A stretch of 64,000 nt of DNA from Chitinophagaceae bacterium. Lineage in GTDB: Bacteria; Bacteroidota; Bacteroidia; Chitinophagales; Chitinophagaceae. How positions within the stretch are numbered: position 1 is the first letter of the stretch; each line of letters begins with the position of its first letter. The stretch spans positions 124,001 through 188,000 of the forward strand of contig CANFKC010000004.1 in the NCBI GenBank assembly GCA_947447265.1. Reading direction: 5' to 3'. Shown one piece after another: positions 1 to 64,000 of this stretch. The notes under the pieces were generated by a model. That model did not search any database. It saw only the letters and a list, made by a program, of their open reading frames with translations, and had not been told where the DNA came from. A program made the position numbers and the translations under genes.

Positions 1-124
1 GCGCTTCGGACCTGGCAATTTGCGAAATAGGACTATGTACGGTGCAGCCCCCTTCAATTCTCAGCCCACGCATCAAAATTAGAGCAACATTTTATATATT
101 GCCCCCGGTTACAACTTCAGCACA

Positions 125-1627
125 ATGCGCAAATTCATAATATATTTACTGGCATTTTCTCTCACTATTGGTTTGGCTGAAACTGCCGATGCTCAATTCT
201 GGAAAAAGAAGAGTAAAAAACATGCTACAAAAGGCAAAAGCAAAAAAAGCACGCGCGAAAAAGACGAAACAACGAAAACAGACGACAATACCGCAACCAA
301 TGAGGAAGACGACCGGAAAGTAGAAAACGAACCTAAGAAAACCCGCAGCCAGAAGAAAAAAGAAAAACAGGATAAAAAGCGAAAGGAAAAAGAGGAAAGA
401 AAAAAACAAAAAGAGAAGGAAAAGAAAGAAAAAAAAGAGCGGAAGGAAAAGAAGAAACGTAAGTCCAAAATACTCATAGCTGCACCTGAGCAGGCCAAAG
501 TGGTAAATAAATGGGCGGACATAGAATATCCGATTTCCCATAAAAAAAGCCATTATCGTATTGACCTGCTGGCACCTATGTACCTTGATGAATTGGTAAG
601 GAATGGCAACCCCAGCACCTACATACCTGAAAAAGCAACCAGAGGGCTTGATTTTTACAAGGGCGTGCAGATAGCAGCAGATACTCTTAAAAAGGCGTTA
701 TTCGACATTGACATTTATGTGCATGATGTTGCATCACTTATGGAGTCGTCGGAAGCGCTGATACGTAAGAATGCGCTTGATTCGGCCGACCTGTTGCTGG
801 GCGCTGTGGGAGATAAAGATGTTGCAGGGCTTGCTGCCTACGCCAAAAAGAAACAGATCAATTTCATTTCTGCTGTATCTGGTGCCGACGGTGGCGTAAA
901 AGAGAATCCCTACTTTACTATGCTGCAACCTTCTGTAAAAAGCTATTGCGAATGGATAACCTCAAAATTAGAGAACACCTTCCCGAAAGGAAAGGTATTG
1001 CTAATGCATCGCGACAACAACGCGACAGATGACAATTGCTTCAAATACCTGGTTGACGAGCCTAATAGCAAGGCCATGTATAATACCCTGCTGTGCAATA
1101 CCGCCCCGAATAATGAAGCCATTGGCCGCATAATAGACACACAAAGCAATATAGTTGTAGTAGCTATAAATGATATTAAGTACGCAGATAGCATGGTGAA
1201 AACCTTAAAAAAAGAGTTTCCGCGTACCCACTTTGATGTTTACGGAATGCCTGCCTGGAGCAACGCTTCCGGCCTATTTAAGCAACACGGCTATGACGAG
1301 TTTGTGTTTTATATTCCAACGCCGTTTGTCTTCAACAATACCGAAGGTTTTGCTAAGTATGTGGAAAGGGTATTTAAGAAAGAGTATGGTGGCAAGCCTT
1401 CAGAAATGGTCTATCGCGGATTTGAAACCATGTATTGGTATGCCAATATGCTAAAAAACTACGGACCGGTCTTCAACAAATATTATACTGATAACGAACT
1501 GGCACCACTGACCAAATTTGAAATTAAGCCACAATGGGATGACAAAGGCAACCTAATATACCAGGAAAACAGGCATTTGTCGCTAAAGAAGATTGACATG
1601 TCAAGCGCAGTTATTATCACTAAATAG
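125..1627 (+). CDS. Secreted protein with a type 1 periplasmic-binding fold (LivJ-like)
   Basis: The 500-residue product starts with a signal peptide (about residues 1-23, cleavage near ADAQ). A strongly charged Lys/Glu-rich stretch follows (about 30-115), then a globular part that resembles amino-acid ABC transporter substrate-binding proteins of the type 1 periplasmic-binding fold. In related Bacteroidota proteins a LysM domain often precedes this fold; here I see only the K/E-rich segment, which is probably a disordered or wall-interacting linker. No ABC permease or ATPase genes are adjacent, so a transport role is not supported by context. It may instead be a cell-envelope sensor or structural protein. 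The fold assignment is by general resemblance and the ligand is unknown. Confidence 0.6.
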   Translation: MRKFIIYLLAFSLTIGLAETADAQFWKKKSKKHATKGKSKKSTREKDETTKTDDNTATNEEDDRKVENEPKKTRSQKKKEKQDKKRKEKEERKKQKEKEKKEKKERKEKKKRKSKILIAAPEQAKVVNKWADIEYPISHKKSHYRIDLLAPMYLDELVRNGNPSTYIPEKATRGLDFYKGVQIAADTLKKALFDIDIYVHDVASLMESSEALIRKNALDSADLLLGAVGDKDVAGLAAYAKKKQINFISAVSGADGGVKENPYFTMLQPSVKSYCEWITSKLENTFPKGKVLLMHRDNNATDDNCFKYLVDEPNSKAMYNTLLCNTAPNNEAIGRIIDTQSNIVVVAINDIKYADSMVKTLKKEFPRTHFDVYGMPAWSNASGLFKQHGYDEFVFYIPTPFVFNNTEGFAKYVERVFKKEYGGKPSEMVYRGFETMYWYANMLKNYGPVFNKYYTDNELAPLTKFEIKPQWDDKGNLIYQENRHLSLKKIDMSSAVIITK

Positions 1628-1715
1628 AAAAGACCGTTACAGCGATAATTCACCTTAGGTATGCACCGGAATTGTCGCATTTACCTGCAGCCTGCACACT
1701 TAAAAAATTTACCCT

Positions 1716-1723
1716 TACATTTG
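1716..1723 (+). promoter_or_regulatory. Probable -7 promoter box of psd
   Basis: TACATTTG fits the Bacteroidota -7 consensus TAnnTTTG and lies 20 nt before the psd start codon. No clear -33 TTTG was found. Confidence 0.5.
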
Positions 1724-1743
1724 CCGCCTAATTCAGTAAAACA

Positions 1744-2406
1744 ATGAAAATACATCGCGAAGGATATAAGTACATTTTAATAGCAACGGTATTGTGGGTT
1801 GTTATTGGTTTTGTTTGCAATCATTTTTTACCGCACACCACTATAGTTAATGCTATTGTAGGTCTGCTCATGTTTGTCTGCTTCCTGCTCTGGTTCTGGA
1901 TCGTTGCGTTCTTCCGCCTTCCGTTCAGGAACATGTTGCATGGCGAAGACAAGATCATTTGTCCTGCCGATGGTAAAGTGGTAGTAATTGAAGAGGTTTA
2001 CGAACCTGAGTATTTCGAGGATAAGCGCCTTCAGGTTTCTATTTTTATGTCGCCGATTAACGTGCACGTTAACCGTAACCCGGTAAGCGGCGAGATCAAG
2101 TACATGAAGTACCATCCGGGTAAATATCTTGTAGCATGGCACCCAAAATCATCAACTGAAAACGAACGCACGACTATCGTTATCGGTAACGACAATGGCG
2201 ATATTTTAATGCGCCAGATAGCTGGTGCATTGGCGCGCCGTATTTGCTTTTATGTGAAGGAAGGCGATGTGGTAAAACAGAACGAAGAATTCGGTTTCAT
2301 TCGCTTTGGTTCCCGTGTCGATCTTTACTTGCCACTGGGCACCAAGGTCGATGTTAAGATAGGTGATGTAGTTAAGGGTGGTGTTACGCAGTTGGCGCAT
2401 CTTTAA
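1744..2406 (+). CDS. psd: Phosphatidylserine decarboxylase family protein
   Basis: Decarboxylates phosphatidylserine to phosphatidylethanolamine at the inner membrane. The 220-residue length and two N-terminal membrane segments (about 11-30 and 33-58) fit the short archaeal/Bacteroidota-type Psd. The core contains ICPADGKV (71-78) and FMSPINVHVNR (101-111). The self-cleavage site is RFGSRVDLYLP, where Gly189-Ser190 would be split to form the pyruvoyl cofactor on Ser190. It is a single-gene unit with its own -7 box and a strong terminator hairpin after the stop. In many Bacteroidota psd sits beside a CDP-alcohol phosphatidyltransferase gene; none is visible here. Confidence 0.92.
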   Translation: MKIHREGYKYILIATVLWVVIGFVCNHFLPHTTIVNAIVGLLMFVCFLLWFWIVAFFRLPFRNMLHGEDKIICPADGKVVVIEEVYEPEYFEDKRLQVSIFMSPINVHVNRNPVSGEIKYMKYHPGKYLVAWHPKSSTENERTTIVIGNDNGDILMRQIAGALARRICFYVKEGDVVKQNEEFGFIRFGSRVDLYLPLGTKVDVKIGDVVKGGVTQLAHL

Positions 2407-2430
2407 TACGGTCATAAAAAATATTACAAA

Positions 2431-2457
2431 ATAGCCTCGCAATTGCGAGGCTATTTT
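2431..2457 (+). terminator. Rho-independent terminator after psd
   Basis: A perfect 10-bp stem (ATAGCCTCGC 2431-2440 with GCGAGGCTAT 2445-2454), an AATT loop and a following T-rich run. Confidence 0.85.
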
Positions 2458-2572
2458 TATTGTGTATTTTCGGCTTAAGCCGCACTCTTTTCGTCGCCTA
2501 ACTGGGATTGCACAGCGGCGATTTAAACTTAAGCCTCTCGGACTACGCCCGTTTTAGATTCGGCCCGCCCGC

Positions 2573-2614
2573 TTTATACTTTCTACCCTCTACTTGCTAC
2601 TCTCTACTTGCAAC
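2573..2614. repeat. Heptad-period array (NNNCTAC type)
   Basis: Six consecutive 7-nt units end in TAC, CTAC or CAAC: TTTATAC, TTTCTAC, CCTCTAC, TTGCTAC, TCTCTAC, TTGCAAC. The array lies between the convergent psd and tonB genes. It resembles the array at 52864-52933. Confidence 0.6.
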
Positions 2615-2621
2615 CAAAACT

Positions 2622-3416
2622 CTAGTCAAGTTTAAATGAAATAGGTTGATTATAAATTGTCCGAACTGCCTTGCCATTTAATTTGCCAGGCTTCCATTTT
2701 GGCATGCCTTTTATTACTCTCATTGCTTCTTCATCACAACCAGAACCCAGACTGCGGGATATTTTAAGGTCAACCACTGCACCATCTACATTTACGACAA
2801 AAGAAACAACTACCCTGCCCTGTATGCCCGCGGCACGTGCATTTTCGGGATAACTGATATGGTCAGAAAGGTATTGCCCGAGGTCGCCTGCAAACTCCGG
2901 CATCTGGTCAACATAGCTCACAGGAGTATTATCAATAACCGGTATTACCAGCGGAGTCTTGGGGCCATTACCAGCTATTGGCATTTCGCCCATTGATGAA
3001 GAATCCCCTTTATTATTTGCAACACCGGGCATTACATTGGTCAGGTCAGTTATTTCTGCAGGTGGCTTATCTGTTAAGTCGTCAGGCGAAATTGTCATAT
3101 CGGCAAAAGATGCGGTAGGCGCAGCAGGAGGTGGAGGAGGTGGCGCGACAACTGGCGGCTTTGGTATTTCTTTCTCCAACTTTTGTATCTCTGTAATAAC
3201 AGTCGGTGGCGGTATATAAGCCGGTGCCACTGTTTTTCGGTTCGATGTAATAAATGAAAAAGACGCCAGCGCAACAACAGCCAGCAAAGCAAATGAACCC
3301 GCCTTCTTTACACGCCTGGCGTAGTTCTTCCGCAATTCATAGCTACCGTATGCTTTATTACGGTTTTCGAAAACAATGTCGAGATAATCTGCCTCAAGGA
3401 ATTTTTTAGCGTCCAT
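2622..3416 (-). CDS. TonB-family energy transducer
   Basis: Transfers proton-motive energy from the inner membrane to outer-membrane receptors. I chose the ATG at 3416 (MDAKKFLEADYLD), not the upstream ATG at 3449, because this N-terminus matches the usual Bacteroidota TonB start. Order of parts: a short cytoplasmic region containing FENRNKAYGSYELRKNYARR, one membrane helix (about 40-58), a proline-rich periplasmic stretch with EIPKPPVVAPPPPPP, and a C-terminal TonB domain with YPENARAAGIQGRVVVSFVV and a final NQPISFKLD. No exbB or exbD is adjacent; a lone exbD lies 9 kb away. Which receptors it serves cannot be told. Confidence 0.9.
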   Translation of the reverse strand: MDAKKFLEADYLDIVFENRNKAYGSYELRKNYARRVKKAGSFALLAVVALASFSFITSNRKTVAPAYIPPPTVITEIQKLEKEIPKPPVVAPPPPPPAAPTASFADMTISPDDLTDKPPAEITDLTNVMPGVANNKGDSSSMGEMPIAGNGPKTPLVIPVIDNTPVSYVDQMPEFAGDLGQYLSDHISYPENARAAGIQGRVVVSFVVNVDGAVVDLKISRSLGSGCDEEAMRVIKGMPKWKPGKLNGKAVRTIYNQPISFKLD

Positions 3417-3567
3417 AACTGTGCGTTTACAGATAAGAACCTGAAACAAAACTTTTCCATAAGGTCTTGAAAAAAATATTTTTTTTAGTACTTCCCATTA
3501 CCTGCATGCAACGCTCTAAATATCCACTGCTATGCTAACAAATAATGCACACAGATATGTTTCAAAA

Positions 3568-3704
3568 ATAGCCACGGCTTTCAAGCCGTGGGATAATTCA
3601 ATATAAGAGCGACTTCATCCGAAAATTAAATAAGCATCCGCTTTTGGTTTGGCTAAAGCCAGCTCATTTTTAATCACTTCCGCGGCTTAAAAGCCGTGGC
3701 TATT
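3568..3704. repeat. REPIN-like pair of inverted REP hairpins
   Basis: Two short palindromes, CCACGGCTT-TC-AAGCCGTGG (3572-3591) and CGCGGCTT-AA-AAGCCGTG (3681-3698), lie in inverted orientation about 90 nt apart. Their outer arms, ATAGCCACGGCTTT and AAAAGCCGTGGCTAT, are complementary, so the whole 137 nt can fold as one long hairpin. A smaller TTGGCTAAAGCCA hairpin lies between them. It fills most of the 340-nt gap between the tonB and WYL genes. Confidence 0.6.
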
Positions 3705-3755
3705 GTTAGTATCAACTATTATAATCTGCCGTATTGGATACTTATTAAAGTAGAA

Positions 3756-4817
3756 CTAGGCTACATTGTCTTCAGGGGATTCGTTCTCTTTCTTCTTATC
3801 GGTATCCGTGAGCCTGTAGCTTTCAGCTGCCGCTCTGCTGCGCATCATTATTTTCTTCGCCAGACGCCGCGGGCCGAGTACTTTCATAAAATCGGCAAAC
3901 CCCAATATTTCCCTTTCCAGCTCAAAATTCCAAACCACCCTGATGGTAAATATCGTGCCATCTTCTTCCACCTTCACCACTTTCTGGCTATGGTGCAGCG
4001 GCTTGGTAATAACGTATGGCGCATGCTCTTTCACTACCTTAAAAACAACCTCTCCGGGCTTTTGGTTAGGCATGCGTGTTGCACCAATTGCATCAGCAAA
4101 ATAAGTGCTGATATCGTAGGGCGCTGCAAGATAATTGGCGTCCGCACTCTCCGTAAAAGTGGTAATCCTGTCAAGCGCCAATATAAAAATATCGTGTGGG
4201 TGGCGGCCCGACCCAAGCACAAACCAGCGGTTGCGGTATTCTTTAAGCAGGTGCGGAGAAAAATTGAACACCTTTGCAAAGGTTGCCTTAAACGACTGAT
4301 AGGTTATGAGCAATACCTTTTTGTTGATAATAGCTTTGTGAATGCTGTCAATGTGCTCCAGCCCTTTTAAAAGTTCATTCTTCTCCATATCGATATACGA
4401 TACCCCATCATGTTGCTGTTGGTACAATTTATCGTCAAGCCGGGTTACCATGTCGTTCAGTTCCTGGAAGTGGCCAAAGCCCTTGAACTGCCGCAGTATG
4501 CCCAGCACTTCGTTAAGCGTATTCAGGTCTTGCTGCGAAAGCGGGATATTGGTTATCGTATACTTCTTGTCTTCATAGCTGTAATACTTTTTGTCAGTCA
4601 CAATTATCGGTGCGCTGTAACCAAGTTTATCGCTGCGCATATTCTGTATATCCAGCTGCACGGTGCGCTTGCTTACGCCACGCTTTATCCCCTCATATTC
4701 ATACAAGGTTTCTGAGCAGGCTTCAACAATGTCTTCCAGTGTCCATTTGCGAAGGCGGTTCTGCAAACAACTATCAATTGTTTTGTAGCGGATAAGGGCA
4801 AGTTTATTTACGGGCAT
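3756..4817 (-). CDS. WYL-domain transcriptional regulator, divergent from the Y-RNA/rtcB unit
   Basis: The 353-residue protein has an N-terminal winged-helix-like DNA-binding part (about 1-75, with KRTVQLDIQNMR resembling a recognition helix). A central helical region follows, then a WYL domain. In the WYL domain SPHLLKEYRNRWFVLG matches the usual PxxLxxYxxRWYLxG pattern. The C-terminal part (about 240-330) resembles the WCX extension. WYL regulators of other systems (PafBC, CapW/BrxR) respond to nucleic acids or nucleotides. The gene diverges from the structured-RNA/rtcB array across a region with two 19-bp palindromes, so the simplest reading is an autoregulated switch for RNA repair, analogous in role to the unrelated RtcR of Proteobacteria. 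That role is inferred from position only. Confidence 0.85.
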   Translation of the reverse strand: MPVNKLALIRYKTIDSCLQNRLRKWTLEDIVEACSETLYEYEGIKRGVSKRTVQLDIQNMRSDKLGYSAPIIVTDKKYYSYEDKKYTITNIPLSQQDLNTLNEVLGILRQFKGFGHFQELNDMVTRLDDKLYQQQHDGVSYIDMEKNELLKGLEHIDSIHKAIINKKVLLITYQSFKATFAKVFNFSPHLLKEYRNRWFVLGSGRHPHDIFILALDRITTFTESADANYLAAPYDISTYFADAIGATRMPNQKPGEVVFKVVKEHAPYVITKPLHHSQKVVKVEEDGTIFTIRVVWNFELEREILGFADFMKVLGPRRLAKKIMMRSRAAAESYRLTDTDKKKENESPEDNVA

Positions 4818-4859
4818 ATGCGTCAGATTGTTTTAATAAACACAATATTCCAAAGTTAG

Positions 4860-4878
4860 TGCGCAATGTATTTGCGCA
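4860..4878. promoter_or_regulatory. Palindromic operator 1 (probable WYL-regulator site)
   Basis: TGCGCAATGTATTTGCGCA is a near-perfect 8-3-8 inverted repeat, 42 nt upstream of the WYL start codon. It shares both half-sites with the palindrome at 4971. The two centres are 111 bp apart. Confidence 0.7.
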
Positions 4879-4970
4879 GGTGTTTTTTGTGAAATTTATT
4901 TTGAAAATTTCAGAATTGATAATCAATGTGTTAGCAACTATTTTTACAGGAAATAAAAATAATTTTCTAC

Positions 4971-4989
4971 TGCGCAATTACATTGCGCA
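4971..4989. promoter_or_regulatory. Palindromic operator 2 (probable WYL-regulator site)
   Basis: TGCGCAATTACATTGCGCA is a perfect 8-3-8 inverted repeat, about 20 nt before the first structured RNA. Its position, just upstream of the -7-like box at 4999, suits an activator or repressor of the RNA/rtcB promoter. Confidence 0.75.
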
Positions 4990-4998
4990 AGCGTGTTT

Positions 4999-5006
4999 CA
5001 CCTTTG
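4999..5006 (+). promoter_or_regulatory. Possible -7 box of the structured-RNA/rtcB transcript
   Basis: CACCTTTG differs from TAnnTTTG at the first base only. A start about 5-7 nt downstream would fall at the 5' edge of the first RNA stem (5011-5013), which supports the assignment. Confidence 0.45.
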
Positions 5007-5010
5007 TATT

Positions 5011-5090
5011 GTTGATGTCGTAGACGGGAGTTACTTCGCAAATATGATTGTTAGAAAACAGAGCTCCTATCGCATATTACTCAACATCAG
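5011..5090 (+). ncRNA. Y-RNA-like stem-loop without tRNA module (element 0)
   Basis: The element carries two hallmarks shared with the three elements that follow: GATGTCGTAG near the 5' end and TTACTTC at 5031-5037. TGATGT (5013-5018) pairs with ACATCA (5084-5089), and GGAG (5027-5030) pairs with CTCC (5064-5067), with irregular sequence between them as in Ro-binding Y stems. The loop (5031-5063) is A-rich and shows no T-arm or D-arm sequence. It may be a stem-only Y RNA or a decayed copy. Its 3' edge touches the 5' edge of element 1, so the elements may be cut from one transcript. Confidence 0.5.
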
Positions 5091-5204
5091 GCTGGTGCCG
5101 TAGCAAAGACTTACTTCCTACGCAGGTTCGAATCCTGCCCGGGTAAAACCGGTAGCTGAGTGGACAAGCAGAAAATGTCTTTACAATTAATTGCCCGGCT
5201 TTTT
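5090..5204 (+). ncRNA. Y-RNA-like tRNA mimic (element 1)
   Basis: The 5' end GGCTGGTGCCGTAG closely resembles the Ro-binding 5' strand of vertebrate Y RNAs (recalled as GGCUGGUCCGA). Lower stem: GGC 5090-5092 with GCC 5193-5195. Inner stem: AAAGAC 5105-5110 with GTCTTT 5177-5182. Inside come the TTACTTC motif and a T arm (GCAGG 5122-5126, loop TTCGAAT, CCTGC 5134-5138). Next is a closed mini-acceptor (CCGG 5139-5142 with CCGG 5149-5152, loop GTAAAA). Last is TA and a D-like arm (GCT 5155-5157, loop with GG, AGC 5167-5169). The Y stem takes the place of the anticodon arm. A T-rich tail follows at 5200-5204. Known YrlA RNAs mimic tRNA in this way; the identity here is inferred from sequence and folding by eye. 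Confidence 0.75.
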
Positions 5205-5227
5205 AAAAAGAGAGCTTTAAAATGAGT

Positions 5228-5330
5228 GGTGTCGTAGAAAAGAAATACTTCGTGTCGCAGGTTCGATTCCTGCCCGGGAAACCGGTAGCTCAGCGGGTAG
5301 AGCAGCAATCATTCTTTTCGCTCTATTACC
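5228..5330 (+). ncRNA. Y-RNA-like tRNA mimic (element 2)
   Basis: GGTGTCGTAG starts the element. The Y stem pairs GAAAAGAA (5237-5244) with TTCTTTTC (5312-5319), and GGT (5228-5230) with ACC (5328-5330). The tRNA-like module follows TACTTC: T arm GCAGG 5257-5261, loop TTCGATT, CCTGC 5269-5273; closed acceptor CCGG 5274-5277 with CCGG 5282-5285 capped by a GAAA tetraloop (GNRA class); TA; D arm GCTC 5288-5291 and GAGC 5300-5303 with loop AGCGGGTA. The D loop keeps the GG pair and the T loop keeps TTC, which in tRNA form the elbow. There is no free acceptor end, so it cannot be charged as an ordinary tRNA. This is the cleanest copy. Confidence 0.8.
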
Positions 5331-5520
5331 TGTTCATTTTATTAGTGAAAAAAATTAGTGAGGCGCGTGTAATGTCAACATCGAACGCAGCATCATTTAG
5401 GCGAGCATATTCCCCGGATTATACTTGCGACTTTGAAATCTTGAATAAGCTTTAGATTGCGACTTCGCGCCTTTGCGTGACCATTAATATCAACTTAATA
5501 ATACCCAAAATACTAAAACT

Positions 5521-6942
5521 ATGAACATGACAACACTGAACGGAAACGACCTTATCGCTATCGGATACCCAACCGGCAAAGCTATTGGACTAGCATTGCA
5601 AATTGCAGAAGTACACTTTACAGACAAAGACGATGAAGCAATTTTGGCAACACTTAAAAGCGTACTGGAAACACCGGAAAATTATGTAACCGACGAAATG
5701 CTTTCCGCGCTGGCTGAAGAACTCATGGTAAAGCCGGAAATCGACACAACAATTCCATTACTGGAAACTGGCCAACCCTATATCTCCTTCGGGCTCGATA
5801 ATATTGAACAAGGCGCTATTGACCAGATGGAGGTAGCCATGCGTTTACCAGTTACCATTGGTGGTGCGCTGATGCCAGATGCCCACCAGGGCTATGGCAT
5901 GCCTATTGGTGGCGTTCTGGCTACCGAAAATTCAATTATCCCGTACGGAGTAGGTGTAGATATCGGTTGCCGGATGGCCCTCTCTGTTTTTGATATACCC
6001 GCAAGCAATTTGCTAGAGAATAAGGCAAAGTACAAAAGGGAGTTAATCGCCTTCACAAAATTTGGAGCCGGGAATACCTGGCGTGGTAACGAGCGTGCTG
6101 AGCACAGCGTTCTAGATAAAGAAGAATTTAACGCTACACCGCTCATAAAAAGCCTGCAGGCTAAAGCAGCAGCACAATTAGGCACATCAGGCGGCGGCAA
6201 CCACTTTGTAGAATGGGGCATTATTGAGTTTGCCGAAGATGATGCTGTATTGAACGTTCCGAAAGGGCAATACGTAGCCTTACTGACCCATTCCGGTTCC
6301 CGTGGTTTGGGAGGCATCCTGGCGGGGCATTATACCCGACTGGCGAAAGAGATCTGCAAACTACCGAAGGAAGCTGCAAACCTTGCTTACCTGGATATGA
6401 ATTCAGCAGAGGGGCAGGAATACTGGCTGGCGATGAACCTGGCTGGCGACTATGCTTCTGCCTGCCATGAAGTGATTCACCAGCGCCTTACCAAAGCTAT
6501 TGGTGGCGAAGTGCTGGCGAAAGTGGAAAACCACCACAATTTCGCCTGGAAAGAAAAGTGGGATGGCAAAGATGTAATTGTGCACAGGAAGGGCGCTACA
6601 CCGGCATCTGAAGGCGTTATGGGTATTATTCCGGGTTCAATGGTTGCACCAGGCTTCCTGGTAAGGGGCAAGGGTAATGCCGGCGCATTGAATTCCGCAT
6701 CGCATGGTGCCGGCAGGCTGATGAGCAGAACCAAGGCAATAAACACCATTAACAGGCAGGAATGGCGGTCCATGTTGCAGGATAATGGCGTGAGCCTTAT
6801 TGGCGCAGGCCTTGATGAAGCGCCTATGGCTTACAAAAACATTGAAACTGTAATGGCAGCGCAAAGCGACCTTGTAGATATTGTGGCGAAGTTCACACCA
6901 AAAATGGTGCGTATGGCTGACGACGGCAGCAGAGAAGATTAA
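5521..6942 (+). CDS. rtcB: RNA-splicing ligase RtcB
   Basis: GTP- and Mn-dependent ligase that joins RNA 3'-phosphate or 2',3'-cyclic phosphate ends to 5'-OH ends; it acts in RNA repair. The 473-residue protein shows the family metal and catalytic motifs in order: MPDAHQGYGMPIGGV, GVGVDIGCRMA (Asp147, Cys150), GGGNHFVEWG, THSGSRGLG, VENHHNFAW, HRKGATPA, and NSASHGAGR, where His395 should carry the GMP adduct. The start could also be the ATG at 5527. It lies 190 nt after element 2 and 8 nt before element 3, all on the same strand. No rtcA or archease gene is nearby. The surrounding Y-like RNAs and divergent WYL gene suggest an inducible repair operon. Confidence 0.97.
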   Translation: MNMTTLNGNDLIAIGYPTGKAIGLALQIAEVHFTDKDDEAILATLKSVLETPENYVTDEMLSALAEELMVKPEIDTTIPLLETGQPYISFGLDNIEQGAIDQMEVAMRLPVTIGGALMPDAHQGYGMPIGGVLATENSIIPYGVGVDIGCRMALSVFDIPASNLLENKAKYKRELIAFTKFGAGNTWRGNERAEHSVLDKEEFNATPLIKSLQAKAAAQLGTSGGGNHFVEWGIIEFAEDDAVLNVPKGQYVALLTHSGSRGLGGILAGHYTRLAKEICKLPKEAANLAYLDMNSAEGQEYWLAMNLAGDYASACHEVIHQRLTKAIGGEVLAKVENHHNFAWKEKWDGKDVIVHRKGATPASEGVMGIIPGSMVAPGFLVRGKGNAGALNSASHGAGRLMSRTKAINTINRQEWRSMLQDNGVSLIGAGLDEAPMAYKNIETVMAAQSDLVDIVAKFTPKMVRMADDGSRED

Positions 6943-6950
6943 AGGACCTT

Positions 6951-7086
6951 TCAGAAGTGCCGTAAAATAAGGTTACTTCGGTTAGAGCGCCGGCAAGAAG
7001 GCCGGAGGTCGAAGGTTCAAGTCCTTCCCGGGTAACCGGTAGCTCAGTATCAAACGCCTTGTTTACCTGTTGCCTTCTGAATTTTT
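6951..7086 (+). ncRNA. Y-RNA-like tRNA mimic with a different permutation (element 3)
   Basis: The closing stem is TCAGAAG (6951-6957) with CTTCTGA (7074-7080); the upper stem is AAATAAGG (6965-6972) with CCTTGTTT (7057-7064). GTGCCGTAA sits between them on the 5' side. After TTACTTC come the 3' half of a D stem (GAGC 6985-6988), an anticodon-like arm (CCGGC 6990-6994, loop AAGAAG, GCCGG 7001-7005), a variable region, a T arm (GAAGG 7011-7015, loop TTCAAGT, CCTTC 7023-7027), a closed acceptor (CCGG 7028-7031, GTAA GNRA loop, CCGG 7036-7039), TA, and the 5' half of the D stem (GCTC 7042-7045). The Y stem therefore enters at the D loop and an anticodon-like arm is kept. A T run follows at 7082-7086. 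Confidence 0.8.
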
Positions 7087-7090
7087 AACC

Positions 7091-7120
7091 AACGACCCGG
7101 CGATGTGCCGGGTCGTTTTA
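7091..7120 (+). terminator. Rho-independent terminator after the rtcB/RNA unit
   Basis: Perfect 11-bp stem AACGACCCGGC (7091-7101) with GCCGGGTCGTT (7107-7117), loop GATGT, short T tail. It separates element 3 from the small gene at 7159 and may be leaky. Confidence 0.8.
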
Positions 7121-7158
7121 TGAAATCACTAATTCATTATAAGTTTAAGCTATTAATC

Positions 7159-7569
7159 ATGACCGACAATACTGAATTAATCAATCTATTTGTCAGCAAT
7201 TTTATTCTAAAGAATAGACGCGAAAGAAGCCGCAATCAGTTAACAGGTAAAAACCGCCGTAAATTCACTAACTGCCTGAACCATACCTGGGACAGTATAT
7301 TCAACATGACCTTATTGCATGAACTCACAAAAAATGAAAGGAGTTATATGGATGTACGGCAAATGTTGAAGTTAAACGACAATGATTGTTGCTATATAAT
7401 CTCAGATGAAAAAATGGACAATACTTTCCTTCCATTTAGCGGTGCTTTTGAAAAGATCTCTTCGGCCAGTTTTGGTTCTTTATTGATCAACCTCGATGCC
7501 AACCGTTTATTCCTCAAAACAGAATGCATGCAAGGCCCCCCGCCGCAATATATTGGCATATCGCACTAA
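7159..7569 (+). CDS. Unknown small basic protein next to the rtcB locus
   Basis: I do not recognise this 136-residue protein. The start is taken at the ATG at 7159 (MTDNTELINLF), because an upstream in-frame ATG lies inside the terminator hairpin. The N-terminal third is basic and helical-looking, with NRRERSRNQL and KNRRKFTNCLNHTW, suggesting nucleic-acid contact. The middle has acidic patches (LKLNDNDCCYIISDEKMD), and the C-terminal part is beta-rich. It has no signal peptide or membrane segment. It follows element 3 on the same strand, so a role with rtcB or the RNAs is possible. It is too small and unlike Ro60/TROVE proteins to be the missing Y-RNA partner. Confidence 0.6.
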   Translation: MTDNTELINLFVSNFILKNRRERSRNQLTGKNRRKFTNCLNHTWDSIFNMTLLHELTKNERSYMDVRQMLKLNDNDCCYIISDEKMDNTFLPFSGAFEKISSASFGSLLINLDANRLFLKTECMQGPPPQYIGISH

Positions 7570-7572
7570 ACA

Positions 7573-7599
7573 ATAAAGCCCGGCATCACCGGGCTTTAT
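7573..7599. terminator. Bidirectional terminator between the small gene and oxyR
   Basis: Perfect 11-bp stem ATAAAGCCCGG (7573-7583) with CCGGGCTTTAT (7589-7599), between convergent genes. Confidence 0.8.
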
Positions 7600-7602
7600 C
7601 AA

Positions 7603-8559
7603 TTATAATCTTGCGCTTTGTATGCGTAGTACTTTTCTGTTTTTCTTTTGCACCCGCATTTTTTCAGGAACAAGTTTCAGTATTTCATCCATTAACGACT
7701 GGAGAATAGAAAAATGCACAAAGTGATCATTGGTTACGAGGCTTATTTCACGCACCGGTTCAGGATCGGTAAAGTAGCGAACGTTCTCAATGCGGTCTTC
7801 ATCAAATTCCGATGTAGACAGCTCCGGCAAAATGGTCAATCCGCCATTCTTGTCCACCATGCGGCGCAGTGTTTCAACATTGCTCGACTCATACCGATAC
7901 GGGCGTTTTGCCTGTAAGCGCTGCACCTGGTCGCTGCAAAGGTCTATGATCTGGTTGCGCATACAATGTCCTTCGTTCAGCAGCCAGATACGGTCAAGTT
8001 CCACATCTGAAGCTTCTATCATTTTCTTTGAAAGCAATTTATCATCGCTCCTGAAATAAGCTACAAATGGCTCATAAAATAAAGGATACTCTTTAATGTC
8101 TTTTGTTTCCAGTGGCGTGCTCAGCAAACCCGCATCAATTTCGTTATTGCGCAAAGCAGTAATTATGCGATGGGTCTCCATCTCATTTACATCGAGGCGT
8201 ATATCCGGAAAATTCTTGGAGTAATTCTCCAGTAAGGCAGGTAAAATATTGGGCGCTACCGTAGGTATTACCGCCAGTTTAAACGTGCCTGAAATTATGT
8301 TTTGCTGTTGTTGTATCAGTTCGTGTATGCGCTCAAATTCTTCCAGCGTTTTACGCACTTGTTCTATAATAACCTTACCCATAGCGGTTATCTCAATAGG
8401 ATGCCTGCTACGGTCAAATATTTTCACGCCTAACTCTTCTTCCAGCTTTTGTATTTGAAGGCTAAGGGTTGGCTGGGTTACAAAACTTTTTTCTGCGGCT
8501 GCAACAAAGCTCTTGTAAGTAGCTAGTGCAATGGCGTATTCAAGTTGTATTATTGTCAT
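7603..8559 (-). CDS. oxyR: OxyR-type LysR regulator, peroxide sensor
   Basis: LysR-family activator of peroxide defence genes. The start at 8559 (MTIIQLEYAIAL) was chosen over the 8592 ATG because LysR proteins begin just before the helix-turn-helix. The protein then has 318 residues: winged helix-turn-helix (about 1-60, with KSFVTQPTLSLQIQKLEEELG), a linker helix, and an effector domain. NEGHCMRNQIIDLCS places cysteines at residues 199 and 208, the same spacing and numbering as the redox cysteine pair of E. coli OxyR. The nearest genes are not known OxyR targets. Confidence 0.92.
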   Translation of the reverse strand: MTIIQLEYAIALATYKSFVAAAEKSFVTQPTLSLQIQKLEEELGVKIFDRSRHPIEITAMGKVIIEQVRKTLEEFERIHELIQQQQNIISGTFKLAVIPTVAPNILPALLENYSKNFPDIRLDVNEMETHRIITALRNNEIDAGLLSTPLETKDIKEYPLFYEPFVAYFRSDDKLLSKKMIEASDVELDRIWLLNEGHCMRNQIIDLCSDQVQRLQAKRPYRYESSNVETLRRMVDKNGGLTILPELSTSEFDEDRIENVRYFTDPEPVREISLVTNDHFVHFSILQSLMDEILKLVPEKMRVQKKNRKVLRIQSARL

Positions 8560-8691
8560 AATGAGTAGTAAATTTACTGTACAAACATGCAAATTTGTTG
8601 TGCCGTTTTGTATTTACTTAGTTGAAGGTATATAAGTTTAACTTAAAATACAATTTCCAGTTACAAATCACAATTGTGTGACACTGATCGT

Positions 8692-10251
8692 TTACGGCTT
8701 TTTAACCACGGGCAATGGTTTACGTGGCAGCTTTTCATCGTGCATTGCAGCATTATAAACGAACGATGCCACAATAACAGAGGCCTGCATCAGATCATTG
8801 GCGCTTACACGGTCGTAAGAGTCCATATTGGTGTGGTGGGTACGGCTGCCATATTCCAGCGGGTCTTGTATAAACTGGAAACCCGGCAAGCCAACTTCAT
8901 CAAAAGAAATATGGTCGGTCGATCCTGTGTTGCGGTTGGTAACGGTTTTAGCGCCAAGATCGCGAAACGGTTCCAGCCAGCTTTCAAATACAGGTACAAT
9001 AGCATCATTGCCCTGTGCAAATATGCCCCTTATTTTACCCGCACCATTATCTAAATTAAAGTAAGCGGAAACTCTTTCATGCGCAGGCTTCAGCTCCATA
9101 GTAAGCCTGTCGCCAAAATGCTTCTTTACATATCCGCGCGACCCGAGTATACCCTGCTCTTCACCACTCCATAATAATATGCGGATAGTGCGGCGCGGCT
9201 TTATGTTGAGTGTTTTCAATATTCTAACCGCTTCCATCATTACAGCAGTTCCTGTGCCATTATCAGTGCAACCTGTTGCGGCATGCCAGCTATCCATGTG
9301 GCCACCTAACAATACTAATTCGCTCTTTAGTTCCGGGTCAGTTCCTGGTATTTCGGCAACAACATTGTTTTCAATGGAATCGTTCATCAGGAAGGTTGTG
9401 CGGCTGTCCATTTCCAGCGAAACTTCTTTACCTGCCTCCAGCAAACGCACGAGGCGACCCAGGTGCTCGCTGCCCATTTCCATTTCAGGGCAAACCGGCT
9501 TGGCATCCCAGGCACGCGGTGCTCCGTTGCTGGTAAATAAGGTACCCATTGTGCCCCTGCCTCCGCTCAATACCGCAGTTGCGCCTTCGCTATACAGGAA
9601 AGAATCTATGGCCCGTTTCAGGTTAAAAGCTGGTTTAGCTGCAGTCTTCGGCTTCTGACTGAGATTGGTTGTAGCTTCATCCATGTGCGGATCGTTCGCG
9701 GTATTATTCAGGTCCTCTTCAGTAAGGCGTTTAGCATCAGCAGTGAAGTTGATCTTTGTATCTCCGTTCATGCCGGAAAGCACAACAATCTTACCCCTCA
9801 GTTTGCCGCTGTACTTTGCCATATCTCCCTCACTATCTATGCGCACCAGCACCGCACTTGCGCTTACTAGTCCATTAGTACCCGGCGTCCAGGCTTTCGG
9901 TGTGGCTATCAGTGCCTGGTAGTAAGGCGCGGTCATAGCAACATAACTCTTATTAATTTCCCAGCCTTTACCAAAACCGCCCCATGGCTCTATTTTCGCA
10001 TTGCTGAGGCCCCACTCTGTTAATTTATCTTTTGCCCATTTTTCTGCATTCTTCATGCCTGTAGAACCAGTAAGGCGTGGACCATTCACATCAGTCATCT
10101 GGAACAATGTTTCCATTATTCTGGAATTATTGAACCCTTCATTTTTAATTTTGGTTACCATGCTCAGGTTTACCCTCTCTGAATGGTCGCCGCGAAAAGA
10201 CAGTGTGCAGGCCGCAATTGCCAGCAAGGCTATTGAAAAAGCGTATTTCAT
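8692..10251 (-). CDS. Secreted M28-family zinc peptidase with PA domain
   Basis: Aminopeptidase or carboxypeptidase-like enzyme, exported. The 519-residue product has an N-terminal signal sequence (about 1-20, possibly a lipoprotein with AIAAC), a protease-associated insert (about 110-300), and an M28 catalytic core. Zinc and catalytic motifs are GGHMDSW, TDNGTGTAV, WSGEEQG, FNLDNGAG and a late HHTNMDSYD. Many Bacteroidota carry similar peptidases that release amino acids from peptides outside the cell. Substrate preference cannot be read from the sequence. Confidence 0.9.
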   Translation of the reverse strand: MKYAFSIALLAIAACTLSFRGDHSERVNLSMVTKIKNEGFNNSRIMETLFQMTDVNGPRLTGSTGMKNAEKWAKDKLTEWGLSNAKIEPWGGFGKGWEINKSYVAMTAPYYQALIATPKAWTPGTNGLVSASAVLVRIDSEGDMAKYSGKLRGKIVVLSGMNGDTKINFTADAKRLTEEDLNNTANDPHMDEATTNLSQKPKTAAKPAFNLKRAIDSFLYSEGATAVLSGGRGTMGTLFTSNGAPRAWDAKPVCPEMEMGSEHLGRLVRLLEAGKEVSLEMDSRTTFLMNDSIENNVVAEIPGTDPELKSELVLLGGHMDSWHAATGCTDNGTGTAVMMEAVRILKTLNIKPRRTIRILLWSGEEQGILGSRGYVKKHFGDRLTMELKPAHERVSAYFNLDNGAGKIRGIFAQGNDAIVPVFESWLEPFRDLGAKTVTNRNTGSTDHISFDEVGLPGFQFIQDPLEYGSRTHHTNMDSYDRVSANDLMQASVIVASFVYNAAMHDEKLPRKPLPVVKKP

Positions 10252-10460
10252 TAAAATTTATTTGAGCGGGAAAAGTACCTAAAAAAGAGCATATACACTA
10301 ACTATTTCAATACATGCGTATGCAATTTGCGGAAAAAAAACTGTTTAAGTTGCCGCCTCACCCATTTTGGGGGATAAAAAACAGATTACAGTAGAGAGTA
10401 GCGCGCTACAACTTTTCGTTTTGAAATAACATTCGGTTACTTTTACGCAACGTTACAATT

Positions 10461-10685
10461 ATGGCTGAAACACAAACCAATAATCCGCTGCATGGCAAAA
10501 CATTGGAGGCAATACTCAACCACCTGGTTGAAACCTATGGCTGGGAAAGGCTGGCCGAAGAAGTGAGGATCAATTGCTTTTTGGTTAACCCGAGCATCAA
10601 ATCGAGCCTTACCTTTTTGCGTAAAACGCCATGGGCACGCACCAAAGTAGAAAACCTTTACCTCGACAGTTTACACAAAGGTTGA
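10461..10685 (+). CDS. VF530 (DUF2132) family small protein
   Basis: The 74-residue protein matches the VF530 family, small alpha-helical DNA-binding-like proteins of unknown role. Recognisable pieces are [31 protein letters not shown] and [17 protein letters not shown]. It is at full family length. Its TGA stop overlaps the ATG of the next gene by one base (TGATG), which indicates translational coupling. Confidence 0.88.
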
Positions 10686-11032
10686 TGCTGCGCGATATAG
10701 ACAATTATTTTTTGCAACAACCCGAACCAGCGCGCAGCTGCATGGAATTTCTCCGGGACTATATTCTGGCGCTAGACCCACAGCTGACCGAAGCGTGGAA
10801 ATACAGGATGCCTATGTATTGCTACAACGGCAAAATGTGCTGCTATTTGTGGGTACAAAAGAAAACAGGTATCCCTTACATAGGTATTGTAGAAGGCGAA
10901 AAAGTCAACCATCCCAACCTGATTACAGAAAAGCGCGCCCGCATGAAAATATTATTGGTAGACCCGACCAGGGATATTCCCCTAGCCAAGATAAATGGTA
11001 TATTGGAACAGATGCTTAAATTGTATAGGTAG
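10685..11032 (+). CDS. DUF1801 family protein
   Basis: The 115-residue product fits DUF1801 (YdhG/Fra-like fold, unknown role). Typical features are a helical N-terminus (PEPARSCMEFLRDYILALDP), TEAWKYRMPMYCYNGKMCCYLW, and a C-terminal region with ILLVDPTRDIP. The start is the ATG overlapping the VF530 stop; the frame extends further upstream but would overlap that gene by 52 bases. The two genes probably form a coupled pair. Confidence 0.85.
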   Translation: MLRDIDNYFLQQPEPARSCMEFLRDYILALDPQLTEAWKYRMPMYCYNGKMCCYLWVQKKTGIPYIGIVEGEKVNHPNLITEKRARMKILLVDPTRDIPLAKINGILEQMLKLYR

Positions 11033-11039
11033 CGTATCC

Positions 11040-11071
11040 AGGTGTCCCACACTTTTGAAGTATGGGACACC
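11040..11071. terminator. Palindromic bidirectional terminator (REP-like)
   Basis: AGGTGTCCCA (11040-11049) pairs with TGGGACACCT (11062-11071), with extra ACTT/AAGT pairing inside. It sits between convergent genes and is closely similar to the hairpin at 60131-60163. Confidence 0.7.
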
Positions 11072-11080
11072 TAATTAAAA

Positions 11081-12283
11081 TTAACCCTTTGTTTCAGGGT
11101 TTACCTCATCGTCCGTTCTGGCCATGCGCCTGGTTCCTTCGTACAATTCGAATTCCATAAGGCGGCAATCAATAATACTGGTATAGAATTCTATCCTGCG
11201 TTTGGCTTTCAGTCCTATTTTTTTTGCAAGGTCCAGGTTACCGGTAAAAACATAGCCAAAATAGCCACCACACTTCTTTTTCATGAAGTCGCCAATACCG
11301 GCATAAATCGTTTCCAAGGCTTCTATTTCCCCAAGGCGTTCCCCATATTCGGGGTTTACAAACATTACACCTTTGCCGCCTTCCGGCACTTCTGTTTCGG
11401 CATAGTCGCACACCTTAAATTCTATAAGGTCAGCCACACCGGCAGCAATGGCGTTTTTACGCGCATTCGCAATAGCCATGTCACTAAAATCGGTAGCTAT
11501 AATACGCAGGCCCGGCACTTCCTTTATCTGACTATCCAATGTTTCCATTTCGCGCAGATACACTTCGTTATCATAACCGATAAGGTGCATAAATGCATAG
11601 TTAAGCCGGAACAAGCCCGGGCGTGTATTGGTTGCAATTAAAGCTGCCTCTATAGGAACCGTACCGGAACCACACATTGGGTTTACGAACGGACTTTGCC
11701 TGTCCCAACGGGTAGCCATTATGGTAGCCGAAGCCAGCGCTTCCAGCATCGGCGCACGTCCGGGTATTTTACGGTAGCCATGCCTCGCGAGGGAATCTCC
11801 GGATGTATCTATGAACAATTCGGCTTCTTCATTCTTCCAGAAAAGGTGTACGACTGTACCTATCAGTTCAGAACCTGTATTGGGGCGATTGCCACGTTTT
11901 TCACGAAGGCGGTCTACGATAGCATCTTTTACCCTGAGGTTGGCAAACATGCTGTTCTTAATAGTATCGTTCAATACGTTGCTGGTAATGGAAAAATAGC
12001 CCGGATCAGGCAATACATTTTCCCACGGATAGGCTGCTACTGCTTTATACACATCGTCAGCATTACTTGCCTGGAACTGCTTAAGGCTATACAACACCTG
12101 GCTTGCACAACGCAGGTTAAGGTTAAGCCTGATACATTCGTTAATGGTGGCCGTGAGCTTAATACCGGTTACAAATGTTTCATCTATCTCGTATCCAAGT
12201 TCGGTTACTTCCTGCGCAAGGTAAGGCGCAATGCGCTTGTGGCAGGTAATGGTAACCGGAGCTTTTGTTGTGTATAATGACAT
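11081..12283 (-). CDS. THUMP-domain 23S rRNA guanine-N2 methyltransferase (RlmL N-terminal type)
   Basis: SAM-dependent methyltransferase expected to modify rRNA, by similarity to the RlmL/YcbY N-terminal half (m2G2445 in E. coli). The ATG at 12283 (MSLYTTKAPVTITC) was chosen; the upstream 18 residues look spurious. Order: ferredoxin-like/THUMP region (about 1-165), then a Rossmann methyltransferase with NPMCGSGT for SAM binding and VNPEYGERLG in place of the usual NPPYG motif. At 400 residues it lacks the second RlmK methyltransferase half found in gamma-proteobacteria, which is normal for Bacteroidota. Confidence 0.88.
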   Translation of the reverse strand: MSLYTTKAPVTITCHKRIAPYLAQEVTELGYEIDETFVTGIKLTATINECIRLNLNLRCASQVLYSLKQFQASNADDVYKAVAAYPWENVLPDPGYFSITSNVLNDTIKNSMFANLRVKDAIVDRLREKRGNRPNTGSELIGTVVHLFWKNEEAELFIDTSGDSLARHGYRKIPGRAPMLEALASATIMATRWDRQSPFVNPMCGSGTVPIEAALIATNTRPGLFRLNYAFMHLIGYDNEVYLREMETLDSQIKEVPGLRIIATDFSDMAIANARKNAIAAGVADLIEFKVCDYAETEVPEGGKGVMFVNPEYGERLGEIEALETIYAGIGDFMKKKCGGYFGYVFTGNLDLAKKIGLKAKRRIEFYTSIIDCRLMEFELYEGTRRMARTDDEVNPETKG

Positions 12284-12380
12284 ATTGGTGGTAAAGATAA
12301 AAGTTAATGCTTTAAAACAACGGAATAATAACTGCATCGCGCTTTATGGAATAAACAACATGCAGCATCTTAGTTACAAA

Positions 12381-12388
12381 CACCTTTG
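12381..12388 (+). promoter_or_regulatory. Possible -7 box overlapping the exbD start region
   Basis: CACCTTTG, one base from TAnnTTTG, ends 1 nt before the ATG at 12390. If it is used, the transcript begins near or inside the first codons and translation would start at 12399 or 12405. Confidence 0.35.
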
Positions 12389-12389
12389 T

Positions 12390-12911
12390 ATGGCTGAAAT
12401 GAATATGCCGCAAAAAGAAGGGAAAGGCAGGCGGAAAGTTGCGGCACCGCGTATTGACCTTACCCCAATGGTTGACCTGGGCTTCCTGCTCATCACTTTT
12501 TTTATGTTCACGACTTCTCTGGCACAACAGCGAAGTATGGAATTAAAAATGCCCGTTCCTCCTGCTATGGTTGACGTGCCACAAGCCTACCCTGACGAGG
12601 CCGTAATAACATTGCTACCGGCCAACAACCACCGGGTATATTATTACGAAGGTGCACTAAAAAGCCCCGCACAAATGAAAAACTGCAGCATTGGGGAAAC
12701 CAGGCAAATATTACAACGTAAGATGAGAGAAGTTGCCGCATTGCCCGCAACCTATTCAAAGCAGGCGCACGAGATACATGTGTTGCTGAAACCCAATGCT
12801 GACAGCAAGTATAACGACCTCGTTAACCTGCTTGATGAAATGCTGATTTTGAAGATCGAATACTATTGCATTGTAGATATTACACCTGAGGAAAAGCTGA
12901 TGCTCCAGTAA
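12390..12911 (+). CDS. ExbD-family biopolymer transport protein
   Basis: Partner of ExbB and TonB in energising outer-membrane transport. From the ATG at 12390 the protein has 173 residues: a short basic N-terminus, then APRIDLTPMVDLGFLLITFFMFT. This holds the conserved Asp of the single membrane helix (PMVDLGFLL), which carries protons in the complex. A periplasmic domain follows. No exbB lies beside it, so it must work with a distant ExbB or belong to a multi-ExbD set, as is common in Bacteroidota. The start is uncertain (see the promoter entry). Confidence 0.85.
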   Translation: MAEMNMPQKEGKGRRKVAAPRIDLTPMVDLGFLLITFFMFTTSLAQQRSMELKMPVPPAMVDVPQAYPDEAVITLLPANNHRVYYYEGALKSPAQMKNCSIGETRQILQRKMREVAALPATYSKQAHEIHVLLKPNADSKYNDLVNLLDEMLILKIEYYCIVDITPEEKLMLQ

Positions 12912-12930
12912 TTGCAATTGTATACCGTGA

Positions 12931-12950
12931 ATACGCAAAATATTGCGTAT
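12931..12950. terminator. Possible weak bidirectional terminator
   Basis: ATACGCAA-AATA-TTGCGTAT, an 8-bp stem between the convergent exbD and O-antigen ligase genes. It has no strong T run. Confidence 0.35.
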
Positions 12951-12982
12951 CTACATTGTGCAATAAAGGCTGGTAAAGGGAA

Positions 12983-14461
12983 TTATTTTTGCGGAACCTC
13001 TGCAACAACAGCGGCTTCCTTTTCCAGGTCACGACTCTTTTTATCAAGCATGATGAGCAAGGCTACGGGGATATAAAACAGCGCGGCTATTTTATGCGTT
13101 TCAATCAGTTCAGAGAAAAAGTTGTTGATGAACCCTGCTGCAATGGTCATGGTAAGGCCGATGGTAACACCCCGCCAGAATTTATCTTTAAACCGGTGGT
13201 AAACCCGTTGCCCCTTGGCAAAAACAGAAGGGATAAGCAATGCATATAAAAGCATGGCCGGCCAGCCCTGTTCGGCAAGCATATACAGGTAGTAATTGTG
13301 CGTGGTCGATTGTTCTTTGTTGCGACTCACATAGGTCTGGAACGAACTTACAGCATAAGGCTTGTAGTAGTAATAAAATGCCCTTGGTCCTACACCGGTT
13401 ACAGGATAATCCATGCTCATCCTCACGGTAGCTATCCAGCGATACAGACGCTCCATGCTGCTCATATCCTTACCCCGGAAGGTTGCAATAAGGTGGTCAG
13501 TAAACTCCTTGTGCATGTATGTTTTGTTATAGTCAGGCCTGAAATCCATGAACTTATTATTGGGCACCATGTAACAAAACAACAAAATAATGCAGGCGTA
13601 TATGGTCGGCATTACTATGTTTACAACTTTAATTCTTATGGCCAAACCAACGGCTATCGCGAAAAATACGGCTATGTAAGCGGCACGTGTTTGCGCGAAA
13701 ATAATACCCGCAATAAACACCAGTATCACCAACAGCAACGTTAGCTTGGTGGCCAGGCTGCGTTTACCAATTAATGAATAAGCAACCAGCAGCAAGGGGA
13801 AGAGCATAGATGTAACCGACGAATAATCAACGTGGTTATAATACAGGCTTTGCCCCAAAAAAGCTAACGACTCCTGCACCTTTGCAAAACGGAACCCCAG
13901 CATGGCATGGTGAATAAGGATAATTATAATGGTGATAAGCGTGGGTATTACCAACAGCTTGAACCCCATTACATAGTCTTTCTTTTCCCTGAAAATGAAC
14001 ACAGGCAATATGAAGAAACTGGCCATCAACCAGCACTTTACCAATAAGAACTTAACCGAGAAGAACAGCATTTGCGAACAAGCCACCGCCACTATAAGCC
14101 AGAGGAATTGTAGTACCGTTATAAACACCAGTTTATCCTTCCACCACCACTTGGGCAGCATAGCCGGGTTACTGGCAAACATAACCACTACCAGCAGCAG
14201 GAAGCCCCACATCATGGGTTGGTCGGGCAGCGTAATAGACATGGTGTCCCCCGCAAAATTAATCTGGATAGAAGCGGGGATAGTAAACAGGAACAACCAA
14301 TAAGCAGTCTTCCAGTTAATGCCCAGCAGCACAAAAAATAAATAGCCGAAAGGCACCGCCAATACAAAGTAACTACCCGTATAGGCAAACAAGATCACCG
14401 TTAAAAATAACAGTGAAAATGAAGCGATGCTGAACCATTTATTTTTAAGAAGTAATTCCAT
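12983..14461 (-). CDS. O-antigen ligase/polymerase-type polysaccharide membrane protein
   Basis: The 492-residue protein has about 11-12 membrane segments and a Wzy/WaaL-type core. AQTRAAYIAVFFAIAVGLA resembles the arginine-containing loop, and VTGVGPRAFYYYY plus STTHNYYLYMLAEQGWP resemble the conserved GxGxxxF and HNxxLxxxxxxG motifs of the O-antigen ligase family. It would polymerise or ligate a surface polysaccharide at the periplasmic face. Its ATG overlaps the stop of the upstream chain-length gene by one base (TAATG), so the two are translationally coupled. Confidence 0.82.
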   Translation of the reverse strand: MELLLKNKWFSIASFSLLFLTVILFAYTGSYFVLAVPFGYLFFVLLGINWKTAYWLFLFTIPASIQINFAGDTMSITLPDQPMMWGFLLLVVVMFASNPAMLPKWWWKDKLVFITVLQFLWLIVAVACSQMLFFSVKFLLVKCWLMASFFILPVFIFREKKDYVMGFKLLVIPTLITIIIILIHHAMLGFRFAKVQESLAFLGQSLYYNHVDYSSVTSMLFPLLLVAYSLIGKRSLATKLTLLLVILVFIAGIIFAQTRAAYIAVFFAIAVGLAIRIKVVNIVMPTIYACIILLFCYMVPNNKFMDFRPDYNKTYMHKEFTDHLIATFRGKDMSSMERLYRWIATVRMSMDYPVTGVGPRAFYYYYKPYAVSSFQTYVSRNKEQSTTHNYYLYMLAEQGWPAMLLYALLIPSVFAKGQRVYHRFKDKFWRGVTIGLTMTIAAGFINNFFSELIETHKIAALFYIPVALLIMLDKKSRDLEKEAAVVAEVPQK

Positions 14462-15429
14462 TAGCGGACAGCTGCCATCAGCTTATTGTAGTATGCTAAA
14501 ACCAAAACCAGAAGAGTACTGAAGAACAAACCCAGGAGACCCGCAACGGTAAGCACCGTAGTTATTGACGCACCGGTTGGGCCTGTAGGGGCTTGTGCTC
14601 TTGAAATTACTTTCAGGTATTCCATAGAACTGGAAGCCGATGTTGAATATTCATTGAGTAACGAAATATCGTGCGCCCTGTCCATCACCAGCTGGTCTTT
14701 AATTGATTCAATGTTTTGTACTTCTTCCATGCCACGTGCATAGTTGGCGCCGCTGCCCCTGGCTTCGCCGCTCATTATGTTCTGGCGGGCAGGGTTAATT
14801 ACACTGTATACCCCATATTTTTCACGGATGGAAGCAAGTGAATCTGTATATACTTTTATAGAGCTATCCAACTGGCTTACCTGCTTTTTAATTGAAGCGG
14901 TAATACCGGCTTTAACCGTGGTATAGATATCCCTGAAAACTTCACCCGCTACCTTAACCGACATGTTGGCCACATTAGCCGCAGTTACAGAATCGTAAGC
15001 AATGTAGGAGACTTCAATATCCTTATACTCCGAGCGTTTTACATTAAAATTCTTATCAAACACACCCATCAGGAAGGCGTGACCCTTTTCCGTGTTTATG
15101 TCAGACTTGTAGACATCCTGGAATTGACAATTACGAATAATTCGGTCGCGAACGGTATCAGAATTCAACAGGGCCACTACCCTGTCCAGGTCATCATCAC
15201 CACCAAAAAAGTCTATCCACCTGGACTCTGTTGCACGGAATAAAGTCTGGCGGTCACCATAAAGCGGGTTATTTACCAGGAAGTGTGAAGCTGCTTTAAA
15301 TTTCTTCTTCTTTACTGCAAAGAAAATTCCACCCAAACCAACAGCAACCAATGTAATGACTATAATTATGCGCTTCTGTTTTTGAATGGTCCTGACAACG
15401 TCTATCAGGTCAAAAGATGGTGTTGACAT
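14461..15429 (-). CDS. Wzz-type polysaccharide chain-length/co-polymerase protein
   Basis: The 322-residue protein has a membrane helix near the N-terminus (about 18-35), a long periplasmic helical region with a coiled-coil look (about 170-250), and a C-terminal membrane helix (about 293-313). This is the layout of Wzz/PCP proteins that set polysaccharide length. No tyrosine kinase domain follows. It is coupled to the downstream Wzy-like gene and, with the Wzx-like gene at 16748, makes a Wzx/Wzy-type pathway. Confidence 0.8.
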   Translation of the reverse strand: MSTPSFDLIDVVRTIQKQKRIIIVITLVAVGLGGIFFAVKKKKFKAASHFLVNNPLYGDRQTLFRATESRWIDFFGGDDDLDRVVALLNSDTVRDRIIRNCQFQDVYKSDINTEKGHAFLMGVFDKNFNVKRSEYKDIEVSYIAYDSVTAANVANMSVKVAGEVFRDIYTTVKAGITASIKKQVSQLDSSIKVYTDSLASIREKYGVYSVINPARQNIMSGEARGSGANYARGMEEVQNIESIKDQLVMDRAHDISLLNEYSTSASSSMEYLKVISRAQAPTGPTGASITTVLTVAGLLGLFFSTLLVLVLAYYNKLMAAVR

Positions 15430-15528
15430 TTTTTATTGTTTTGTTACGCTGATTCTAAGTTTTTGCCTTGCAAAAAATCCAGCACCGATAGCTATGAACG
15501 GCTATCCGCACCTAATATTGCCTTCGCT

Positions 15529-16614
15529 TTAAATAACAGTTTCCCCTGCCTGCATTTTTTCTGCATTTTCTGCAAACTGCAAAGCATCTGTCATTTCCTG
15601 TATACTACCATTCATAAAATCATCCAGGTTATACATGGTCATGTTTATACGGTGGTCGGTTACGCGGCCCTGCGGATAGTTATAGGTACGTATTTTGGCA
15701 GAACGGTCGCCCGTGCTTACCAAACTTTTACGCCTTCTCGATATTTCATCTTCCTGTTTGCGCACCTGCTCTTCATACAGCTTACTCCGCATCATGCCGG
15801 TAGCTTTTTCCCTGTTACCGAGCTGTGAACGTTCGGTCTGGCAGGTTATTACAGTGCCGGTAGGTACGTGGGTAAGTATTACTTTCGTTTCCACCTTGTT
15901 CACGTTCTGTCCGCCCGCACCGCCGCTTCGTGCGGTCTCCATTTTAAGGTCGCTATCTTTCAGTTCAAAGTCAATTTCTTCTGCTTCCGGCATTACCGCA
16001 ACAGTAGCTGCTGATGTATGTACCCTTCCGCTAGCCTCGGTTGCAGGCACCCTTTGCACGCGGTGCACACCACTTTCAAACTTTAATATCCCATACACAT
16101 CTTCCCCTACAACTTCAAGCTGCACCTCTTTATAACCACCCACTGCGCCTTCGGTTTCGCTTACCAGCGCTACCTTCCAGCCCCTGCGTTCACAGTAGCG
16201 GGTATACATGCGTAGCAGGTCGCCCGCAAAAATACTGGCCTCGTCACCACCGGTTCCACCTCTTATTTCTATAATGGCATTCTTTTCGTCCTGCGGATCT
16301 TTAGGGATGAGGAGCGTCCTCAGCTCTTCTTCCAGGGCATCTTTTTGAGTCGCCAGCGTTTCAAGGTCATCCTTGGCCATTGTGCGCAGGTCGTCATCAT
16401 TTTCAGTTTCCAGTACCTCCCTTGCAAACTCAGTGCTATCCAGGCAGTTACGGTATGTTTTATACACCGAAACGATCTTTTCCAGTTTACGGTATTCTTT
16501 ACTGACCTGCGAAAAACGCTTGTTATCAGTAACTATTTCAGGATTGGTAAGGGCAACGCCAAGGTCGTTAAACCTTGCATTGATCATTTCCAGTTTATCA
16601 ATAATTGAACTCAT
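15529..16614 (-). CDS. prfA: Peptide chain release factor 1
   Basis: Recognises UAA and UAG stop codons and triggers peptide release. The 361-residue length is standard. The codon-reading tripeptide is PAT in [13 protein letters not shown], which marks RF1 and not RF2 (SPF). The catalytic GGQ lies in [14 protein letters not shown]. The C-terminal region includes [22 protein letters not shown]. It sits between the Wzz and Wzx-like genes on the same strand, separated by about 100 and 130 nt, so it may share their transcript. Confidence 0.97.
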
Positions 16615-16747
16615 TGGTATTCAGATAATGTTATTTGCAAATAAAAAGGCACACCACACCTAATGGTATAGCCTGCTTTTGCGGGTGCAAAGTTACCGTT
16701 TAAATACTAAAATATCGTATTTTGATTTTATGACATGCAAAGTGCAC

Positions 16748-18205
16748 TTATTCGCGGTTGGCGAGCTGTTTTATACCAGAAACCGAAACAAACCGGAAAA
16801 CAAACAGCATAAGCGTGGAAACCCCAAAGAAAACTGCTGCCTGTAATAGCCAGTTCACCTGCACAAACGTGATTGTGCCGTAAGCCAGAATTATGGCAAA
16901 AGAAAGATAACCGAGCAATGCCAGTATCCATTTTATATTGGTTTGCAGTTTTAATATACGGGCGCAGGCTGCCGCAAAGGCAAGCGATAAAAGAGTCTGG
17001 GTGAAGAAAGACGTAATAGCGCCACCCACAGCCTCATACCGCGGTATCAGGTAAAAATTGAGTAATAGATTAAACAATACCCCACCAAATGCAATGTAGT
17101 TGAGCGCCTTCAGATTGCCATTGGCGGTGAGCAGCGTGCTGTAGATATACATAATGCACCAGGCCGGGAACGAGGCCATTAACCACGAAAAAACAATCTG
17201 GTATTCATGCGCACCACTTGTTTTTGCCCCCTTATATAGCAGGTGCATAATATCGGCACTGAAAATAATACCAGCTATCGCTACCACAAAAGATAGCGGC
17301 AGCATCAGGTTACCGCAAAGCTTTACAATGGGCTGCACATCTTGCTTATTCGATAGCATGCGGCCATAAAGCGGCAGCAACATAGTAGCAAACATTAACC
17401 CGAACATATTGGCCATATCCAGCAATCGGAAAGCCGAGGCCCAAATATCGGCCTGCATTTTACCATTCGCGCACATGCGCTCAATCATCATGGCGTCGGC
17501 ACGGTTGTAAACAGACATCTGGAAGATAAGCAGCGCATAAGGCAGGCTTTGTTTTATAATGCCCAATATGGTAGGCGCATGTAACACAAATTGCAGCTTT
17601 ACGCCTGCAATGCGCCGCAACACCAGGTAGGCCGCAACAGCAGTAACCAGGTAGCTGGCAACCTGCGTGGCAACAAACCATTCTATTTTAAAGTTATTGG
17701 CAGTAGCCGGGTATAGCAGCAGCACGCCACATATTACAATGGCAAGCAGCCGGTCGGTAATAGAAAGGATACCATCGGTTTTAAACCGGTGCAAGGCTGC
17801 GATGTTACTCCTGATAAACGACAGCAATGAATTAAGCGATTGAAACAAAAGTATGCCCAGCAACAATAACAGCTCCCTGCCATTATAACCCAAAAGCAGC
17901 GCCCAGCTATAGGCCAGTACCATATACAACCCCATCAGCACCAGCCTGGCAGAAAGCATGGACGGAAAAAGTGTGGGCAACTTCTCAGGGTTTTGGGCTA
18001 TAGTACGGCTGTTGTAACTGGTAATGCCAAAATCGAGTACTATCTGGAAAATGATACTCAGGCTGAGTAGCGCCTGGTAGGTGCCATACTGCCCCCCAAC
18101 TACCTTATTCTGCACCGAACGGTCAATGAGCAGGGTCCAGACAGGCTTTACCAGCAAATTTACCGCAACTACAAATAATATATTTTTTACAAAAAACCTG
18201 CGCAT
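16748..18205 (-). CDS. Wzx-type polysaccharide flippase (MOP superfamily)
   Basis: The 485-residue protein has about 12-14 membrane segments in a MATE/Wzx-like pattern. It begins MRRFFVKNILFVVAVNLLVKPVW and has an early YGTYQALLSLSIIFQIVLDFG, typical of Bacteroidota oligosaccharide flippases, which move lipid-linked sugar units across the inner membrane. No glycosyltransferase genes are in the window, so the repeat unit is unknown. Confidence 0.85.
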   Translation of the reverse strand: MRRFFVKNILFVVAVNLLVKPVWTLLIDRSVQNKVVGGQYGTYQALLSLSIIFQIVLDFGITSYNSRTIAQNPEKLPTLFPSMLSARLVLMGLYMVLAYSWALLLGYNGRELLLLLGILLFQSLNSLLSFIRSNIAALHRFKTDGILSITDRLLAIVICGVLLLYPATANNFKIEWFVATQVASYLVTAVAAYLVLRRIAGVKLQFVLHAPTILGIIKQSLPYALLIFQMSVYNRADAMMIERMCANGKMQADIWASAFRLLDMANMFGLMFATMLLPLYGRMLSNKQDVQPIVKLCGNLMLPLSFVVAIAGIIFSADIMHLLYKGAKTSGAHEYQIVFSWLMASFPAWCIMYIYSTLLTANGNLKALNYIAFGGVLFNLLLNFYLIPRYEAVGGAITSFFTQTLLSLAFAAACARILKLQTNIKWILALLGYLSFAIILAYGTITFVQVNWLLQAAVFFGVSTLMLFVFRFVSVSGIKQLANRE

Positions 18206-18510
18206 TTCAGTTACAACGTACTATTGGCTGTAAAAGTATATTAATAACCGGATATGGGGATGTGAGATGAAGGCATAGGAGTTATTTTGCCCTCTTCATT
18301 TCACCAAACACCACAATCGTCACCAAACAGGAAACCACTCTCCTACCTCGCCAATTTGTTAAAACTACCGTTAAACTATGGCCGTGCTGACTCCTGTCAT
18401 CGAACCCATGTCCTGTTTAAGCCTACATTTGCGCACTTCATCGCACTACAACATAGTGTTCATTTTCAATTTGACAAGAAATTAATATTCACTCAAAAAA
18501 AAACAAAACA
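18206..18510. other. Intergenic region, divergent promoters, nothing specific seen
   Basis: Holds the promoters of the flippase gene and the outer-membrane protein gene. No hairpin, repeat or convincing small gene was seen; a short open frame at 18287 looks like chance. Confidence 0.4.
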
Positions 18511-19446
18511 ATGAAAAAATTTGCAACCTTATGTATTGCAGCGTCGGCAATCGGCATCAGCGCAATCGCCCAGACTGAACAACCTGCAACTCCAAAGAAA
18601 GAAAGGCCGGTGTTAAGCTACAAATCAAAGAATGGCCATGAAGTTTTGCCACAAAAGGGCGAATGGTCTTTAGGTATTTCCGCATCTAGCTTCCTTAACT
18701 ATGCAGGTAATTTAATGAATGGCAATGCCATGAATACCGCCCCGGTTTTCAACGCAGCACCAATGCCGGGCGCATTTGGCCTTAACCAAATGGGCGGCTA
18801 TGCGGTAACAGGCAAATACATGAAAACTTCTGATTTCGCTTACAGGGTAAGGTTCCAGGCTAACCTGGGCTCTATGACCTACAGGAACCTGGTAGCTAAA
18901 AACGATACTGCACCAAACGCATACAAGCCAACATTTGCTGAAGATAAATCAGTAAATGGCGCTCATACCGTTTTACTTGCGGCTGGTTTTGAAAGGCGCA
19001 GGGGTACTGGCAGGGTTCAGGCCTTTTATGGCGCTGAAGCGCTGTTAGGTTTTTCAGGCAGCACCCACACCATAACTTATGGCAACACCATGGATAGCAC
19101 GTTCAAAACACCGGTATCAACTACCGATTTCGCTAATGGCACATCAGCAGCAGCTATTTCAAGAACTACGGAAGTAAAATCAGGCACATCATTCTTATTT
19201 GGCGCTCGTGGTTTAGGTGGTGTTGAATACTTCTTCGCTCCAAAAATATCATTAGGCGGCGAATTGGGTTACACACTTGGTTTTTCTACAAACGGCAAAG
19301 GTTCAAGAACCGAGCAGGTTTGGAATGCGCTTGACAAAAAAGCTCAGACCATCACTACTGACAACTACGGCAGCCAGGGTCTGCAATCATTTGGTATGGG
19401 CCTTGACAACATTAATGCCGGTGTAAATCTGCATTTCTACTTTTAA
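18511..19446 (+). CDS. Outer-membrane beta-barrel-like protein of unknown role
   Basis: The 311-residue product has a clear signal peptide (about 1-20, cleavage after SAIAQ). Alternating aromatic/polar strands end in a terminal Phe (NLHFYF), as expected for an outer-membrane barrel inserted by BamA. The central part is rich in Gly, Thr and Ser, with repeated strand-like segments such as AYRVRFQANLGSMTY and KISLGGELGYTLGFS. It is monocistronic with a strong terminator. Pore, adhesin or structural roles are all possible. Confidence 0.7.
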   Translation: MKKFATLCIAASAIGISAIAQTEQPATPKKERPVLSYKSKNGHEVLPQKGEWSLGISASSFLNYAGNLMNGNAMNTAPVFNAAPMPGAFGLNQMGGYAVTGKYMKTSDFAYRVRFQANLGSMTYRNLVAKNDTAPNAYKPTFAEDKSVNGAHTVLLAAGFERRRGTGRVQAFYGAEALLGFSGSTHTITYGNTMDSTFKTPVSTTDFANGTSAAAISRTTEVKSGTSFLFGARGLGGVEYFFAPKISLGGELGYTLGFSTNGKGSRTEQVWNALDKKAQTITTDNYGSQGLQSFGMGLDNINAGVNLHFYF

Positions 19447-19469
19447 TAATTAACCAATCCCAATCTTAA

Positions 19470-19503
19470 AAAAGCCATTGCAGCATACGCTGCAATGGCT
19501 TTT
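19470..19503 (+). terminator. Rho-independent terminator
   Basis: A perfect 15-bp stem AAAAGCCATTGCAGC (19470-19484) with GCTGCAATGGCTTTT (19489-19503), loop ATAC. Confidence 0.88.
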
Positions 19504-19836
19504 TGATTTTACGGAAATATAGCCAGATGGCAGGTTACGTACACTAGTATTTGTAGCGCTGTTTCCCACACATTTTCCAGCAAAAAATTGGACAGTCCCT
19601 ATGGGACGTGAGCCCATTATTGAAACATTTGCCTACAAACAGATAGTCTTTAACGGGGCATTTCCAGCTACAATGAAACGTTTCGAATACTTGTGGGTTG
19701 TAAGAGCGCCTGTTCAAAAGCCTTACGTTCAATACAGAATATTAACAGGCTAATGGTACTATTATCAAATTTCCACGTTGCCAAATTGTCGAATTGTCAA
19801 ATTACCCAAATTCCCAAATTGGAATGAACACAAAAC
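19504..19836. other. Intergenic region with AAATT-rich short-period sequence
   Basis: Between two terminators. A 50-codon open frame on the plus strand (19601-19753) reads well but has no recognised relatives. From about 19765 to 19825 the sequence repeats CAAATT-like units with a 7-9 nt period, resembling the heptad arrays elsewhere. Confidence 0.4.
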
Positions 19837-19866
19837 AACAAAGCCGGGAAAATTCCCGGCTTTGTT
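19837..19866 (-). terminator. Terminator of the PKD/type B sorting-domain gene
   Basis: AACAAAGCCGGGAA (19837-19850) is perfectly complementary to TTCCCGGCTTTGTT (19853-19866). It lies just past the stop of the minus-strand gene. Confidence 0.8.
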
Positions 19867-19891
19867 ACAATAAATATTTAATCAGCTATTA

Positions 19892-22800
19892 TTAGCGCAG
19901 CAACGTTACATTACCGTGGTGCTGTTCTGTTTTACCATCTTTAAAGGTAGCTTCTATCAGATAAACATATACGCCTTCAGGTTGTTCCAGGTCGTTGAAT
20001 TTACCATCCCATCCGCGGCCTTCTACGTTCTTAGTTTCGAATATCAACTGTCCCCAACGGTTATATATATCCATCTTGAAAGAGATCAGGCTGCCATTTA
20101 CAAACCTGCGTGGGCTGAAGTAGTCATTCACTCCGTCACCATTTGGTGTAAATATGTTCGGCAATACCATGTTACAATCATTGGTTACCCAAACCGAATC
20201 TGTTGCTTCGCAATGGTTAACATTAACTGTTGCAGCATAGTAGCCCGGAGTAGTAACCTGGATAGATGATTCAACAGAACCTGTATTCCATCTCCATTTA
20301 GCCAGCGGATTACCTGCGTTAATTCCGTCAGTCAGTAACACCATTGCATTGCCTTCGCAAATAGTAGTATCAGGGCCAAGGTCAATGTGCGGCACCGGAA
20401 TCACAGTAACCGTTTTGCTTACGCTTACCTCAGCACATACACGGTATCTTGCTGTAGCTGTTATAGTGAAAGTACCTGTCTGGCTGTAGTTATACATTAC
20501 CGGATTCACATCCTTAAGGCTGTCTCCGTTACCAAAGTTCCATACGATACCGGTATTCCCGATGTTAGTATACAGGCTGCTCATGGTAATGTAACTACCG
20601 CGGCACAAGGTGCTGTCAGATAGGTGCATTGACATTACCGTCTGAGAATCGACAGTGATAGTAGTATATGCTGTATCGCTGCACGGTACAAAGTTAGTAG
20701 CGATAAGACGCACAGTGTACTGGCCGGTATTGGTATAAATATGAGCCGGATTTGGAGCAGTACTTGTAGTACCATCGCCGAACGACCATACAAATGTTGG
20801 TGGCATACCTACACTGGTGTTGATAAAGTTATCAGCTACACCCTGACATACAAGCGGTGCAGTTGTGAATATAGCTTTAATCGGGTGATCAAGGTTGATT
20901 GTTTTCACTACGCTATCCAGGCAATGGTGGTTAGTAACCAGCAATGTAATAGCATGCGTGCCCTGATGATAAATGTGTGTAGGGTTAGCAACAGTATCAG
21001 TAGTACCATCGCCGAAGTGCCATACATACCACAGGAAGCCCGGAGAAGTTGATGTATTGTGGAAGAACACGGTATCAGCTGTGCAACCAAAACGAACTGT
21101 TTCAGTAAACGCAGGGATAATTGGCGGATCAACCAGTGGAATAACCGCAGTAAGCGTAGTGGTAGGGCAAGGGCCAACCTTCACGAAGAAGTCAGAATAG
21201 TTGCCTGCACATAAGCCATACAGGGTTACAGAACTATCAGGAGCCGCAGAGTAAATAACTGCAGGCTGCACTATACCATTCTTACGGTAGAAAATAGTAT
21301 CGATAGAACCAGGCGTCATACCTGTAATGGTAATAGTACCGTTACATGCACCGCACTCAGTAGCATTCTGATGCGTAACGTGCCTTATCGGGATAAGTGG
21401 CGGAGGAACTACCGTCATGCTGCCAGGGAAGGTAGCAACACATGCACCGGCAACACACGAAACAAGTGTTGCAGAGAAGTTGTTGTATACACCAGGGCAA
21501 AGATTGGTAATGGTAACTGTACCACCTGAAGTACTGGTTAGTGTAACAGGTGTTTGTGGCACACCATTAAAATTATAGTTTACAATTATGCTGCGACCAG
21601 GCAATAGACCATGCAGTGTGAACGTACCGTCACATGCCGAGCAACTTGCATTGCTGTGCGAAGTATCGGTAATATTAAATGCAGGGTTCGAAAGCACTAT
21701 CGGCCCTCGCGGAGGGGTAACGCAATAGTTCATGTAGGCCATTATGTTGGTATAAGTCCCCGCTGGCAAACCAGTTATTACAATGGTACCAGAAGCATTT
21801 ACATAAGCTATTACAGGTGGTTGCGGCACGCCGCCCAGCATGTACCTGACCGTATCCGTAAAGCCCGGCACTAAACCATAAACAGTTATCGTACCATCGC
21901 AGGCACCACAGCTCGTAGGGTCGGTATGCGTTACTGATGAAATAGTAAATGGTGGATCAACAAGGTTAAATGATACCCTGTTCGATGGGCATGGCCCTTC
22001 TTTAACATAGAAGTAATCGTAGTAGCCGGCACATAAGCCCGTAACAGTAAGCGTACTGTCGGAACCCGCGGAATCGACTATGTAGGCCTGCGGCACGCCA
22101 TTATAAGAATATATGATGGTGTCTGCATGGCCCGGGTTAACACCAATAAGCTTTATGGTACCGTTGCACACGCCGCATATTGTAGGGTTAGTGGAATCTG
22201 TAGATGTAATATGAACCGGCGAATTGCCTCCGCCCACAGCAAGTAAATCAAGATGGAAGTAAGCTTTGGTAGTATCATCGCAACCAGCCATAATACAATA
22301 AACCGTACCGGAGCCAGTCGGTGTATAATGCAGTACAGGGCCAGAACCTATAACAGCGCCGGATGCACTATCGAACCAGTAAAGTGTAGAAGCGCATAAT
22401 GGTACAGGCGCATACCCAATCGTATCAACAGTATAGTTAGTTGCACTGCCTGTTGGCGGCGTAAAGCGCCATGCTTCATGTGTTGCAGCCCAAACTGAAG
22501 GATAGTTCCTGCCCGGAGCAGCTGTAGCCAACGAACCTGCGGCATTCTGAACACCTACTATACCATAGCCACCATTCCAGCCAGTACAAGCAGTTTTGTG
22601 GCCGATGTGTACTTCAGCAAGGTCGGTAGTTTCATAAAGAATGATTTGCGTAGTAAGCCAATGCGAACTGCAGGCAGAACCGTACATACGGGTATGGCAC
22701 CAGGTTGCAATAAATTTACGGTAAGGTGCTACGCCTACAGAAGCATAGGTAATAATATTAGGGCCGCAACCGCTTGAACAGCAAGGCATACATACGTCGC

Positions 22801-23179
22801 TCCATGGGCCGCAAACACAGTTTCTTACACTGGCATTACCCAATAGCACCGAGGTAATTGACCAACCCATACCGCCACCAGCAAGGCTGGTATTGAATGA
22901 TATGGCACCGTTTGAACCAACTACACATTGGGTATAAGAAGCGCCATAGTAATGGAAGGTAAAACCCAGATTAATTACGCCAGACCATGCATCATCACTC
23001 GTAATACCCGTTGCAGTCGGGGCATAACAGGTTACGTCAGCGCGAAGCGTATCACTCGTGGCACCGCAAATAACGGAGTCTGCGTGAATTGTAATCTGCG
23101 AGTAAGACCTGCCGCCAAAAACGCAAAGCAGCATCATAACCAGCAATGAGCGTATGTAAAGATTATTCCTCATCATCAT
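19892..23179 (-). CDS. Large secreted PKD/SprB-repeat protein with type IX secretion type B sorting domain
   Basis: The 1095-residue surface protein has a signal peptide (about 1-27, ending GGRSYSQ) and a Cys-rich N-terminal region containing a CMPCCSSGCG cluster. Four SprB-like repeats of about 95-100 residues follow (about 320-710), each with a CGVC, CGAC or CSAC motif before (D/N)GT. Three PKD-like domains come next (about 715-970; WHFGDGTT, WSFGDGTT, WNFGNGDS). The C-terminal type B sorting domain reads NIFTPNGDGVNDYF, MDIYNRWGQLIFET, GWDGKFND and GVYVYLIEA. That domain directs export through the type IX system and surface attachment. Likely roles are adhesion or gliding. No partner PorP/SprF gene is adjacent. 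Confidence 0.88.
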   Translation of the reverse strand: MMMRNNLYIRSLLVMMLLCVFGGRSYSQITIHADSVICGATSDTLRADVTCYAPTATGITSDDAWSGVINLGFTFHYYGASYTQCVVGSNGAISFNTSLAGGGMGWSITSVLLGNASVRNCVCGPWSDVCMPCCSSGCGPNIITYASVGVAPYRKFIATWCHTRMYGSACSSHWLTTQIILYETTDLAEVHIGHKTACTGWNGGYGIVGVQNAAGSLATAAPGRNYPSVWAATHEAWRFTPPTGSATNYTVDTIGYAPVPLCASTLYWFDSASGAVIGSGPVLHYTPTGSGTVYCIMAGCDDTTKAYFHLDLLAVGGGNSPVHITSTDSTNPTICGVCNGTIKLIGVNPGHADTIIYSYNGVPQAYIVDSAGSDSTLTVTGLCAGYYDYFYVKEGPCPSNRVSFNLVDPPFTISSVTHTDPTSCGACDGTITVYGLVPGFTDTVRYMLGGVPQPPVIAYVNASGTIVITGLPAGTYTNIMAYMNYCVTPPRGPIVLSNPAFNITDTSHSNASCSACDGTFTLHGLLPGRSIIVNYNFNGVPQTPVTLTSTSGGTVTITNLCPGVYNNFSATLVSCVAGACVATFPGSMTVVPPPLIPIRHVTHQNATECGACNGTITITGMTPGSIDTIFYRKNGIVQPAVIYSAAPDSSVTLYGLCAGNYSDFFVKVGPCPTTTLTAVIPLVDPPIIPAFTETVRFGCTADTVFFHNTSTSPGFLWYVWHFGDGTTDTVANPTHIYHQGTHAITLLVTNHHCLDSVVKTINLDHPIKAIFTTAPLVCQGVADNFINTSVGMPPTFVWSFGDGTTSTAPNPAHIYTNTGQYTVRLIATNFVPCSDTAYTTITVDSQTVMSMHLSDSTLCRGSYITMSSLYTNIGNTGIVWNFGNGDSLKDVNPVMYNYSQTGTFTITATARYRVCAEVSVSKTVTVIPVPHIDLGPDTTICEGNAMVLLTDGINAGNPLAKWRWNTGSVESSIQVTTPGYYAATVNVNHCEATDSVWVTNDCNMVLPNIFTPNGDGVNDYFSPRRFVNGSLISFKMDIYNRWGQLIFETKNVEGRGWDGKFNDLEQPEGVYVYLIEATFKDGKTEQHHGNVTLLR

Positions 23180-23627
23180 CGTGTTTTAATACTAATCTAT
23201 AATAGGTGTAGATTTTTATGCAAGATATAAAAATCTATCGACAATCAAAGTTAACTTAATTTCCATACATTAACAATTAAAGCAGACCGTTACCGGTTCA
23301 CTTCTGTTAACTGAAAATACAATCAATGTTTAAACATTGATTGGCAAAATAGTAAGAATTCCGGGGTTATAGACTGTATTATAAAAAAATGAACAGCAAA
23401 AGCGATGAAAATCAATGCAAAAGATTGTTGAACTGTCGCCTTTTTTAATGTCTCTACATCAATAGACAGTTCAAAAAAAGAAATAGTTGGTTAAAATGGA
23501 AAGATATTCGCCACAAATAAGGCCAGGTGTAGTGAAAGAAAAATAAAGGTTATGCTGCAATAGAAAAATGTATGGTATGCTTTGCGCCAAACAAAGTAAT
23601 TTGCCGCCCATTGCAACTTTGTGACTA
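23180..23627. other. AT-rich intergenic region, nothing specific seen
   Basis: Contains divergent promoters. The bases CAACTTTG around 23613-23620 resemble a -7 box for the flavin-reductase gene. No terminator, repeat or small gene was recognised. Confidence 0.4.
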
Positions 23628-24128
23628 ATGATAACAGTAATTTCCGGTACTAATCGTGCAGACAGCATGACCCTTCGCACATCCAAAATATATTTTGAGA
23701 TGCTTAATGAATTGGGAATCGAAGCCCGATTATTGTCGCTCGAAAATAAAGCGGTTTGGGAACGAGGCGCAACAATGCTGGAACTGGAACAGGAATTTCT
23801 TATACCTGCTGAAAAATTCATAATTGTTATGCCCGAATATAATGCCAGTTTCCCCGGCATTTTAAAATGCATGATGGATAACAGCGATATAAAAAAATGC
23901 TGGTGGTACAAAAAAGCGCTACTCACCGGTATATCTGACGGAAGAGCAGGCAACCTTCGCGGCATTGAGCACATGACGAGCATATTGCATTACATGAGGG
24001 CTCATGTGCATTACAACAAACTGGTGCTTTCCCGTATTAACGAAGAAATTGATAAAGAAGGCAAGATTAAGAAAGTAGAAACCGCTGCTATAATGCGGCA
24101 ACAAGTTGAAGATTTTATTAAATTCTAG
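23628..24128 (+). CDS. NADPH-dependent FMN reductase-like flavoprotein
   Basis: The 166-residue protein opens with MITVISGTNRADSMTLRTSK, the phosphate-binding loop of NADPH-dependent FMN reductases (flavodoxin-like fold). The middle has FIIVMPEYNASFPGILKCMMD and ALLTGISDGRAGNLRG, both typical. It probably reduces FMN or quinone-like substrates in the cytoplasm. It is 3 nt upstream of the metallophosphoesterase gene, so the two are likely one operon. Confidence 0.85.
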   Translation: MITVISGTNRADSMTLRTSKIYFEMLNELGIEARLLSLENKAVWERGATMLELEQEFLIPAEKFIIVMPEYNASFPGILKCMMDNSDIKKCWWYKKALLTGISDGRAGNLRGIEHMTSILHYMRAHVHYNKLVLSRINEEIDKEGKIKKVETAAIMRQQVEDFIKF

Positions 24129-24131
24129 CAC

Positions 24132-25388
24132 ATGCACATGGGATTGCGCATAATTATTATGCTCGCCGTAATCGGTCTTGCCGAGTTTTACAGTTATATA
24201 TTGATCCGTTCATTGGTGCGCGAAATGCCTGCGTCGCTGCGTGTAGGTTTAATGTGCCTTTACATAGGCCTTACTTTACTCACCTGGACCGGCTTTATTC
24301 TCTTCCCGCGTATCAATTGGGCAAATATGCCCCACTTACTGCGTAATGTCTATATCGCTTTCGTTATAGGTTTTGTCGTGGGTAAGATCCTCATTTTGCT
24401 GGTCATGCTTATTGACGACCTGCGCAGATTAATGACCTGGATGGTCGCTTCTATGGCTTTCAGTAATTCCCGCTCTTCAGATTCCGCAGGCACTACCATC
24501 GACCGCTCGCTCTTCCTGAAAAGAACTGCTATAGTATTGGCAGGGCTTTCGCTGGTTGGGTTTATGCAGGGTATCCGCAACCGTTATAATTACAGGGTGC
24601 GGAAAATAAAGATAAAATTCGCATCCTTACCTGAGTCATTCAAAGGGCTTAAAATTGTACAGATATCCGACATACATACCGGTAGTTTCGATAACCATGC
24701 AGCAGTAGCACACGGCATTGAAAGGGTAATGGACCAAGAAGCAGATATTATACTTTTTACCGGCGACCTGGTAAATAACCATGCGCACGAAGTGGACGAA
24801 AAATACCAGGAGATATTCAGCCGGCTGAAAGCGCCTATGGGCGTATTTTCAACACTGGGCAACCATGACTATGGCGATTATGTGCAATGGCCTACTCCGC
24901 AAGACAAAATAAACAATCTCAATACTCTTAAGGGCATACACCAATCGATGGGCTGGCGCCTGCTGATGAACGAGCATGTGGTATTTGAACGCGGTAATGA
25001 TAAAATAGCCATCGTCGGTATTGAAAACTGGGGCGCCAAGGCTAACTTCCCCAAGTATGGCAGTATGAAAAAAGCCTACGAAGGCTTGCCCGAAAAGAAC
25101 ATTCCTTTCAAAATACTGCTTTCACATGACCCTTCGCATTGGGATGCCGAAGTAAAGGTGCTGTATAAAGATATCAACCTTACGCTCAGCGGCCATACGC
25201 ATGGTATGCAGTTTGGCATCGATAGTAAGATATTTAAGTGGAGCCCAGTTCAGTACATTTATAAACAATGGGCGGGCCATTACCAGGAAGGCGAGCAATC
25301 ATTGTATGTTAACCGCGGCTTCGGCTTTTTGGGTTATCCCGGCAGGCTGGGTATTTTGCCGGAGATAACGGTTATTGAGCTGGCATAA
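24132..25388 (+). CDS. Membrane-anchored metallophosphoesterase (YkuE/YaeI-like)
   Basis: The 418-residue protein has three or four N-terminal membrane helices (about 3-120) and then a calcineurin-like phosphoesterase domain. Metal motifs run in order: QISDIHTGSFDN, LFTGDLVNNH, TLGNHDYGDY, LLSHDPSHWD and LSGHTHGMQFG. Relatives act on lipid-linked substrates such as UDP-diacylglucosamine or on cell-wall precursors; the exact substrate is not shown here. The likely operon partner is the flavin reductase. Confidence 0.85.
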   Translation: MHMGLRIIIMLAVIGLAEFYSYILIRSLVREMPASLRVGLMCLYIGLTLLTWTGFILFPRINWANMPHLLRNVYIAFVIGFVVGKILILLVMLIDDLRRLMTWMVASMAFSNSRSSDSAGTTIDRSLFLKRTAIVLAGLSLVGFMQGIRNRYNYRVRKIKIKFASLPESFKGLKIVQISDIHTGSFDNHAAVAHGIERVMDQEADIILFTGDLVNNHAHEVDEKYQEIFSRLKAPMGVFSTLGNHDYGDYVQWPTPQDKINNLNTLKGIHQSMGWRLLMNEHVVFERGNDKIAIVGIENWGAKANFPKYGSMKKAYEGLPEKNIPFKILLSHDPSHWDAEVKVLYKDINLTLSGHTHGMQFGIDSKIFKWSPVQYIYKQWAGHYQEGEQSLYVNRGFGFLGYPGRLGILPEITVIELA

Positions 25389-25410
25389 GGACCAATAATA
25401 AAATGCATTT

Positions 25411-25785
25411 ATGAACCTGAACCAGGTTACTATTCCCGTTTCTGAACTGCAGCAGTCCATTCATTTTTATACGCAGCTAGGCCTGCGCCTTATTGTGAAT
25501 TCACCCCACTACGCGCGGTTCGAATGCCCTACAGGTGACGCTACTTTTTCGTTGCACCATGTCGAAAATTACGCCAATTCCGCACCAGGCGCCTGGATTT
25601 ATTTTGAACTCGAAAACCTGGACCATACCGTCACCGAACTTTCCAACAAAGGATTTGTGTTCGAGACCCAACCCGAAGACATGTCCTGGCTGTGGCGCGA
25701 AGCCCGCCTGAAAGACCCCGACGGCCACCAGATCATACTCTATTTTGCAGGAGATAACAGGAAGAACCCGCCGTGGAGGATATGA
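25411..25785 (+). CDS. Glyoxalase/VOC superfamily protein
   Basis: The 124-residue protein has a single-domain vicinal-oxygen-chelate fold: MNLNQVTIPVSELQQSIHFY at the start, and LKDPDGHQIILYFAGDN at the end. A metal-ligand pattern is not certain: Asn replaces the usual first His in the opening motif. It could be a lyase, dioxygenase or resistance protein. It lies 22 nt after the phosphoesterase gene and may be the third gene of that operon. Confidence 0.82.
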   Translation: MNLNQVTIPVSELQQSIHFYTQLGLRLIVNSPHYARFECPTGDATFSLHHVENYANSAPGAWIYFELENLDHTVTELSNKGFVFETQPEDMSWLWREARLKDPDGHQIILYFAGDNRKNPPWRI

Positions 25786-25795
25786 AATTATTGAC

Positions 25796-25843
25796 TTACC
25801 AATAAATTTATTGGTAAAATATTTTGCCAATAGATTTATTGGC
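25796..25843. repeat. Two adjacent palindromes sharing CCAATA/TATTGG
   Basis: TTACCAATAAATTTATTGGTAA (25796-25817, perfect) is followed by GCCAATAGATTTATTGGC (25826-25843). They lie between convergent genes, so they may serve as an AT-rich terminator pair, but they also look like a double operator. Confidence 0.6.
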
Positions 25844-25875
25844 AACTAGCTGTCAAGTCGTTTTTAAAAAGCAAA

Positions 25876-27864
25876 CTAACGCTCCAATTCCACCCAAGCC
25901 CCGTGCTCCTTCAGTAGGTTAATGAGTTCCTGTACAGCTATTTCACTGGGCACGTTCTTTTTCATTACGTCCTTGCTTTTATAGAGAGTTATTTTGCCAG
26001 GGCCGCTGCCTACATAGCCAAAATCTGCATCGGCCATTTCGCCTGGCCCGTTTACTATGCAACCCATAATAGCTATTTTAACGCCTTTAAGGTGGTTCGT
26101 AGCTTCGCGTATTTTGGCAGTTGTTTCCTGCAGGTCAAATAAGGTGCGGCCGCAGCTCGGGCAGCTGATGTATTCCGTCTTGCTGATGCGCGTACGGGTG
26201 GCCTGCAATATTGAAAACGCAGTATTGTTCAGGAATTGTTCGTTGCTCTTTACTTCAAGGTAGGTACGACCAGTCATGCGGCTGTTTTGCAGCTGTTCTT
26301 CTTTGTTTTTAAGCCATATACCATCACCCATCCCTTCTAAGAACAAGCCTCCGGCCTCAGTTGCAAAATGTATCAATTGCTCATCTACCGTCGCGTCGCT
26401 GCTGTCAACCCGAAGAATCACCGGGTTCTGAATGCCTCTTAACATCAGCTCTGCAATAAACCTCCTGACCGTCATAAGGCCGGAAGTACCTGTGCTATGC
26501 ACAACAATTACTACATTGGCGTCTTGCTTTATACGCTCTATAACCTCGTTATAGTTCTGGCTGGCATCCACAGCTACAAAGCACAGCGAATCGTCCATCA
26601 GGTTGCCATGCAGGTAGCTGTTTTCTGAAAGTAATGGCTGATACTTATGCTTGTGTTTATCTTCAACCTTTAACCAGGTAGCATGGTCGCAAATTACCCG
26701 TAAAGTACCGGGTAAAGCGAAATCAAAAAACTGGTTACCCGTATACACAAAATCAGCAGCGGCATCGCTTATGGTCCACTTGTCAGAAAAACTATCGTAG
26801 GTATACCCTATTTGCTTAAGGCTGTTGGTATCCAGGTGCTTCACATTACTGAAATCAGCTACTACAACCGGCACATGGTGCCCGCCAATATGTTGATTGG
26901 CAGTACTATCTCTGCGCTTATATGCAAACGGGTTATAAGGTAGCTTGCCGCCTTCGTATGGTGTATTCGGCGTGCTCTGTAAATTGGTATAGCGCTTCAC
27001 TATATCGCGGCACACCGGCACTTCAAACTCAGGGTCTTCAGTAAGGGAAACCCTAATGGTATCGCCAATGCCGTCTTCCAACAACGTACAGATACCAATA
27101 GCGCTTTTTATACGGCCATCTTCGCCATCTCCGGCTTCCGTAACACCTAAGTGTAATGGATAACACTCCCCAAATTCGGTCATCATTTGCTGCACCAGCA
27201 AACGATAGGCCTGCACCATCACCTGCGGGTTACTGCTCTTCATACTGAGTATAATCTGGTGATAGTCTTCGCCCCTGGCTATGCGTAAAAACTCCATTGC
27301 GCTTTCTACCATGCCCATAGGTGTGTCTCCATAACGGCTCATGATGCGGTCGCTGAGGCTACCATGATTGGTACCTATCCGCATAGCGGTGCCGTATTCC
27401 TTGCATATCTTCACAAGTGGTGTAAAACGCTCCCGGATGTGGTCTATCTCTTCCGCATATTCAGCATCGGTGTACTCTATGTAATCGAACTTTTTCTTAT
27501 CAACATAGTTGCCCGGGTTTACGCGCACCTTTTCAATGAGGCGGGCGGCAATTTCCGCGGCATTAGGCGTAAAGTGTATATCCGCAATAATGGGCGTATC
27601 GTAGCCTTTAGCGCGCAATTCATTTTTTATATTCAGCAGATTCTCGGCTTCATTCTTACTCGGGGCCGTAATACGCACCAATTCAGCACCGGCTTCTATA
27701 CACCTGATGCTCTGGGCTACCGTGGCTGCCGTATCCATGGTATCAGTAGTGGTCATGGTCTGGATACGGATAGGATTGTTACCGCCTATTACCAGGTTGC
27801 CTACTTTTACTTCGCGGGTAGGTAAGCGCTTGTATTCGGTTGTAGAAACACAATATTGCTGCAT
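25876..27864 (-). CDS. ispG: 4-hydroxy-3-methylbut-2-enyl diphosphate synthase, long form
   Basis: Converts methylerythritol cyclodiphosphate to HMBPP in the MEP isoprenoid pathway, using a 4Fe-4S cluster. At 662 residues it is the long type with an extra central domain, found in Bacteroidota, Chlamydiae and plants. The N-terminal TIM barrel includes GGNNPIRIQTMTTTDTMD. The iron-sulfur cysteines are in CPSCGRTLFDLQ and GCIVNGPGEMADADFGYVG near the C-terminus. It is grouped with rseP and dxr on the same strand, and dxr is the second MEP enzyme in this window. Confidence 0.96.
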   Translation of the reverse strand: MQQYCVSTTEYKRLPTREVKVGNLVIGGNNPIRIQTMTTTDTMDTAATVAQSIRCIEAGAELVRITAPSKNEAENLLNIKNELRAKGYDTPIIADIHFTPNAAEIAARLIEKVRVNPGNYVDKKKFDYIEYTDAEYAEEIDHIRERFTPLVKICKEYGTAMRIGTNHGSLSDRIMSRYGDTPMGMVESAMEFLRIARGEDYHQIILSMKSSNPQVMVQAYRLLVQQMMTEFGECYPLHLGVTEAGDGEDGRIKSAIGICTLLEDGIGDTIRVSLTEDPEFEVPVCRDIVKRYTNLQSTPNTPYEGGKLPYNPFAYKRRDSTANQHIGGHHVPVVVADFSNVKHLDTNSLKQIGYTYDSFSDKWTISDAAADFVYTGNQFFDFALPGTLRVICDHATWLKVEDKHKHKYQPLLSENSYLHGNLMDDSLCFVAVDASQNYNEVIERIKQDANVVIVVHSTGTSGLMTVRRFIAELMLRGIQNPVILRVDSSDATVDEQLIHFATEAGGLFLEGMGDGIWLKNKEEQLQNSRMTGRTYLEVKSNEQFLNNTAFSILQATRTRISKTEYISCPSCGRTLFDLQETTAKIREATNHLKGVKIAIMGCIVNGPGEMADADFGYVGSGPGKITLYKSKDVMKKNVPSEIAVQELINLLKEHGAWVELER

Positions 27865-27912
27865 ATAAAAATTTGAAACGGCCAGTAGTGTAAAATATTG
27901 CTTGTAAAAAAA

Positions 27913-27941
27913 ATGTGCCAGACTTTAACAGTTTGGCACAT
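27913..27941 (-). terminator. Terminator of the dxr-rseP unit
   Basis: ATGTGCCA (27913-27920) pairs with TGGCACAT (27934-27941), with more pairing inside. On the minus strand a run of eight T follows, fitting the end of rseP. Confidence 0.8.
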
Positions 27942-27951
27942 TGTAAAACTA

Positions 27952-29337
27952 TCAGAACTTAATATTGAAGTGTCTTAAAATATCCAGGCCATTTACATAA
28001 AGCATCAGCCCTAATAAAATAACAAGGCCCACGGTTGTTGATATTTCCATTACCCGCTCGCTCACTTTTTTACCAGTGATCATTTCAAACAACAGGAAAA
28101 TAACATAACCGCCATCAAGACCCGGAATAGGCAAAAGATTCATGAATGCAAGTGCTACCGATATAAACGCCGTAAGCGACAAGAAACTGAACCAGCTGAA
28201 TTCCGGCTCATACATTTTAGCCATGGAACCAAAACCACCAAGGCTCTCATTTACTTTAACTTCCGGTGAGCGGAACAACTTGAACTGCATTACATACAAC
28301 TGTACTTTTTCAATAGTCTGGCTTACGCCCCTGCCTATTGCTGAAATCGGGTTGTATTTAATTTTAACGTAGCTCATGTACCTGTCAGGCGACATCCACC
28401 AGATTCCGAAAGCGGAATCTTTCACAAATACACTATTAACGCTGTCTATCTTATTATCGCGAACAAACGTTATGTTCACCGGCTTTCCTGCATTAGCGTC
28501 CTTGGTGTCTGTAAAATCGACATTGTAAATAACCGGCTGGCTGTTGATAGCTATTATACTATCGCCCTTGCGTAAATGTGCTTTATCAGCATCCGAACCC
28601 GGCTTAACAGAATCGACCACGGCAAACGAACGTATAGCAATTACATTACCGCGCTTTGATTTAATGATCTTCCCTATTGTTCCCAACGGAATGTTCAGGA
28701 TGGTATCTTTACCATTGCGGTTAATAGCTATAGTACCGTTATCGTTGTGTAGAATAAGTGCAAGCGGAATCTGGTTAAAACGTTCGATAGGTTTGCCGTC
28801 AATTGCCTTTACCATATCTCCGTTCTGTAAACCAATACCACGGCCAACACTATCCACGGCTATACCATATTTCAGATTTTGTACGGGCAGGTACTCTTCG
28901 CCCCACACACTGAAAATTATCATGTACAGAAAGATTGCGGCAAGCACATTCATAATAATACCACCCAGCATTATCAGCAAACGCTGGTAGGCTTTCTTGG
29001 AGCGGTATTCCCATGGTTGTGGTGGCTGTGCAAGGGCTTCTTTATCCATGCTTTCATCTACCATGCCTGATATCTTTACATACCCACCCAATGGGAACCA
29101 GCCAATACCATATTCCGTATCTCCCTTTGTTTTCTTGAACAATGAAAAATTAAGCAATCCCGAAAAAGGAAACAGGAAGTCGAAGAAAAGGTAGAATTTT
29201 TCAACCCTTGTTTTAAACAAACGGGCGAAGAAAAAATGGCCGAATTCGTGCAGTACTATAAGAAAAGACAGACCGGCAAGAAGTTGCAAAAACTGCATGA
29301 AACCACCGGACATAAGAAAAAGGGAATTTAAATGCAT
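27952..29337 (-). CDS. rseP: RseP-type site-2 intramembrane zinc protease
   Basis: Cleaves membrane-bound anti-sigma factors or signal peptides within the membrane. The 461-residue protein carries the zinc motif HEFGH (residues 30-34 from the first ATG) in the first helix. A Bacteroidota-type insert follows (KTRVEKFYLFFDFLFPFSG), then one or two PDZ-like domains (for example GKPIERFNQIPLAL and SDADKAHLRKGDSIIAINSQ). The second active-site motif is NLLPIPGLDGGYVIF. Starts at 29313 and 29298 are also possible. It is 15 nt after dxr, so the two form an operon, a common arrangement. Confidence 0.93.
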   Translation of the reverse strand: MHLNSLFLMSGGFMQFLQLLAGLSFLIVLHEFGHFFFARLFKTRVEKFYLFFDFLFPFSGLLNFSLFKKTKGDTEYGIGWFPLGGYVKISGMVDESMDKEALAQPPQPWEYRSKKAYQRLLIMLGGIIMNVLAAIFLYMIIFSVWGEEYLPVQNLKYGIAVDSVGRGIGLQNGDMVKAIDGKPIERFNQIPLALILHNDNGTIAINRNGKDTILNIPLGTIGKIIKSKRGNVIAIRSFAVVDSVKPGSDADKAHLRKGDSIIAINSQPVIYNVDFTDTKDANAGKPVNITFVRDNKIDSVNSVFVKDSAFGIWWMSPDRYMSYVKIKYNPISAIGRGVSQTIEKVQLYVMQFKLFRSPEVKVNESLGGFGSMAKMYEPEFSWFSFLSLTAFISVALAFMNLLPIPGLDGGYVIFLLFEMITGKKVSERVMEISTTVGLVILLGLMLYVNGLDILRHFNIKF

Positions 29338-29352
29338 GAGGCTATTTGTAGC

Positions 29353-30522
29353 TTAGTAAATTGACAATTGGCTTTTTTTCAAAAATTCAGTTACCTGTAT
29401 GCGTGCTTCCTTATCGGTATGTAAATAGTCATCCATTGTAGGATGCTCAATGTACGTAACGCATTCCAGGGTTTTCTCTATCATCTCACTCATTTCCAGG
29501 AAGCCCACTTTATTTTGCAGGAAGGCGTTCACCACCACTTCGTTAGCCGCATTCAGCACACAAGGCACATTACCACCACGCTTCATCGCCTCAATTGCAA
29601 GGGCCAGGTTGCGGAATGTTTTAGTATCGGGTGCTTCAAAAGCCAGTTTAGGGAAATCTTTAAAATCAAGGCGTTTGTAGTCGTTATGTATGCGCTCAGG
29701 GTATACTATTGCATATTGTATCGGCAACTTCATATCCGGCAGGCCCATCTGTGATTTAATAGAACCATCAACAAACTGTACCATGCTGTGAATAATAGAT
29801 TGCGGATGTATAACCACATCTATCTGGTCGTTATTTAAACCGAATAACCATTTCGCTTCTATTATCTCCAGCCCCTTATTCATAAGGGTGGCACTGTCAA
29901 TAGTAATTTTGGCGCCCATTACCCAGTTAGGGTGCTGCAAGGCGTGCGTAGCTTTTACATTGACAAGGTAGTTAGGCTTCCTGCCCAGGAAAGGGCCACC
30001 CGATGCTGTAAGTATCACTTTTTCTACCTTGTTCATATCCTCACCTGCAAGGCACTGGAAAATGGCAGAGTGCTCACTATCAACCGGTATTACTACTGCG
30101 CCTTTCGCTTTGGCCCTTGCCATAACTAATTCGCCCGCAACAACCAGTGTTTCTTTGTTGGCCAACGCTATACGTTTGCCGGCATCAATTGCTGCAAGTA
30201 TAGAATTTAAGCCTGCAAAGCCCAGAATAGAGCCAAGCACGGTATCGATACTCTCCCACTGCACTACATCATTCAGCGCCGCATGACCTGCAAAAACCTT
30301 TACAGGCAGCATCATCAGCGCATCTTTAACTTCTTTGTACTTGGTTTCGTCAGTAACAACAACGGCATTAGGCTTAAACTTTTTAGCCTGCTCTATAAGC
30401 AAAGTGGCATTGCTATGCGCACTTAAAACTTCAACTTCAAATAAACCGGGATGTGCAGCAACCACTTCAAGTGCCTGCGTACCAATAGACCCCGTTGACC
30501 CCAATATGGCTAAACGCTTCAT
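29353..30522 (-). CDS. dxr: 1-deoxy-D-xylulose-5-phosphate reductoisomerase
   Basis: Second step of the MEP isoprenoid pathway, making 2-C-methyl-D-erythritol 4-phosphate with NADPH. I use the ATG at 30522 (MKRLAILGSTGSIGTQAL) because the NADPH-binding GSTGSIG motif normally starts within ten residues. Metal-binding and catalytic parts include PVDSEHSAIFQCL and TIDSATLMNKGLEIIEAKWLF. The 389-residue length is normal. Confidence 0.96.
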   Translation of the reverse strand: MKRLAILGSTGSIGTQALEVVAAHPGLFEVEVLSAHSNATLLIEQAKKFKPNAVVVTDETKYKEVKDALMMLPVKVFAGHAALNDVVQWESIDTVLGSILGFAGLNSILAAIDAGKRIALANKETLVVAGELVMARAKAKGAVVIPVDSEHSAIFQCLAGEDMNKVEKVILTASGGPFLGRKPNYLVNVKATHALQHPNWVMGAKITIDSATLMNKGLEIIEAKWLFGLNNDQIDVVIHPQSIIHSMVQFVDGSIKSQMGLPDMKLPIQYAIVYPERIHNDYKRLDFKDFPKLAFEAPDTKTFRNLALAIEAMKRGGNVPCVLNAANEVVVNAFLQNKVGFLEMSEMIEKTLECVTYIEHPTMDDYLHTDKEARIQVTEFLKKSQLSIY

Positions 30523-30660
30523 AATATCCTGCAATATTAACCGTTTTTAGTGGAAAGCGGTGTGAAGGATAGGTAAAATGTTGTGTGAAAGTTTGTTCTC
30601 AGTAAAAACCTCTGTTCAGGAAGTTTTTTTACGATATTTCCATATTTGGAAACTTTAAAA

Positions 30661-30668
30661 TAACTTTG
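30661..30668 (+). promoter_or_regulatory. -7 box of the higBA-type operon
   Basis: TAACTTTG fits TAnnTTTG and ends 10 nt before the GTG start of the toxin gene. Confidence 0.5.
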
Positions 30669-30678
30669 AGAAAAAACA

Positions 30679-31011
30679 GTGCACCATTTCGAAGTACGAT
30701 TTCTGGAGGATGCCGATAAATTTATTGCTGGTTTAGACTCGAAAATTATAAGAAAAATATTCTATCTGCTCGACATTGCACAGCAAACGAACGACCCAAA
30801 GCTCTTTAAAAAATTACGAAATGAAATTTGGGAAATAAGAATACAATACGCTGGCCTTCAAATAAGGCTACTTGCATTTTGGGACAAAACTGATACAACC
30901 AGCACACTTGTTCTTGCAACACACGGATTTGTTAAGAAAACAGACAAAGTACCCACGAAAGAAATTGAAAGAGCTGAAAATATAAGGAAAAGATATTTCG
31001 AATTAAAATAA
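30679..31011 (+). CDS. HigB/Gp49-type mRNA interferase toxin
   Basis: The 110-residue protein fits the phage-derived Gp49-like/HigB family of RelE-fold toxins: FEVRFLEDADKFIAGLD at the start, KLRNEIWEIRIQYAGLQIRLLAFW in the core, and ATHGFVKKTDKVPTKEIERAENIRKRYFE at the end. It starts with GTG. Toxin first, antitoxin second is the usual HigBA order. The antitoxin begins 13 nt after its stop. Confidence 0.88.
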   Translation: MHHFEVRFLEDADKFIAGLDSKIIRKIFYLLDIAQQTNDPKLFKKLRNEIWEIRIQYAGLQIRLLAFWDKTDTTSTLVLATHGFVKKTDKVPTKEIERAENIRKRYFELK

Positions 31012-31024
31012 TAAAAAAAATCCA

Positions 31025-31354
31025 ATGAAAACAAAACAAATGCCTTCTTATTCACTGGCCGAGATGAAAGATAAATATCTTGGCGAAACAGGAACGCCGG
31101 CAAGGGACGAATATGAGTACGAATTGAGCATGGATGTTATTGGAATGATGATAAAAAAAGTTCGAAAGGAGTCCAGTTTAACACAAGAAGAATTGGGCAA
31201 AATTGTCGGTGTTCAAAAAGCCCAGATATCAAAGCTTGAAGCTGGTGCTAATAGCGCTACGTTAGACACAATTATGAAGGTTTTTAAGGCACTTAAGGCA
31301 AATATTCACTTTAGCGTAACTGTTGATGAAAAACCTATACAGCTAATCTCATAA
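31025..31354 (+). CDS. HigA-type XRE antitoxin
   Basis: The 109-residue protein has an N-terminal extension (about 1-38) and an XRE helix-turn-helix (about 39-95): MMIKKVRKESSLTQEELGKIVGVQ, then QISKLEAGANSATLDTIMKVFKAL. It would neutralise the toxin and repress the operon. It is co-directional and 13 nt downstream of the toxin gene. Confidence 0.88.
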   Translation: MKTKQMPSYSLAEMKDKYLGETGTPARDEYEYELSMDVIGMMIKKVRKESSLTQEELGKIVGVQKAQISKLEAGANSATLDTIMKVFKALKANIHFSVTVDEKPIQLIS

Positions 31355-31549
31355 CCCTACTGCCCCCGCTATGGTACGATTGGTTACCTAAGGACCGCTC
31401 TGAAATTAGCTACCAAATGCCTGGTTAGACTTTTCCGTAGTTCTATTCTAACGGTCAAATAAATCTGTTTTGTCTGTTTTACTACTTGTCTTAGCCCCTC
31501 ATTTAACAGACATTTAAACCTTCTATTTCTTTCCAGCCCTTTTTTTCGG

Positions 31550-31557
31550 TACTTTTG
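31550..31557 (+). promoter_or_regulatory. -7 box of the SNF2 helicase gene
   Basis: TACTTTTG matches TAnnTTTG, 32 nt before the ATG at 31590. Confidence 0.5.
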
Positions 31558-31589
31558 TAGATTGCCTTTTCTAAAGGGGCATTTTCTGA

Positions 31590-34500
31590 ATGTCATTACC
31601 AGCTATATTAAAATTTGTTTACAATCACGGTACTGAGGAAGTGGTACGCAGGGGGAAGAAAATATTTTATACCTCCGGAGTGCAACTGCTTGATGTTGAT
31701 CACCTTATAGAGCAGGCACGCTTTAGGGTACGGAACGATCTTTACCAGAATTACTATACCGTAACCATCAACAAATACCTGCAGCATGCCGAACTGTCTG
31801 TTCGGTGCCAATGCCCTTATAACCTGGGCGAAATTTGCAGGCATGAGGTGGCTGCGCTTTTTCAGCTCAACGATATTATACAAAGCGGCTTCTTCGAAAA
31901 TACTGATGTAAGCTATGACCAGAAACATACCATTGTGCGTATGCGCCAGGTAAGCCGTCAGGTATTACAAATTTTCACTTCGCCGGATGCCATCGATATG
32001 GCTGAAGATTGGGCAGCCGAGGGTCGCGCCAAGATAACTTCTGGCAAGGCCGAAAAAATTGAGGCCGAAGTACAGGACGCTGACCATGCATACCATGTAA
32101 TAATTAAGCAAAACGAAGAGCGGTATTTCGATACTTCCTGCGGATGCGCTGAAACCAAATTCCCGCTTTGCATACACAAGGCAACCCTTTTCCTGCAACT
32201 GCTTAAGAAACACGGCCCACAGTACTTCCAGGCTATGCAAAACTGGGACGTGCAAAAAAATAAACTCCTGGAGCAATATGGCTATTCGCTTGATGATGAC
32301 CTGAAAGGGAAATTCATGTTCCAGTACGAAAACGGCAAACCGTTTTTGCGCGTGCTTGACCCTACCATTAAAAAAGTAACAGTTACCGCACAGCCTGTTA
32401 AAGCCGAAGTAGTGGAGATACCCATGACCATTGCGGAGCAAAAACGCCTCGGCTTTGTTTTAGATACCGCTACACAAAAATTCCCTTACGTTGATATATT
32501 GCTGATTGCCGGAACACCCGATGAGAGCGAAGAAAAACTGGAAGGTAAAATTGAAAAGCTGGAATTGCAACAATATATTAACCCGCTCCGCTTCCGCGAA
32601 AACGAAAGGGAGATGTTGCCTGTTGCACGAAAATTCATTTCGGAAGAACTGGTTAAATATTTAAGAAAAAACCTGCCGTTTGGTGATTTTTTACCGGAGC
32701 AGGAAAATATGCTGGCTTCAGTGCCACCTGCCGATGTGCGGGAGCAACTATGGGAATACCTTTTACCGAAGTACCAGAAACTGCTCAGCCGCTATTCTAG
32801 CTATCCGTTTACCTACAGGAAAAAAGAAGGCAAACCAATTACCTCTACCGGGCTCGATGAAGTTCAGTTTTCTGAAACAATGGCGCACCCTCAGCTCGAG
32901 GTAAAAAAAATAAAGAAAAAATATGTGGTAAACCTGGAGTGGATAATAGAAAACACCCCGGTTGACTATAAAAAAGTAACACTCATTAATGCCGCGCTAC
33001 TGCTGCTTAACCATAAAATATATTGCCTCAACAGCCTTAAAGAAGTTGGCCTTTCTGAAATATTCCAGCCGAATGGAACCATGGAAATTAAAGAGGAGGA
33101 CTGGGCTGATGTGTTAAAGGAAAAACTGATGCACTGGAGCAGCATGGTGCATGTACATTTCTCTGAAGAATTGATAGAACGTGTTGAAAAGGTAAAACCT
33201 GTCAACATGATTTACCTGCAGGAGAAGGAGAACATGTTTATTATGCAACCCGTTTTTGCCTATGACGGTATCGAGATACACCCTGGCTTCTTCGGAGATG
33301 TGATACAACCACACGCTGGTATAGTAAAAATAGTGCAGCGCAACGAAGCCGCTGAAGCTGCATTTATTGAGCAACTGGCTACGCTCCACACCGATATTCA
33401 ATACAACAAAAAAGAGCATTATTACTACCTGCCGGGCAGTTCAGTGCTTTCTAATAATTGGTTCTTCCGCTTCACAGACCAGGTTAAGGAATGGAACGTA
33501 GAATTGCGTGGTTTTGAGCGCCTTAAAAATATGCGCGTTAACACCCACAAAGCGGAAACCATTGTAAAGGTGAGCAGCGGTGTTGATTGGTTCGATACTT
33601 CGGTAGATCTTACTTTTGGCGACCAATCGGTATCAATACTGGAAGTTAAAAAAGCACTGGCTCAAAAGCAGAACTTTGTTAAGCTGGGCGATGGCTCCTT
33701 AGGTCTGCTACCTGATGACTGGTTAAAGAAATATTCACTCCTGTTAAAAATAGGCGAAGCCAAGGGTAATAAAATACGCCTTAAAAAATACCACTTCAGC
33801 GTACTGGATGAATTGCTTTCTGAAATTGACGAAACCGCTTTGCTGGAAGAGTTACAGATAAAGAAAGAGAAGCTGGAAAACATTCTAGACCACGATTATT
33901 CTGCTATTCAACCGCCAGAGCATTTACAGGCTGTTTTGCGTCCCTATCAGCTGGCTGGTTTCCAATGGTTAAAGTTCCTGAACGAAGCAGGCTGGGGCGG
34001 TATACTTGCTGATGACATGGGTCTTGGTAAAACAATTCAGACACTTACGTTCTTCCAGCATTATAAGAACACGCATACCAATCCGCGTTACCTTGTGGTT
34101 TGCCCGACTACACTTATGTTTAACTGGGAGAATGAAATTAATAAGTTCACCCCTACCCTTACTAAAATAATACATCACGGCCCTAAAAGGGCGCTGACCA
34201 TAAAGGCTTTTGCTGATTTCGACGTTATTATTACCACCTATGGTACCATGCGAAGTGACATCAAGCTCTTCAAAGAGATCAACTTCGATTATGTGGTGCT
34301 CGATGAGTCGCAGTCTATTAAGAACCCGCAGTCGCAGGTAGCTAAAGCCTCGCTATTGCTGAATTGTAAGAACAGGCTGGCACTGAGTGGTACTCCATTA
34401 CAGAATAACACCTTTGACCTCTACGCACAAATGAACTTCCTTAACCCGGGCATGCTCGGTAGCAGGGAATTCTTTATGAGTGAGTTTGCAACGCCAATTG

Positions 34501-35324
34501 ATAAATTCAGCGAAGGCGAAGTAAAGCAACAATTAAAGAAGCTTACCTACCCATTCTTACTCCGCAGAACCAAAGAACAGGTTGCCAAAGACTTACCGGA
34601 AAAGACAGAAACAATACTGTATTGCGAAATGGGAACCGAGCAGCGTAAAATATACGAGGCTTACCGTAATACCTATCGCTCTAAAATATTGGGACTCATT
34701 GAGGAGAAGGGCATGGAAAAATCGCAGATGCACATATTGCAGGGGCTTACCAAGCTCAGGCAGATTTGCGATTCACCGGCCATAATGAATGATGAAGAGA
34801 AATTTGAAAATCATTCCATTAAACTTGATGAACTGTCGAGGGAGATCACAGAAAATGTAGGCGACCATAAGGTGCTGATATTCTCTCAATTCCTGGGCAT
34901 GTTGGGTCTTATTAAGCAGAAGCTGGAAGAAGAAGAGATCAGCTATGTTTACTTTGACGGCAGCAGCTCTTCAACCCAGCGTGAAGCTGCAATACAGGAG
35001 TTCCAGAATAACCCGGAATGCAGAGTGTTCCTTATTTCACTGAAAGCAGGTGGTATTGGTTTGAACCTTACTGCAGCCGACTACGTTTACATAGTTGACC
35101 CTTGGTGGAACCCGGCAGTAGAACAACAGGCTATTGACCGTACCCACCGTATTGGCCAAACAAAGAACATTTTCGCTTATAGGCTTATTTGTAAAGATAC
35201 CCTCGAAGAAAAAATGCTGCAACTACAGGAAAGTAAACGATTGCTGGCTAATGAACTGGTTTCTGACGACAATGCCTTCATGAAGAAACTTACCAAGGAT
35301 GATGTTGCGTTCTTGTTCAGTTAA
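31590..35324 (+). CDS. SWIM zinc-finger SNF2-family helicase-like ATPase
   Basis: The 1244-residue protein has two N-terminal SWIM-like Cys/His motifs: CQCPYNLGEICRHE near residue 72 and CGCAETKFPLCIHK near 180. A long middle region of unknown fold follows. The C-terminal SNF2 ATPase carries DDMGLGKTIQT (Walker A), VVLDESQSIKN (DEAH-like), ALSGTPLQNN, and helicase C motifs SLKAGGIGLNLTAADYV and DRTHRIGQTKN. Such proteins remodel protein-DNA complexes, possibly RNA polymerase, with the SWIM fingers giving DNA or protein contact. It stands alone with its own promoter and terminator. There are no restriction or defence genes beside it, so a housekeeping role is more likely than phage defence. 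Confidence 0.92.
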   Translation: MSLPAILKFVYNHGTEEVVRRGKKIFYTSGVQLLDVDHLIEQARFRVRNDLYQNYYTVTINKYLQHAELSVRCQCPYNLGEICRHEVAALFQLNDIIQSGFFENTDVSYDQKHTIVRMRQVSRQVLQIFTSPDAIDMAEDWAAEGRAKITSGKAEKIEAEVQDADHAYHVIIKQNEERYFDTSCGCAETKFPLCIHKATLFLQLLKKHGPQYFQAMQNWDVQKNKLLEQYGYSLDDDLKGKFMFQYENGKPFLRVLDPTIKKVTVTAQPVKAEVVEIPMTIAEQKRLGFVLDTATQKFPYVDILLIAGTPDESEEKLEGKIEKLELQQYINPLRFRENEREMLPVARKFISEELVKYLRKNLPFGDFLPEQENMLASVPPADVREQLWEYLLPKYQKLLSRYSSYPFTYRKKEGKPITSTGLDEVQFSETMAHPQLEVKKIKKKYVVNLEWIIENTPVDYKKVTLINAALLLLNHKIYCLNSLKEVGLSEIFQPNGTMEIKEEDWADVLKEKLMHWSSMVHVHFSEELIERVEKVKPVNMIYLQEKENMFIMQPVFAYDGIEIHPGFFGDVIQPHAGIVKIVQRNEAAEAAFIEQLATLHTDIQYNKKEHYYYLPGSSVLSNNWFFRFTDQVKEWNVELRGFERLKNMRVNTHKAETIVKVSSGVDWFDTSVDLTFGDQSVSILEVKKALAQKQNFVKLGDGSLGLLPDDWLKKYSLLLKIGEAKGNKIRLKKYHFSVLDELLSEIDETALLEELQIKKEKLENILDHDYSAIQPPEHLQAVLRPYQLAGFQWLKFLNEAGWGGILADDMGLGKTIQTLTFFQHYKNTHTNPRYLVVCPTTLMFNWENEINKFTPTLTKIIHHGPKRALTIKAFADFDVIITTYGTMRSDIKLFKEINFDYVVLDESQSIKNPQSQVAKASLLLNCKNRLALSGTPLQNNTFDLYAQMNFLNPGMLGSREFFMSEFATPIDKFSEGEVKQQLKKLTYPFLLRRTKEQVAKDLPEKTETILYCEMGTEQRKIYEAYRNTYRSKILGLIEEKGMEKSQMHILQGLTKLRQICDSPAIMNDEEKFENHSIKLDELSREITENVGDHKVLIFSQFLGMLGLIKQKLEEEEISYVYFDGSSSSTQREAAIQEFQNNPECRVFLISLKAGGIGLNLTAADYVYIVDPWWNPAVEQQAIDRTHRIGQTKNIFAYRLICKDTLEEKMLQLQESKRLLANELVSDDNAFMKKLTKDDVAFLFS

Positions 35325-35357
35325 TCGCAATAATTTCCAATCTCATTACATATTGAT

Positions 35358-35387
35358 AAAATGCCGGCTTTTGAGCCGGCATTTTTT
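35358..35387 (+). terminator. Terminator of the SNF2 gene
   Basis: AAATGCCGGCT pairs with AGCCGGCATTT across a TTTG loop, followed by a T run. Confidence 0.85.
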
Positions 35388-35915
35388 ATGTAAAAAATCA
35401 GATCCTCACATTTTGCGCAAGCTGCAGGATTTCATCTGTTTTGTAATAATGACAACACGTTTTTAATACTACTACAACTAAAAATTAATATTAGGTTCGC
35501 CTGATTCTCACAATAAGTGCAATCATGTAATTTTTAAACGGACAATTTGTGCAGTAAAAAAATATGCGAATCAGCGATTAAACCTTCGCATTAAAATTTA
35601 GTCGGGGTGAAAACGGGAGATTGGGCGAGATTAAGAAAGGACGCAAAACACTAATAATCAATCATTTAAAATAAAAAAAGCCCTCGAGGTGCGAGGGCTG
35701 TAGTTTTCACGGTGAAAGGAAAATATCTTATATTATTGATACAAAATAGCTTTCGATGCCGTTAAATGTGTTACAAAGCTAATTAAAACTTTGAAGACTA
35801 AATGAAAAAACTTGTAAAGAAGTGTTATTTAATTGTAATTACTTCAAGAAAACAAGATGCTACATACTGTAATCTTCGTACTTTGCGTTTGATTTTCAGA
35901 ACAATTCAATTTTTC
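35388..35915. other. 528-nt gene-poor region with a minus-strand hairpin
   Basis: No gene above 60 codons is convincing apart from a 5' extension of porT that I reject. The region is AT-rich. It contains the hairpin at 35679-35699 and a small palindrome TTTCACGGTGAAA at 35704-35716. Confidence 0.4.
35672..35699 (-). terminator. Orphan terminator-like hairpin facing the minus strand
   Basis: AGCCCTCG (35679-35686) pairs with CGAGGGCT (35692-35699). Read on the minus strand it is followed by TTTTTTT, a textbook terminator, yet no minus-strand gene ends here. An unannotated small RNA from about 35700-35900 is possible. Confidence 0.55.
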
Positions 35916-36617
35916 ATGCGGCCAGGCAGGATTTTACTTTTAATATTATTCTTTACTTATTCATTTTCTGCCTTTGGCCAGCGTAAAGCCTTGAGTATGA
36001 TTGACCACGATGACAAAAAGTATTTTTTTGGCATCACTTTCGGATTAAATTTTTCTGTTTATCAGGTCAAATATTCTTCTGCTTTCGCCAATACCGACAC
36101 GTTCCAAACAATACAACCGCACTGGCAACCCGGCTTTAATTTGGGCCTGCTAGGCGACCTCAGGCTAACAAATTTTATTGACCTGCGTTTTGTGCCCTCG
36201 CTTGCATTTGCTGAAAAGCGCCTGGAATACCGCTATGGCTACCCAAAAGATAGCCTGGTCGATCGGGGTATAGAGGCCATATATATGCACCTGCCACTGC
36301 AATTAAAATTTAAAAGCGACCGCATCAATAACTTCAGGTTCTATGCTATTGTAGGCGGCAAATTTGATTTCGATATGGCTGCCAATGCGCGGTCCCGCCG
36401 CAATGACGAATTTCTGAAAGTAAGCCCATTAGATTTCGGGTACGAAATAGGTGTCGGCTTTGAATTCTATAATCCTAACTTCATTTTTTCTCCTGAAATT
36501 AAGCTGAGCCAGGGCCTTACCAACCAGCTTTTCATTGATCGTAACCTGCCACTCACCAATGCGCTGGAACGACTCCTTACCCGCATGATCGTTATCTCCT
36601 TCCACCTGGAAGGATAG
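35916..36617 (+). CDS. porT: PorT-family outer-membrane protein of type IX secretion
   Basis: PorT is an outer-membrane barrel needed for type IX secretion and gliding in Bacteroidota. The ATG at 35916 (MRPGRILLLILFFTYSFSAFGQ) gives a proper signal peptide; the longer frame from 35802 adds an unlikely basic leader. Family traits are FFGITFGLNFSVYQVKYS, DLRFVPSLAFAEKRLEY, YMHLPLQLKFKSDRINNFRFY and DFGYEIGVGFEFYNP. It fits with the type B sorting-domain protein in this window. Confidence 0.85.
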   Translation: MRPGRILLLILFFTYSFSAFGQRKALSMIDHDDKKYFFGITFGLNFSVYQVKYSSAFANTDTFQTIQPHWQPGFNLGLLGDLRLTNFIDLRFVPSLAFAEKRLEYRYGYPKDSLVDRGIEAIYMHLPLQLKFKSDRINNFRFYAIVGGKFDFDMAANARSRRNDEFLKVSPLDFGYEIGVGFEFYNPNFIFSPEIKLSQGLTNQLFIDRNLPLTNALERLLTRMIVISFHLEG

Positions 36618-36780
36618 TATAGCTAGCAGTTTTTCAGTTAGCAAATGGCACTACTCGTGATTATTTGTGGGTAGTTGCCATTCAACATTCCAAAAGGACC
36701 TTCTATTAGCTAACAATAAAAGTCGGCATAATCCTAAGTACTAATTTTACAACACCATAAACGGCATCCCCATACCGCGA

Positions 36781-36865
36781 ACTGCCAACTGTAAACTGCA
36801 GACTGTTGACTGTAAACTGTAGACTGCCAACTGCAGACTGTTGACTGTAAAACTGCCAACTGATT
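36781..36865. repeat. Heptad-period array (ACTGNNN x12)
   Basis: Twelve consecutive 7-nt units each start ACTG and vary in the last three bases: CCA, TAA, CAG, TTG, TAA, TAG, CCA, CAG, TTG, TAA(+A), CCA, ATT. It ends 4 nt before the thiolase -7 box, so it overlaps the promoter -33 region. Confidence 0.75.
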
Positions 36866-36869
36866 TGCC

Positions 36870-36877
36870 TACCTTTG
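36870..36877 (+). promoter_or_regulatory. -7 box of the thiolase gene
   Basis: TACCTTTG, an exact TAnnTTTG match, 27 nt before the ATG at 36905. Confidence 0.6.
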
Positions 36878-36904
36878 CAGCCACTTTTTAAACAATCTAT
36901 TATA

Positions 36905-38110
36905 ATGAAATCAGCATTTATAGCAGACGGATTACGCACACCTATTGGCAGTTTCCGGGGTTCTTTATCAGGGGTAAGAGCAGATGATCTTGCAGCGCTC
37001 GTACTTAAAAAATTAGTAGAACGTAACCCTAACATACCCGCATCAGCTATTGATGATGTTATAATGGGTTGCGCTAATCAGGCCGGCGAAGACAATCGTA
37101 ATGTTGCACGTATGGCTTTATTGCTGGCTGGTATCCCCTACTCTGTTCCGGGTGAAACCGTTAACCGTTTATGTGCTTCGGGCATGAGTTCGGTTATTGC
37201 AGCAGCAAGGGGCATTATGGCTGGCGATGGTGATGTTTTTATTGCAGCAGGAGTTGAAAATATGACCCGCGGACCGTGGGTGATATCTAAAACAACACAG
37301 GCTTACGGACAAGACGCAAAAATGTATGATTCCAGCTTCGGTTGGCGTTTTATCAATCCGCTGATGCACGAAATGTATGGTACCGATGCTATGGGTACTA
37401 CGGCTGAAAATCTTGCGGAGATGTATAACATTAACCGCGAAGATCAGGACCTTTTCGCTTACCATTCTCAAATGAAAGCTGCAGCCGCACAGCAGTCTGG
37501 CCGCCTTGCTGAAGAAATAATAGATGTGGAACTCCCGGGCAAAAAAGGCGCAGTTACCCTATTCAATACTGACGAATTCATTAAACCTACTACTACAACT
37601 GACATATTGGGCAAACTCAAACCATCTTTTAAAAAGGATGGCACTGTTACAGCCGGCAATGCTTCGGGTTTAAATGATGGCGCCGCCGCATTATACGTAG
37701 TATCAGAAGACGCTATCAATAAGTATGGTATTACCCCACGCGCACGAATAGTCAGCAGTGCTGTGATTGGCGTTGAGCCACGTATTATGGGCATCGGCCC
37801 TGTAGGCGCAACGCAAAAAGCACTGGCAAAAGCAGGACTTACACTCAATGATATTGACGTTATAGAACTCAATGAAGCATTTGCTGCACAAAGCCTTGCT
37901 GTTACGCGCCAGCTTGGCCTTGCAGATAACGACAGCCGCATTAATCCTAATGGTGGCGCTATTGCTATCGGACATCCACTCGGCATGTCCGGCACCCGTA
38001 TCATTAACTCTGCCGCTATCGAATTGCAAAAACAAAACAAGCGCTATGCACTGGCGACTATGTGTATTGGTTTGGGACAGGGTTATGCCGTTATACTGGA
38101 AAGGGTATAA
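36905..38110 (+). CDS. Acetyl-CoA C-acyltransferase (thiolase)
   Basis: Thiolytic cleavage of 3-ketoacyl-CoA in fatty-acid beta-oxidation or aromatic degradation. The ATG at 36905 (MKSAFIADGLRTPIGSF) is chosen because the longer frame would begin inside the -7 box. The 401-residue protein has the nucleophile Cys in NRLCASGMSSV, plus NEAFAAQ, GGAIAIGHPLGMSGTR and the final catalytic Cys in TMCIGLGQGYA. Convergent with an acyl-CoA dehydrogenase gene, so both may serve beta-oxidation. Confidence 0.94.
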   Translation: MKSAFIADGLRTPIGSFRGSLSGVRADDLAALVLKKLVERNPNIPASAIDDVIMGCANQAGEDNRNVARMALLLAGIPYSVPGETVNRLCASGMSSVIAAARGIMAGDGDVFIAAGVENMTRGPWVISKTTQAYGQDAKMYDSSFGWRFINPLMHEMYGTDAMGTTAENLAEMYNINREDQDLFAYHSQMKAAAAQQSGRLAEEIIDVELPGKKGAVTLFNTDEFIKPTTTTDILGKLKPSFKKDGTVTAGNASGLNDGAAALYVVSEDAINKYGITPRARIVSSAVIGVEPRIMGIGPVGATQKALAKAGLTLNDIDVIELNEAFAAQSLAVTRQLGLADNDSRINPNGGAIAIGHPLGMSGTRIINSAAIELQKQNKRYALATMCIGLGQGYAVILERV

Positions 38111-38164
38111 TACAAAAACCACAACGCTGGTTCACTCAATAGTGTTTCCTGAAATACATTTTCA

Positions 38165-38195
38165 AAGAGATTGGCAATGCCAATCTCTTTTTTTG
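38165..38195 (+). terminator. Terminator of the thiolase gene
   Basis: AAAGAGATTGGC pairs with GCCAATCTCTTT across a short AAT loop, followed by a T run. Confidence 0.85.
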
Positions 38196-38214
38196 TCGTA
38201 GCCCCCTTAAAACA

Positions 38215-38248
38215 AAAATGCTACACCCTTTACGGAGTGTAGCATTTT
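38215..38248 (-). terminator. Terminator of the acyl-CoA dehydrogenase gene
   Basis: AAAATGCTACAC (38215-38226) pairs with GTGTAGCATTTT (38237-38248) just past the minus-strand stop. Confidence 0.8.
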
Positions 38249-38268
38249 GAAAATATGATCTAGTAAAA

Positions 38269-39408
38269 CTACTTTAGGATATCCCTTGAAATAACCAGTT
38301 TCTGTATTTCTGAGGTGCCTTCGCCAATGGTGCAAAGCTTGCTGTCACGGTAGAACTTTTCAACCGGGAAATCTTTGGTGTAGCCGTAGCCACCAAATAT
38401 TTGCACCGCATCGGTCGATACACGAACGCAAACTTCTGATGCATAGTACTTCGCAAACGCAGATTCTTTGGTCATTTTCTCACCGCGATTCTTAAGGTCA
38501 GCAGCCTGGTAAATTAATAATTCCGATGCTTCAATCTGCGTTGCCATATCTGCAAGCTTAAATGCTATTGCCTGGAAGTTGCTGATTGGCTGATCGAACT
38601 GGTGCCTTTCTTTTGAATATTTCAACGATGCCTCGTAAGCGCCCTTTGCAATACCTAATGATAACGCAGCGATAGATATACGACCACCATCAAGAATTTT
38701 CATAGCCTGGTGAAAACCGGTACCGATATCGCCCATGCGCTGTGCATCAGAAATGCGGCAATTATCGAAAACCAGCTCAGCGGTTTCGCTTGCGCGCATA
38801 CCCAGCTTATTTTCCTTTTTACCTGCTGCAAAGCCCGGTGTGCCGCGCTCTACTATAAATGCTGAAATATTATTCTTAGCACGAGGTTCGCCTGTACGGG
38901 CCAGCACTACTGCCACATTACCGCTGATACCATGGGTTATCCAGTTCTTGGTGCCATTCAGTATCCAGTCGTTACCGTCTTTTACCGCAGTGCAGGACAT
39001 GTTACCTGAATCGCTGCCGGTATTGGCCTCTGTAAGACCCCATGCGCCAATCCACTCACCGGTGGCCAGCTTAGGAAGATATTTTTGTTTCTGTTCTTCT
39101 GTACCAAAATAAAGAATATGGCCTGTGCACAACGAATTATGCGCAGCTACAGAAAGGCCAATGGAACCGCAAACTTTCGCAATTTCACTAACTACCGTAA
39201 CATATTCGAAATACCCTAGTCCTGAACCGCCATATTCTGTTGGTACCAGCACCCCCATCAAACCCAGTTCCCCTAATTTGCGGAATACCTCGATTGGGAA
39301 TTTCTGTGTTTCATCCCACTCCATAAAATCAGGGCGAATGTGCTTGTTACAAAAATCCCGAATCATTTCGGCAATAGCAACCTGGGTGTCAGTATAATTG
39401 AAATCCAT
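38269..39408 (-). CDS. Acyl-CoA dehydrogenase
   Basis: FAD enzyme that oxidises acyl-CoA to enoyl-CoA. The 379-residue length and family signatures fit: GAWGLTEANTGSDSGNM (flavin region), WILNGTKNWITHG, QIFGGYGYTKDFPVEKFYRD, and the C-terminal IGEGTSEIQKLVISRDI. Similarity is to the short/branched or short-chain type. It forms a convergent pair with the thiolase. Confidence 0.93.
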   Translation of the reverse strand: MDFNYTDTQVAIAEMIRDFCNKHIRPDFMEWDETQKFPIEVFRKLGELGLMGVLVPTEYGGSGLGYFEYVTVVSEIAKVCGSIGLSVAAHNSLCTGHILYFGTEEQKQKYLPKLATGEWIGAWGLTEANTGSDSGNMSCTAVKDGNDWILNGTKNWITHGISGNVAVVLARTGEPRAKNNISAFIVERGTPGFAAGKKENKLGMRASETAELVFDNCRISDAQRMGDIGTGFHQAMKILDGGRISIAALSLGIAKGAYEASLKYSKERHQFDQPISNFQAIAFKLADMATQIEASELLIYQAADLKNRGEKMTKESAFAKYYASEVCVRVSTDAVQIFGGYGYTKDFPVEKFYRDSKLCTIGEGTSEIQKLVISRDILK

Positions 39409-39507
39409 ATATAATAAATAGAAAGCACAAGATTACAACATTTTTTTTGTATTAACCAATAACAATTACGCAATTTGTCAGGGTATGATAAATCAAAAAA
39501 TGACAAG

Positions 39508-39783
39508 CTATTTATTGCTTGCAATTGTATCGGTGGTAGTTATTGTGGAATCGGCATCTTCTGCAGGCCGTTTTACTGCCCTTATTGTTGGCGACTGACT
39601 TCTTTTATAAGCTTCCCATGCGGTAACCAGGCGCTGCTCCTCTGCATCACTCACAGAAGGTTTTACCACATAAGGTATTGCAATGCGCCACCCAATGAGC
39701 ACTACTACCAGCGCGCACAAAACAACAAGCCCATACCTTTCAGTACGGGTAAATGCTGCATATGACTTGAAAAACTCTTTCAT
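39508..39783 (-). CDS. Small membrane protein resembling the N-terminus of ComEA-like proteins
   Basis: From the ATG at 39783 the product has 91 residues: FFKSYAAFTRTERYGLVVL, one membrane helix (about 16-35), and a polar C-terminal tail. This start resembles the N-terminal anchor of Bacteroidota helix-hairpin-helix ComEA-like proteins, but no helix-hairpin-helix follows before the stop. It is either a stand-alone anchor protein or a truncated relic; the frame is intact. Confidence 0.55.
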   Translation of the reverse strand: MKEFFKSYAAFTRTERYGLVVLCALVVVLIGWRIAIPYVVKPSVSDAEEQRLVTAWEAYKRSQSPTIRAVKRPAEDADSTITTTDTIASNK

Positions 39784-39948
39784 AATATTGCCGGTCTGAT
39801 ATTCACTTGTGCGCAATCGTTCCTTAAAAGAATCTCAAAAAAGGGCGCAAAACCATACAGAAATTCCTTTTCACATGAAGCTTTGCGCCTCTTTACTCTT
39901 GAAATTATTGCTCAATAACTAATTGAGATTTATCGTCTTTACCCAAAC

Positions 39949-41379
39949 CTAAAACTCGGCGTTCTTAGGTGTTCTTGGGAAAGGTATTACGTCGCGTATA
40001 TTACCCATACCGGTTACGAATAATACCATGCGCTCAAAGCCTAAGCCAAAGCCAGCATGTGGCACCGTACCAAAACGGCGGGTATCGAGATACCAGTACA
40101 TTTCGTCGGTAGGTATGTACATTTCGTTCATGCGCTGGGTAAGCTTATCCAGCCTTTCTTCCCTTTGCGAACCACCAACAATTTCACCAATACCCGGAGC
40201 TAAAATATCCATAGCGGCAACGGTTTTCCCGTCATCGTTCTGGCGCATGTAAAATGCCTTAATATCCTTAGGGTAACCGGTAACAATAACAGGTTTTTTA
40301 AAGTGTTTTTCAACAAGGTAGCGCTCATGCTCGCTCTGCAGGTCTATACCCCAGCTTACATCGTACTGGAATTTCTTTTTCTTGTAATGAGCAGAATTCA
40401 GCAGGATATCAATTGCTTCAGTATAAGTAATCCGCTCAAATTTATTGTTAACAACAAACTCCAGCTTTTCAACAAGGCCCAGTTCACTTCGCTCATTCAT
40501 AGGCTTCTGCTTTTCTTCATCGGCGAGGCGCTGCGCAAGGAAGTCAATATCTTCCCTGTTATGCTCCATAACATATGCAATCAGGTACTGAATGAAATCT
40601 TCAGCAAGATCCATATTATCATTGATATCGTTGAAGGCAACTTCAGGTTCTATCATCCAGAACTCAGCCAGATGCCTTGCTGTGTTTGAGTTCTCAGCAC
40701 GGAAGGTTGGCCCGAAGGTATATACCTCGCTGAACGCCATAGCGCCCAGTTCAGCCTCTAACTGACCACTAACCGTAAGGTTGGTGCAACGGCCAAAGAA
40801 ATCTTCTTTGAAATCCACTGTACCATCTTCATTACGTGGCGGATTATCGAAAGGCAATGTACTCACCCTGAACATTTCCCCTGCCCCTTCGGCATCTGAT
40901 GCCGTAACAATAGGGGTGTGCAGATAAACAAAACCACGATCGTTATAGAACTTATGCACCGCATAAGCCAACGAATGCCTTACCCTGAAAATAGCACCAA
41001 AAGTATTGGTACGGAAACGCAGGTGCGCTATCTCACGAAGGTATTCAAGACTTGGTTTATTTTTTGGCTGCAATGGATATTGCTCATTATCGCAATCTCC
41101 CAAAATAGTTACAGATTGGGCTTTAACTTCCACTTTCTGCCCTTTGCCCAATGAGGCTACCACAGTACCATCAACATTAACCGAAGCGCCTGTAGTTATC
41201 CTCTTTAAAAGTGCATCATCAGCACCCAATTCAATAACCACCTGTATATTAGCCATGCAAGAGCCATCGTTCAATGCTATGAACTGGTTGTTACGGAATG
41301 AGCGCACCCATCCCTTTACATTTACCTGGTAATCGGTTGCATCGTTTTTTAAAATGTCTTTGATCTTCGTTCGTTTCAT
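39949..41379 (-). CDS. asnS: Asparaginyl-tRNA synthetase
   Basis: Class II aminoacyl-tRNA synthetase charging tRNA-Asn. The 476-residue protein has an N-terminal OB fold ([21 protein letters not shown]) and the class II core with [26 protein letters not shown] (motif 2 region), [18 protein letters not shown], and motif 3 [21 protein letters not shown]. The AsnRS rather than AspRS assignment rests on overall similarity and length. Confidence 0.96.
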
Positions 41380-41475
41380 CTTGTGTTCTTTTTACTTTGG
41401 CAGTTATGCCCGTGCACCTCAGGTGCACATTTATCATCAAATGGCAAGATATTATTCTTCCCGCCCAAATTTCAT

Positions 41476-41871
41476 CTATTTCGAAAAGAAGCTAAATAAA
41501 TTTTTATCTCCTATCATGTACTTTAACGCAATAACCATTAAAAATCCCCCAAAAATCCGCTTCAACAGGGCATCAGGCAGTTTTACCGCCACCAGGCTGC
41601 CGAAATAACTTCCGGCTATAAAGGCTATACAAAGTATAATGGCAATCTTAAAATCAACATAGCCAGATTTATAATATTGGATAACACCTAAAATACCTAT
41701 TGGCGGTAATAACATAGCCAGCGAAGTGCCTTGAGCTACCTTCTGACTCATAGCGAACATAATTACCAATGCCGGCACAATAATAACGCCTCCGCCAATA
41801 CCCACCATGCTGCTCATTAAACCCGCAATGAGCCCCAAAACCAAAAGACCTATTATTGTTGACGCTGTCAT
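41476..41871 (-). CDS. Half-size TauE/SafE-family membrane protein
   Basis: TauE/SafE proteins export sulfite or other anions and usually have about 250 residues with two four-helix repeats. From the ATG at 41871 this one has 131 residues and four membrane segments, one repeat: LGLIAGLMSSMVGIGGGVIIVPAL carries the conserved GxGGG. It could act as a dimer of halves, as known for some short members. The annotated start further upstream would add a non-membrane leader and is less likely. Confidence 0.82.
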   Translation of the reverse strand: MTASTIIGLLVLGLIAGLMSSMVGIGGGVIIVPALVIMFAMSQKVAQGTSLAMLLPPIGILGVIQYYKSGYVDFKIAIILCIAFIAGSYFGSLVAVKLPDALLKRIFGGFLMVIALKYMIGDKNLFSFFSK

Positions 41872-42005
41872 ATAATTCCTGATTCGGGTGCAAAAATAAA
41901 GGATAGTATCAAGTAAACACGAAGGGAGCGGCATAATGGGTGATTTTTTTTGAACCCTGCGCAAGTATTTATAAGCCTTGCGAAAAAAAAGAACTTACCC
42001 CCGCT

Positions 42006-43244
42006 TTATTCAGCATTTAGCCGCTTATAAAACTTGCCAATGGTAAGGCCCTGTACAATTATGGAAAAAACCACCACCATGTAGGTGATAGATACAAACA
42101 AATCACGATGCATTTCAATTGGCAGAGAAAGCGCAAGAGCCACCGACAAACCGCCCCTGAGGCCGCCCCAGGTAAGTATGGCGACTGCATTCTTTTCAAA
42201 CGTAGTTTTGTAGCGCATAAGCGCTACCGGCAATACAACCGACACCCAGCGCGCAAGCAACACAACTACAATGGCTATCAACCCGATAGCGATTATAGAA
42301 GCGTTGAGCTTAAGCGTAAGCATTTCAAACCCCACCAGCATAAACAACAAGGCATTCAGCATATTATCTATCAGTTCCCAGAATTTATTCAGGTAATCCA
42401 TGGTAATATCTGAAATACCCGAAACCCTGCTTTTAGAGCCAATAACTATACCGGCAACCACCATTGCCAACGGCCCGGAGATGTGCAGTTTATCAGCCAG
42501 CAGGTAACCACCCATTACGGTAGCAATAGTTATCATTACCTCCACTTCGTACTTGTCTATCGATTTCATGGCATAATAACCCAGATAGCCCAGCGCCAAC
42601 CCAAACAACATACCGCCACCCGCTTCGCGCATAAACAGCACACTTATGTCAGTAATAGTCAACTTGTCAACACCTGTTTGGGCAACCTCAAGTATGGTAA
42701 GGAAAACTACTACCGCTACCCCATCGTTAAACAATGACTCACCGGCAATTTTGAGTTCCAGCGACTTCTCTATACCCGCCTCTTTGAGTATAGCCAGCAC
42801 GGCAATGGGGTCGGTAGGCGAGATGAGCGCAGCAAATAACAGGCAATAGATATAGCCGATGCTCATGCCGAACACCATGAAAATATAATACAGCATTGTG
42901 CCTACCAGGAAGGTGGAAATTAAAATACCAACAGTTGCCAGTATCAGCACCGGCATCCGCTCTTTCTTCAGGCTCTTAGCATCGATATGTATTGCCCCGG
43001 CGAATAGTAAAAAACTAAGCATGCCGTTCATGAGTAAACTATGAAAATCGATGGCTGTGATTACACCTATCAATCCTGCCGCCTCTTTTGGAAAGAACTT
43101 GGAACCAGCCATTAGTATAAGCGACGCGATCAGCGATAATGCCATTATGCCAATAGTGGGCGTCCACTTAATAAACCGGTGGTTGATGTAAGAGAACAAT
43201 GCCGCAAGGCAAATAATAAATACAAAAATTTCATATGACTGCAT
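42006..43244 (-). CDS. CPA1-family Na+/H+ antiporter
   Basis: Exchanges Na+ (or K+) for protons across the inner membrane. The ATG at 43244 (MQSYEIFVFIICLAALFSYINHRF) gives a 412-residue protein with about 12 membrane segments. The ion-binding segment shows ALISPTDPIAVLAILKEAGI and AGESLFNDGVAVVVFLT, the ND motif of CPA1 proteins. HISGPLAMVVAGIVIGS and TWGGLRGGLSVALALSLP are also typical. A decayed piece of a related gene lies at 44030-44154. Confidence 0.92.
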   Translation of the reverse strand: MQSYEIFVFIICLAALFSYINHRFIKWTPTIGIMALSLIASLILMAGSKFFPKEAAGLIGVITAIDFHSLLMNGMLSFLLFAGAIHIDAKSLKKERMPVLILATVGILISTFLVGTMLYYIFMVFGMSIGYIYCLLFAALISPTDPIAVLAILKEAGIEKSLELKIAGESLFNDGVAVVVFLTILEVAQTGVDKLTITDISVLFMREAGGGMLFGLALGYLGYYAMKSIDKYEVEVMITIATVMGGYLLADKLHISGPLAMVVAGIVIGSKSRVSGISDITMDYLNKFWELIDNMLNALLFMLVGFEMLTLKLNASIIAIGLIAIVVVLLARWVSVVLPVALMRYKTTFEKNAVAILTWGGLRGGLSVALALSLPIEMHRDLFVSITYMVVVFSIIVQGLTIGKFYKRLNAE

Positions 43245-43351
43245 AAGTAAAATACGCTTCCAGTTGCTTTGGGGATAACAGTGTAAGGTAAGTAATACAG
43301 GCAAACTTTCTACATCCCGATATCTATTGCAATTGTTAAATGGACGTTTTG

Positions 43352-43359
43352 TAAATTTG
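43352..43359 (+). promoter_or_regulatory. -7 box of the secreted-protein gene
   Basis: TAAATTTG fits TAnnTTTG, 16 nt before the ATG at 43376. A TTG lies about 17 nt upstream of the box. Confidence 0.5.
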
Positions 43360-43375
43360 CCGCAAAAAAATATCT

Positions 43376-43909
43376 ATGAAGCGTATATTAGTAGTAGTCA
43401 TGTTGATCGCCATCTCCCTCGGGGCAAATGCGCAAAGTATTCCTGAATTTAAAAACAAGGTGATGTTGGTTGATAAGGACCAGTCCATATCAAATTTGGA
43501 GAGTGTTACGTTAACGAATTACATAAAAACCAAAGTTGGAGCCGGAGCCGTTGGCTTAAAAGTAGATGACGAAAACTCACCGATAGTTTTTGATGCCGCG
43601 GCAGGAAAGTCATTTATTGTAAAAATTGAACCAGGCGTTGATCCGGAAAGTATTGTAACCCTCTACAAATTCACTATCGAGAAGAAAAAAAGAACAATCA
43701 TTACCTATGCCACCAGCATATCTGGAATGAAAGACACGAAGTTGCCGGTAATGCCATTAAGCTTTAAGAAGGTGCAAGACGGTGTTTATAACATAACTGC
43801 CATGAAGCCGCTGGAAGAAGGTGAATATGTTTTTATAGTAAGCCAGCCCTTAACAAATACCACCATCAGCGATGTAAAAGGATTTGCTTTTTCCGTTGCG
43901 GGTAAATAA
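43376..43909 (+). CDS. Secreted protein of unknown role
   Basis: I do not recognise the family. The 177-residue product has a signal peptide (about 1-20, ANAQ cleavage). The mature part looks all-beta, with strands such as SFIVKIEPGVDPESIVTLYKF and GEYVFIVSQPLTN. The absence of a lipobox points to a soluble periplasmic or surface protein. Confidence 0.65.
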   Translation: MKRILVVVMLIAISLGANAQSIPEFKNKVMLVDKDQSISNLESVTLTNYIKTKVGAGAVGLKVDDENSPIVFDAAAGKSFIVKIEPGVDPESIVTLYKFTIEKKKRTIITYATSISGMKDTKLPVMPLSFKKVQDGVYNITAMKPLEEGEYVFIVSQPLTNTTISDVKGFAFSVAGK

Positions 43910-44029
43910 TGGCATTTCCTTTTTAACTTATACGGATTTTAAATTAAGTACCGAAGAGCTTGCCCGTGACATGCTCCGGTGTTTCATGGGCATTATCGTT
44001 TAAAAAAGCAGAACGCGACACGAGTATGA

Positions 44030-44154
44030 GCGAGGCAACTAACTACAATACCATTATGCCAAAAATCGCAGTCAAGTTGATAAACTGATGGTTGATGTAA
44101 GAAAAAAAGAGACGCAAGGTAAATAATAAAGATAAAACTACCATATGAATGCAT
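44030..44154 (-). pseudogene. Decayed 5' fragment of a CPA1 antiporter gene
   Basis: The plus-strand bases GGTTGATGTAAGA, GACGCAAGGTAAATAATAAA and CCATATGAATGCATA line up in the same order and spacing with the start of the antiporter gene at about 43140-43244 (GGTTGATGTAAGA, CCGCAAGGCAAATAATAAA, TCATATGACTGCATA). Read on the minus strand it begins MHSYGSFIFIIYLASLF, against MQSYEIFVFIICLAALF in the intact gene, and then shifts frame. Only about 40 codons remain. It is the relic of a duplicated or divergent paralogue. Confidence 0.75.
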
Positions 44155-44277
44155 ACAGGCCCGAGTTCGGGAAGAAAGGGGAATGAGAGTGTCCTGATTC
44201 GATGCTAAAACATATTTGGGGTTAATCCCGACAAAATAAAACACCTACCTTTAACGTAAGTAACGCAATACGATAGT

Positions 44278-44559
44278 ATGATTTTATCTTTCGGTTCAAA
44301 ACAGACAGAAAAAATATGGAATGGCGAAAGAGTTGCAAAGCTACCTAACGAAATACAGGAAACAGGGAGGCGAAAATTGAGAATGCTGAATAACTCTCAG
44401 ACCATGGACGATTTACGAATCCCGCCCTCAAACAGGCTGGAGAAATTGTCAGGGAACCTAAAAGAGTACTATTCAATAAGGATAAATGACCAGTGGCGAA
44501 TAATATTCAAATGGCACAATGGTAATTCAATGGACGTAGAAATAATTGATTATCACTAA
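44278..44559 (+). CDS. higB: HigB-type RelE-fold toxin
   Basis: Ribosome-dependent mRNA interferase of the HigB/killer family. The 93-residue protein shows the usual KQTEKIWNGERVAKLP, GRRKLRMLNNSQTMDDLRIPPSNRLEKLSG and YSIRINDQWRIIFKW. Its stop is 10 nt before the antitoxin ATG. It lies next to an antiporter relic, a common landing site for mobile toxin-antitoxin cassettes. Confidence 0.93.
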   Translation: MILSFGSKQTEKIWNGERVAKLPNEIQETGRRKLRMLNNSQTMDDLRIPPSNRLEKLSGNLKEYYSIRINDQWRIIFKWHNGNSMDVEIIDYH

Positions 44560-44569
44560 AACTCAAAAA

Positions 44570-44869
44570 ATGGAAAAGCTTAAAAACATACATCCGGGGG
44601 AAGTGCTGAGTGAAGAGTTTTTAAAAGAACTGAAAATTTCGGCTTACAGGCTGGCAAAAGAGACAGGTATTCCACAAACAAGGATATCAGAAATAATAAA
44701 GGGTAACCGGAGGATAACCGCTGATACCGCTCTGCGACTTTCCAGGTATTTTGGGAACACTCCTAAATTCTGGCTGGGTTTGCAAGATGATTATGACCTT
44801 GAAGAAGAGCAAGTAGCTAAAAACAACGAGCTAAATAACATTAAGCCATACACTGCTACAGCAGCTTAA
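44570..44869 (+). CDS. higA: HigA-type antitoxin
   Basis: XRE-family antitoxin and autorepressor. The start at 44570 (MEKLKNIHPGEVLSEEF) carries the hallmark HPGEVLxEEF. The helix-turn-helix is SAYRLAKETGIPQTRISEIIKGNRR, followed by TPKFWLGLQDDYDLE. At 99 residues it is the standard length. Confidence 0.94.
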   Translation: MEKLKNIHPGEVLSEEFLKELKISAYRLAKETGIPQTRISEIIKGNRRITADTALRLSRYFGNTPKFWLGLQDDYDLEEEQVAKNNELNNIKPYTATAA

Positions 44870-44884
44870 GAGCCCGAACTGGCG

Positions 44885-44939
44885 CGGGAGTTCAGCGAAG
44901 CCCTCCCGTGTCGGCACAAGTGACCGGGTTTTCAACCCG
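44885..44939. other. Two adjacent GC-rich hairpins after higBA
   Basis: CGGGAG (44885-44890) pairs with CTCCCG (44903-44908), and CGGGTT (44925-44930) pairs with AACCCG (44934-44939). There is no T run after either, so they may be a repeat fragment and not a terminator. Confidence 0.35.
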
Positions 44940-45008
44940 ACTAACTAGTATAGTAAAGAATAGAGAATATGTGACCAAGTTCATCTGAATTCTCAAATCA
45001 TAAATAAT

Positions 45009-45016
45009 TACCTTTG
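45009..45016 (+). promoter_or_regulatory. -7 box of fumC
   Basis: TACCTTTG, an exact match, 42 nt before the ATG. Confidence 0.6.
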
Positions 45017-45058
45017 CGCCCAATTCAATAACTCAATTAAAAAAATCTCATAAAAATC

Positions 45059-46465
45059 ATGGCTTTCCGTACCGAAAAAGACACAATGGGCGAAGTGCAG
45101 GTGCCTGCAACCGCATACTATGGCGCGCAAACACAACGCTCTATTGAAAATTTTAAGATTGCACAGGACATTAATAAAATGCCAAAGGAGATTATCCGTG
45201 CATTTGCCTACCTGAAAAAAGCTGCTGCAATTACCAATTGCGAACTGGGTGTTTTACCAAAAGAGAAGAGTGATGCTATAGGCAATGTTTGCGACGAAAT
45301 ACTTGCAGGCAAACTGGATGACGAATTTCCATTGGTGGTGTGGCAGACCGGCTCCGGCACACAATCGAACATGAACGTGAACGAAGTCGTGGCTTACAGG
45401 GCGCATGTAATTAATGGCGGACAGCTTACTGACAAAGAAAAATTCATTCACCCTAACGATGATGTGAACAAATCACAATCTTCGAATGATACCTTCCCTA
45501 CGGCAATGCACATTGCTGCATACAAAATGCTGGTAGATACTACCATCCCGGGTATTACTAAATTGCGCAACACCCTTGCTGCAAAAGCAAAGGAATACAT
45601 GCATGTTGTGAAGATAGGCCGCACCCATTTTATGGACGCTACCCCACTTACTGTTGGCCAGGAACTGAGCGGCTATGTATCGCAGCTGGACCACGGTTTA
45701 CGCGCTATCAACAACAGCCTCGCACACCTTAGCGAACTGGCTTTGGGTGGTACTGCGGTAGGTACCGGCATCAATACACCGAAAGGCTATTCAGAAACAG
45801 TTGCAGCTAACATAGCTAAACTTACCAACCTGCCTTTTATTACTGCTGAAAATAAATTTGAAAGTCTTGCAGCACACGATGCTATTGTTGAAACACATGG
45901 TGCACTGAAAACAGTTGCCGTTAGCCTGATGAAAATCGCTAATGATGTGCGTATGCTCAGCTCTGGCCCACGTTCAGGTATTGGCGAAATGTTCATTCCT
46001 GATAATGAGCCGGGTTCATCAATTATGCCGGGTAAAGTAAACCCTACACAGTGCGAAGCGCTGACCATGATAGCAGCACAGGTTATGGGTAATGATGTAG
46101 CAATTACGGTTGGTGGTTCTATGGGCCATTTTGAGCTGAATGTGTTCAAGCCGGTAATGATATATAACTTCCTGCACAGCGCAAGGCTGATTGGCGAAGG
46201 TTGCGTATCGTTTAACGACAAATGCGCTATAGGCCTTGCTCCTATTGAAGAGAACATAGCCAAACACGTGAATAATTCGCTGATGCTGGTTACTTCCCTC
46301 AACACTAAAATAGGCTACTACAAAGCCGCTGAAATAGCACAAACCGCACACAAACAAGGCAAGACCCTGAAACAAACTGCAATTGAACTGGGCTATGTTA
46401 CCGCTGAGCAATTTGATGAGTGGGTGATACCTGGTGATATGGTGGGTGAGTTGGTGAAGCTGTAA
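45059..46465 (+). CDS. fumC: Class II fumarate hydratase
   Basis: Interconverts fumarate and malate in the TCA cycle without an iron-sulfur cluster. The 468-residue length is typical. Signatures are [60 protein letters not shown], and the fumarase/aspartase signature [11 protein letters not shown] with the catalytic Ser loop. Single gene with its own promoter and a strong hairpin about 95 nt after the stop. Confidence 0.97.
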
Positions 46466-46559
46466 TTGTTTCGCGCAAAGGCGCTAAGACGCAACCCAGC
46501 ATAAATAATAACCAAGATATATGAGGCGCATTTTTGCTTCTCGATGAACTAATAATTAG

Positions 46560-46588
46560 ATATGGCACACCTTAAAGGTGTGCCATAT
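46560..46588. terminator. REP-like palindrome, probable fumC terminator
   Basis: ATATGGCACACCT (46560-46572) pairs perfectly with AGGTGTGCCATAT (46576-46588), followed by TTG. It resembles the palindromes at 11040 and 60084. Confidence 0.65.
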
Positions 46589-46694
46589 TTGTTTATACAG
46601 CGGAAGTCGATTCGTTTGCATCATTTCCGGCGACAACAATTCCCTCTACAGCAATGACAAACAAAAAGCGCTAACTTTATTGCACCGCCCATTT

Positions 46695-47498
46695 ATGAAA
46701 CTTAGAACCGCCATAGCAATAATTAAATATGCAACGCTGGTGGCTGCGCTTCTTTCGGGCCTCGGTATTATTGTATATTTGGGAGTGCTGAAAATTCGCA
46801 TCCTGGATCGCATGCTTGTGTTCATCGTGTTGCAAGTTTTGGCAACGGTAATTATTTTGGGAAAGCAATACTGGCTCCGCAACGTGTTCCAAACTATACG
46901 CTACCCTGGCCTGCTATACGGAGTATGCGAACAACTGGGATACCTTAGAAACCTGGTCATGAATGCGAGCGACGAAGTACTTGACGATCTTTATAAACCT
47001 ACCTGTGACACGAATGATTTTTTGCGTGACAACAACCTTTCTGCTGAAATATATCCGAGAGTTGTCTGGTACCCCGCAATTAAACCTATACTCATGGTAG
47101 CTGGGCTTATTGGTTTCATATACTTGTCAAAATCAGATACAGGAAGCAGAGCATATGCAATTCCTTTCGCAATTGCATTATTGGCAACAGGTCAATTAAT
47201 CAACTCCGTTTACAAAAGAAAAGCGGAACCCGGCGCTGGACCCATGCTTATTTTTTCTTCAAATGGATTACAAATGATCGGCGCAAACCTTGAATGGCAC
47301 AATGTCTATGACTGGAGATATATTCGCCCAAAATCAAAAGGAGAGCGCCCTCGCATTGAGGTGAGTGTAATTGAACCCGTCAAAGCACAGACGATTTTCA
47401 CCATTCACATTAATTACACCACAATAGCTTACGTCGAGTACCTTATCTTGCTCAGCCATTATAAATACAAATACGGGGCTAATTACGTTCAAGGATAA
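46695..47498 (+). CDS. Membrane protein of unknown role
   Basis: Not recognised. From the ATG at 46695 (MKLRTAIAIIKYATL) the product has 267 residues with two N-terminal membrane helices (about 10-30 and 36-55), two more near 150-190, and a cytoplasmic C-terminal domain containing EWHNVYDWRYIRPKSKGERPRIEV. That last part looks like a PH-like or YcxB-like fold reading a membrane surface, though this is only a guess. The upstream extension to 46578 overlaps the REP palindrome and is unlikely to be coding. Confidence 0.6.
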   Translation: MKLRTAIAIIKYATLVAALLSGLGIIVYLGVLKIRILDRMLVFIVLQVLATVIILGKQYWLRNVFQTIRYPGLLYGVCEQLGYLRNLVMNASDEVLDDLYKPTCDTNDFLRDNNLSAEIYPRVVWYPAIKPILMVAGLIGFIYLSKSDTGSRAYAIPFAIALLATGQLINSVYKRKAEPGAGPMLIFSSNGLQMIGANLEWHNVYDWRYIRPKSKGERPRIEVSVIEPVKAQTIFTIHINYTTIAYVEYLILLSHYKYKYGANYVQG

Positions 47499-47619
47499 AG
47501 CTAGCATATTGACCTTCCTTGAGCTAAGAGGCAAGCACTATGAATGACTGGCGCAGTTTTTACAGATCAGATGCGTCCTAGCATATGGCCTAGAATACCT
47601 CCTGTAACGAGAGGTCTTT

Positions 47620-48702
47620 TTATTGATGCTCAACAGTAAATGTAAGGTATCCCCCATCTTTGCTCATGAAGAAATTATAGCCCATTTTTTCGCAGATGGC
47701 TTTGGTAATAAAGAGACCGAGGCCAAGGCCGTTGCGGGAAAGATCTTTATGGAATTTTTTAAAAGGCGCAACATCTTCAACATCGAAAATGATACGATCG
47801 GTGGTGAAGTTGGTTATGGAGAATGTGAAATTATTATTCACCGCCTGCAGCTTAACTTTAGGCAATTCATCGTTGCTGGAAAACTTAATGGCGTTGTCGA
47901 TAAGCTCCGTAAAAATAACCTTCAGCAATTCGTCCTGCCCTTCCCAGGCGCCTATCTGCAACACTTCCTGGTCTATTTTTGTAATGCCAGGTGCAAGGTC
48001 GTTTTCGTAGTGCGCAACAACCGACTTCAGTACATCTTTCAAAAAAACATTGCTGTTCGCTTTATGCACGTCAGTGCTGCCTTCAGTATTCAGTAAGGCA
48101 TGTATGCGCAGATTCTGCATAGTGCGCTGCATCCGGAAGCCGGATTCATAAATAACGCCAAGCAGGTCATTCAGACTATCAATTTCTTCAACTCCGGGCA
48201 GGCTGCCAATAAGGGAGGTGACGTTTAAAATGCCATACAAAGGTGTCAGCATTTCCTGTGTCAGGTTCTTATTGAGTAATGCAAAAACCTGTTCCTGAAC
48301 CTCGTTGTTATGAATGGCGTTATACTTGATATTCAGTTCCAGGCGCGACCTTATAGCTGACATCAAAACCTTTCCCTGAAAAGGCACACCGACAAGGTCG
48401 TCAGCACCCAGATTCATTGCCTGGCGCCTGTCCTTTTCTTCGGTGCTTTCCGAAAGCACAATAATGGGTGTTTTGTAGTGCTTCGGAGTTTGCTTCAGAT
48501 AGTTAATAATATCACTACCATCGGGCAAAGCAATAGGCAGGTCGCAAAGCACAATGTCAAAAGAGTCGTTACTTATTCGCTTCAAAGCTTCAGCACCCTC
48601 GTCGGTGCTCAAAACTTCAATATCATTTAATTCGAGTAATATTTTTATGGCGCTCCGGTTACCTTTGTCGTCAACAATTACCAAAGCTTTTTCTTTGCTC
48701 AT
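47620..48702 (-). CDS. Receiver-histidine-kinase fusion with a degenerate H box
   Basis: The 360-residue protein has a receiver domain (about 1-122), a dimerisation-like helix pair (about 135-210) and a HATPase domain (N box ELIDNAIKFSS, G box GLGLGLFITKAI). The receiver keeps Asp54 (VLCD) and the Asp pair at 11-12, but the switch Lys is replaced (ADDLVGVPF, Val106). The H box reads LTQEMLTPLYGI: the phospho-accepting His is Gln149. It therefore probably cannot autophosphorylate in the usual way and may act as a phosphatase, an ATP-binding scaffold, or by partnering another kinase. The response regulator at 48803 is its neighbour, on the same strand and just upstream. Confidence 0.8.
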   Translation of the reverse strand: MSKEKALVIVDDKGNRSAIKILLELNDIEVLSTDEGAEALKRISNDSFDIVLCDLPIALPDGSDIINYLKQTPKHYKTPIIVLSESTEEKDRRQAMNLGADDLVGVPFQGKVLMSAIRSRLELNIKYNAIHNNEVQEQVFALLNKNLTQEMLTPLYGILNVTSLIGSLPGVEEIDSLNDLLGVIYESGFRMQRTMQNLRIHALLNTEGSTDVHKANSNVFLKDVLKSVVAHYENDLAPGITKIDQEVLQIGAWEGQDELLKVIFTELIDNAIKFSSNDELPKVKLQAVNNNFTFSITNFTTDRIIFDVEDVAPFKKFHKDLSRNGLGLGLFITKAICEKMGYNFFMSKDGGYLTFTVEHQ

Positions 48703-48802
48703 GTTCTATTCATTTACTCGTGCAGATGTAGTACTATGGTGACTACAAAGCAAACATGGCCCAATAAAATCAGGCCTGAAGAAAAAGAAAAATAAAATGC
48801 AA

Positions 48803-49198
48803 CTATTGGTTGTGTCTTTCTGTACCAACAAGACTATTTGCAAGCTGCGCCATATCGAAAGGCTTCTTATTGTAGCCCCGCACATTGCTGATGTCAATAT
48901 TGCGCTGTTTCGTGGTATTCACAAACTCATTTTCGTCAGTAACAGAAGTCACGAAAATATTAAGGTCGCGGTGTTTCCCACCTGAATTCAGGTAGTGTAA
49001 GAAGCCATAACCGTCCATAACCGGCATATTCAGGTCAAGAAAAACATGGGTTATTTCCCTGTTCGCATCAATTACATTCAATGCGTCTTCTCCGTTAATT
49101 GCTTCAAAAAACGTAAAGTTCAACCTTTTTATCAACTTCTTAAAAACAAATCTCGCTATCGGATCGTCTTCAACAAGTAATACTACAGGCTTGGTCAT
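48803..49198 (-). CDS. Single-domain response regulator (CheY-like)
   Basis: The 131-residue receiver-only protein has canonical residues: Glu-Asp-Asp in LLVEDDPIARF, the phospho-acceptor Asp in VFLDLNMPVMDGYGF, the conserved Ser/Thr in VTSVTD and Lys in GYNKKPF. It has no output domain. It lies about 100 nt upstream of the degenerate receiver-kinase gene, so they may be cotranscribed. Confidence 0.92.
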   Translation of the reverse strand: MTKPVVLLVEDDPIARFVFKKLIKRLNFTFFEAINGEDALNVIDANREITHVFLDLNMPVMDGYGFLHYLNSGGKHRDLNIFVTSVTDENEFVNTTKQRNIDISNVRGYNKKPFDMAQLANSLVGTERHNQ

Positions 49199-49465
49199 AA
49201 AAAAAGTGATGAATGGTTAGTAAATTTATCAGGATAGTTGTGACAACAATTTTAATAAAACACATCAATTTGGCGATGAATTTAACGACAAATTACGTTT
49301 TATGCGTATTGTGTGTTCACAAAGTTATGTATATATTTTAAAATAAATAGCAAGAAGCCAAATAAAAAAACATAATAATGCCTACAGGTGTCACTATTTG
49401 CGAAAACAGTGTAATTACAGTTAAAAATTTGTTTTAATCATCTGATTAATTCAAATTTTTAACAC
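49199..49465. other. AT-rich divergent intergenic region
   Basis: Separates the response-regulator gene from the efflux operon. No hairpin or small gene was recognised apart from the -7 box at its right edge. Confidence 0.4.
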
Positions 49466-49473
49466 TAACTTTG
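49466..49473 (+). promoter_or_regulatory. -7 box of the TetR/efflux operon
   Basis: TAACTTTG fits TAnnTTTG. The expected transcript start (about 49478-49480) would make the upstream GTG at 49478 unusable and supports translation from 49505. Confidence 0.55.
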
Positions 49474-49504
49474 TGTAGTGGAAAACAGGATAGAAGATAA
49501 AAAA

Positions 49505-50116
49505 ATGGAGCAACAGCTCCCTTCTACAGAAGAAAAAATTAAGGAAGCAGCCCGGCGCGTGTTTACCCTTAAGGGATATGCGGCTACCAGAACCAGAGAT
49601 ATAGCGGAAGAATCAGGTCACAATCTTGCACTGTTGAATTACTATTTCCGCAGTAAGGAAAAACTCTTTGACATCATTATGATGGAAAACCTGGAGTTCT
49701 TTATTCGTGATGTGCTGGGCATAATAAATGATGCCGGCACTACCCTGGAACAAAAACTGGAGTTGTTGGTAGAACATTACATAGATATGCTGGTACAAAA
49801 CCCCACGCTACCCATATTTATTTTAAATGCGGTAAATACTGACCCCAAAGGACTTATTGACAAAATAACAATAGACAGCCTGCTTGACCAGACACAACTG
49901 GCAAAGCAGTGGAAAGAAATGGCTGCAAAACACCCCTTGCCGATTAACCCACTGCACATATTTCTGAATGTATTGAGTATGACAGTTTTCCCTTTTGTGG
50001 CCAGCCCGATAATTAAAATGAAATTAGGCGTTACTGACGATGCGTTTCAACAACTGATGCAGGAACGTAAAAAATTGATTCCGATATGGGTAAAAAGCAT
50101 GTTGCAAATTAGTTAG
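49505..50116 (+). CDS. TetR-family regulator of the efflux operon
   Basis: The 203-residue protein has an N-terminal TetR helix-turn-helix: EKIKEAARRVFTLKGYAATRTRDIAEESG followed by LNYYFRSKEKLF. The C-terminal helical domain would bind the inducer. It is 32 nt upstream of the TolC-like gene and leads the operon, so it most likely represses its own promoter and the pump genes. The ligand is unknown. Confidence 0.92.
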   Translation: MEQQLPSTEEKIKEAARRVFTLKGYAATRTRDIAEESGHNLALLNYYFRSKEKLFDIIMMENLEFFIRDVLGIINDAGTTLEQKLELLVEHYIDMLVQNPTLPIFILNAVNTDPKGLIDKITIDSLLDQTQLAKQWKEMAAKHPLPINPLHIFLNVLSMTVFPFVASPIIKMKLGVTDDAFQQLMQERKKLIPIWVKSMLQIS

Positions 50117-50148
50117 TACAAAAACAATGACTCCAAAAAGAGTAAATT

Positions 50149-51468
50149 ATGTTTAAGAAAATACCGGCCTTTCTGGTCACCATTACAGCCTCTTTACAAA
50201 TTGCCTCGGCGCAAACCACTTTTAATTCTCTGGAAGAATTATGGAAGTATGCTGACGTACACAGCACCGCAATAAGGAATGTGCACTATGAACTGGATAA
50301 AACCGCGGCTGCAAAAAAACAATCTCACGCAGCCTTCCTGCCGCAGATAAACACATCGGCATCATTTACCAATAATCTGAATTTACAAACAACGCTGGTA
50401 CCTGCAATAATTGTAAACCCCAAAGCCGCTGCAGGCGAAGTGGTACCAGTGCAGTTTGGACAAAAATACATTTACCTGGCCGGCATAACTGCCCAACTTG
50501 ATGTATTGAACCTGCAAACCTGGTACAACGTAAAAATAGCAGAAGAAACAGATGGACTGAATAAGGCTAACCTTGCCAATGTAAGTAAAAGCATATACCA
50601 GCAGCTTGGCTCGCAATACTATGCCTACCTGCTCATCAAAGAAGCCGAGAAGCTGGCAGCACGAAGCAGCGGCATAACGGATTCCGTATACAGCTCGGTG
50701 CAACATAAGTTTGACGAAGGCACCATCAACGAAGCCAACCTTGACCTCGCAAAAATTAATAAAGCAAGGGCCGAACAAACATTGGTGAATGCCCAGTTCC
50801 AGGTAAAAACAATATTGAACAACATTAAGAACCTGCTCGATCTTTCCCTTGCTGACTCCCTGACAATAAATGCAACGCTAACAAAAAATGATGTTGAGTT
50901 GGGTGCTGTCTTTGTGGAAGACCCATCTGTTAAACAGGCTTACTACCAGTCACGACTCGCGATGAGCCGGCTGAAAGCATCAAAAGCAGGATTTGCACCA
51001 ACAGTGAGCATTGCCTACAGTGCAACAGGCCAGCAGAACGACAATAAATTTGAGCCTTTCCAATCAGGCGGCCCAACATGGTATCCCGCTAGCTACTGGG
51101 CATTACGCGCAAACTGGAACATTTTTACCGGCGGCACACGCTGGCTGCAGGCAAAACAAAATAAGATAAGCCAGAATGAAAGCCAGATGCAATATGAATC
51201 AGTAATAAAGCAGGCTGAAATTAACGATGACAATTTAAGGCTAGGCTATAGAAAAACACAGTTGTTGCTGGAAAAGGCGGAGCAGATCATGAAACTATCT
51301 TTCGATAATTACCAGCACATGTCGGAGCGCTATGAGGCCGGTATTGCTACGCTTGACGACCGGCTTAACTCGTTTTCAGATTACATCAACTATCAAAACC
51401 AATATCTCAATAGCCTGTCTGATGCCTTAATGCAAACTTACCTAATGAAAATTAGAATGAAGCCTTAA
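50149..51468 (+). CDS. TolC-family outer-membrane efflux protein
   Basis: The 439-residue protein has a signal peptide (about 1-21, SAQ), two long alpha-helical repeats and the TolC-type layout. Examples are FNSLEELWKYADVHSTAIRNVHYELDK at the start and ARAEQTLVNAQFQVKTILNN in the coiled-coil part. It forms the outer-membrane channel of a tripartite pump with the HlyD-like and MacB-like proteins encoded downstream. Confidence 0.92.
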   Translation: MFKKIPAFLVTITASLQIASAQTTFNSLEELWKYADVHSTAIRNVHYELDKTAAAKKQSHAAFLPQINTSASFTNNLNLQTTLVPAIIVNPKAAAGEVVPVQFGQKYIYLAGITAQLDVLNLQTWYNVKIAEETDGLNKANLANVSKSIYQQLGSQYYAYLLIKEAEKLAARSSGITDSVYSSVQHKFDEGTINEANLDLAKINKARAEQTLVNAQFQVKTILNNIKNLLDLSLADSLTINATLTKNDVELGAVFVEDPSVKQAYYQSRLAMSRLKASKAGFAPTVSIAYSATGQQNDNKFEPFQSGGPTWYPASYWALRANWNIFTGGTRWLQAKQNKISQNESQMQYESVIKQAEINDDNLRLGYRKTQLLLEKAEQIMKLSFDNYQHMSERYEAGIATLDDRLNSFSDYINYQNQYLNSLSDALMQTYLMKIRMKP

Positions 51469-51472
51469 CAAC

Positions 51473-51521
51473 GGTTCAAATTCCAAAATGAAAATTCCAA
51501 AAAACAAGTTCCAAATTCAAC
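51473..51521. repeat. Heptad-period array (TTCCAA type)
   Basis: Seven consecutive 7-nt units, GGTTCAA, ATTCCAA, AATGAAA, ATTCCAA, AAAACAA, GTTCCAA, ATTCAAC, in the gap between the TolC and HlyD genes. Confidence 0.5.
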
Positions 51522-51613
51522 GATAGAATAGTGTAAGAGTGAAATACGGCAATACCCGCCATCAGCAACAACCACTACAATCAACAGTCAATAATTGCCA
51601 AAACTTTCTAAGA

Positions 51614-52714
51614 ATGAAAAAGTTACAATTGCCATTGCTCGTCTCCCTTATTTTCCTTGCTGCATCCTGCAAACCTAAGTACGATGAAGTGAGTCCTAAA
51701 ATGGCGCCGATAACTGAAGCTGTATTCGCTTCGGGCAGCATAGAACCCAAAGATGCGTACACGCTCACATCTATCTCTGATGGTTTTATTACTAAAACCC
51801 TGGTGCAGGAAAACGATTTGGTAAAAAATGGCCAACTCCTGTTCGTGCTTGATAATAAGCAGCAAAATACCCAGGTTGCGATAGCAGCCACGAACGTGAA
51901 CTACGCAGCCATAAACGCAGATGCCGCATCGCCGCAACTCTTGCAGGTAAAGGCGCAGATTGATGCTGCACGGCTGAAAAAAACAACTGACTCTACTACC
52001 CTTACCCGATACGAGCGCCTGTTTACGACTAATTCTGTATCGCGTCAAGACCTCGACAATGCACGGCTGTCCTATGAAACGTCAACCAGCAACTACAATG
52101 CCCTGCGGGAAAGCTATAAGGCTACTGCTAACAAAGTGCAGCAAGATTATGCCAATAGCAGAGCCCAGCTGGAGAATGTAAAAGCAGGTAACCAATACTA
52201 CAACCTGCTGGCAATTGGCAACAGTAAGGTTTACCAGATATTTAAGAAGCAGGGAGACCTGGTTAGGCGCGGCGAACAGGTGGCACAATTGGGCAACCCG
52301 GATTCTATTGTTATAAATCTGGATATTGATGAAGGCAGCATCAGTAAAGTGCAGCTTGACCAGCAGGTGTTGATTGAACTCAACACACAAAAGAACAAAA
52401 CCTATGAAGCACGCATTACCAAGATATATCCGCACTTCAACGATAACAGCCAATCGTACAAAGTAGAGGCGCGTTTTCTGCAAGATGTTCCCGGGGTTAT
52501 TTCTGGTACGCAGGTGCAGGCCAATATTATTACCAACAAAAAGCAAAGTGCAATGCTGATACCGCATACCTACGTTTTACCGGGCAGTAAAGTACAAGTG
52601 CAAAAGGATAAAAAGATAGATACTATTGCCATTACTACAGGCATAACATCTGATGAATGGATAGAAGTACTCAGCGGCCTTACAACAGCCGATAAAATTG
52701 TAAAACTGAAATAG
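51614..52714 (+). CDS. HlyD/MacA-like periplasmic adaptor lipoprotein
   Basis: Membrane-fusion protein that links the inner-membrane ABC permease to the TolC channel. The ATG at 51614 gives a lipoprotein signal, MKKLQLPLLVSLIFLAASC, with lipid-modified Cys19. Next are a biotinyl-lipoyl-like half (SISDGFITKTLVQENDLVKNGQLLFVLDN), a coiled coil (about 110-195) and a beta-barrel part (VNLDIDEGS-like region). The longer frame from 51539 would run through the low-complexity gap and is rejected. Confidence 0.9.
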   Translation: MKKLQLPLLVSLIFLAASCKPKYDEVSPKMAPITEAVFASGSIEPKDAYTLTSISDGFITKTLVQENDLVKNGQLLFVLDNKQQNTQVAIAATNVNYAAINADAASPQLLQVKAQIDAARLKKTTDSTTLTRYERLFTTNSVSRQDLDNARLSYETSTSNYNALRESYKATANKVQQDYANSRAQLENVKAGNQYYNLLAIGNSKVYQIFKKQGDLVRRGEQVAQLGNPDSIVINLDIDEGSISKVQLDQQVLIELNTQKNKTYEARITKIYPHFNDNSQSYKVEARFLQDVPGVISGTQVQANIITNKKQSAMLIPHTYVLPGSKVQVQKDKKIDTIAITTGITSDEWIEVLSGLTTADKIVKLK

Positions 52715-52718
52715 GGTC

Positions 52719-52746
52719 AATTGTAAATTATAAATTATAAATTGAA
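52719..52746. repeat. Short heptad-period array (AATTNNA)
   Basis: Four 7-nt units, AATTGTA, AATTATA, AATTATA, AATTGAA, directly after the adaptor stop codon. Confidence 0.45.
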
Positions 52747-52863
52747 TGGCGTTAGTGGCAAGTCAAAAGGAAAAATTCAAAACCCCATAGTGCAAAACGG
52801 ATTCATTTTACAGATAATTTCAGTTTGATTCAACACCAGGCCCTATGGCCTACTACAGGCAGC

Positions 52864-52933
52864 TTTCTACTTTCTACTATCTACTTACGACTATGTACTA
52901 ACTACTATCTACTCTCTACTAACTACTATGTAC
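52864..52933. repeat. Heptad-period array (NNNCTAC x10)
   Basis: Ten consecutive 7-nt units: TTTCTAC, TTTCTAC, TATCTAC, TTACGAC, TATGTAC, TAACTAC, TATCTAC, TCTCTAC, TAACTAC, TATGTAC. The array ends 7 nt before the ABC permease start codon. Confidence 0.75.
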
Positions 52934-52940
52934 TAAAAAA

Positions 52941-54185
52941 ATGAAAATCAGTGTAAATACCGAAATAGCGCTTACCTACCTTTCTTCCCGAAAGAAGCAA
53001 ACTGTTGTTGCTTCCATGGGGGTTATGTTTGGTATTTCTATGTTTATTTTCATGCAATCGCTCATGAAAGGCACGAATGACTATTTTGAAAAATCGTCGT
53101 TCAGCAGCACCTCGCATATAAGGCTATATAGCGAAAATAAAGTAGCCGACTCCCACATGCTGAAAGGCTTTCTGATAGACAGCTCAGTTAAAATGCTCAC
53201 CAACCCGAAACAACTGAAACAAAGCCAGGGCCTAAATAACCCGTATGGCATCATCAGGAATATTAAAAAGAACCCGCAGGTAACTTATGTAACGCCGCAG
53301 GTAACAGCAATGGTGATATACAGCAGCGGAAGCGTAACGCTTAATGGCACTGTTGCCGGCGTGAGCATTGATGAAGAAGACAAAATGTTCGATGTGCAGA
53401 CCAATATGGTTACCGGTAACCTCCACGACCTTAACCGGGTTAATAATGGCATATTGATAGGCAAAGGCATCGCCGATAAACTGAGCCTTCATGTAGGTGA
53501 TAACATTACAGTAAGGGCGGGCATCGGCAGCCCAATGATAATGCGGGTAATAGGCATATATGCCACCACCGTAAAACAAATTGACGAAACAAAATCTTAC
53601 GCAAACATAGTGCAGGCGCAGAACCTTCTGGGCAAAGACCGTAGCTATGTTACTGACATAAAAATAAATATCGCCAACTATAACGATGCGCCCAAGGTCG
53701 CCCACGAGCTGGAAACAATTACTGGTTACAAAGCCGAAGACTGGGTGCAAAGTAATGAGCAGCTGAAGGCGGCATTTAAAATAAGGGCCATCATCCTGAA
53801 CTCCGTAATTGGCGTAATTCTGCTGGTAGCGGGCTTCGGTATCTACAACATACTGAACATGACCATCTATGAAAAAATTAAGGAGATCGCCATTTTAAAG
53901 GCCACCGGCTTTTCCGGCAAATCAGTTATCAGCATCTTCCTGCAACAGGCTGTTTATATTGGTATAATTGGCGGCATTGTGGGTATAATATTTGGTTTTG
54001 GCATTACACTTATGGTATCGCGTATTTACATAGGCGCAGGCACGCTTAAATACCTGCCCATGTCATTCTACATACCGCATTACGTTGAAGCCGTTTGTTT
54101 CGGAGTGCTCACCACCATTGCTGCAGGTTATTTCCCTGCCAGAAAAGCATCAAAAGTTGACCCTGTAACTATAATAAGAGGATAA
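52941..54185 (+). CDS. MacB/FtsX-type ABC transporter permease
   Basis: The 414-residue protein has four membrane helices: one near the N-terminus (about 20-42), then a large periplasmic domain (about 60-270), then three C-terminal helices and a final ARKASKVDPVTIIRG, as in MacB/LolC/FtsX permeases. The C-terminal part contains NMTIYEKIKEIAILKATGFSGK, typical of the family. Its TAA stop overlaps the ATG of the ATPase by one base. Together they energise the TolC-HlyD pump. Confidence 0.92.
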   Translation: MKISVNTEIALTYLSSRKKQTVVASMGVMFGISMFIFMQSLMKGTNDYFEKSSFSSTSHIRLYSENKVADSHMLKGFLIDSSVKMLTNPKQLKQSQGLNNPYGIIRNIKKNPQVTYVTPQVTAMVIYSSGSVTLNGTVAGVSIDEEDKMFDVQTNMVTGNLHDLNRVNNGILIGKGIADKLSLHVGDNITVRAGIGSPMIMRVIGIYATTVKQIDETKSYANIVQAQNLLGKDRSYVTDIKINIANYNDAPKVAHELETITGYKAEDWVQSNEQLKAAFKIRAIILNSVIGVILLVAGFGIYNILNMTIYEKIKEIAILKATGFSGKSVISIFLQQAVYIGIIGGIVGIIFGFGITLMVSRIYIGAGTLKYLPMSFYIPHYVEAVCFGVLTTIAAGYFPARKASKVDPVTIIRG

Positions 54186-54862
54186 TGGAAAACATCGCAT
54201 TAAAAGCATCTGGCATTACAAAGTACTTCCACGATCCGGTTACATTTCCTGTACTGAAAAACATTGACCTGGAAGTGAAGCAGGGCGAATTCGTATCAAT
54301 TGTCGGTAAGTCAGGCTGCGGCAAATCAACCTTGCTCTATGTCCTTTCCACAATGGACAGGGACTACGAAGGCAAGCTGGAAATAAACGGCAAAATGGCA
54401 ACAGGCAGTACGCTCAACGAATTGGCGTACATCCGTAATTCCTCAATAGGGTTTGTATTCCAGTTCCACTACCTGCTACCCGATTTTAGCTGCCTGAAAA
54501 ATGTAATGATACCCGGGCTTCGCTTGGGCAAATTGTCGCCGAAAGAAGTGGAACATAATGCCTACGAAAAACTGAAAATGTTCGGGGTAGAAGATCTGGC
54601 ACTAAAGCAATCCAGCAAACTCAGTGGTGGTCAGCAGCAGCGTGTAGCTATCGCCCGTGCACTCATAAACGACCCGGCTATTATTATGGGGGACGAGCCA
54701 ACCGGAAACCTTGATTCTAAAAACACCCGTATAGTTTTCGACCTCTTCCAGCAACTTACCAAGGAATTTCACCAAACCATCATTACCGTAACCCACGATG
54801 ACGACTTCGCCCACAAATCAGACCGAATAATAGAAATGGCTGATGGGGAGATTGTGAAGTAG
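54185..54862 (+). CDS. MacB/LolD-type ABC transporter ATPase
   Basis: The 225-residue ATPase shows Walker A GKSGCGKSTLL, the Q loop FVFQFHYLLPDF, the signature LSGGQQQRVAIARAL, Walker B IIMGDEPTGNLDS and the H loop TVTHDDDFAHKSD. The FQFHYLLPDF segment is typical of LolD/MacB ATPases. Last gene of the TetR-TolC-HlyD-permease-ATPase operon. Confidence 0.96.
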   Translation: MENIALKASGITKYFHDPVTFPVLKNIDLEVKQGEFVSIVGKSGCGKSTLLYVLSTMDRDYEGKLEINGKMATGSTLNELAYIRNSSIGFVFQFHYLLPDFSCLKNVMIPGLRLGKLSPKEVEHNAYEKLKMFGVEDLALKQSSKLSGGQQQRVAIARALINDPAIIMGDEPTGNLDSKNTRIVFDLFQQLTKEFHQTIITVTHDDDFAHKSDRIIEMADGEIVK

Positions 54863-55107
54863 GATAATAAGATTGGGCGTTTGAGTTTACTGTAGTTACA
54901 TTAACCAGCACTACAAATGTCGATTTCGTATTATCAATAGCGGGTTAATATTTCCCGCAAAATGACTGCATATAATTTAAATATGACCACAAAAGTCAAG
55001 ATTTACTGACCGACGGTTGTGTATTACTGCAAAAATTACCACTTTTTTGCTTTGGCATGACTATTGACTATTATCTTTACTCTCCACCTTATATTAAAAA
55101 GGTAGGA

Positions 55108-55115
55108 TAACTTTG
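55108..55115 (+). promoter_or_regulatory. -7 box of lon
   Basis: TAACTTTG lies only 5 nt before the ATG at 55121. If used, the transcript starts at or next to the first codon. Confidence 0.45.
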
Positions 55116-55120
55116 TCATA

Positions 55121-57538
55121 ATGTCGCAAATAACCTCAATGTTAGATATGGTTTTCGGTCAAAATGAGCAGGAAATGGAATTTATGCCTATCGTGCCGCT
55201 TGGCGAAGATGAAATGGACGAGCAGGAAAAGAAATCAATACCCGATGAACTACCAATAGTAGTACTACGTAATACTGTATTATTTCCTAATGTGGTCCTT
55301 CCCATAACCGTAGCCAGGGAAAAATCGGTTAAAGCAATTGCAGAAGCACAAAAAGGTGATAAGTGGATTGGTGTTGTTGCACAGAAAGACAGCAATAATG
55401 ATAACCCTACACCCGATGATGTTTACCAGGTAGGCACACTCGCCAAAATAGTGAAGCAAATAAAAATGCCTGATGGCAACATCACCATTTTTATTATGGG
55501 CCGTATGCGTTTTAATATCAGCAAGTTTACCCAAACTGAGCCTCACTTCGCAGCCAAGGTAAAATATCTCGAAGATGTTTATCCCGAAAACGATGCGTCT
55601 TTCGATGCCCTGATGGCGTCGATAAAAGAATACTCTGAACGTATTGCACAGCTTTCGCCTAATATACCTTCGGAAGCTTCTATCGTATTGCGCAATATTG
55701 AGCAACAGTCGTTCCTCATGCACTTCATCGCTTCTAATATCTCCTCAAAACTTGCCGACAAGCAGGAATTGCTGGAAGAAAACAGCATACGCGACCGTGC
55801 CGAAAAACTGCTGAAATTACTCCAGGGTGAATTACAGCTGGTTGAGCTTAAGAACGAAATAACCAACAAAACAAGGGCGGATATTGATAAGCAGCAGCGC
55901 GAATACTTCCTGCAGCAGCAAATGAAATCTATCCGCGAGGAATTAGGAGGAGACCCTAATGACCGCGAAATTAAAGACCTGGTAAAGCGCTCAGAAGAAA
56001 TAAAGTGGCCTGATACCGCAAAAGAACTGTTCAAAAAGAATATTGAGAAGCTGGAGCGCATGCACCCCAGCACGCCAGATTATTCGGTGATATACAATCA
56101 CCTGGACCTGATGCTGGACCTACCATGGAGCACCTATACCGAAGACAGCTACGACCTTAAAGCCGCTCAAAAAGTGCTGGATGATGACCACTACGGCATG
56201 GATAAGATAAAAGACCGCATACTGGAATATCTTGCGGTATTGAAACTGAAAGGTGATATGAAATCGCCTATCCTTTGCTTTGTAGGCCCTCCGGGTATTG
56301 GTAAAACATCGCTCGGCCGTAGCATTGCGAATGCCATACACCGCAAGTATGTAAGGCTCAGTCTGGGTGGATTGCACGACGAAAGCGAGCTGCGCGGACA
56401 CCGTAAAACGTATATAGGCGCAATGCCGGGCCGTATTATACAATCGATACGAAAAATAAAATCAGCTAATCCTGTTTTCATACTTGATGAAATTGATAAG
56501 ATAGGCAAAGATTTCAGGGGCGACCCAAGTTCAGCGTTGCTGGAAATACTGGACCCGGAACAAAACAATTCTTTCTACGATAACTATCTTGAGCTGGAGT
56601 TTGACCTATCGAGAGTGTTATTTATTGCAACTGCGAACAGCCCTAGCGAGATACAACCTGCACTTCGTGACAGGCTGGAGATCATACAGCTTTCCGGTTA
56701 CTCTGCTGAAGAAAAAACCGAAATAGCGAAGCGCCACCTGATACCGAAGCAGAAAGAAATGCACGGCCTGAATAAGGTGCCGTTAAAGTTTAACGATAAA
56801 GTTATTGCTAAAGTAATACAGGAATATACCCGCGAAAGCGGTGTGCGTGAGTTAGACCGAATGCTGGCCGCAATTATGCGCTCTACCGCTAAGCAGGTTG
56901 CCATGGAAGAAGAAGTATCTAAGAATGTAACCACCGAGGTTATAGAAAGGGTACTGGGCAAGCCACGTTATAATAATGACATTTATGTGAAAGGCCACCC
57001 GGCCGGTGTTGTAGTGGGCCTTGCCTGGACTGCCGCCGGTGGCGATATCTTATTTATTGAAACTTCCATCTCGAAAGGTAAAGGCGGGATGACACTTACA
57101 GGTAACCTGGGTAATGTAATGAAGGAAAGTGCAACAGCTGCTCTATCTTACCTTAAAGCACATGCCGAAGATATCGGGCTTACGGCTGCGCAGATAGAAG
57201 AGTCGAACGTACATATACATGTACCGGAAGGCGCTACTCCTAAAGATGGCCCAAGCGCGGGTATAACTATGTTTACTGCGTTGGCATCAGCATTTACTGG
57301 CCGTAAGGTTAAGCCATTCCTGGCCATGACAGGTGAGATAACACTGCGTGGACAAGTACTGCCAGTTGGCGGCATTAAGGAGAAAGCCCTTGCAGCAAAA
57401 CGTGCCGGCATAAAGGACATTATTATGCCTAAACAAAATGAAAAAGATGTTGAGGAAATAAATGCGGAGTACATAAAGGGCCTTAGGTTCCACTATGTAA
57501 GCGATGTTAACCAGGTACTGCAATTAGCCTTGAAATAA
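55121..57538 (+). CDS. lon: ATP-dependent Lon protease
   Basis: Degrades misfolded and regulatory proteins in the cytoplasm. The 805-residue LonA-type protein has an N-terminal substrate domain ([20 protein letters not shown]), a central coiled coil, the AAA+ module (Walker [10 protein letters not shown], Walker [12 protein letters not shown], sensor [10 protein letters not shown]), and the protease domain. The catalytic Ser is in [12 protein letters not shown] and the catalytic Lys in [15 protein letters not shown]. The start could lie a few codons downstream, because a -7 box almost touches the first ATG. Confidence 0.97.
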
Positions 57539-57547
57539 CCAGACGCA

Positions 57548-58354
57548 TTGAACAAATCAATCAAAAAAATAATCATAATTACAGGGAGTATAGCCGTAAC
57601 GCTTTACTCCCTGCTTTGTTTTTATTTGTACGCTAAGCAGGAAAGCATCCTCTTCAGACAAACAAAAATACCTGCCTATTATAGCTTCGGCTTTCCCGGC
57701 AATGTACAGGAAAAATTCATAACCGCCACTGACGGCACTCCGCTCAGCACCCTGCTGTTTAAAGCCGATTCATCGAAAGGCGTAATACTTTACCTGCATG
57801 GAAATGGTGGCACGCTCGCTAGTTGGGGTTCCCTCGCAAAAACCTACACAGCGCGGCATTATGACGTGCTGATGATGGACTACCGTGGATATGGAAAAAG
57901 TGGTGGCGAAATCACGAACGAGGCGCAACTGTACGAAGATGTGCAACGCGTTTACAACGAGCTGAAGAAAGATTACCCAGAGGGTAAAATAACCGTACTG
58001 GGTTATTCCATGGGCACAGGTTTTGCAACATGGCTTGCAGCACACAACCACCCTGCAAGGCTTATGCTGCAGGCTCCGTACTACAATATGAGCGACCTGA
58101 TGACTGAGCACTTCCCTATTGTTCCTACGTTTATTCTGAAATACAAATTGACGACCAACTACTGGCTACCAAAAGTGACGTGCCCGATTTTCATTTTCCA
58201 TGGCGATGTCGACCGGGTGGTGAATTGTCGAGCTTCCGTCCGTTTAAAAGAATTGCTAAAAACGGGAGATGAATTCATAATGCTACACGGCCAAGGCCAC
58301 AATGGCATTACAGAAAATGAGGAATATCTTAGTGCGTTGGGGAGAGTGTTTTGA
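57548..58354 (+). CDS. Membrane-anchored alpha/beta hydrolase
   Basis: The 268-residue protein starts with TTG (no ATG is available), then an N-terminal membrane helix (about 7-28). The hydrolase core has the oxyanion-type HGNGG in YLHGNGGTLASW, the nucleophile elbow GYSMG, an acid in FHGDVDRVV, and the His in HGQGHNGI. It resembles BAAT/YfhR-like serine hydrolases of unknown substrate. It is 9 nt after lon and may be cotranscribed. Confidence 0.88.
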   Translation: MNKSIKKIIIITGSIAVTLYSLLCFYLYAKQESILFRQTKIPAYYSFGFPGNVQEKFITATDGTPLSTLLFKADSSKGVILYLHGNGGTLASWGSLAKTYTARHYDVLMMDYRGYGKSGGEITNEAQLYEDVQRVYNELKKDYPEGKITVLGYSMGTGFATWLAAHNHPARLMLQAPYYNMSDLMTEHFPIVPTFILKYKLTTNYWLPKVTCPIFIFHGDVDRVVNCRASVRLKELLKTGDEFIMLHGQGHNGITENEEYLSALGRVF

Positions 58355-58410
58355 GGAATAAACGATATACTTTTCGTAATTTTATAAGTAGAAACATAAA
58401 AACGGAGCAG

Positions 58411-58617
58411 ATGAAGGTGCTATTGGATATTAAGGATAATAGGGTTGATGATGTAATGAAGTTACTCAATGGGCTGTCGTATGTTAAAGCCAAACAGTTA
58501 ACAGAGCCTAAAGCAAAGCTTATAAAAGAAATACGCGAGGCAGTTGAAGAAATGAAATTAATACGTGCTGGCAAGAAAAAAGCCCGAAACGCTGAAGACT
58601 TTCTAAATAAGCTATAG
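58411..58617 (+). CDS. Putative antitoxin paired with a RelE-type toxin
   Basis: From the ATG at 58411 (MKVLLDIKDNRVDDVMKLLNGL) the product has 68 residues. It starts with a short strand, as in ribbon-helix-helix or Phd-like antitoxins, and continues as charged helix (AKLIKEIREAVEEMKLIRAGKKKARNAEDFLNKL) suitable for wrapping a toxin. The toxin frame follows after 16 nt. The family is not recognised beyond this pattern, which is common in Bacteroidota RelBE-like pairs. Confidence 0.7.
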   Translation: MKVLLDIKDNRVDDVMKLLNGLSYVKAKQLTEPKAKLIKEIREAVEEMKLIRAGKKKARNAEDFLNKL

Positions 58618-58633
58618 TGTAAAGACAATAGAT

Positions 58634-58936
58634 GTGTTTGAAAAGCAGGCAAAGCATCTTACCAAAAAATACCCATCGTTGAAGAACCAGCTAAAGAATT
58701 TGGTTTTGGATTTGAGGAGCAACCCAATCCAGGGAACTTCGCTTGGTAACCATTGTTACAAGCTACGTATGGCAATCACGTCAAAAAATAAGGGCAAATC
58801 GGGCGAATCAAGAATCATAATCAATGTAGTTGTTGAAGAAAAAAACGTGTATCTCCTGACAATTTACGACAAGTCAGAAAAAGCAAATATCACCCAGGTC
58901 GAATTGAATCAATTACTTAAATATATTCCGTCTTAG
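58634..58936 (+). CDS. RelE/ParE-family toxin
   Basis: The 100-residue frame shows RelE features: FEKQAKHLTKKYPSLKNQLKNLVLDLRSNP, GNHCYKLRMAITSKNKGKSGESRIIINVVVEE, and VYLLTIYDKSEKANIT. The residues just before the GTG (VKTIDV) also fit the family, so the true start may be a rare codon slightly upstream. No ATG is available in frame. Confidence 0.78.
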   Translation: MFEKQAKHLTKKYPSLKNQLKNLVLDLRSNPIQGTSLGNHCYKLRMAITSKNKGKSGESRIIINVVVEEKNVYLLTIYDKSEKANITQVELNQLLKYIPS

Positions 58937-58982
58937 TATCCTTCGACTTAGTATAAAAGCCAAACAGTCTAAGTTCAAAACG

Positions 58983-60059
58983 TTACAACTCCACCCCAAA
59001 TTTCTTACCAATACCATGTAATTCTGTAACCAGGCTTTCCGGTATAGGTATGCCGTCCTTCATTCTTATGGCTTCCATAATTCTTTCAGGGTCGCCGGGT
59101 ATGAGCACATTTTCATGGCCGGGAGCCGGGGTAGATTGCCGGAAGCGGGTAATCCAATTGTCCATATGCGATTTGAATTCTTCAGCCGGTCGGAAGGCAT
59201 CTACCCGCATAGCGCCAAAGAAATGCCCGAGACCCTGACCTGGCATATTTTCTGGCATCGGCACATAAGCAGGGAAAGGCGGCGCCCACGGCCCATAGCT
59301 CGCCCCGCTTAAGACTGCCGACAAAATATCAACTATACTACCCAATGCATAACCCTTATGGCTGCCATGTTCGCGGTCGCTACCCAATGGCAACATCAGC
59401 CCGCCATGCTTGAGTGCATGTGCATCGGTTGTATCGATACCATCCTTATCCTGCACCCACCCGAGCGGTACATCTTCATTCTTTCGTTGTTGTATTTCCA
59501 ACTTGCCATTGGCCGCGGTGGTTGTAGCGAAGTCTGCAACAAACGGAGGCTGCTCATCAGCCGGAATGGCTACTGCAATCGGGTTGGTACCCAACATGCG
59601 CTCAACTGAAAATGTAGGCGCAACCAATGCACTTGCGTTGGTCATTGCCATACCTATCATGTCGTGTTCGAGGGCCATCATGGCATGGTATCCAGCTATG
59701 CCAAAGTGGTTACTGTTCTTTACACTCACCCAACCGGTACCAACCTGCTTTGCCTTATCAATAGCGACCTGCATTGCAAATGGCGCAACTACCAACCCAA
59801 GCCCTGCGTCGCCGTCAACTACGGCGGTCGATGGCGTTTCATGAACAATCCTTATGTGTGGAGTAGGGTTTATTCTACCTGCCTCCCATAGCCGGATATA
59901 GCCCGAAAGCCGCGCCACCCCATGACTGTCAATCCCCCTGATATCCGCAGAAAGCAGCGCCTTCGCAGCAATCTCCGCATCAGTGGTACTGCAACCTATA
60001 GCAATAAATATATCCTGAGTAAACTGTTTGAGTTGTTCGTATGAATAATGTTGGTACAT
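58983..60059 (-). CDS. Ldh/YlbC-family malate/L-lactate dehydrogenase
   Basis: NAD(P)-dependent oxidoreductase of the sheet-fold (type 2) malate/lactate dehydrogenase family. The 358-residue protein has the typical DIRGIDSHGVARLSGY, DGDAGLGLVVAPFAMQ, VSVKNSNHFGIAGYHAM and GSHKGYALGSIVDILSAVLSGA. The exact substrate (malate, lactate, ureidoglycolate or a sulfonated acid) cannot be told. Confidence 0.9.
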   Translation of the reverse strand: MYQHYSYEQLKQFTQDIFIAIGCSTTDAEIAAKALLSADIRGIDSHGVARLSGYIRLWEAGRINPTPHIRIVHETPSTAVVDGDAGLGLVVAPFAMQVAIDKAKQVGTGWVSVKNSNHFGIAGYHAMMALEHDMIGMAMTNASALVAPTFSVERMLGTNPIAVAIPADEQPPFVADFATTTAANGKLEIQQRKNEDVPLGWVQDKDGIDTTDAHALKHGGLMLPLGSDREHGSHKGYALGSIVDILSAVLSGASYGPWAPPFPAYVPMPENMPGQGLGHFFGAMRVDAFRPAEEFKSHMDNWITRFRQSTPAPGHENVLIPGDPERIMEAIRMKDGIPIPESLVTELHGIGKKFGVEL

Positions 60060-60083
60060 GTGTCTAAATTAGTTGTTCGTAGC

Positions 60084-60109
60084 TGTGCCACACCTTGAGC
60101 GGTGGCACA
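60084..60109. repeat. REP-like palindrome
   Basis: TGTGCCAC (60084-60091) pairs with GTGGCACA (60102-60109). It is the first of two adjacent palindromes. Confidence 0.55.
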
Positions 60110-60130
60110 TCTATCGTTATTTGTGTGTAT

Positions 60131-60163
60131 AGGTGTCCCACACCCTAAAGGTGTGGGATACCT
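60131..60163. repeat. REP-like palindrome, possible terminator
   Basis: AGGTGTCCCACACC (60131-60144) pairs with GGTGTGGGATACCT (60150-60163) with one mismatch. It nearly repeats the sequence at 11040-11071. It sits just past the stop of the cytochrome gene. Confidence 0.6.
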
Positions 60164-60166
60164 CTC

Positions 60167-62134
60167 TTACCTATGCAACAAAAGATCCTCCAACATTGCC
60201 TTGGCTTGTTCATTTGCCGGATGTTTAGTCAACAAATGTTGCAGGCATTTTTCGGCATCGCCATCACGCTGGTTAGTGTGATACCATATTGCAAGATTAA
60301 TAAGATTCTGCTCGTAATCAGGGTCTAGTTGCTGCGCATGTAAAAGGTAGCTATATGCCATAGGCGCATTGCCATCCTGCATGTAAATATACCCCAGATT
60401 GGTATTGGCACTGATGTGATTGGCATTCTCACCGAAAACAAAATTAAACACCTTAAGTGCATCTTGTAGCTTTTGCGTTGCAAGCAAACAAATACCGTAC
60501 TTGTTCTGAAAATCGAGTGAGAGTGGCCATATTTCCGTAGCGCGCTTATACCACGGCAACCCTTTTTCTGGTTGTTGTAGCTGGTAATAGGCCTCCCCAA
60601 TTCTGTATGCTGTCCATGCATCGTTCATTGCCTCTGGCTTTACAGAATCAGCATATTGTGCAACACGCGCAAAATCATTCAGCAGGAAGTAAGCCCTGAT
60701 GTAGTCGCGGTTTTGCTTTTGCTTCGATTCTACTTGCTGCTGCATGCCCAGGTACCCTATGGCGGAGTCTAATAAGTTCTTCGATGGTGTGTACCGCTCA
60801 TAAAACTCCATAAACCCACGTGCAGTTGAAATTGCATCGGGCTTGTCATTATTGAAGCATTTCATTCCTAGGAAGGCGGTGATCTTCTTTTGCAGGGTAT
60901 CAGCCACCGGCCGCTTGCGAATATAGTGGTCAGTAACCGCTACGTGTGGAATATCAATACTGCCGTTATGCGGCATATGGCAGGTAACACAATCGTTATT
61001 TTTAGCGGCACGAACCTGCATACTTTCGCTGCATTGCTTTTGCCCGGCAGCCGTACCATGGCAACTTTGGCAGGCATTAAGGTACTGCACCCTTGGTGTG
61101 AACTTTACACTCACATGCGGGTTATGACAGTTAATGCAACTCATTTTGCCGGACTCTGCATAGCACCTGCTCTTCTTCATGCGCTCCACATGCGAAGCCA
61201 TGATCATTTTATCCTGAGCGCCTTCGTACTGTGGCATAAATACATTCATCACTTCCGATAGCTTCATGCCCGGATGAAAATCGTAAAAATTCTTACCATC
61301 GTTCAGCACTGCTATACCTTGTAAGTGGCACCGCTGGCATACATTATTCTGTAATTCCACCGGCAGGCGCCTAGGGTTTACAATAGAGTAGTCAGGACCT
61401 TTTGATGTATCGACAGGTTTACTGTTACCACGTTCAAAAACGTGTATACTGCCCGGGCCGTGGCAACGCTCACAATCAATACCTGCAGGCACATTGGTGA
61501 ATTTATTTTCACTACCCTGTACAAAGCCCGGATAGGCGTTATGGCAACTCATACACTCCAGCTGTATCAAACGGCCAAAGCGGCTGCTGGCTCCCTTTTC
61601 AAAGCCGGGAGCAAGGTCCCATCTATGCTTTTGTGTGTAGAATGTGATTGGCGCCTGGTATAAATAACCATTCACACTAAATATATGCGAATTGGTATGC
61701 TGCCCGGAGCCAACAATATAATCAACCTTCTGCAGGCGCTTATGCACCGTATCCTTTCCCTGCTTTCTGAACTCCAGTATGTAAAACGTATCCTTATCCC
61801 AATATGGTTTGTAGTAGTAGTCGAGTGCCGAATCGTACACCAATGCATGCGATGGCGAAAAATCGGCCGCTGATTTTTCCTTTGTTGCTGCACCAAACGA
61901 TTGCCCCATGCCGGTCTGTATAAAGGTTTTATACACTTCTTCGTGGCAGGTGCGGCAGGTCTGCATACCTACATAGTGTGCAGTGGTATCATACACATTC
62001 TTCCAGGGTGACGTTGGTTCCGCATCACCAGTAACTGTTTGCGGACTGCTGCAAAAAAAAGCAGGCAGTGTTACCACAATCAACACCAGTGCCAGTAAGC
62101 ATGCTTTTAGGAAACGCGAAGACATCAGCGTCAA
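60167..62134 (-). CDS. Seven-heme cytochrome c with C-terminal TPR domain
   Basis: The 655-residue secreted protein has a signal or lipoprotein leader (TLPAFFCSS near residue 28) and seven CXXCH heme sites: CRTCH, CMSCH, CERCH, CQRCH, CINCH, CQSCH and CVTCH, within about residues 60-385. This layout resembles cytochrome c554-like multiheme proteins. About four TPR repeats follow (about 500-650; AYRIGEAYYQLQQPEKGLPWY, NTNLGYIYMQDGNAPMAYSYL). It probably moves electrons in the periplasm or at the outer face, with the TPRs as a docking surface. No nitrite reductase or cytochrome maturation gene is near. Confidence 0.88.
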   Translation of the reverse strand: MTLMSSRFLKACLLALVLIVVTLPAFFCSSPQTVTGDAEPTSPWKNVYDTTAHYVGMQTCRTCHEEVYKTFIQTGMGQSFGAATKEKSAADFSPSHALVYDSALDYYYKPYWDKDTFYILEFRKQGKDTVHKRLQKVDYIVGSGQHTNSHIFSVNGYLYQAPITFYTQKHRWDLAPGFEKGASSRFGRLIQLECMSCHNAYPGFVQGSENKFTNVPAGIDCERCHGPGSIHVFERGNSKPVDTSKGPDYSIVNPRRLPVELQNNVCQRCHLQGIAVLNDGKNFYDFHPGMKLSEVMNVFMPQYEGAQDKMIMASHVERMKKSRCYAESGKMSCINCHNPHVSVKFTPRVQYLNACQSCHGTAAGQKQCSESMQVRAAKNNDCVTCHMPHNGSIDIPHVAVTDHYIRKRPVADTLQKKITAFLGMKCFNNDKPDAISTARGFMEFYERYTPSKNLLDSAIGYLGMQQQVESKQKQNRDYIRAYFLLNDFARVAQYADSVKPEAMNDAWTAYRIGEAYYQLQQPEKGLPWYKRATEIWPLSLDFQNKYGICLLATQKLQDALKVFNFVFGENANHISANTNLGYIYMQDGNAPMAYSYLLHAQQLDPDYEQNLINLAIWYHTNQRDGDAEKCLQHLLTKHPANEQAKAMLEDLLLHR

Positions 62135-62199
62135 AATTAGCGTATTAAAGCATAAATGCCATAAGGGAGTACTTATAAGAATAAGGCCTTATTTAAGTT

Positions 62200-62952
62200 C
62201 TAAAGCAACCCTTCGCAATAGTGCAGCATACCCTTGCTTAAAAATTCAGCCAATCCTGTTTTGTACCTTTCATAGTAAGCGCTGAAACGGCTATCTTCTA
62301 CATACATTTTCGCCATTCCCCTATATATCTGAGGGGTTACATCAAAGTAATTACTCACCATAGCATAGTGTCGCTTTACCAGCGCCTGCACTTCCGGGCT
62401 GCCTGCTGCCATGTGCATTACCGCAGCAAGGCTAGTATTAATATCTTCAGTTTCCTGTTGCAGGGCTTCAAAATTGCCCTTGCCCATATTCATTACTTTT
62501 TGTTTCGAATCCTCAATCACCTGCTCCCCCCATTTACCCTTGGCTTCCTTTTCATAAGCTTCAATCTGCTCTTTGCTGAAGCCTTTGTACATTTCATTGT
62601 AGTCCATTTTTTCAGTTTTGTTGATCAATTGTTCGATTGTCATGTCAATAGTATTTAATAAAGTTTCCAGGCGCGCATGCTTTTGCAATAGCATCACCTT
62701 ATGATTTTCTAATGCCTGAAGCATATCAAAATTTTCTCCGTCAAGTATAGCTGCGATTTCTGCCAATGGGAATTGCAATTCGCGATAAAACATGATCTGC
62801 TGCAGGCGCAGTATTTGTTCCCGGCCATAAAAACGATAGCCCGCACCTGTGCGCGACATGGGTTGCAGTAGGGCAATTGCATCGTAATCATGCAGGGTGC
62901 GCACGCTTAAACCCGCCAATTTTGCCAACTGCTTTACCGAAAATTTTTCCAT
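62200..62952 (-). CDS. MerR-family regulator with TipAS antibiotic-binding domain
   Basis: The 250-residue protein has a MerR helix-turn-helix (about 1-70; FSVKQLAKLAGLSVRTLHDYDAIALLQP, GYRFYGREQILRLQQI), a coiled-coil linker and a C-terminal TipAS-like domain (about 125-245). TipAL-type regulators bind thiopeptides or other drugs and turn on resistance genes. No transporter gene is adjacent, so the target is not evident. Confidence 0.9.
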   Translation of the reverse strand: MEKFSVKQLAKLAGLSVRTLHDYDAIALLQPMSRTGAGYRFYGREQILRLQQIMFYRELQFPLAEIAAILDGENFDMLQALENHKVMLLQKHARLETLLNTIDMTIEQLINKTEKMDYNEMYKGFSKEQIEAYEKEAKGKWGEQVIEDSKQKVMNMGKGNFEALQQETEDINTSLAAVMHMAAGSPEVQALVKRHYAMVSNYFDVTPQIYRGMAKMYVEDSRFSAYYERYKTGLAEFLSKGMLHYCEGLL

Positions 62953-63034
62953 CGCTTTAGTTTAGATTGCAAGCTAGGGTATGACGCTACGGGAGAAAAA
63001 AGCCAAATAAATGCTAAACACCCTAAAACAAAAA

Positions 63035-63059
63035 GCATCGACCCAAAGTGGGCCGATGC
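63035..63059 (-). terminator. Terminator of the 29-residue membrane peptide gene
   Basis: GCATCGACCC (63035-63044) pairs with GGGCCGATGC (63050-63059) with one mismatch; on the minus strand a T run follows. Confidence 0.75.
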
Positions 63060-63094
63060 AAAATAGTTTCAAAAATGTGCTAACAAAACGGCTC

Positions 63095-63184
63095 CTAATT
63101 AAAATTCTCTTCTGTTGAAGTGAAAACCTTGTAAAGAAAGCCGCCAATCAGCCCTACGAATACTAAAGCGATTAATCCGGTCAT
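63095..63184 (-). CDS. 29-residue single-span membrane peptide
   Basis: This short frame encodes MTGLIALVFVGLIGGFLYKV followed by FTSTEENFN. Residues 3-18 form one hydrophobic helix with a Gly-rich face (GLIGG), and the tail is polar. The gene has its own terminator 35 nt downstream, which supports expression. Similar peptides often modulate membrane enzymes or act as type I toxins, but I do not recognise this one. No SD-like site is seen, as is usual in this phylum. Confidence 0.6.
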   Translation of the reverse strand: MTGLIALVFVGLIGGFLYKVFTSTEENFN

Positions 63185-63351
63185 GGTTTTGTGGTTTTAT
63201 TGTGTGTACTCAAAGGTAAGTCAACAAATTCAGAAGCGAAAGAATATATCCCTAATTATAGTGTCATTAACAATACGTTAGTAACAACCGGTAATAGAAT
63301 AATAGAAAGATATTATAAGCCCCCAACTAATTTCAGCTTATTTTTGGGCTA

Positions 63352-64000
63352 ATGAGTGTAACCCTTACCACACCTAATACTATCAACGACAGTTGTCCAT
63401 TTGACGACTGTCTTATAACAGGATTTATAAAAGGCCTTTTTGCCAAAATTCATGGCGCTAAGAGTGAGTATAATTTTACCATAGTCCGCCACGCAGCACT
63501 TATTAAAGATGACCTGGCTTCGCTGGGTGCCGACCATAATAAGGACTTTTCATTCGGCTACCTGAACGCAATGGAAGCGGCTTTACCAGAAGCTGAGTTT
63601 CGGTATGTAGCTATCCATAAAAACAACAAACCATTGCTGATTGCTTACTTTCAGCTTTATACACTCACTTCAAAAAATTTCAATTTCGACCAGAATAAGG
63701 GCGTTGGCAAAACCCTGGTCAAATTTTTCCTTGACCTTAAAAAGGCTCGCATATTAGTGAGCGGAAATGCGGTGCGCAATGAAACAGCCGCTTTTATTTA
63801 CGACAAAACCATACTTAGCGAAGCCATAGCAACTCAGGGTTTTATTGCGGCGGCAGAAAAGGTAGCGGCAGATGAATGCCCGCTTGCAGTAGTGCTGAGG
63901 GATGTGCCGGTGTCGCAATTCCTATTAGATCGCGGGTATCAACAGCCGTGGGAAGATGAGGTGATGAACATGAGCATCGCCCCAAACTGGACCTACTTGC
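63352..64000 (+). CDS. GNAT-like acyltransferase-type protein (cut by window end)
   Basis: An open frame of 216 codons runs off the end of the window. It starts at ATG 63352 (MSVTLTTPNTINDSCPFDDCL). It looks like a soluble acetyltransferase-type protein: RYVAIHKNNKPLLIAYFQLY resembles the central strands of the GNAT fold, and RILVSGNAVRNETAAF may begin the substrate-binding region. The family is not certain; peptidoglycan-modifying BioF2-type enzymes are another option. The 3' end is missing. Confidence 0.6.
   Translation, partial: MSVTLTTPNTINDSCPFDDCLITGFIKGLFAKIHGAKSEYNFTIVRHAALIKDDLASLGADHNKDFSFGYLNAMEAALPEAEFRYVAIHKNNKPLLIAYFQLYTLTSKNFNFDQNKGVGKTLVKFFLDLKKARILVSGNAVRNETAAFIYDKTILSEAIATQGFIAAAEKVAADECPLAVVLRDVPVSQFLLDRGYQQPWEDEVMNMSIAPNWTYL

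Follow-up and report, generated by a model that had tools for sequence, protein, structure and literature searches.

The rtcB locus described here very probably belongs to an RNA-repair regulon of Ro60, Y RNAs and RtcB that is split in two, of which it forms one half, and the four structured elements around rtcB (E1-E4) are almost certainly Y RNAs. The locus lies in a 64,000-nucleotide stretch of DNA from a Chitinophagaceae bacterium (the window), and its features are, in order along the DNA:

3756..4817, minus strand: WYL-WCX transcription regulator, 353 aa (PF13280 and PF25583 above cutoff), divergent from the RNA/rtcB unit
4860..4878, no strand assigned: operator-like palindrome 1, TGCGCAA-N5-TTGCGCA, on the WYL side (sequence pattern)
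4971..4989, no strand assigned: operator-like palindrome 2, 13 bp upstream of the TTTG of the predicted Y RNA/rtcB promoter (sequence pattern)
5003..5006, plus strand: TTTG of the predicted Bacteroidota -7 element (sequence and conserved offset)
5010..5086, plus strand: Y RNA E1, Ro60-type stem and both motifs, no recognised tRNA-like cap (model R1 37.3 bits; descriptor)
5089..5201, plus strand: Y RNA E2, Ro60-type stem, T arm, closed acceptor stub, weak D arm (R1 65.9 bits, RF02553 34.4 bits)
5220..5339, plus strand: Y RNA E3, Ro60-type stem, T arm, closed acceptor stub, D arm, in YrlA order (R1 91.1 bits, RF02553 44.3 bits)
5521..6942, plus strand: rtcB, RNA ligase family, 473 aa (PF01139, E 1.9e-81)
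6950..7081, plus strand: Y RNA E4, a permuted tRNA beginning 8 nt past the rtcB stop codon (R1 62.0 bits, RF02553 26.0 bits)
7093..7120, plus strand: GC-rich hairpin followed by TTTT, a possible terminator of the unit (read from the sequence)

The hairpin at 7093..7120 was absent from the output of the terminator scan, which demands five T. Two further frames, one of 154 aa (7105-7569) and a LysR gene (7603-8592), were dropped as parts of the unit, since neither had a match among 80 rtcB loci.

An initial annotation had described four structured elements with shared motifs around rtcB. The motif GTGYCGTAR...TTACTTC was found at 5015, 5095, 5229 and 6957, with ATACTTC as the variant in E3. When the whole genome was scanned with the motif only, the result was unspecific (15 places, compared to 9 with the reversed pattern). 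Therefore, we used stem descriptors, which set the limits of E1-E4, and covariance models. Nine of the 15 places are Y RNAs, and the remaining six were rejected because their R1 scores did not exceed 11.3 bits. In 1.56 Mb of locus DNA, selected for rtcB or Ro60, the stem descriptor gave 202 matches, compared to 8 in reversed and 6 in shuffled sequence. Model R1 was built from 28 Y RNAs, all from other genomes, and nevertheless detected E1-E4 (37-91 bits) plus six elements at Ro60. E1 was not found by R1 under default filters and was recovered only with the filters off (E 2e-9 in a search of 2.3 kb). At gathering level, Rfam gave zero matches in the window; in a relaxed search, the YrlA model RF02553 detected E3, E2 and E4, all below the gathering cutoff of 69 bits, and E1 was left unmatched.

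These results bear out the motif-sharing elements, their identity as Y RNAs, their linkage to rtcB and their mimicry of tRNA. The claim that three of the four contain tRNA-like modules needs qualification. A T arm, a closed acceptor stub and the start of a D arm do recur in three of them, E2, E3 and E4. The YrlA architecture (a basal 5'-3' stem, then T arm, closed acceptor stub and D arm) is present in E2 and E3; E4 has another order, and E1 is without such a cap. E4 is joined to the Ro60 stem via its D loop and has a hairpin at the place of the anticodon arm, a T arm and a closed acceptor stub. The palindromes at 4860 and 4971 also belong within the described unit, in which the divergent WYL gene is followed by the two palindromes, E1-E3, rtcB and E4.

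The inference of a system without Ro60 fails for the genome as a whole. Ro60 (PF05731) is encoded on another contig (C52), away from rtcB, with six Y RNAs downstream of it. The ten Y RNAs of the genome thus occupy two unlinked places (E1-E3/rtcB/E4, and Ro60 plus six), in agreement with the high copy number noted initially. A Ro60 gene in the same operon, as in Salmonella, is missing from the rtcB locus; the copy on C52 has a matching promoter. In 16 of 80 relatives, Ro60 lies inside the rtcB locus; the joined order in relatives is WYL/Ro60/Y RNAs/rtcB. The missing rtcA, by contrast, extends from the window to the genome (98.8% complete), in which PF01137 (RtcA cyclase) was not found. The same was true for PF06956 (RtcR, a CARF-containing sigma-54 activator); a WYL gene stands beside rtcB in its place. 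Both searches were positive in the E. coli control.

Among relatives, the RNAs follow Ro60. The strict Y motif was present in 16/16 rtcB loci with Ro60, compared to 1/64 without, and Y RNAs lie downstream of Ro60 in 32 of 34 further Ro60 loci; none was found at L134, where the contig ends, or at L136. Of these 34 Ro60 stretches, no more than 16 showed rtcB. In 244 genomes of the family, a full-length R1 match of at least 60 bits occurred in 17/17 genomes with TROVE and in 1/227 others, with eight of the 17 having supplied sequences to R1 and nine having supplied none. The one exception, G478, has Y RNAs and no TROVE match. Many lower-scoring R1 matches covered part of the model (positions about 31-112), a pattern that ordinary tRNA genes nearby could produce. 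TROVE was found in none of three other genomes drawn from the same genus. The helices covary, with double changes at 27/33 pairs in one class of these RNAs (class A, see below) and at 16/25 pairs in another (class B).

With respect to regulation, rtcB has a divergent WYL homologue upstream of it in 62 of the 80 Bacteroidota loci. In 56 of 79 loci, the palindrome (consensus TRCGCA-N7-TGCGYA) adjoins this divergent gene, giving 103 sites compared to 1.8 expected; it is missing from the other 23 WYL upstream regions. In the genome under study, the exact operator occurs in five places, two in the gap between WYL and E1, two in front of Ro60 and one at C10:40592; the last was discarded, as it falls within a coding frame. 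The reversed pattern occurs nowhere in this genome. The Ro60 promoter on C52 closely matches the one preceding E1 in its palindrome, 13-bp spacing and TTTG, and the two loci have 20 identical letters after the operator. In loci with two sites, the operator spacing clusters at about 101, 112 and 123 bp, and TTTG, which we take to be the Bacteroidota -7 element, follows 13-14 bp past site 2 in 49 of 50 cases. On the WYL side, TTTG stands at no constant distance across loci, and in 23 of 50 none was found. A scan for sigma-70 promoters gave no excess (5 matches, compared to 5.3 in shuffles). The start of E1 would lie, judging from the TTTG position, approximately at the predicted transcription start. 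The matching DNA sites suggest one regulator over the rtcB and Ro60 units, and their position makes control of the Y RNA/rtcB unit by WYL likely. Among Ro60 loci, counting the one studied here, the operator was missing within 700 bp in 13/18 loci without an adjacent WYL gene and in 3/17 with one. Together with the 23 WYL regions lacking the palindrome, this indicates that WYL control via the palindrome is not universal.

The upper parts, or caps, of the Y RNAs fall into several topologies. The commonest full tRNA-like type, class A, accounts for 65 of 221 candidates. It is a permuted tRNA with its opening in the anticodon arm and a closed acceptor end, and its consensus fold has the YrlA order. 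Of 64 distinct caps in this class, 42 retain a stretch with the anticodon-loop signature; T33 is present in 32 of these 42 (11.1 in shuffles) and a purine at position 37 in 41 (21.9 in shuffles). Class B, comprising E4 and ten relatives, is opened in the D loop. When folded alone, 7 of the 11 caps, including E4, formed a four-helix junction, but cap energies were only mildly better than those of shuffled sequences, with z between 0.3 and -3.3. In the MAFFT consensus of class B, the anticodon arm is missing; the hairpin at that place has a mean of 5.5 pairs compared to 4.2 in shuffles, and that of E4 taken alone has a modest edge over shuffles. In class N (four RNAs), the cap tentatively replaces the acceptor stem; the minimum-energy fold has three arms in L155, and not in L142, L144 and L150. 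A recognised T arm is missing in E1 and in 60 of the 221 candidates. We gave up the idea of the T arm as the one part that is never lost, as the class definitions themselves demand it.

How such a system might work can be outlined from the sequences and from Ro60 biology. The divergent WYL regulator would bind the paired palindromes and switch both transcripts together, possibly in response to RNA damage, as the initial annotation had proposed. E1-E3, rtcB and E4 would be transcribed together, starting at about 5013 and ending at the 7093 hairpin. In each Y RNA, Ro60 presumably binds the basal stem, which carries TGYCGTA and TTACTTC and is conserved together with these motifs. The upper part would be an exchangeable, often tRNA-shaped handle. 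We hypothesize that the handles recruit proteins, most likely bringing tRNA-binding ones to Ro60: an exonuclease such as PNPase, tRNA-modifying enzymes and perhaps RtcB. Nicked tRNAs and other damaged RNAs would thereby be sorted to repair or decay, with RtcB rejoining broken ends. The Y RNAs may also scaffold or mimic the substrate of RtcB, as the initial annotation had proposed.

Could the elements instead be tRNA gene copies in decay, or a tRNA-like array that arose by chance and is unlinked to Ro60 and rtcB? When the caps from the window and from the Ro60 locus were compared by BLAST with the 38 tRNAs of the same genome, short T- and D-arm matches to E2 and E3 were among the matches listed, and the partial lower R1 matches are of the kind that ordinary tRNA genes could give. 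However, the covariation in class A and the co-occurrence with TROVE make this explanation extremely unlikely. The shared Ro60-type stem also speaks against it, as does ARAGORN, which found no tRNA within the window. Alternatively, the RNAs could act in cis, as a leader or attenuator of the rtcB transcript that senses the state of tRNA, without being bound by Ro60. This would fit E1-E3, which lie between promoter and rtcB, E4 immediately past the stop codon, and the tRNA-like RNA upstream of slipin in loci without Ro60 (see below). It is nevertheless highly improbable: both in this genome and in the 32 of 34 loci the RNAs lie downstream of Ro60, where a role as Ro60 leader is impossible, the strict motif is nearly confined to rtcB loci with Ro60, and fewer than half of the fetched Ro60 stretches showed rtcB.

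It is improbable, too, that the palindrome serves another regulator and that WYL is a bystander without control of the Y RNAs. The Ro60 loci lacking the operator would agree with this; the sites in the WYL-adjacent gap of most loci, their clustered spacing and the constant distance to TTTG on the operon side argue for a WYL operator. A fourth explanation concerns the caps, which could serve not as tethers but, carried by Ro60, as decoys for anticodon nucleases or for other toxins that target tRNA. The anticodon-loop signature kept in class A would be consistent with decoys, and a competitive inhibition of the nuclease by YrlA is among the possibilities raised by Hughes et al. 2020 (excerpt of PMC7790460). 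However, the class A chain exits within the anticodon loop or stem, and therefore the usual cleavage site is not intact; moreover, loops are short in several class B caps, and YrlA fragments were not detected in Salmonella, according to the same excerpt. We thus regard decoys as rather unlikely and retain recruitment of proteins to Ro60 as our working hypothesis for the caps.

In sister operons, slipin replaces Ro60, and a different RNA with two tandem closed-acceptor tRNA-like domains lies upstream of slipin. This suggests that tRNA-like RNAs are wider in repair operons, beyond Ro60. A broader reading is possible, which we put forward tentatively: RNA-repair operons of Bacteroidota might carry sets of RNAs that show the tRNA body opened at varied points, chiefly in the anticodon arm, the target of tRNA-cutting toxins. 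Each RNA would be borne by its operon partner (Ro60, slipin or a 746-aa protein), and jointly they would act as a panel that mimics broken tRNAs and thereby steers RtcB repair or decay; the slipin-linked RNA would then be a new, Ro60-independent family. The AlphaFold model of the 746-aa protein (mean pLDDT 58.3) was too poor for a structure search.

The regulon bears on the question of what bacterial Ro60 and Y RNAs do beside RtcB. As Ro60, ten Y RNAs and RtcB are tied to one predicted WYL operator, in a genome lacking RtcA and RtcR, the whole unit could be tested via one regulator. The caps are natural experiments: the same stem meets the tRNA body at its anticodon arm, at its D loop or (tentatively) at its acceptor stem, so that partners can be sorted by the arm that each cap lacks.

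What we describe is the known Ro60-Y RNA-RtcB repair system in a version that comes from Bacteroidota, is linked to WYL and lacks both RtcA and RtcR. The following comparisons draw on excerpts of the cited sources. With Salmonella rsr-yrlBA-rtcBA (PMC7790460) it shares a Ro60 homologue, rtcB and Y RNAs with T arm, acceptor stub and D arm. It differs in its WYL neighbour and palindromic operators, in the absence of RtcR and RtcA from the genome, in the number of Y RNAs (ten, compared to two), in the division of the genes between two loci and in the several topologies of its caps. The Rsr/Y RNA/PNPase complex of Deinococcus radiodurans (RYPER; reviews PMC8394870, PMC4726728) likewise has a Ro60 homologue and a Y RNA in which a basal Ro60 stem carries an upper part that binds effectors, whereas here the Y RNAs are many, their caps are varied and a role of PNPase is only proposed. 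Another member of the Bacteroidota, Bacteroides thetaiotaomicron, has a Ro60 RNP in which Y RNAs co-precipitate with Ro60 (Greiling et al. 2018, via the review PMC11277228). In Anabaena, deletion of trcR raises rtcB and a slipin gene, and TrcR also represses a tRNA operon (PMC10272220). Common to both cases are rtcB, slipin and a regulator other than RtcR; TrcR is described as belonging to another regulator family, and the excerpt of PMC10272220 mentions no Ro60 or Y RNA. Relative to the known Ro60-Y RNA-RtcB system, the newer point is the RNA caps.

The four structured elements that the initial annotation had placed around rtcB, three before the gene (E1-E3) and one after it (E4), are present at those positions. 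Each consists of a basal stem of 6-10 bp with TGYCGTA on the 5' side, a second stem, TTACTTC (ATACTTC in E3) and a cap, the upper part of the RNA above the Ro60-type stem. A stem descriptor was run on 1.56 Mb of locus DNA, all of it picked for rtcB or Ro60, and matched 202 places; this DNA gave 8 matches when reversed and 6 after shuffling. Among relaxed Rfam matches, YrlA was the sole credible known family, with scores under the gathering score. A covariance model (R1) trained on 28 Y RNAs, all from other genomes, recovered E2, E3, E4 and six copies at Ro60 in the same genome; E1 was recovered solely with filters off (37.3 bits), and six further motif places reached at most 11.3 bits. A 154-aa reading frame 3' of E4 (window 7105-7569) has no Pfam or NCBIfam match and was found in none of the best 80 of 589 rtcB loci.

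The reported absence of Ro60 is true of the window but not of the genome. Contig C52 carries an open frame of 505 aa with a TROVE match (PF05731) above cutoff and a vWA_Ro60 match just below its cutoff, followed 3' on the same strand by six Y RNAs. RtcA, also described as absent, and RtcR are missing from the genome as a whole. Since E1-E2-E3-rtcB-E4 lie in the window and Ro60 with its six Y RNAs elsewhere, the window represents one half of a split system. TROVE was not found in the other three genomes drawn from the same genus, so the system is patchy.

For comparison with relatives, we used the best 80 of 589 Bacteroidota rtcB loci found. A WYL homologue lies divergent upstream in 62 of these 80. 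Ro60 is located upstream of rtcB in 16, and between WYL and rtcB in all 13 where WYL was seen. The strict Y motif was present in 16/16 Ro60-bearing loci versus 1/64 others; this single locus (L008) is on a contig that begins at rtcB, and in L015, whose contig is likewise cut, a Y RNA departs from the motif at one position. E4-like RNAs lie 3' of rtcB in L007, L008 and L015. A TROVE match turned up in 18 of 395 genomes from the class, in 17 of 244 from the family and in 4 of 13 from a different family. Y RNAs were observed downstream of Ro60 in 32 of 34 fetched Ro60 loci (up to seven each, mostly less than 3 kb away), the remaining two being L134, cut by the contig end, and L136, with none. Of the 34, 17 have an adjacent WYL, and in 16 the fetched stretch includes rtcB. 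Among the 244 family genomes, R1 scored at least 60 bits in 18: G478 and each of the 17 with TROVE, eight of which had donated sequences to R1 and nine none. At E 0.001 or better it matched 84 family genomes, the lower-scoring matches being mostly partial; neighbouring tRNA genes could be their source. In G478, one stretch (L199) holds several Y RNAs and rtcB; Ro60 is missing from the stretch, and TROVE matched nowhere in the genome. Two extra places in G506 (L200, L201), both away from its Ro60, carry Y RNAs.

A putative operator is common to both halves. Allowing one mismatch at most, 56 of 79 loci carry the palindrome TRCGCA-N7-TGCGYA upstream of WYL, 47 of them at least twice; it is missing from 23, many of them Flavobacterium. 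In total, 103 sites were observed in these regions, against an expectation of 1.8 derived from the remaining locus DNA. Exactly two sites are present in 50 loci, the window among them; the two lie 100-102, 111-114 or 123 bp apart (136 bp in one locus), in steps of about one helical turn. TTTG follows site 2 by 13-14 bp in 49 of the 50; no such rule was found on the WYL side. In the genome, the exact palindrome has five occurrences: one pair lies between WYL and E1, another pair before Ro60, and the fifth within a coding frame. The reversed pattern has none. After the operon-side site, the window and C52 Ro60 loci have 20 letters in common in register, GTGTTTCACCTTTGTATTGT. Before Ro60, the palindrome was found in 14/17 loci with adjacent WYL versus 5/18 without (own genome included). 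We take the TTTG before E1 to fit the Bacteroidota -7 element, in which case the transcript would start at E1.

The caps are often tRNA-like. Among 221 candidate Y RNAs, of which four (in L028, L062, L083 and L136) are probably false, we counted 65 class A, 11 class B and 4 class N caps; a further 81 have just a T arm and 60 lack one. Among 4,420 shuffled caps, classes A and B never arose, class N arose once and the T-arm-only type 13 times. Class A caps comprise a T arm, a closed acceptor stub and a D arm, with double changes on 27 of 33 consensus pairs. The anticodon arm was assessed in the 42 of 64 distinct class A caps with at least 17 letters 5' of the T arm. T33 is present in 32 (shuffle mean 11.1) and a purine at 37 in 41 (21.9 in shuffles), and on average 3.36 of five anticodon-stem pairs form, compared to 2.03 for shuffled sequences and 2.05 after re-dealing the partners. 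These features indicate a tRNA opened in the anticodon loop, its acceptor end closed. Loops such as CTTTTAA, CTGTTAA, CTCATAA and CTGAAGA correspond to different anticodons. The other 22 distinct caps, E3 among them, retain less of this arm.

Class B caps, including E4, are tRNAs opened in the D loop, with double changes on 16 of 25 consensus pairs; L141 alters both sides of a D-stem pair. The consensus of these 11 RNAs does not contain the anticodon-arm hairpin, 7 of 11 caps folded alone form a four-helix junction, and the hairpin averages 5.5 pairs versus 4.2 shuffled; the arm is therefore likely real, if less firmly shown than the rest. Class N caps, from four genomes, are tentatively read as D, anticodon and T arms ordered as in a normal tRNA and set on the Ro60 stem in place of an acceptor stem:
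L142:10420-10541, Y RNA with class N cap
L144:5470-5597, Y RNA with class N cap
L150:8508-8626, Y RNA with class N cap
L155:8335-8454, Y RNA with class N cap

WYL-rtcB units lacking Ro60 often contain slipin, with or without RlaP-family genes; slipin is found in 37 of the best 80 of 589 loci, and L041 has both slipin and Ro60. Before slipin lies a separate conserved RNA of two tandem domains, the first with T arm, closed stub and D arm, the second with T arm, stub and anticodon-like arm, and with double changes on 28 of 39 pairs. Examples, with others among L005-L084, are:
L011:2546-2721, slipin-linked RNA
L039:2544-2725, slipin-linked RNA
L077:4424-4589, slipin-linked RNA

Its covariance model (R2), built from 20 of the same 37 loci, scored at least 69 bits in 36/37 slipin loci versus 0/43 others; the remaining one, L009, reached 53 bits, no higher than some Y RNAs (up to 57). 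In L036, L073 and L077, slipin is 3' of rtcB and the tandem RNA lies between them. Class-wide, slipin was within 1.5 kb at 15 of 17 loci scoring at least 80 bits, a set overlapping the rtcB loci (at least G101 appears to be the same genome as L049). The other two have WYL and rtcB (L216) or nothing recognised (L218), and the next two matches, 75 and 68 bits, are at Ro60. ARAGORN found no tRNA at 37 places of this type, and Rfam gave weak tRNA matches in 6 of 12 slipin loci searched. This tandem closed-acceptor RNA is possibly a new family. RlaP-family genes (RNA repair pathway DNA polymerase beta family) also occur in pairs within the WYL-slipin-rtcB unit, e.g. L011:4133-5981.

A third RNA type, with motifs AGGTCAA...TTACTTC, precedes a 746-aa protein in 8 of the best 80 of 589 loci, up to five per locus; the one protein scanned had no Pfam match. 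By eye, one of these RNAs looks like a non-permuted tRNA with a stem inserted in the anticodon loop:
L048:3116-3500, third-type RNAs
L053, L059, L060, L063, L068, L080 and L084, further third-type RNAs

With gene content, RNA anatomy, covariation, co-occurrence and the common putative operator established, a mechanism can be proposed in which WYL would respond to RNA damage, and the caps may recruit tRNA-binding proteins to Ro60 or occupy such proteins. In the literature searched, which did not extend to the main Y RNA papers, we did not meet the probable WYL control through this putative operator, the split regulon, D-loop-joined and anticodon-keeping caps, or the slipin-linked RNA. The association of Ro60, Y RNAs and rtcB is already known. 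As background, RtcB joins RNAs bearing 3'-phosphate or 2',3'-cyclic phosphate ends (PMC7824862), the Salmonella operon is turned on by tRNA fragments via RtcR (PMC7790460), rtcB and slipin rise in Anabaena upon TrcR deletion (PMC10272220), and YrlA, which mimics tRNA, tethers Rsr to PNPase (PMC8394870).
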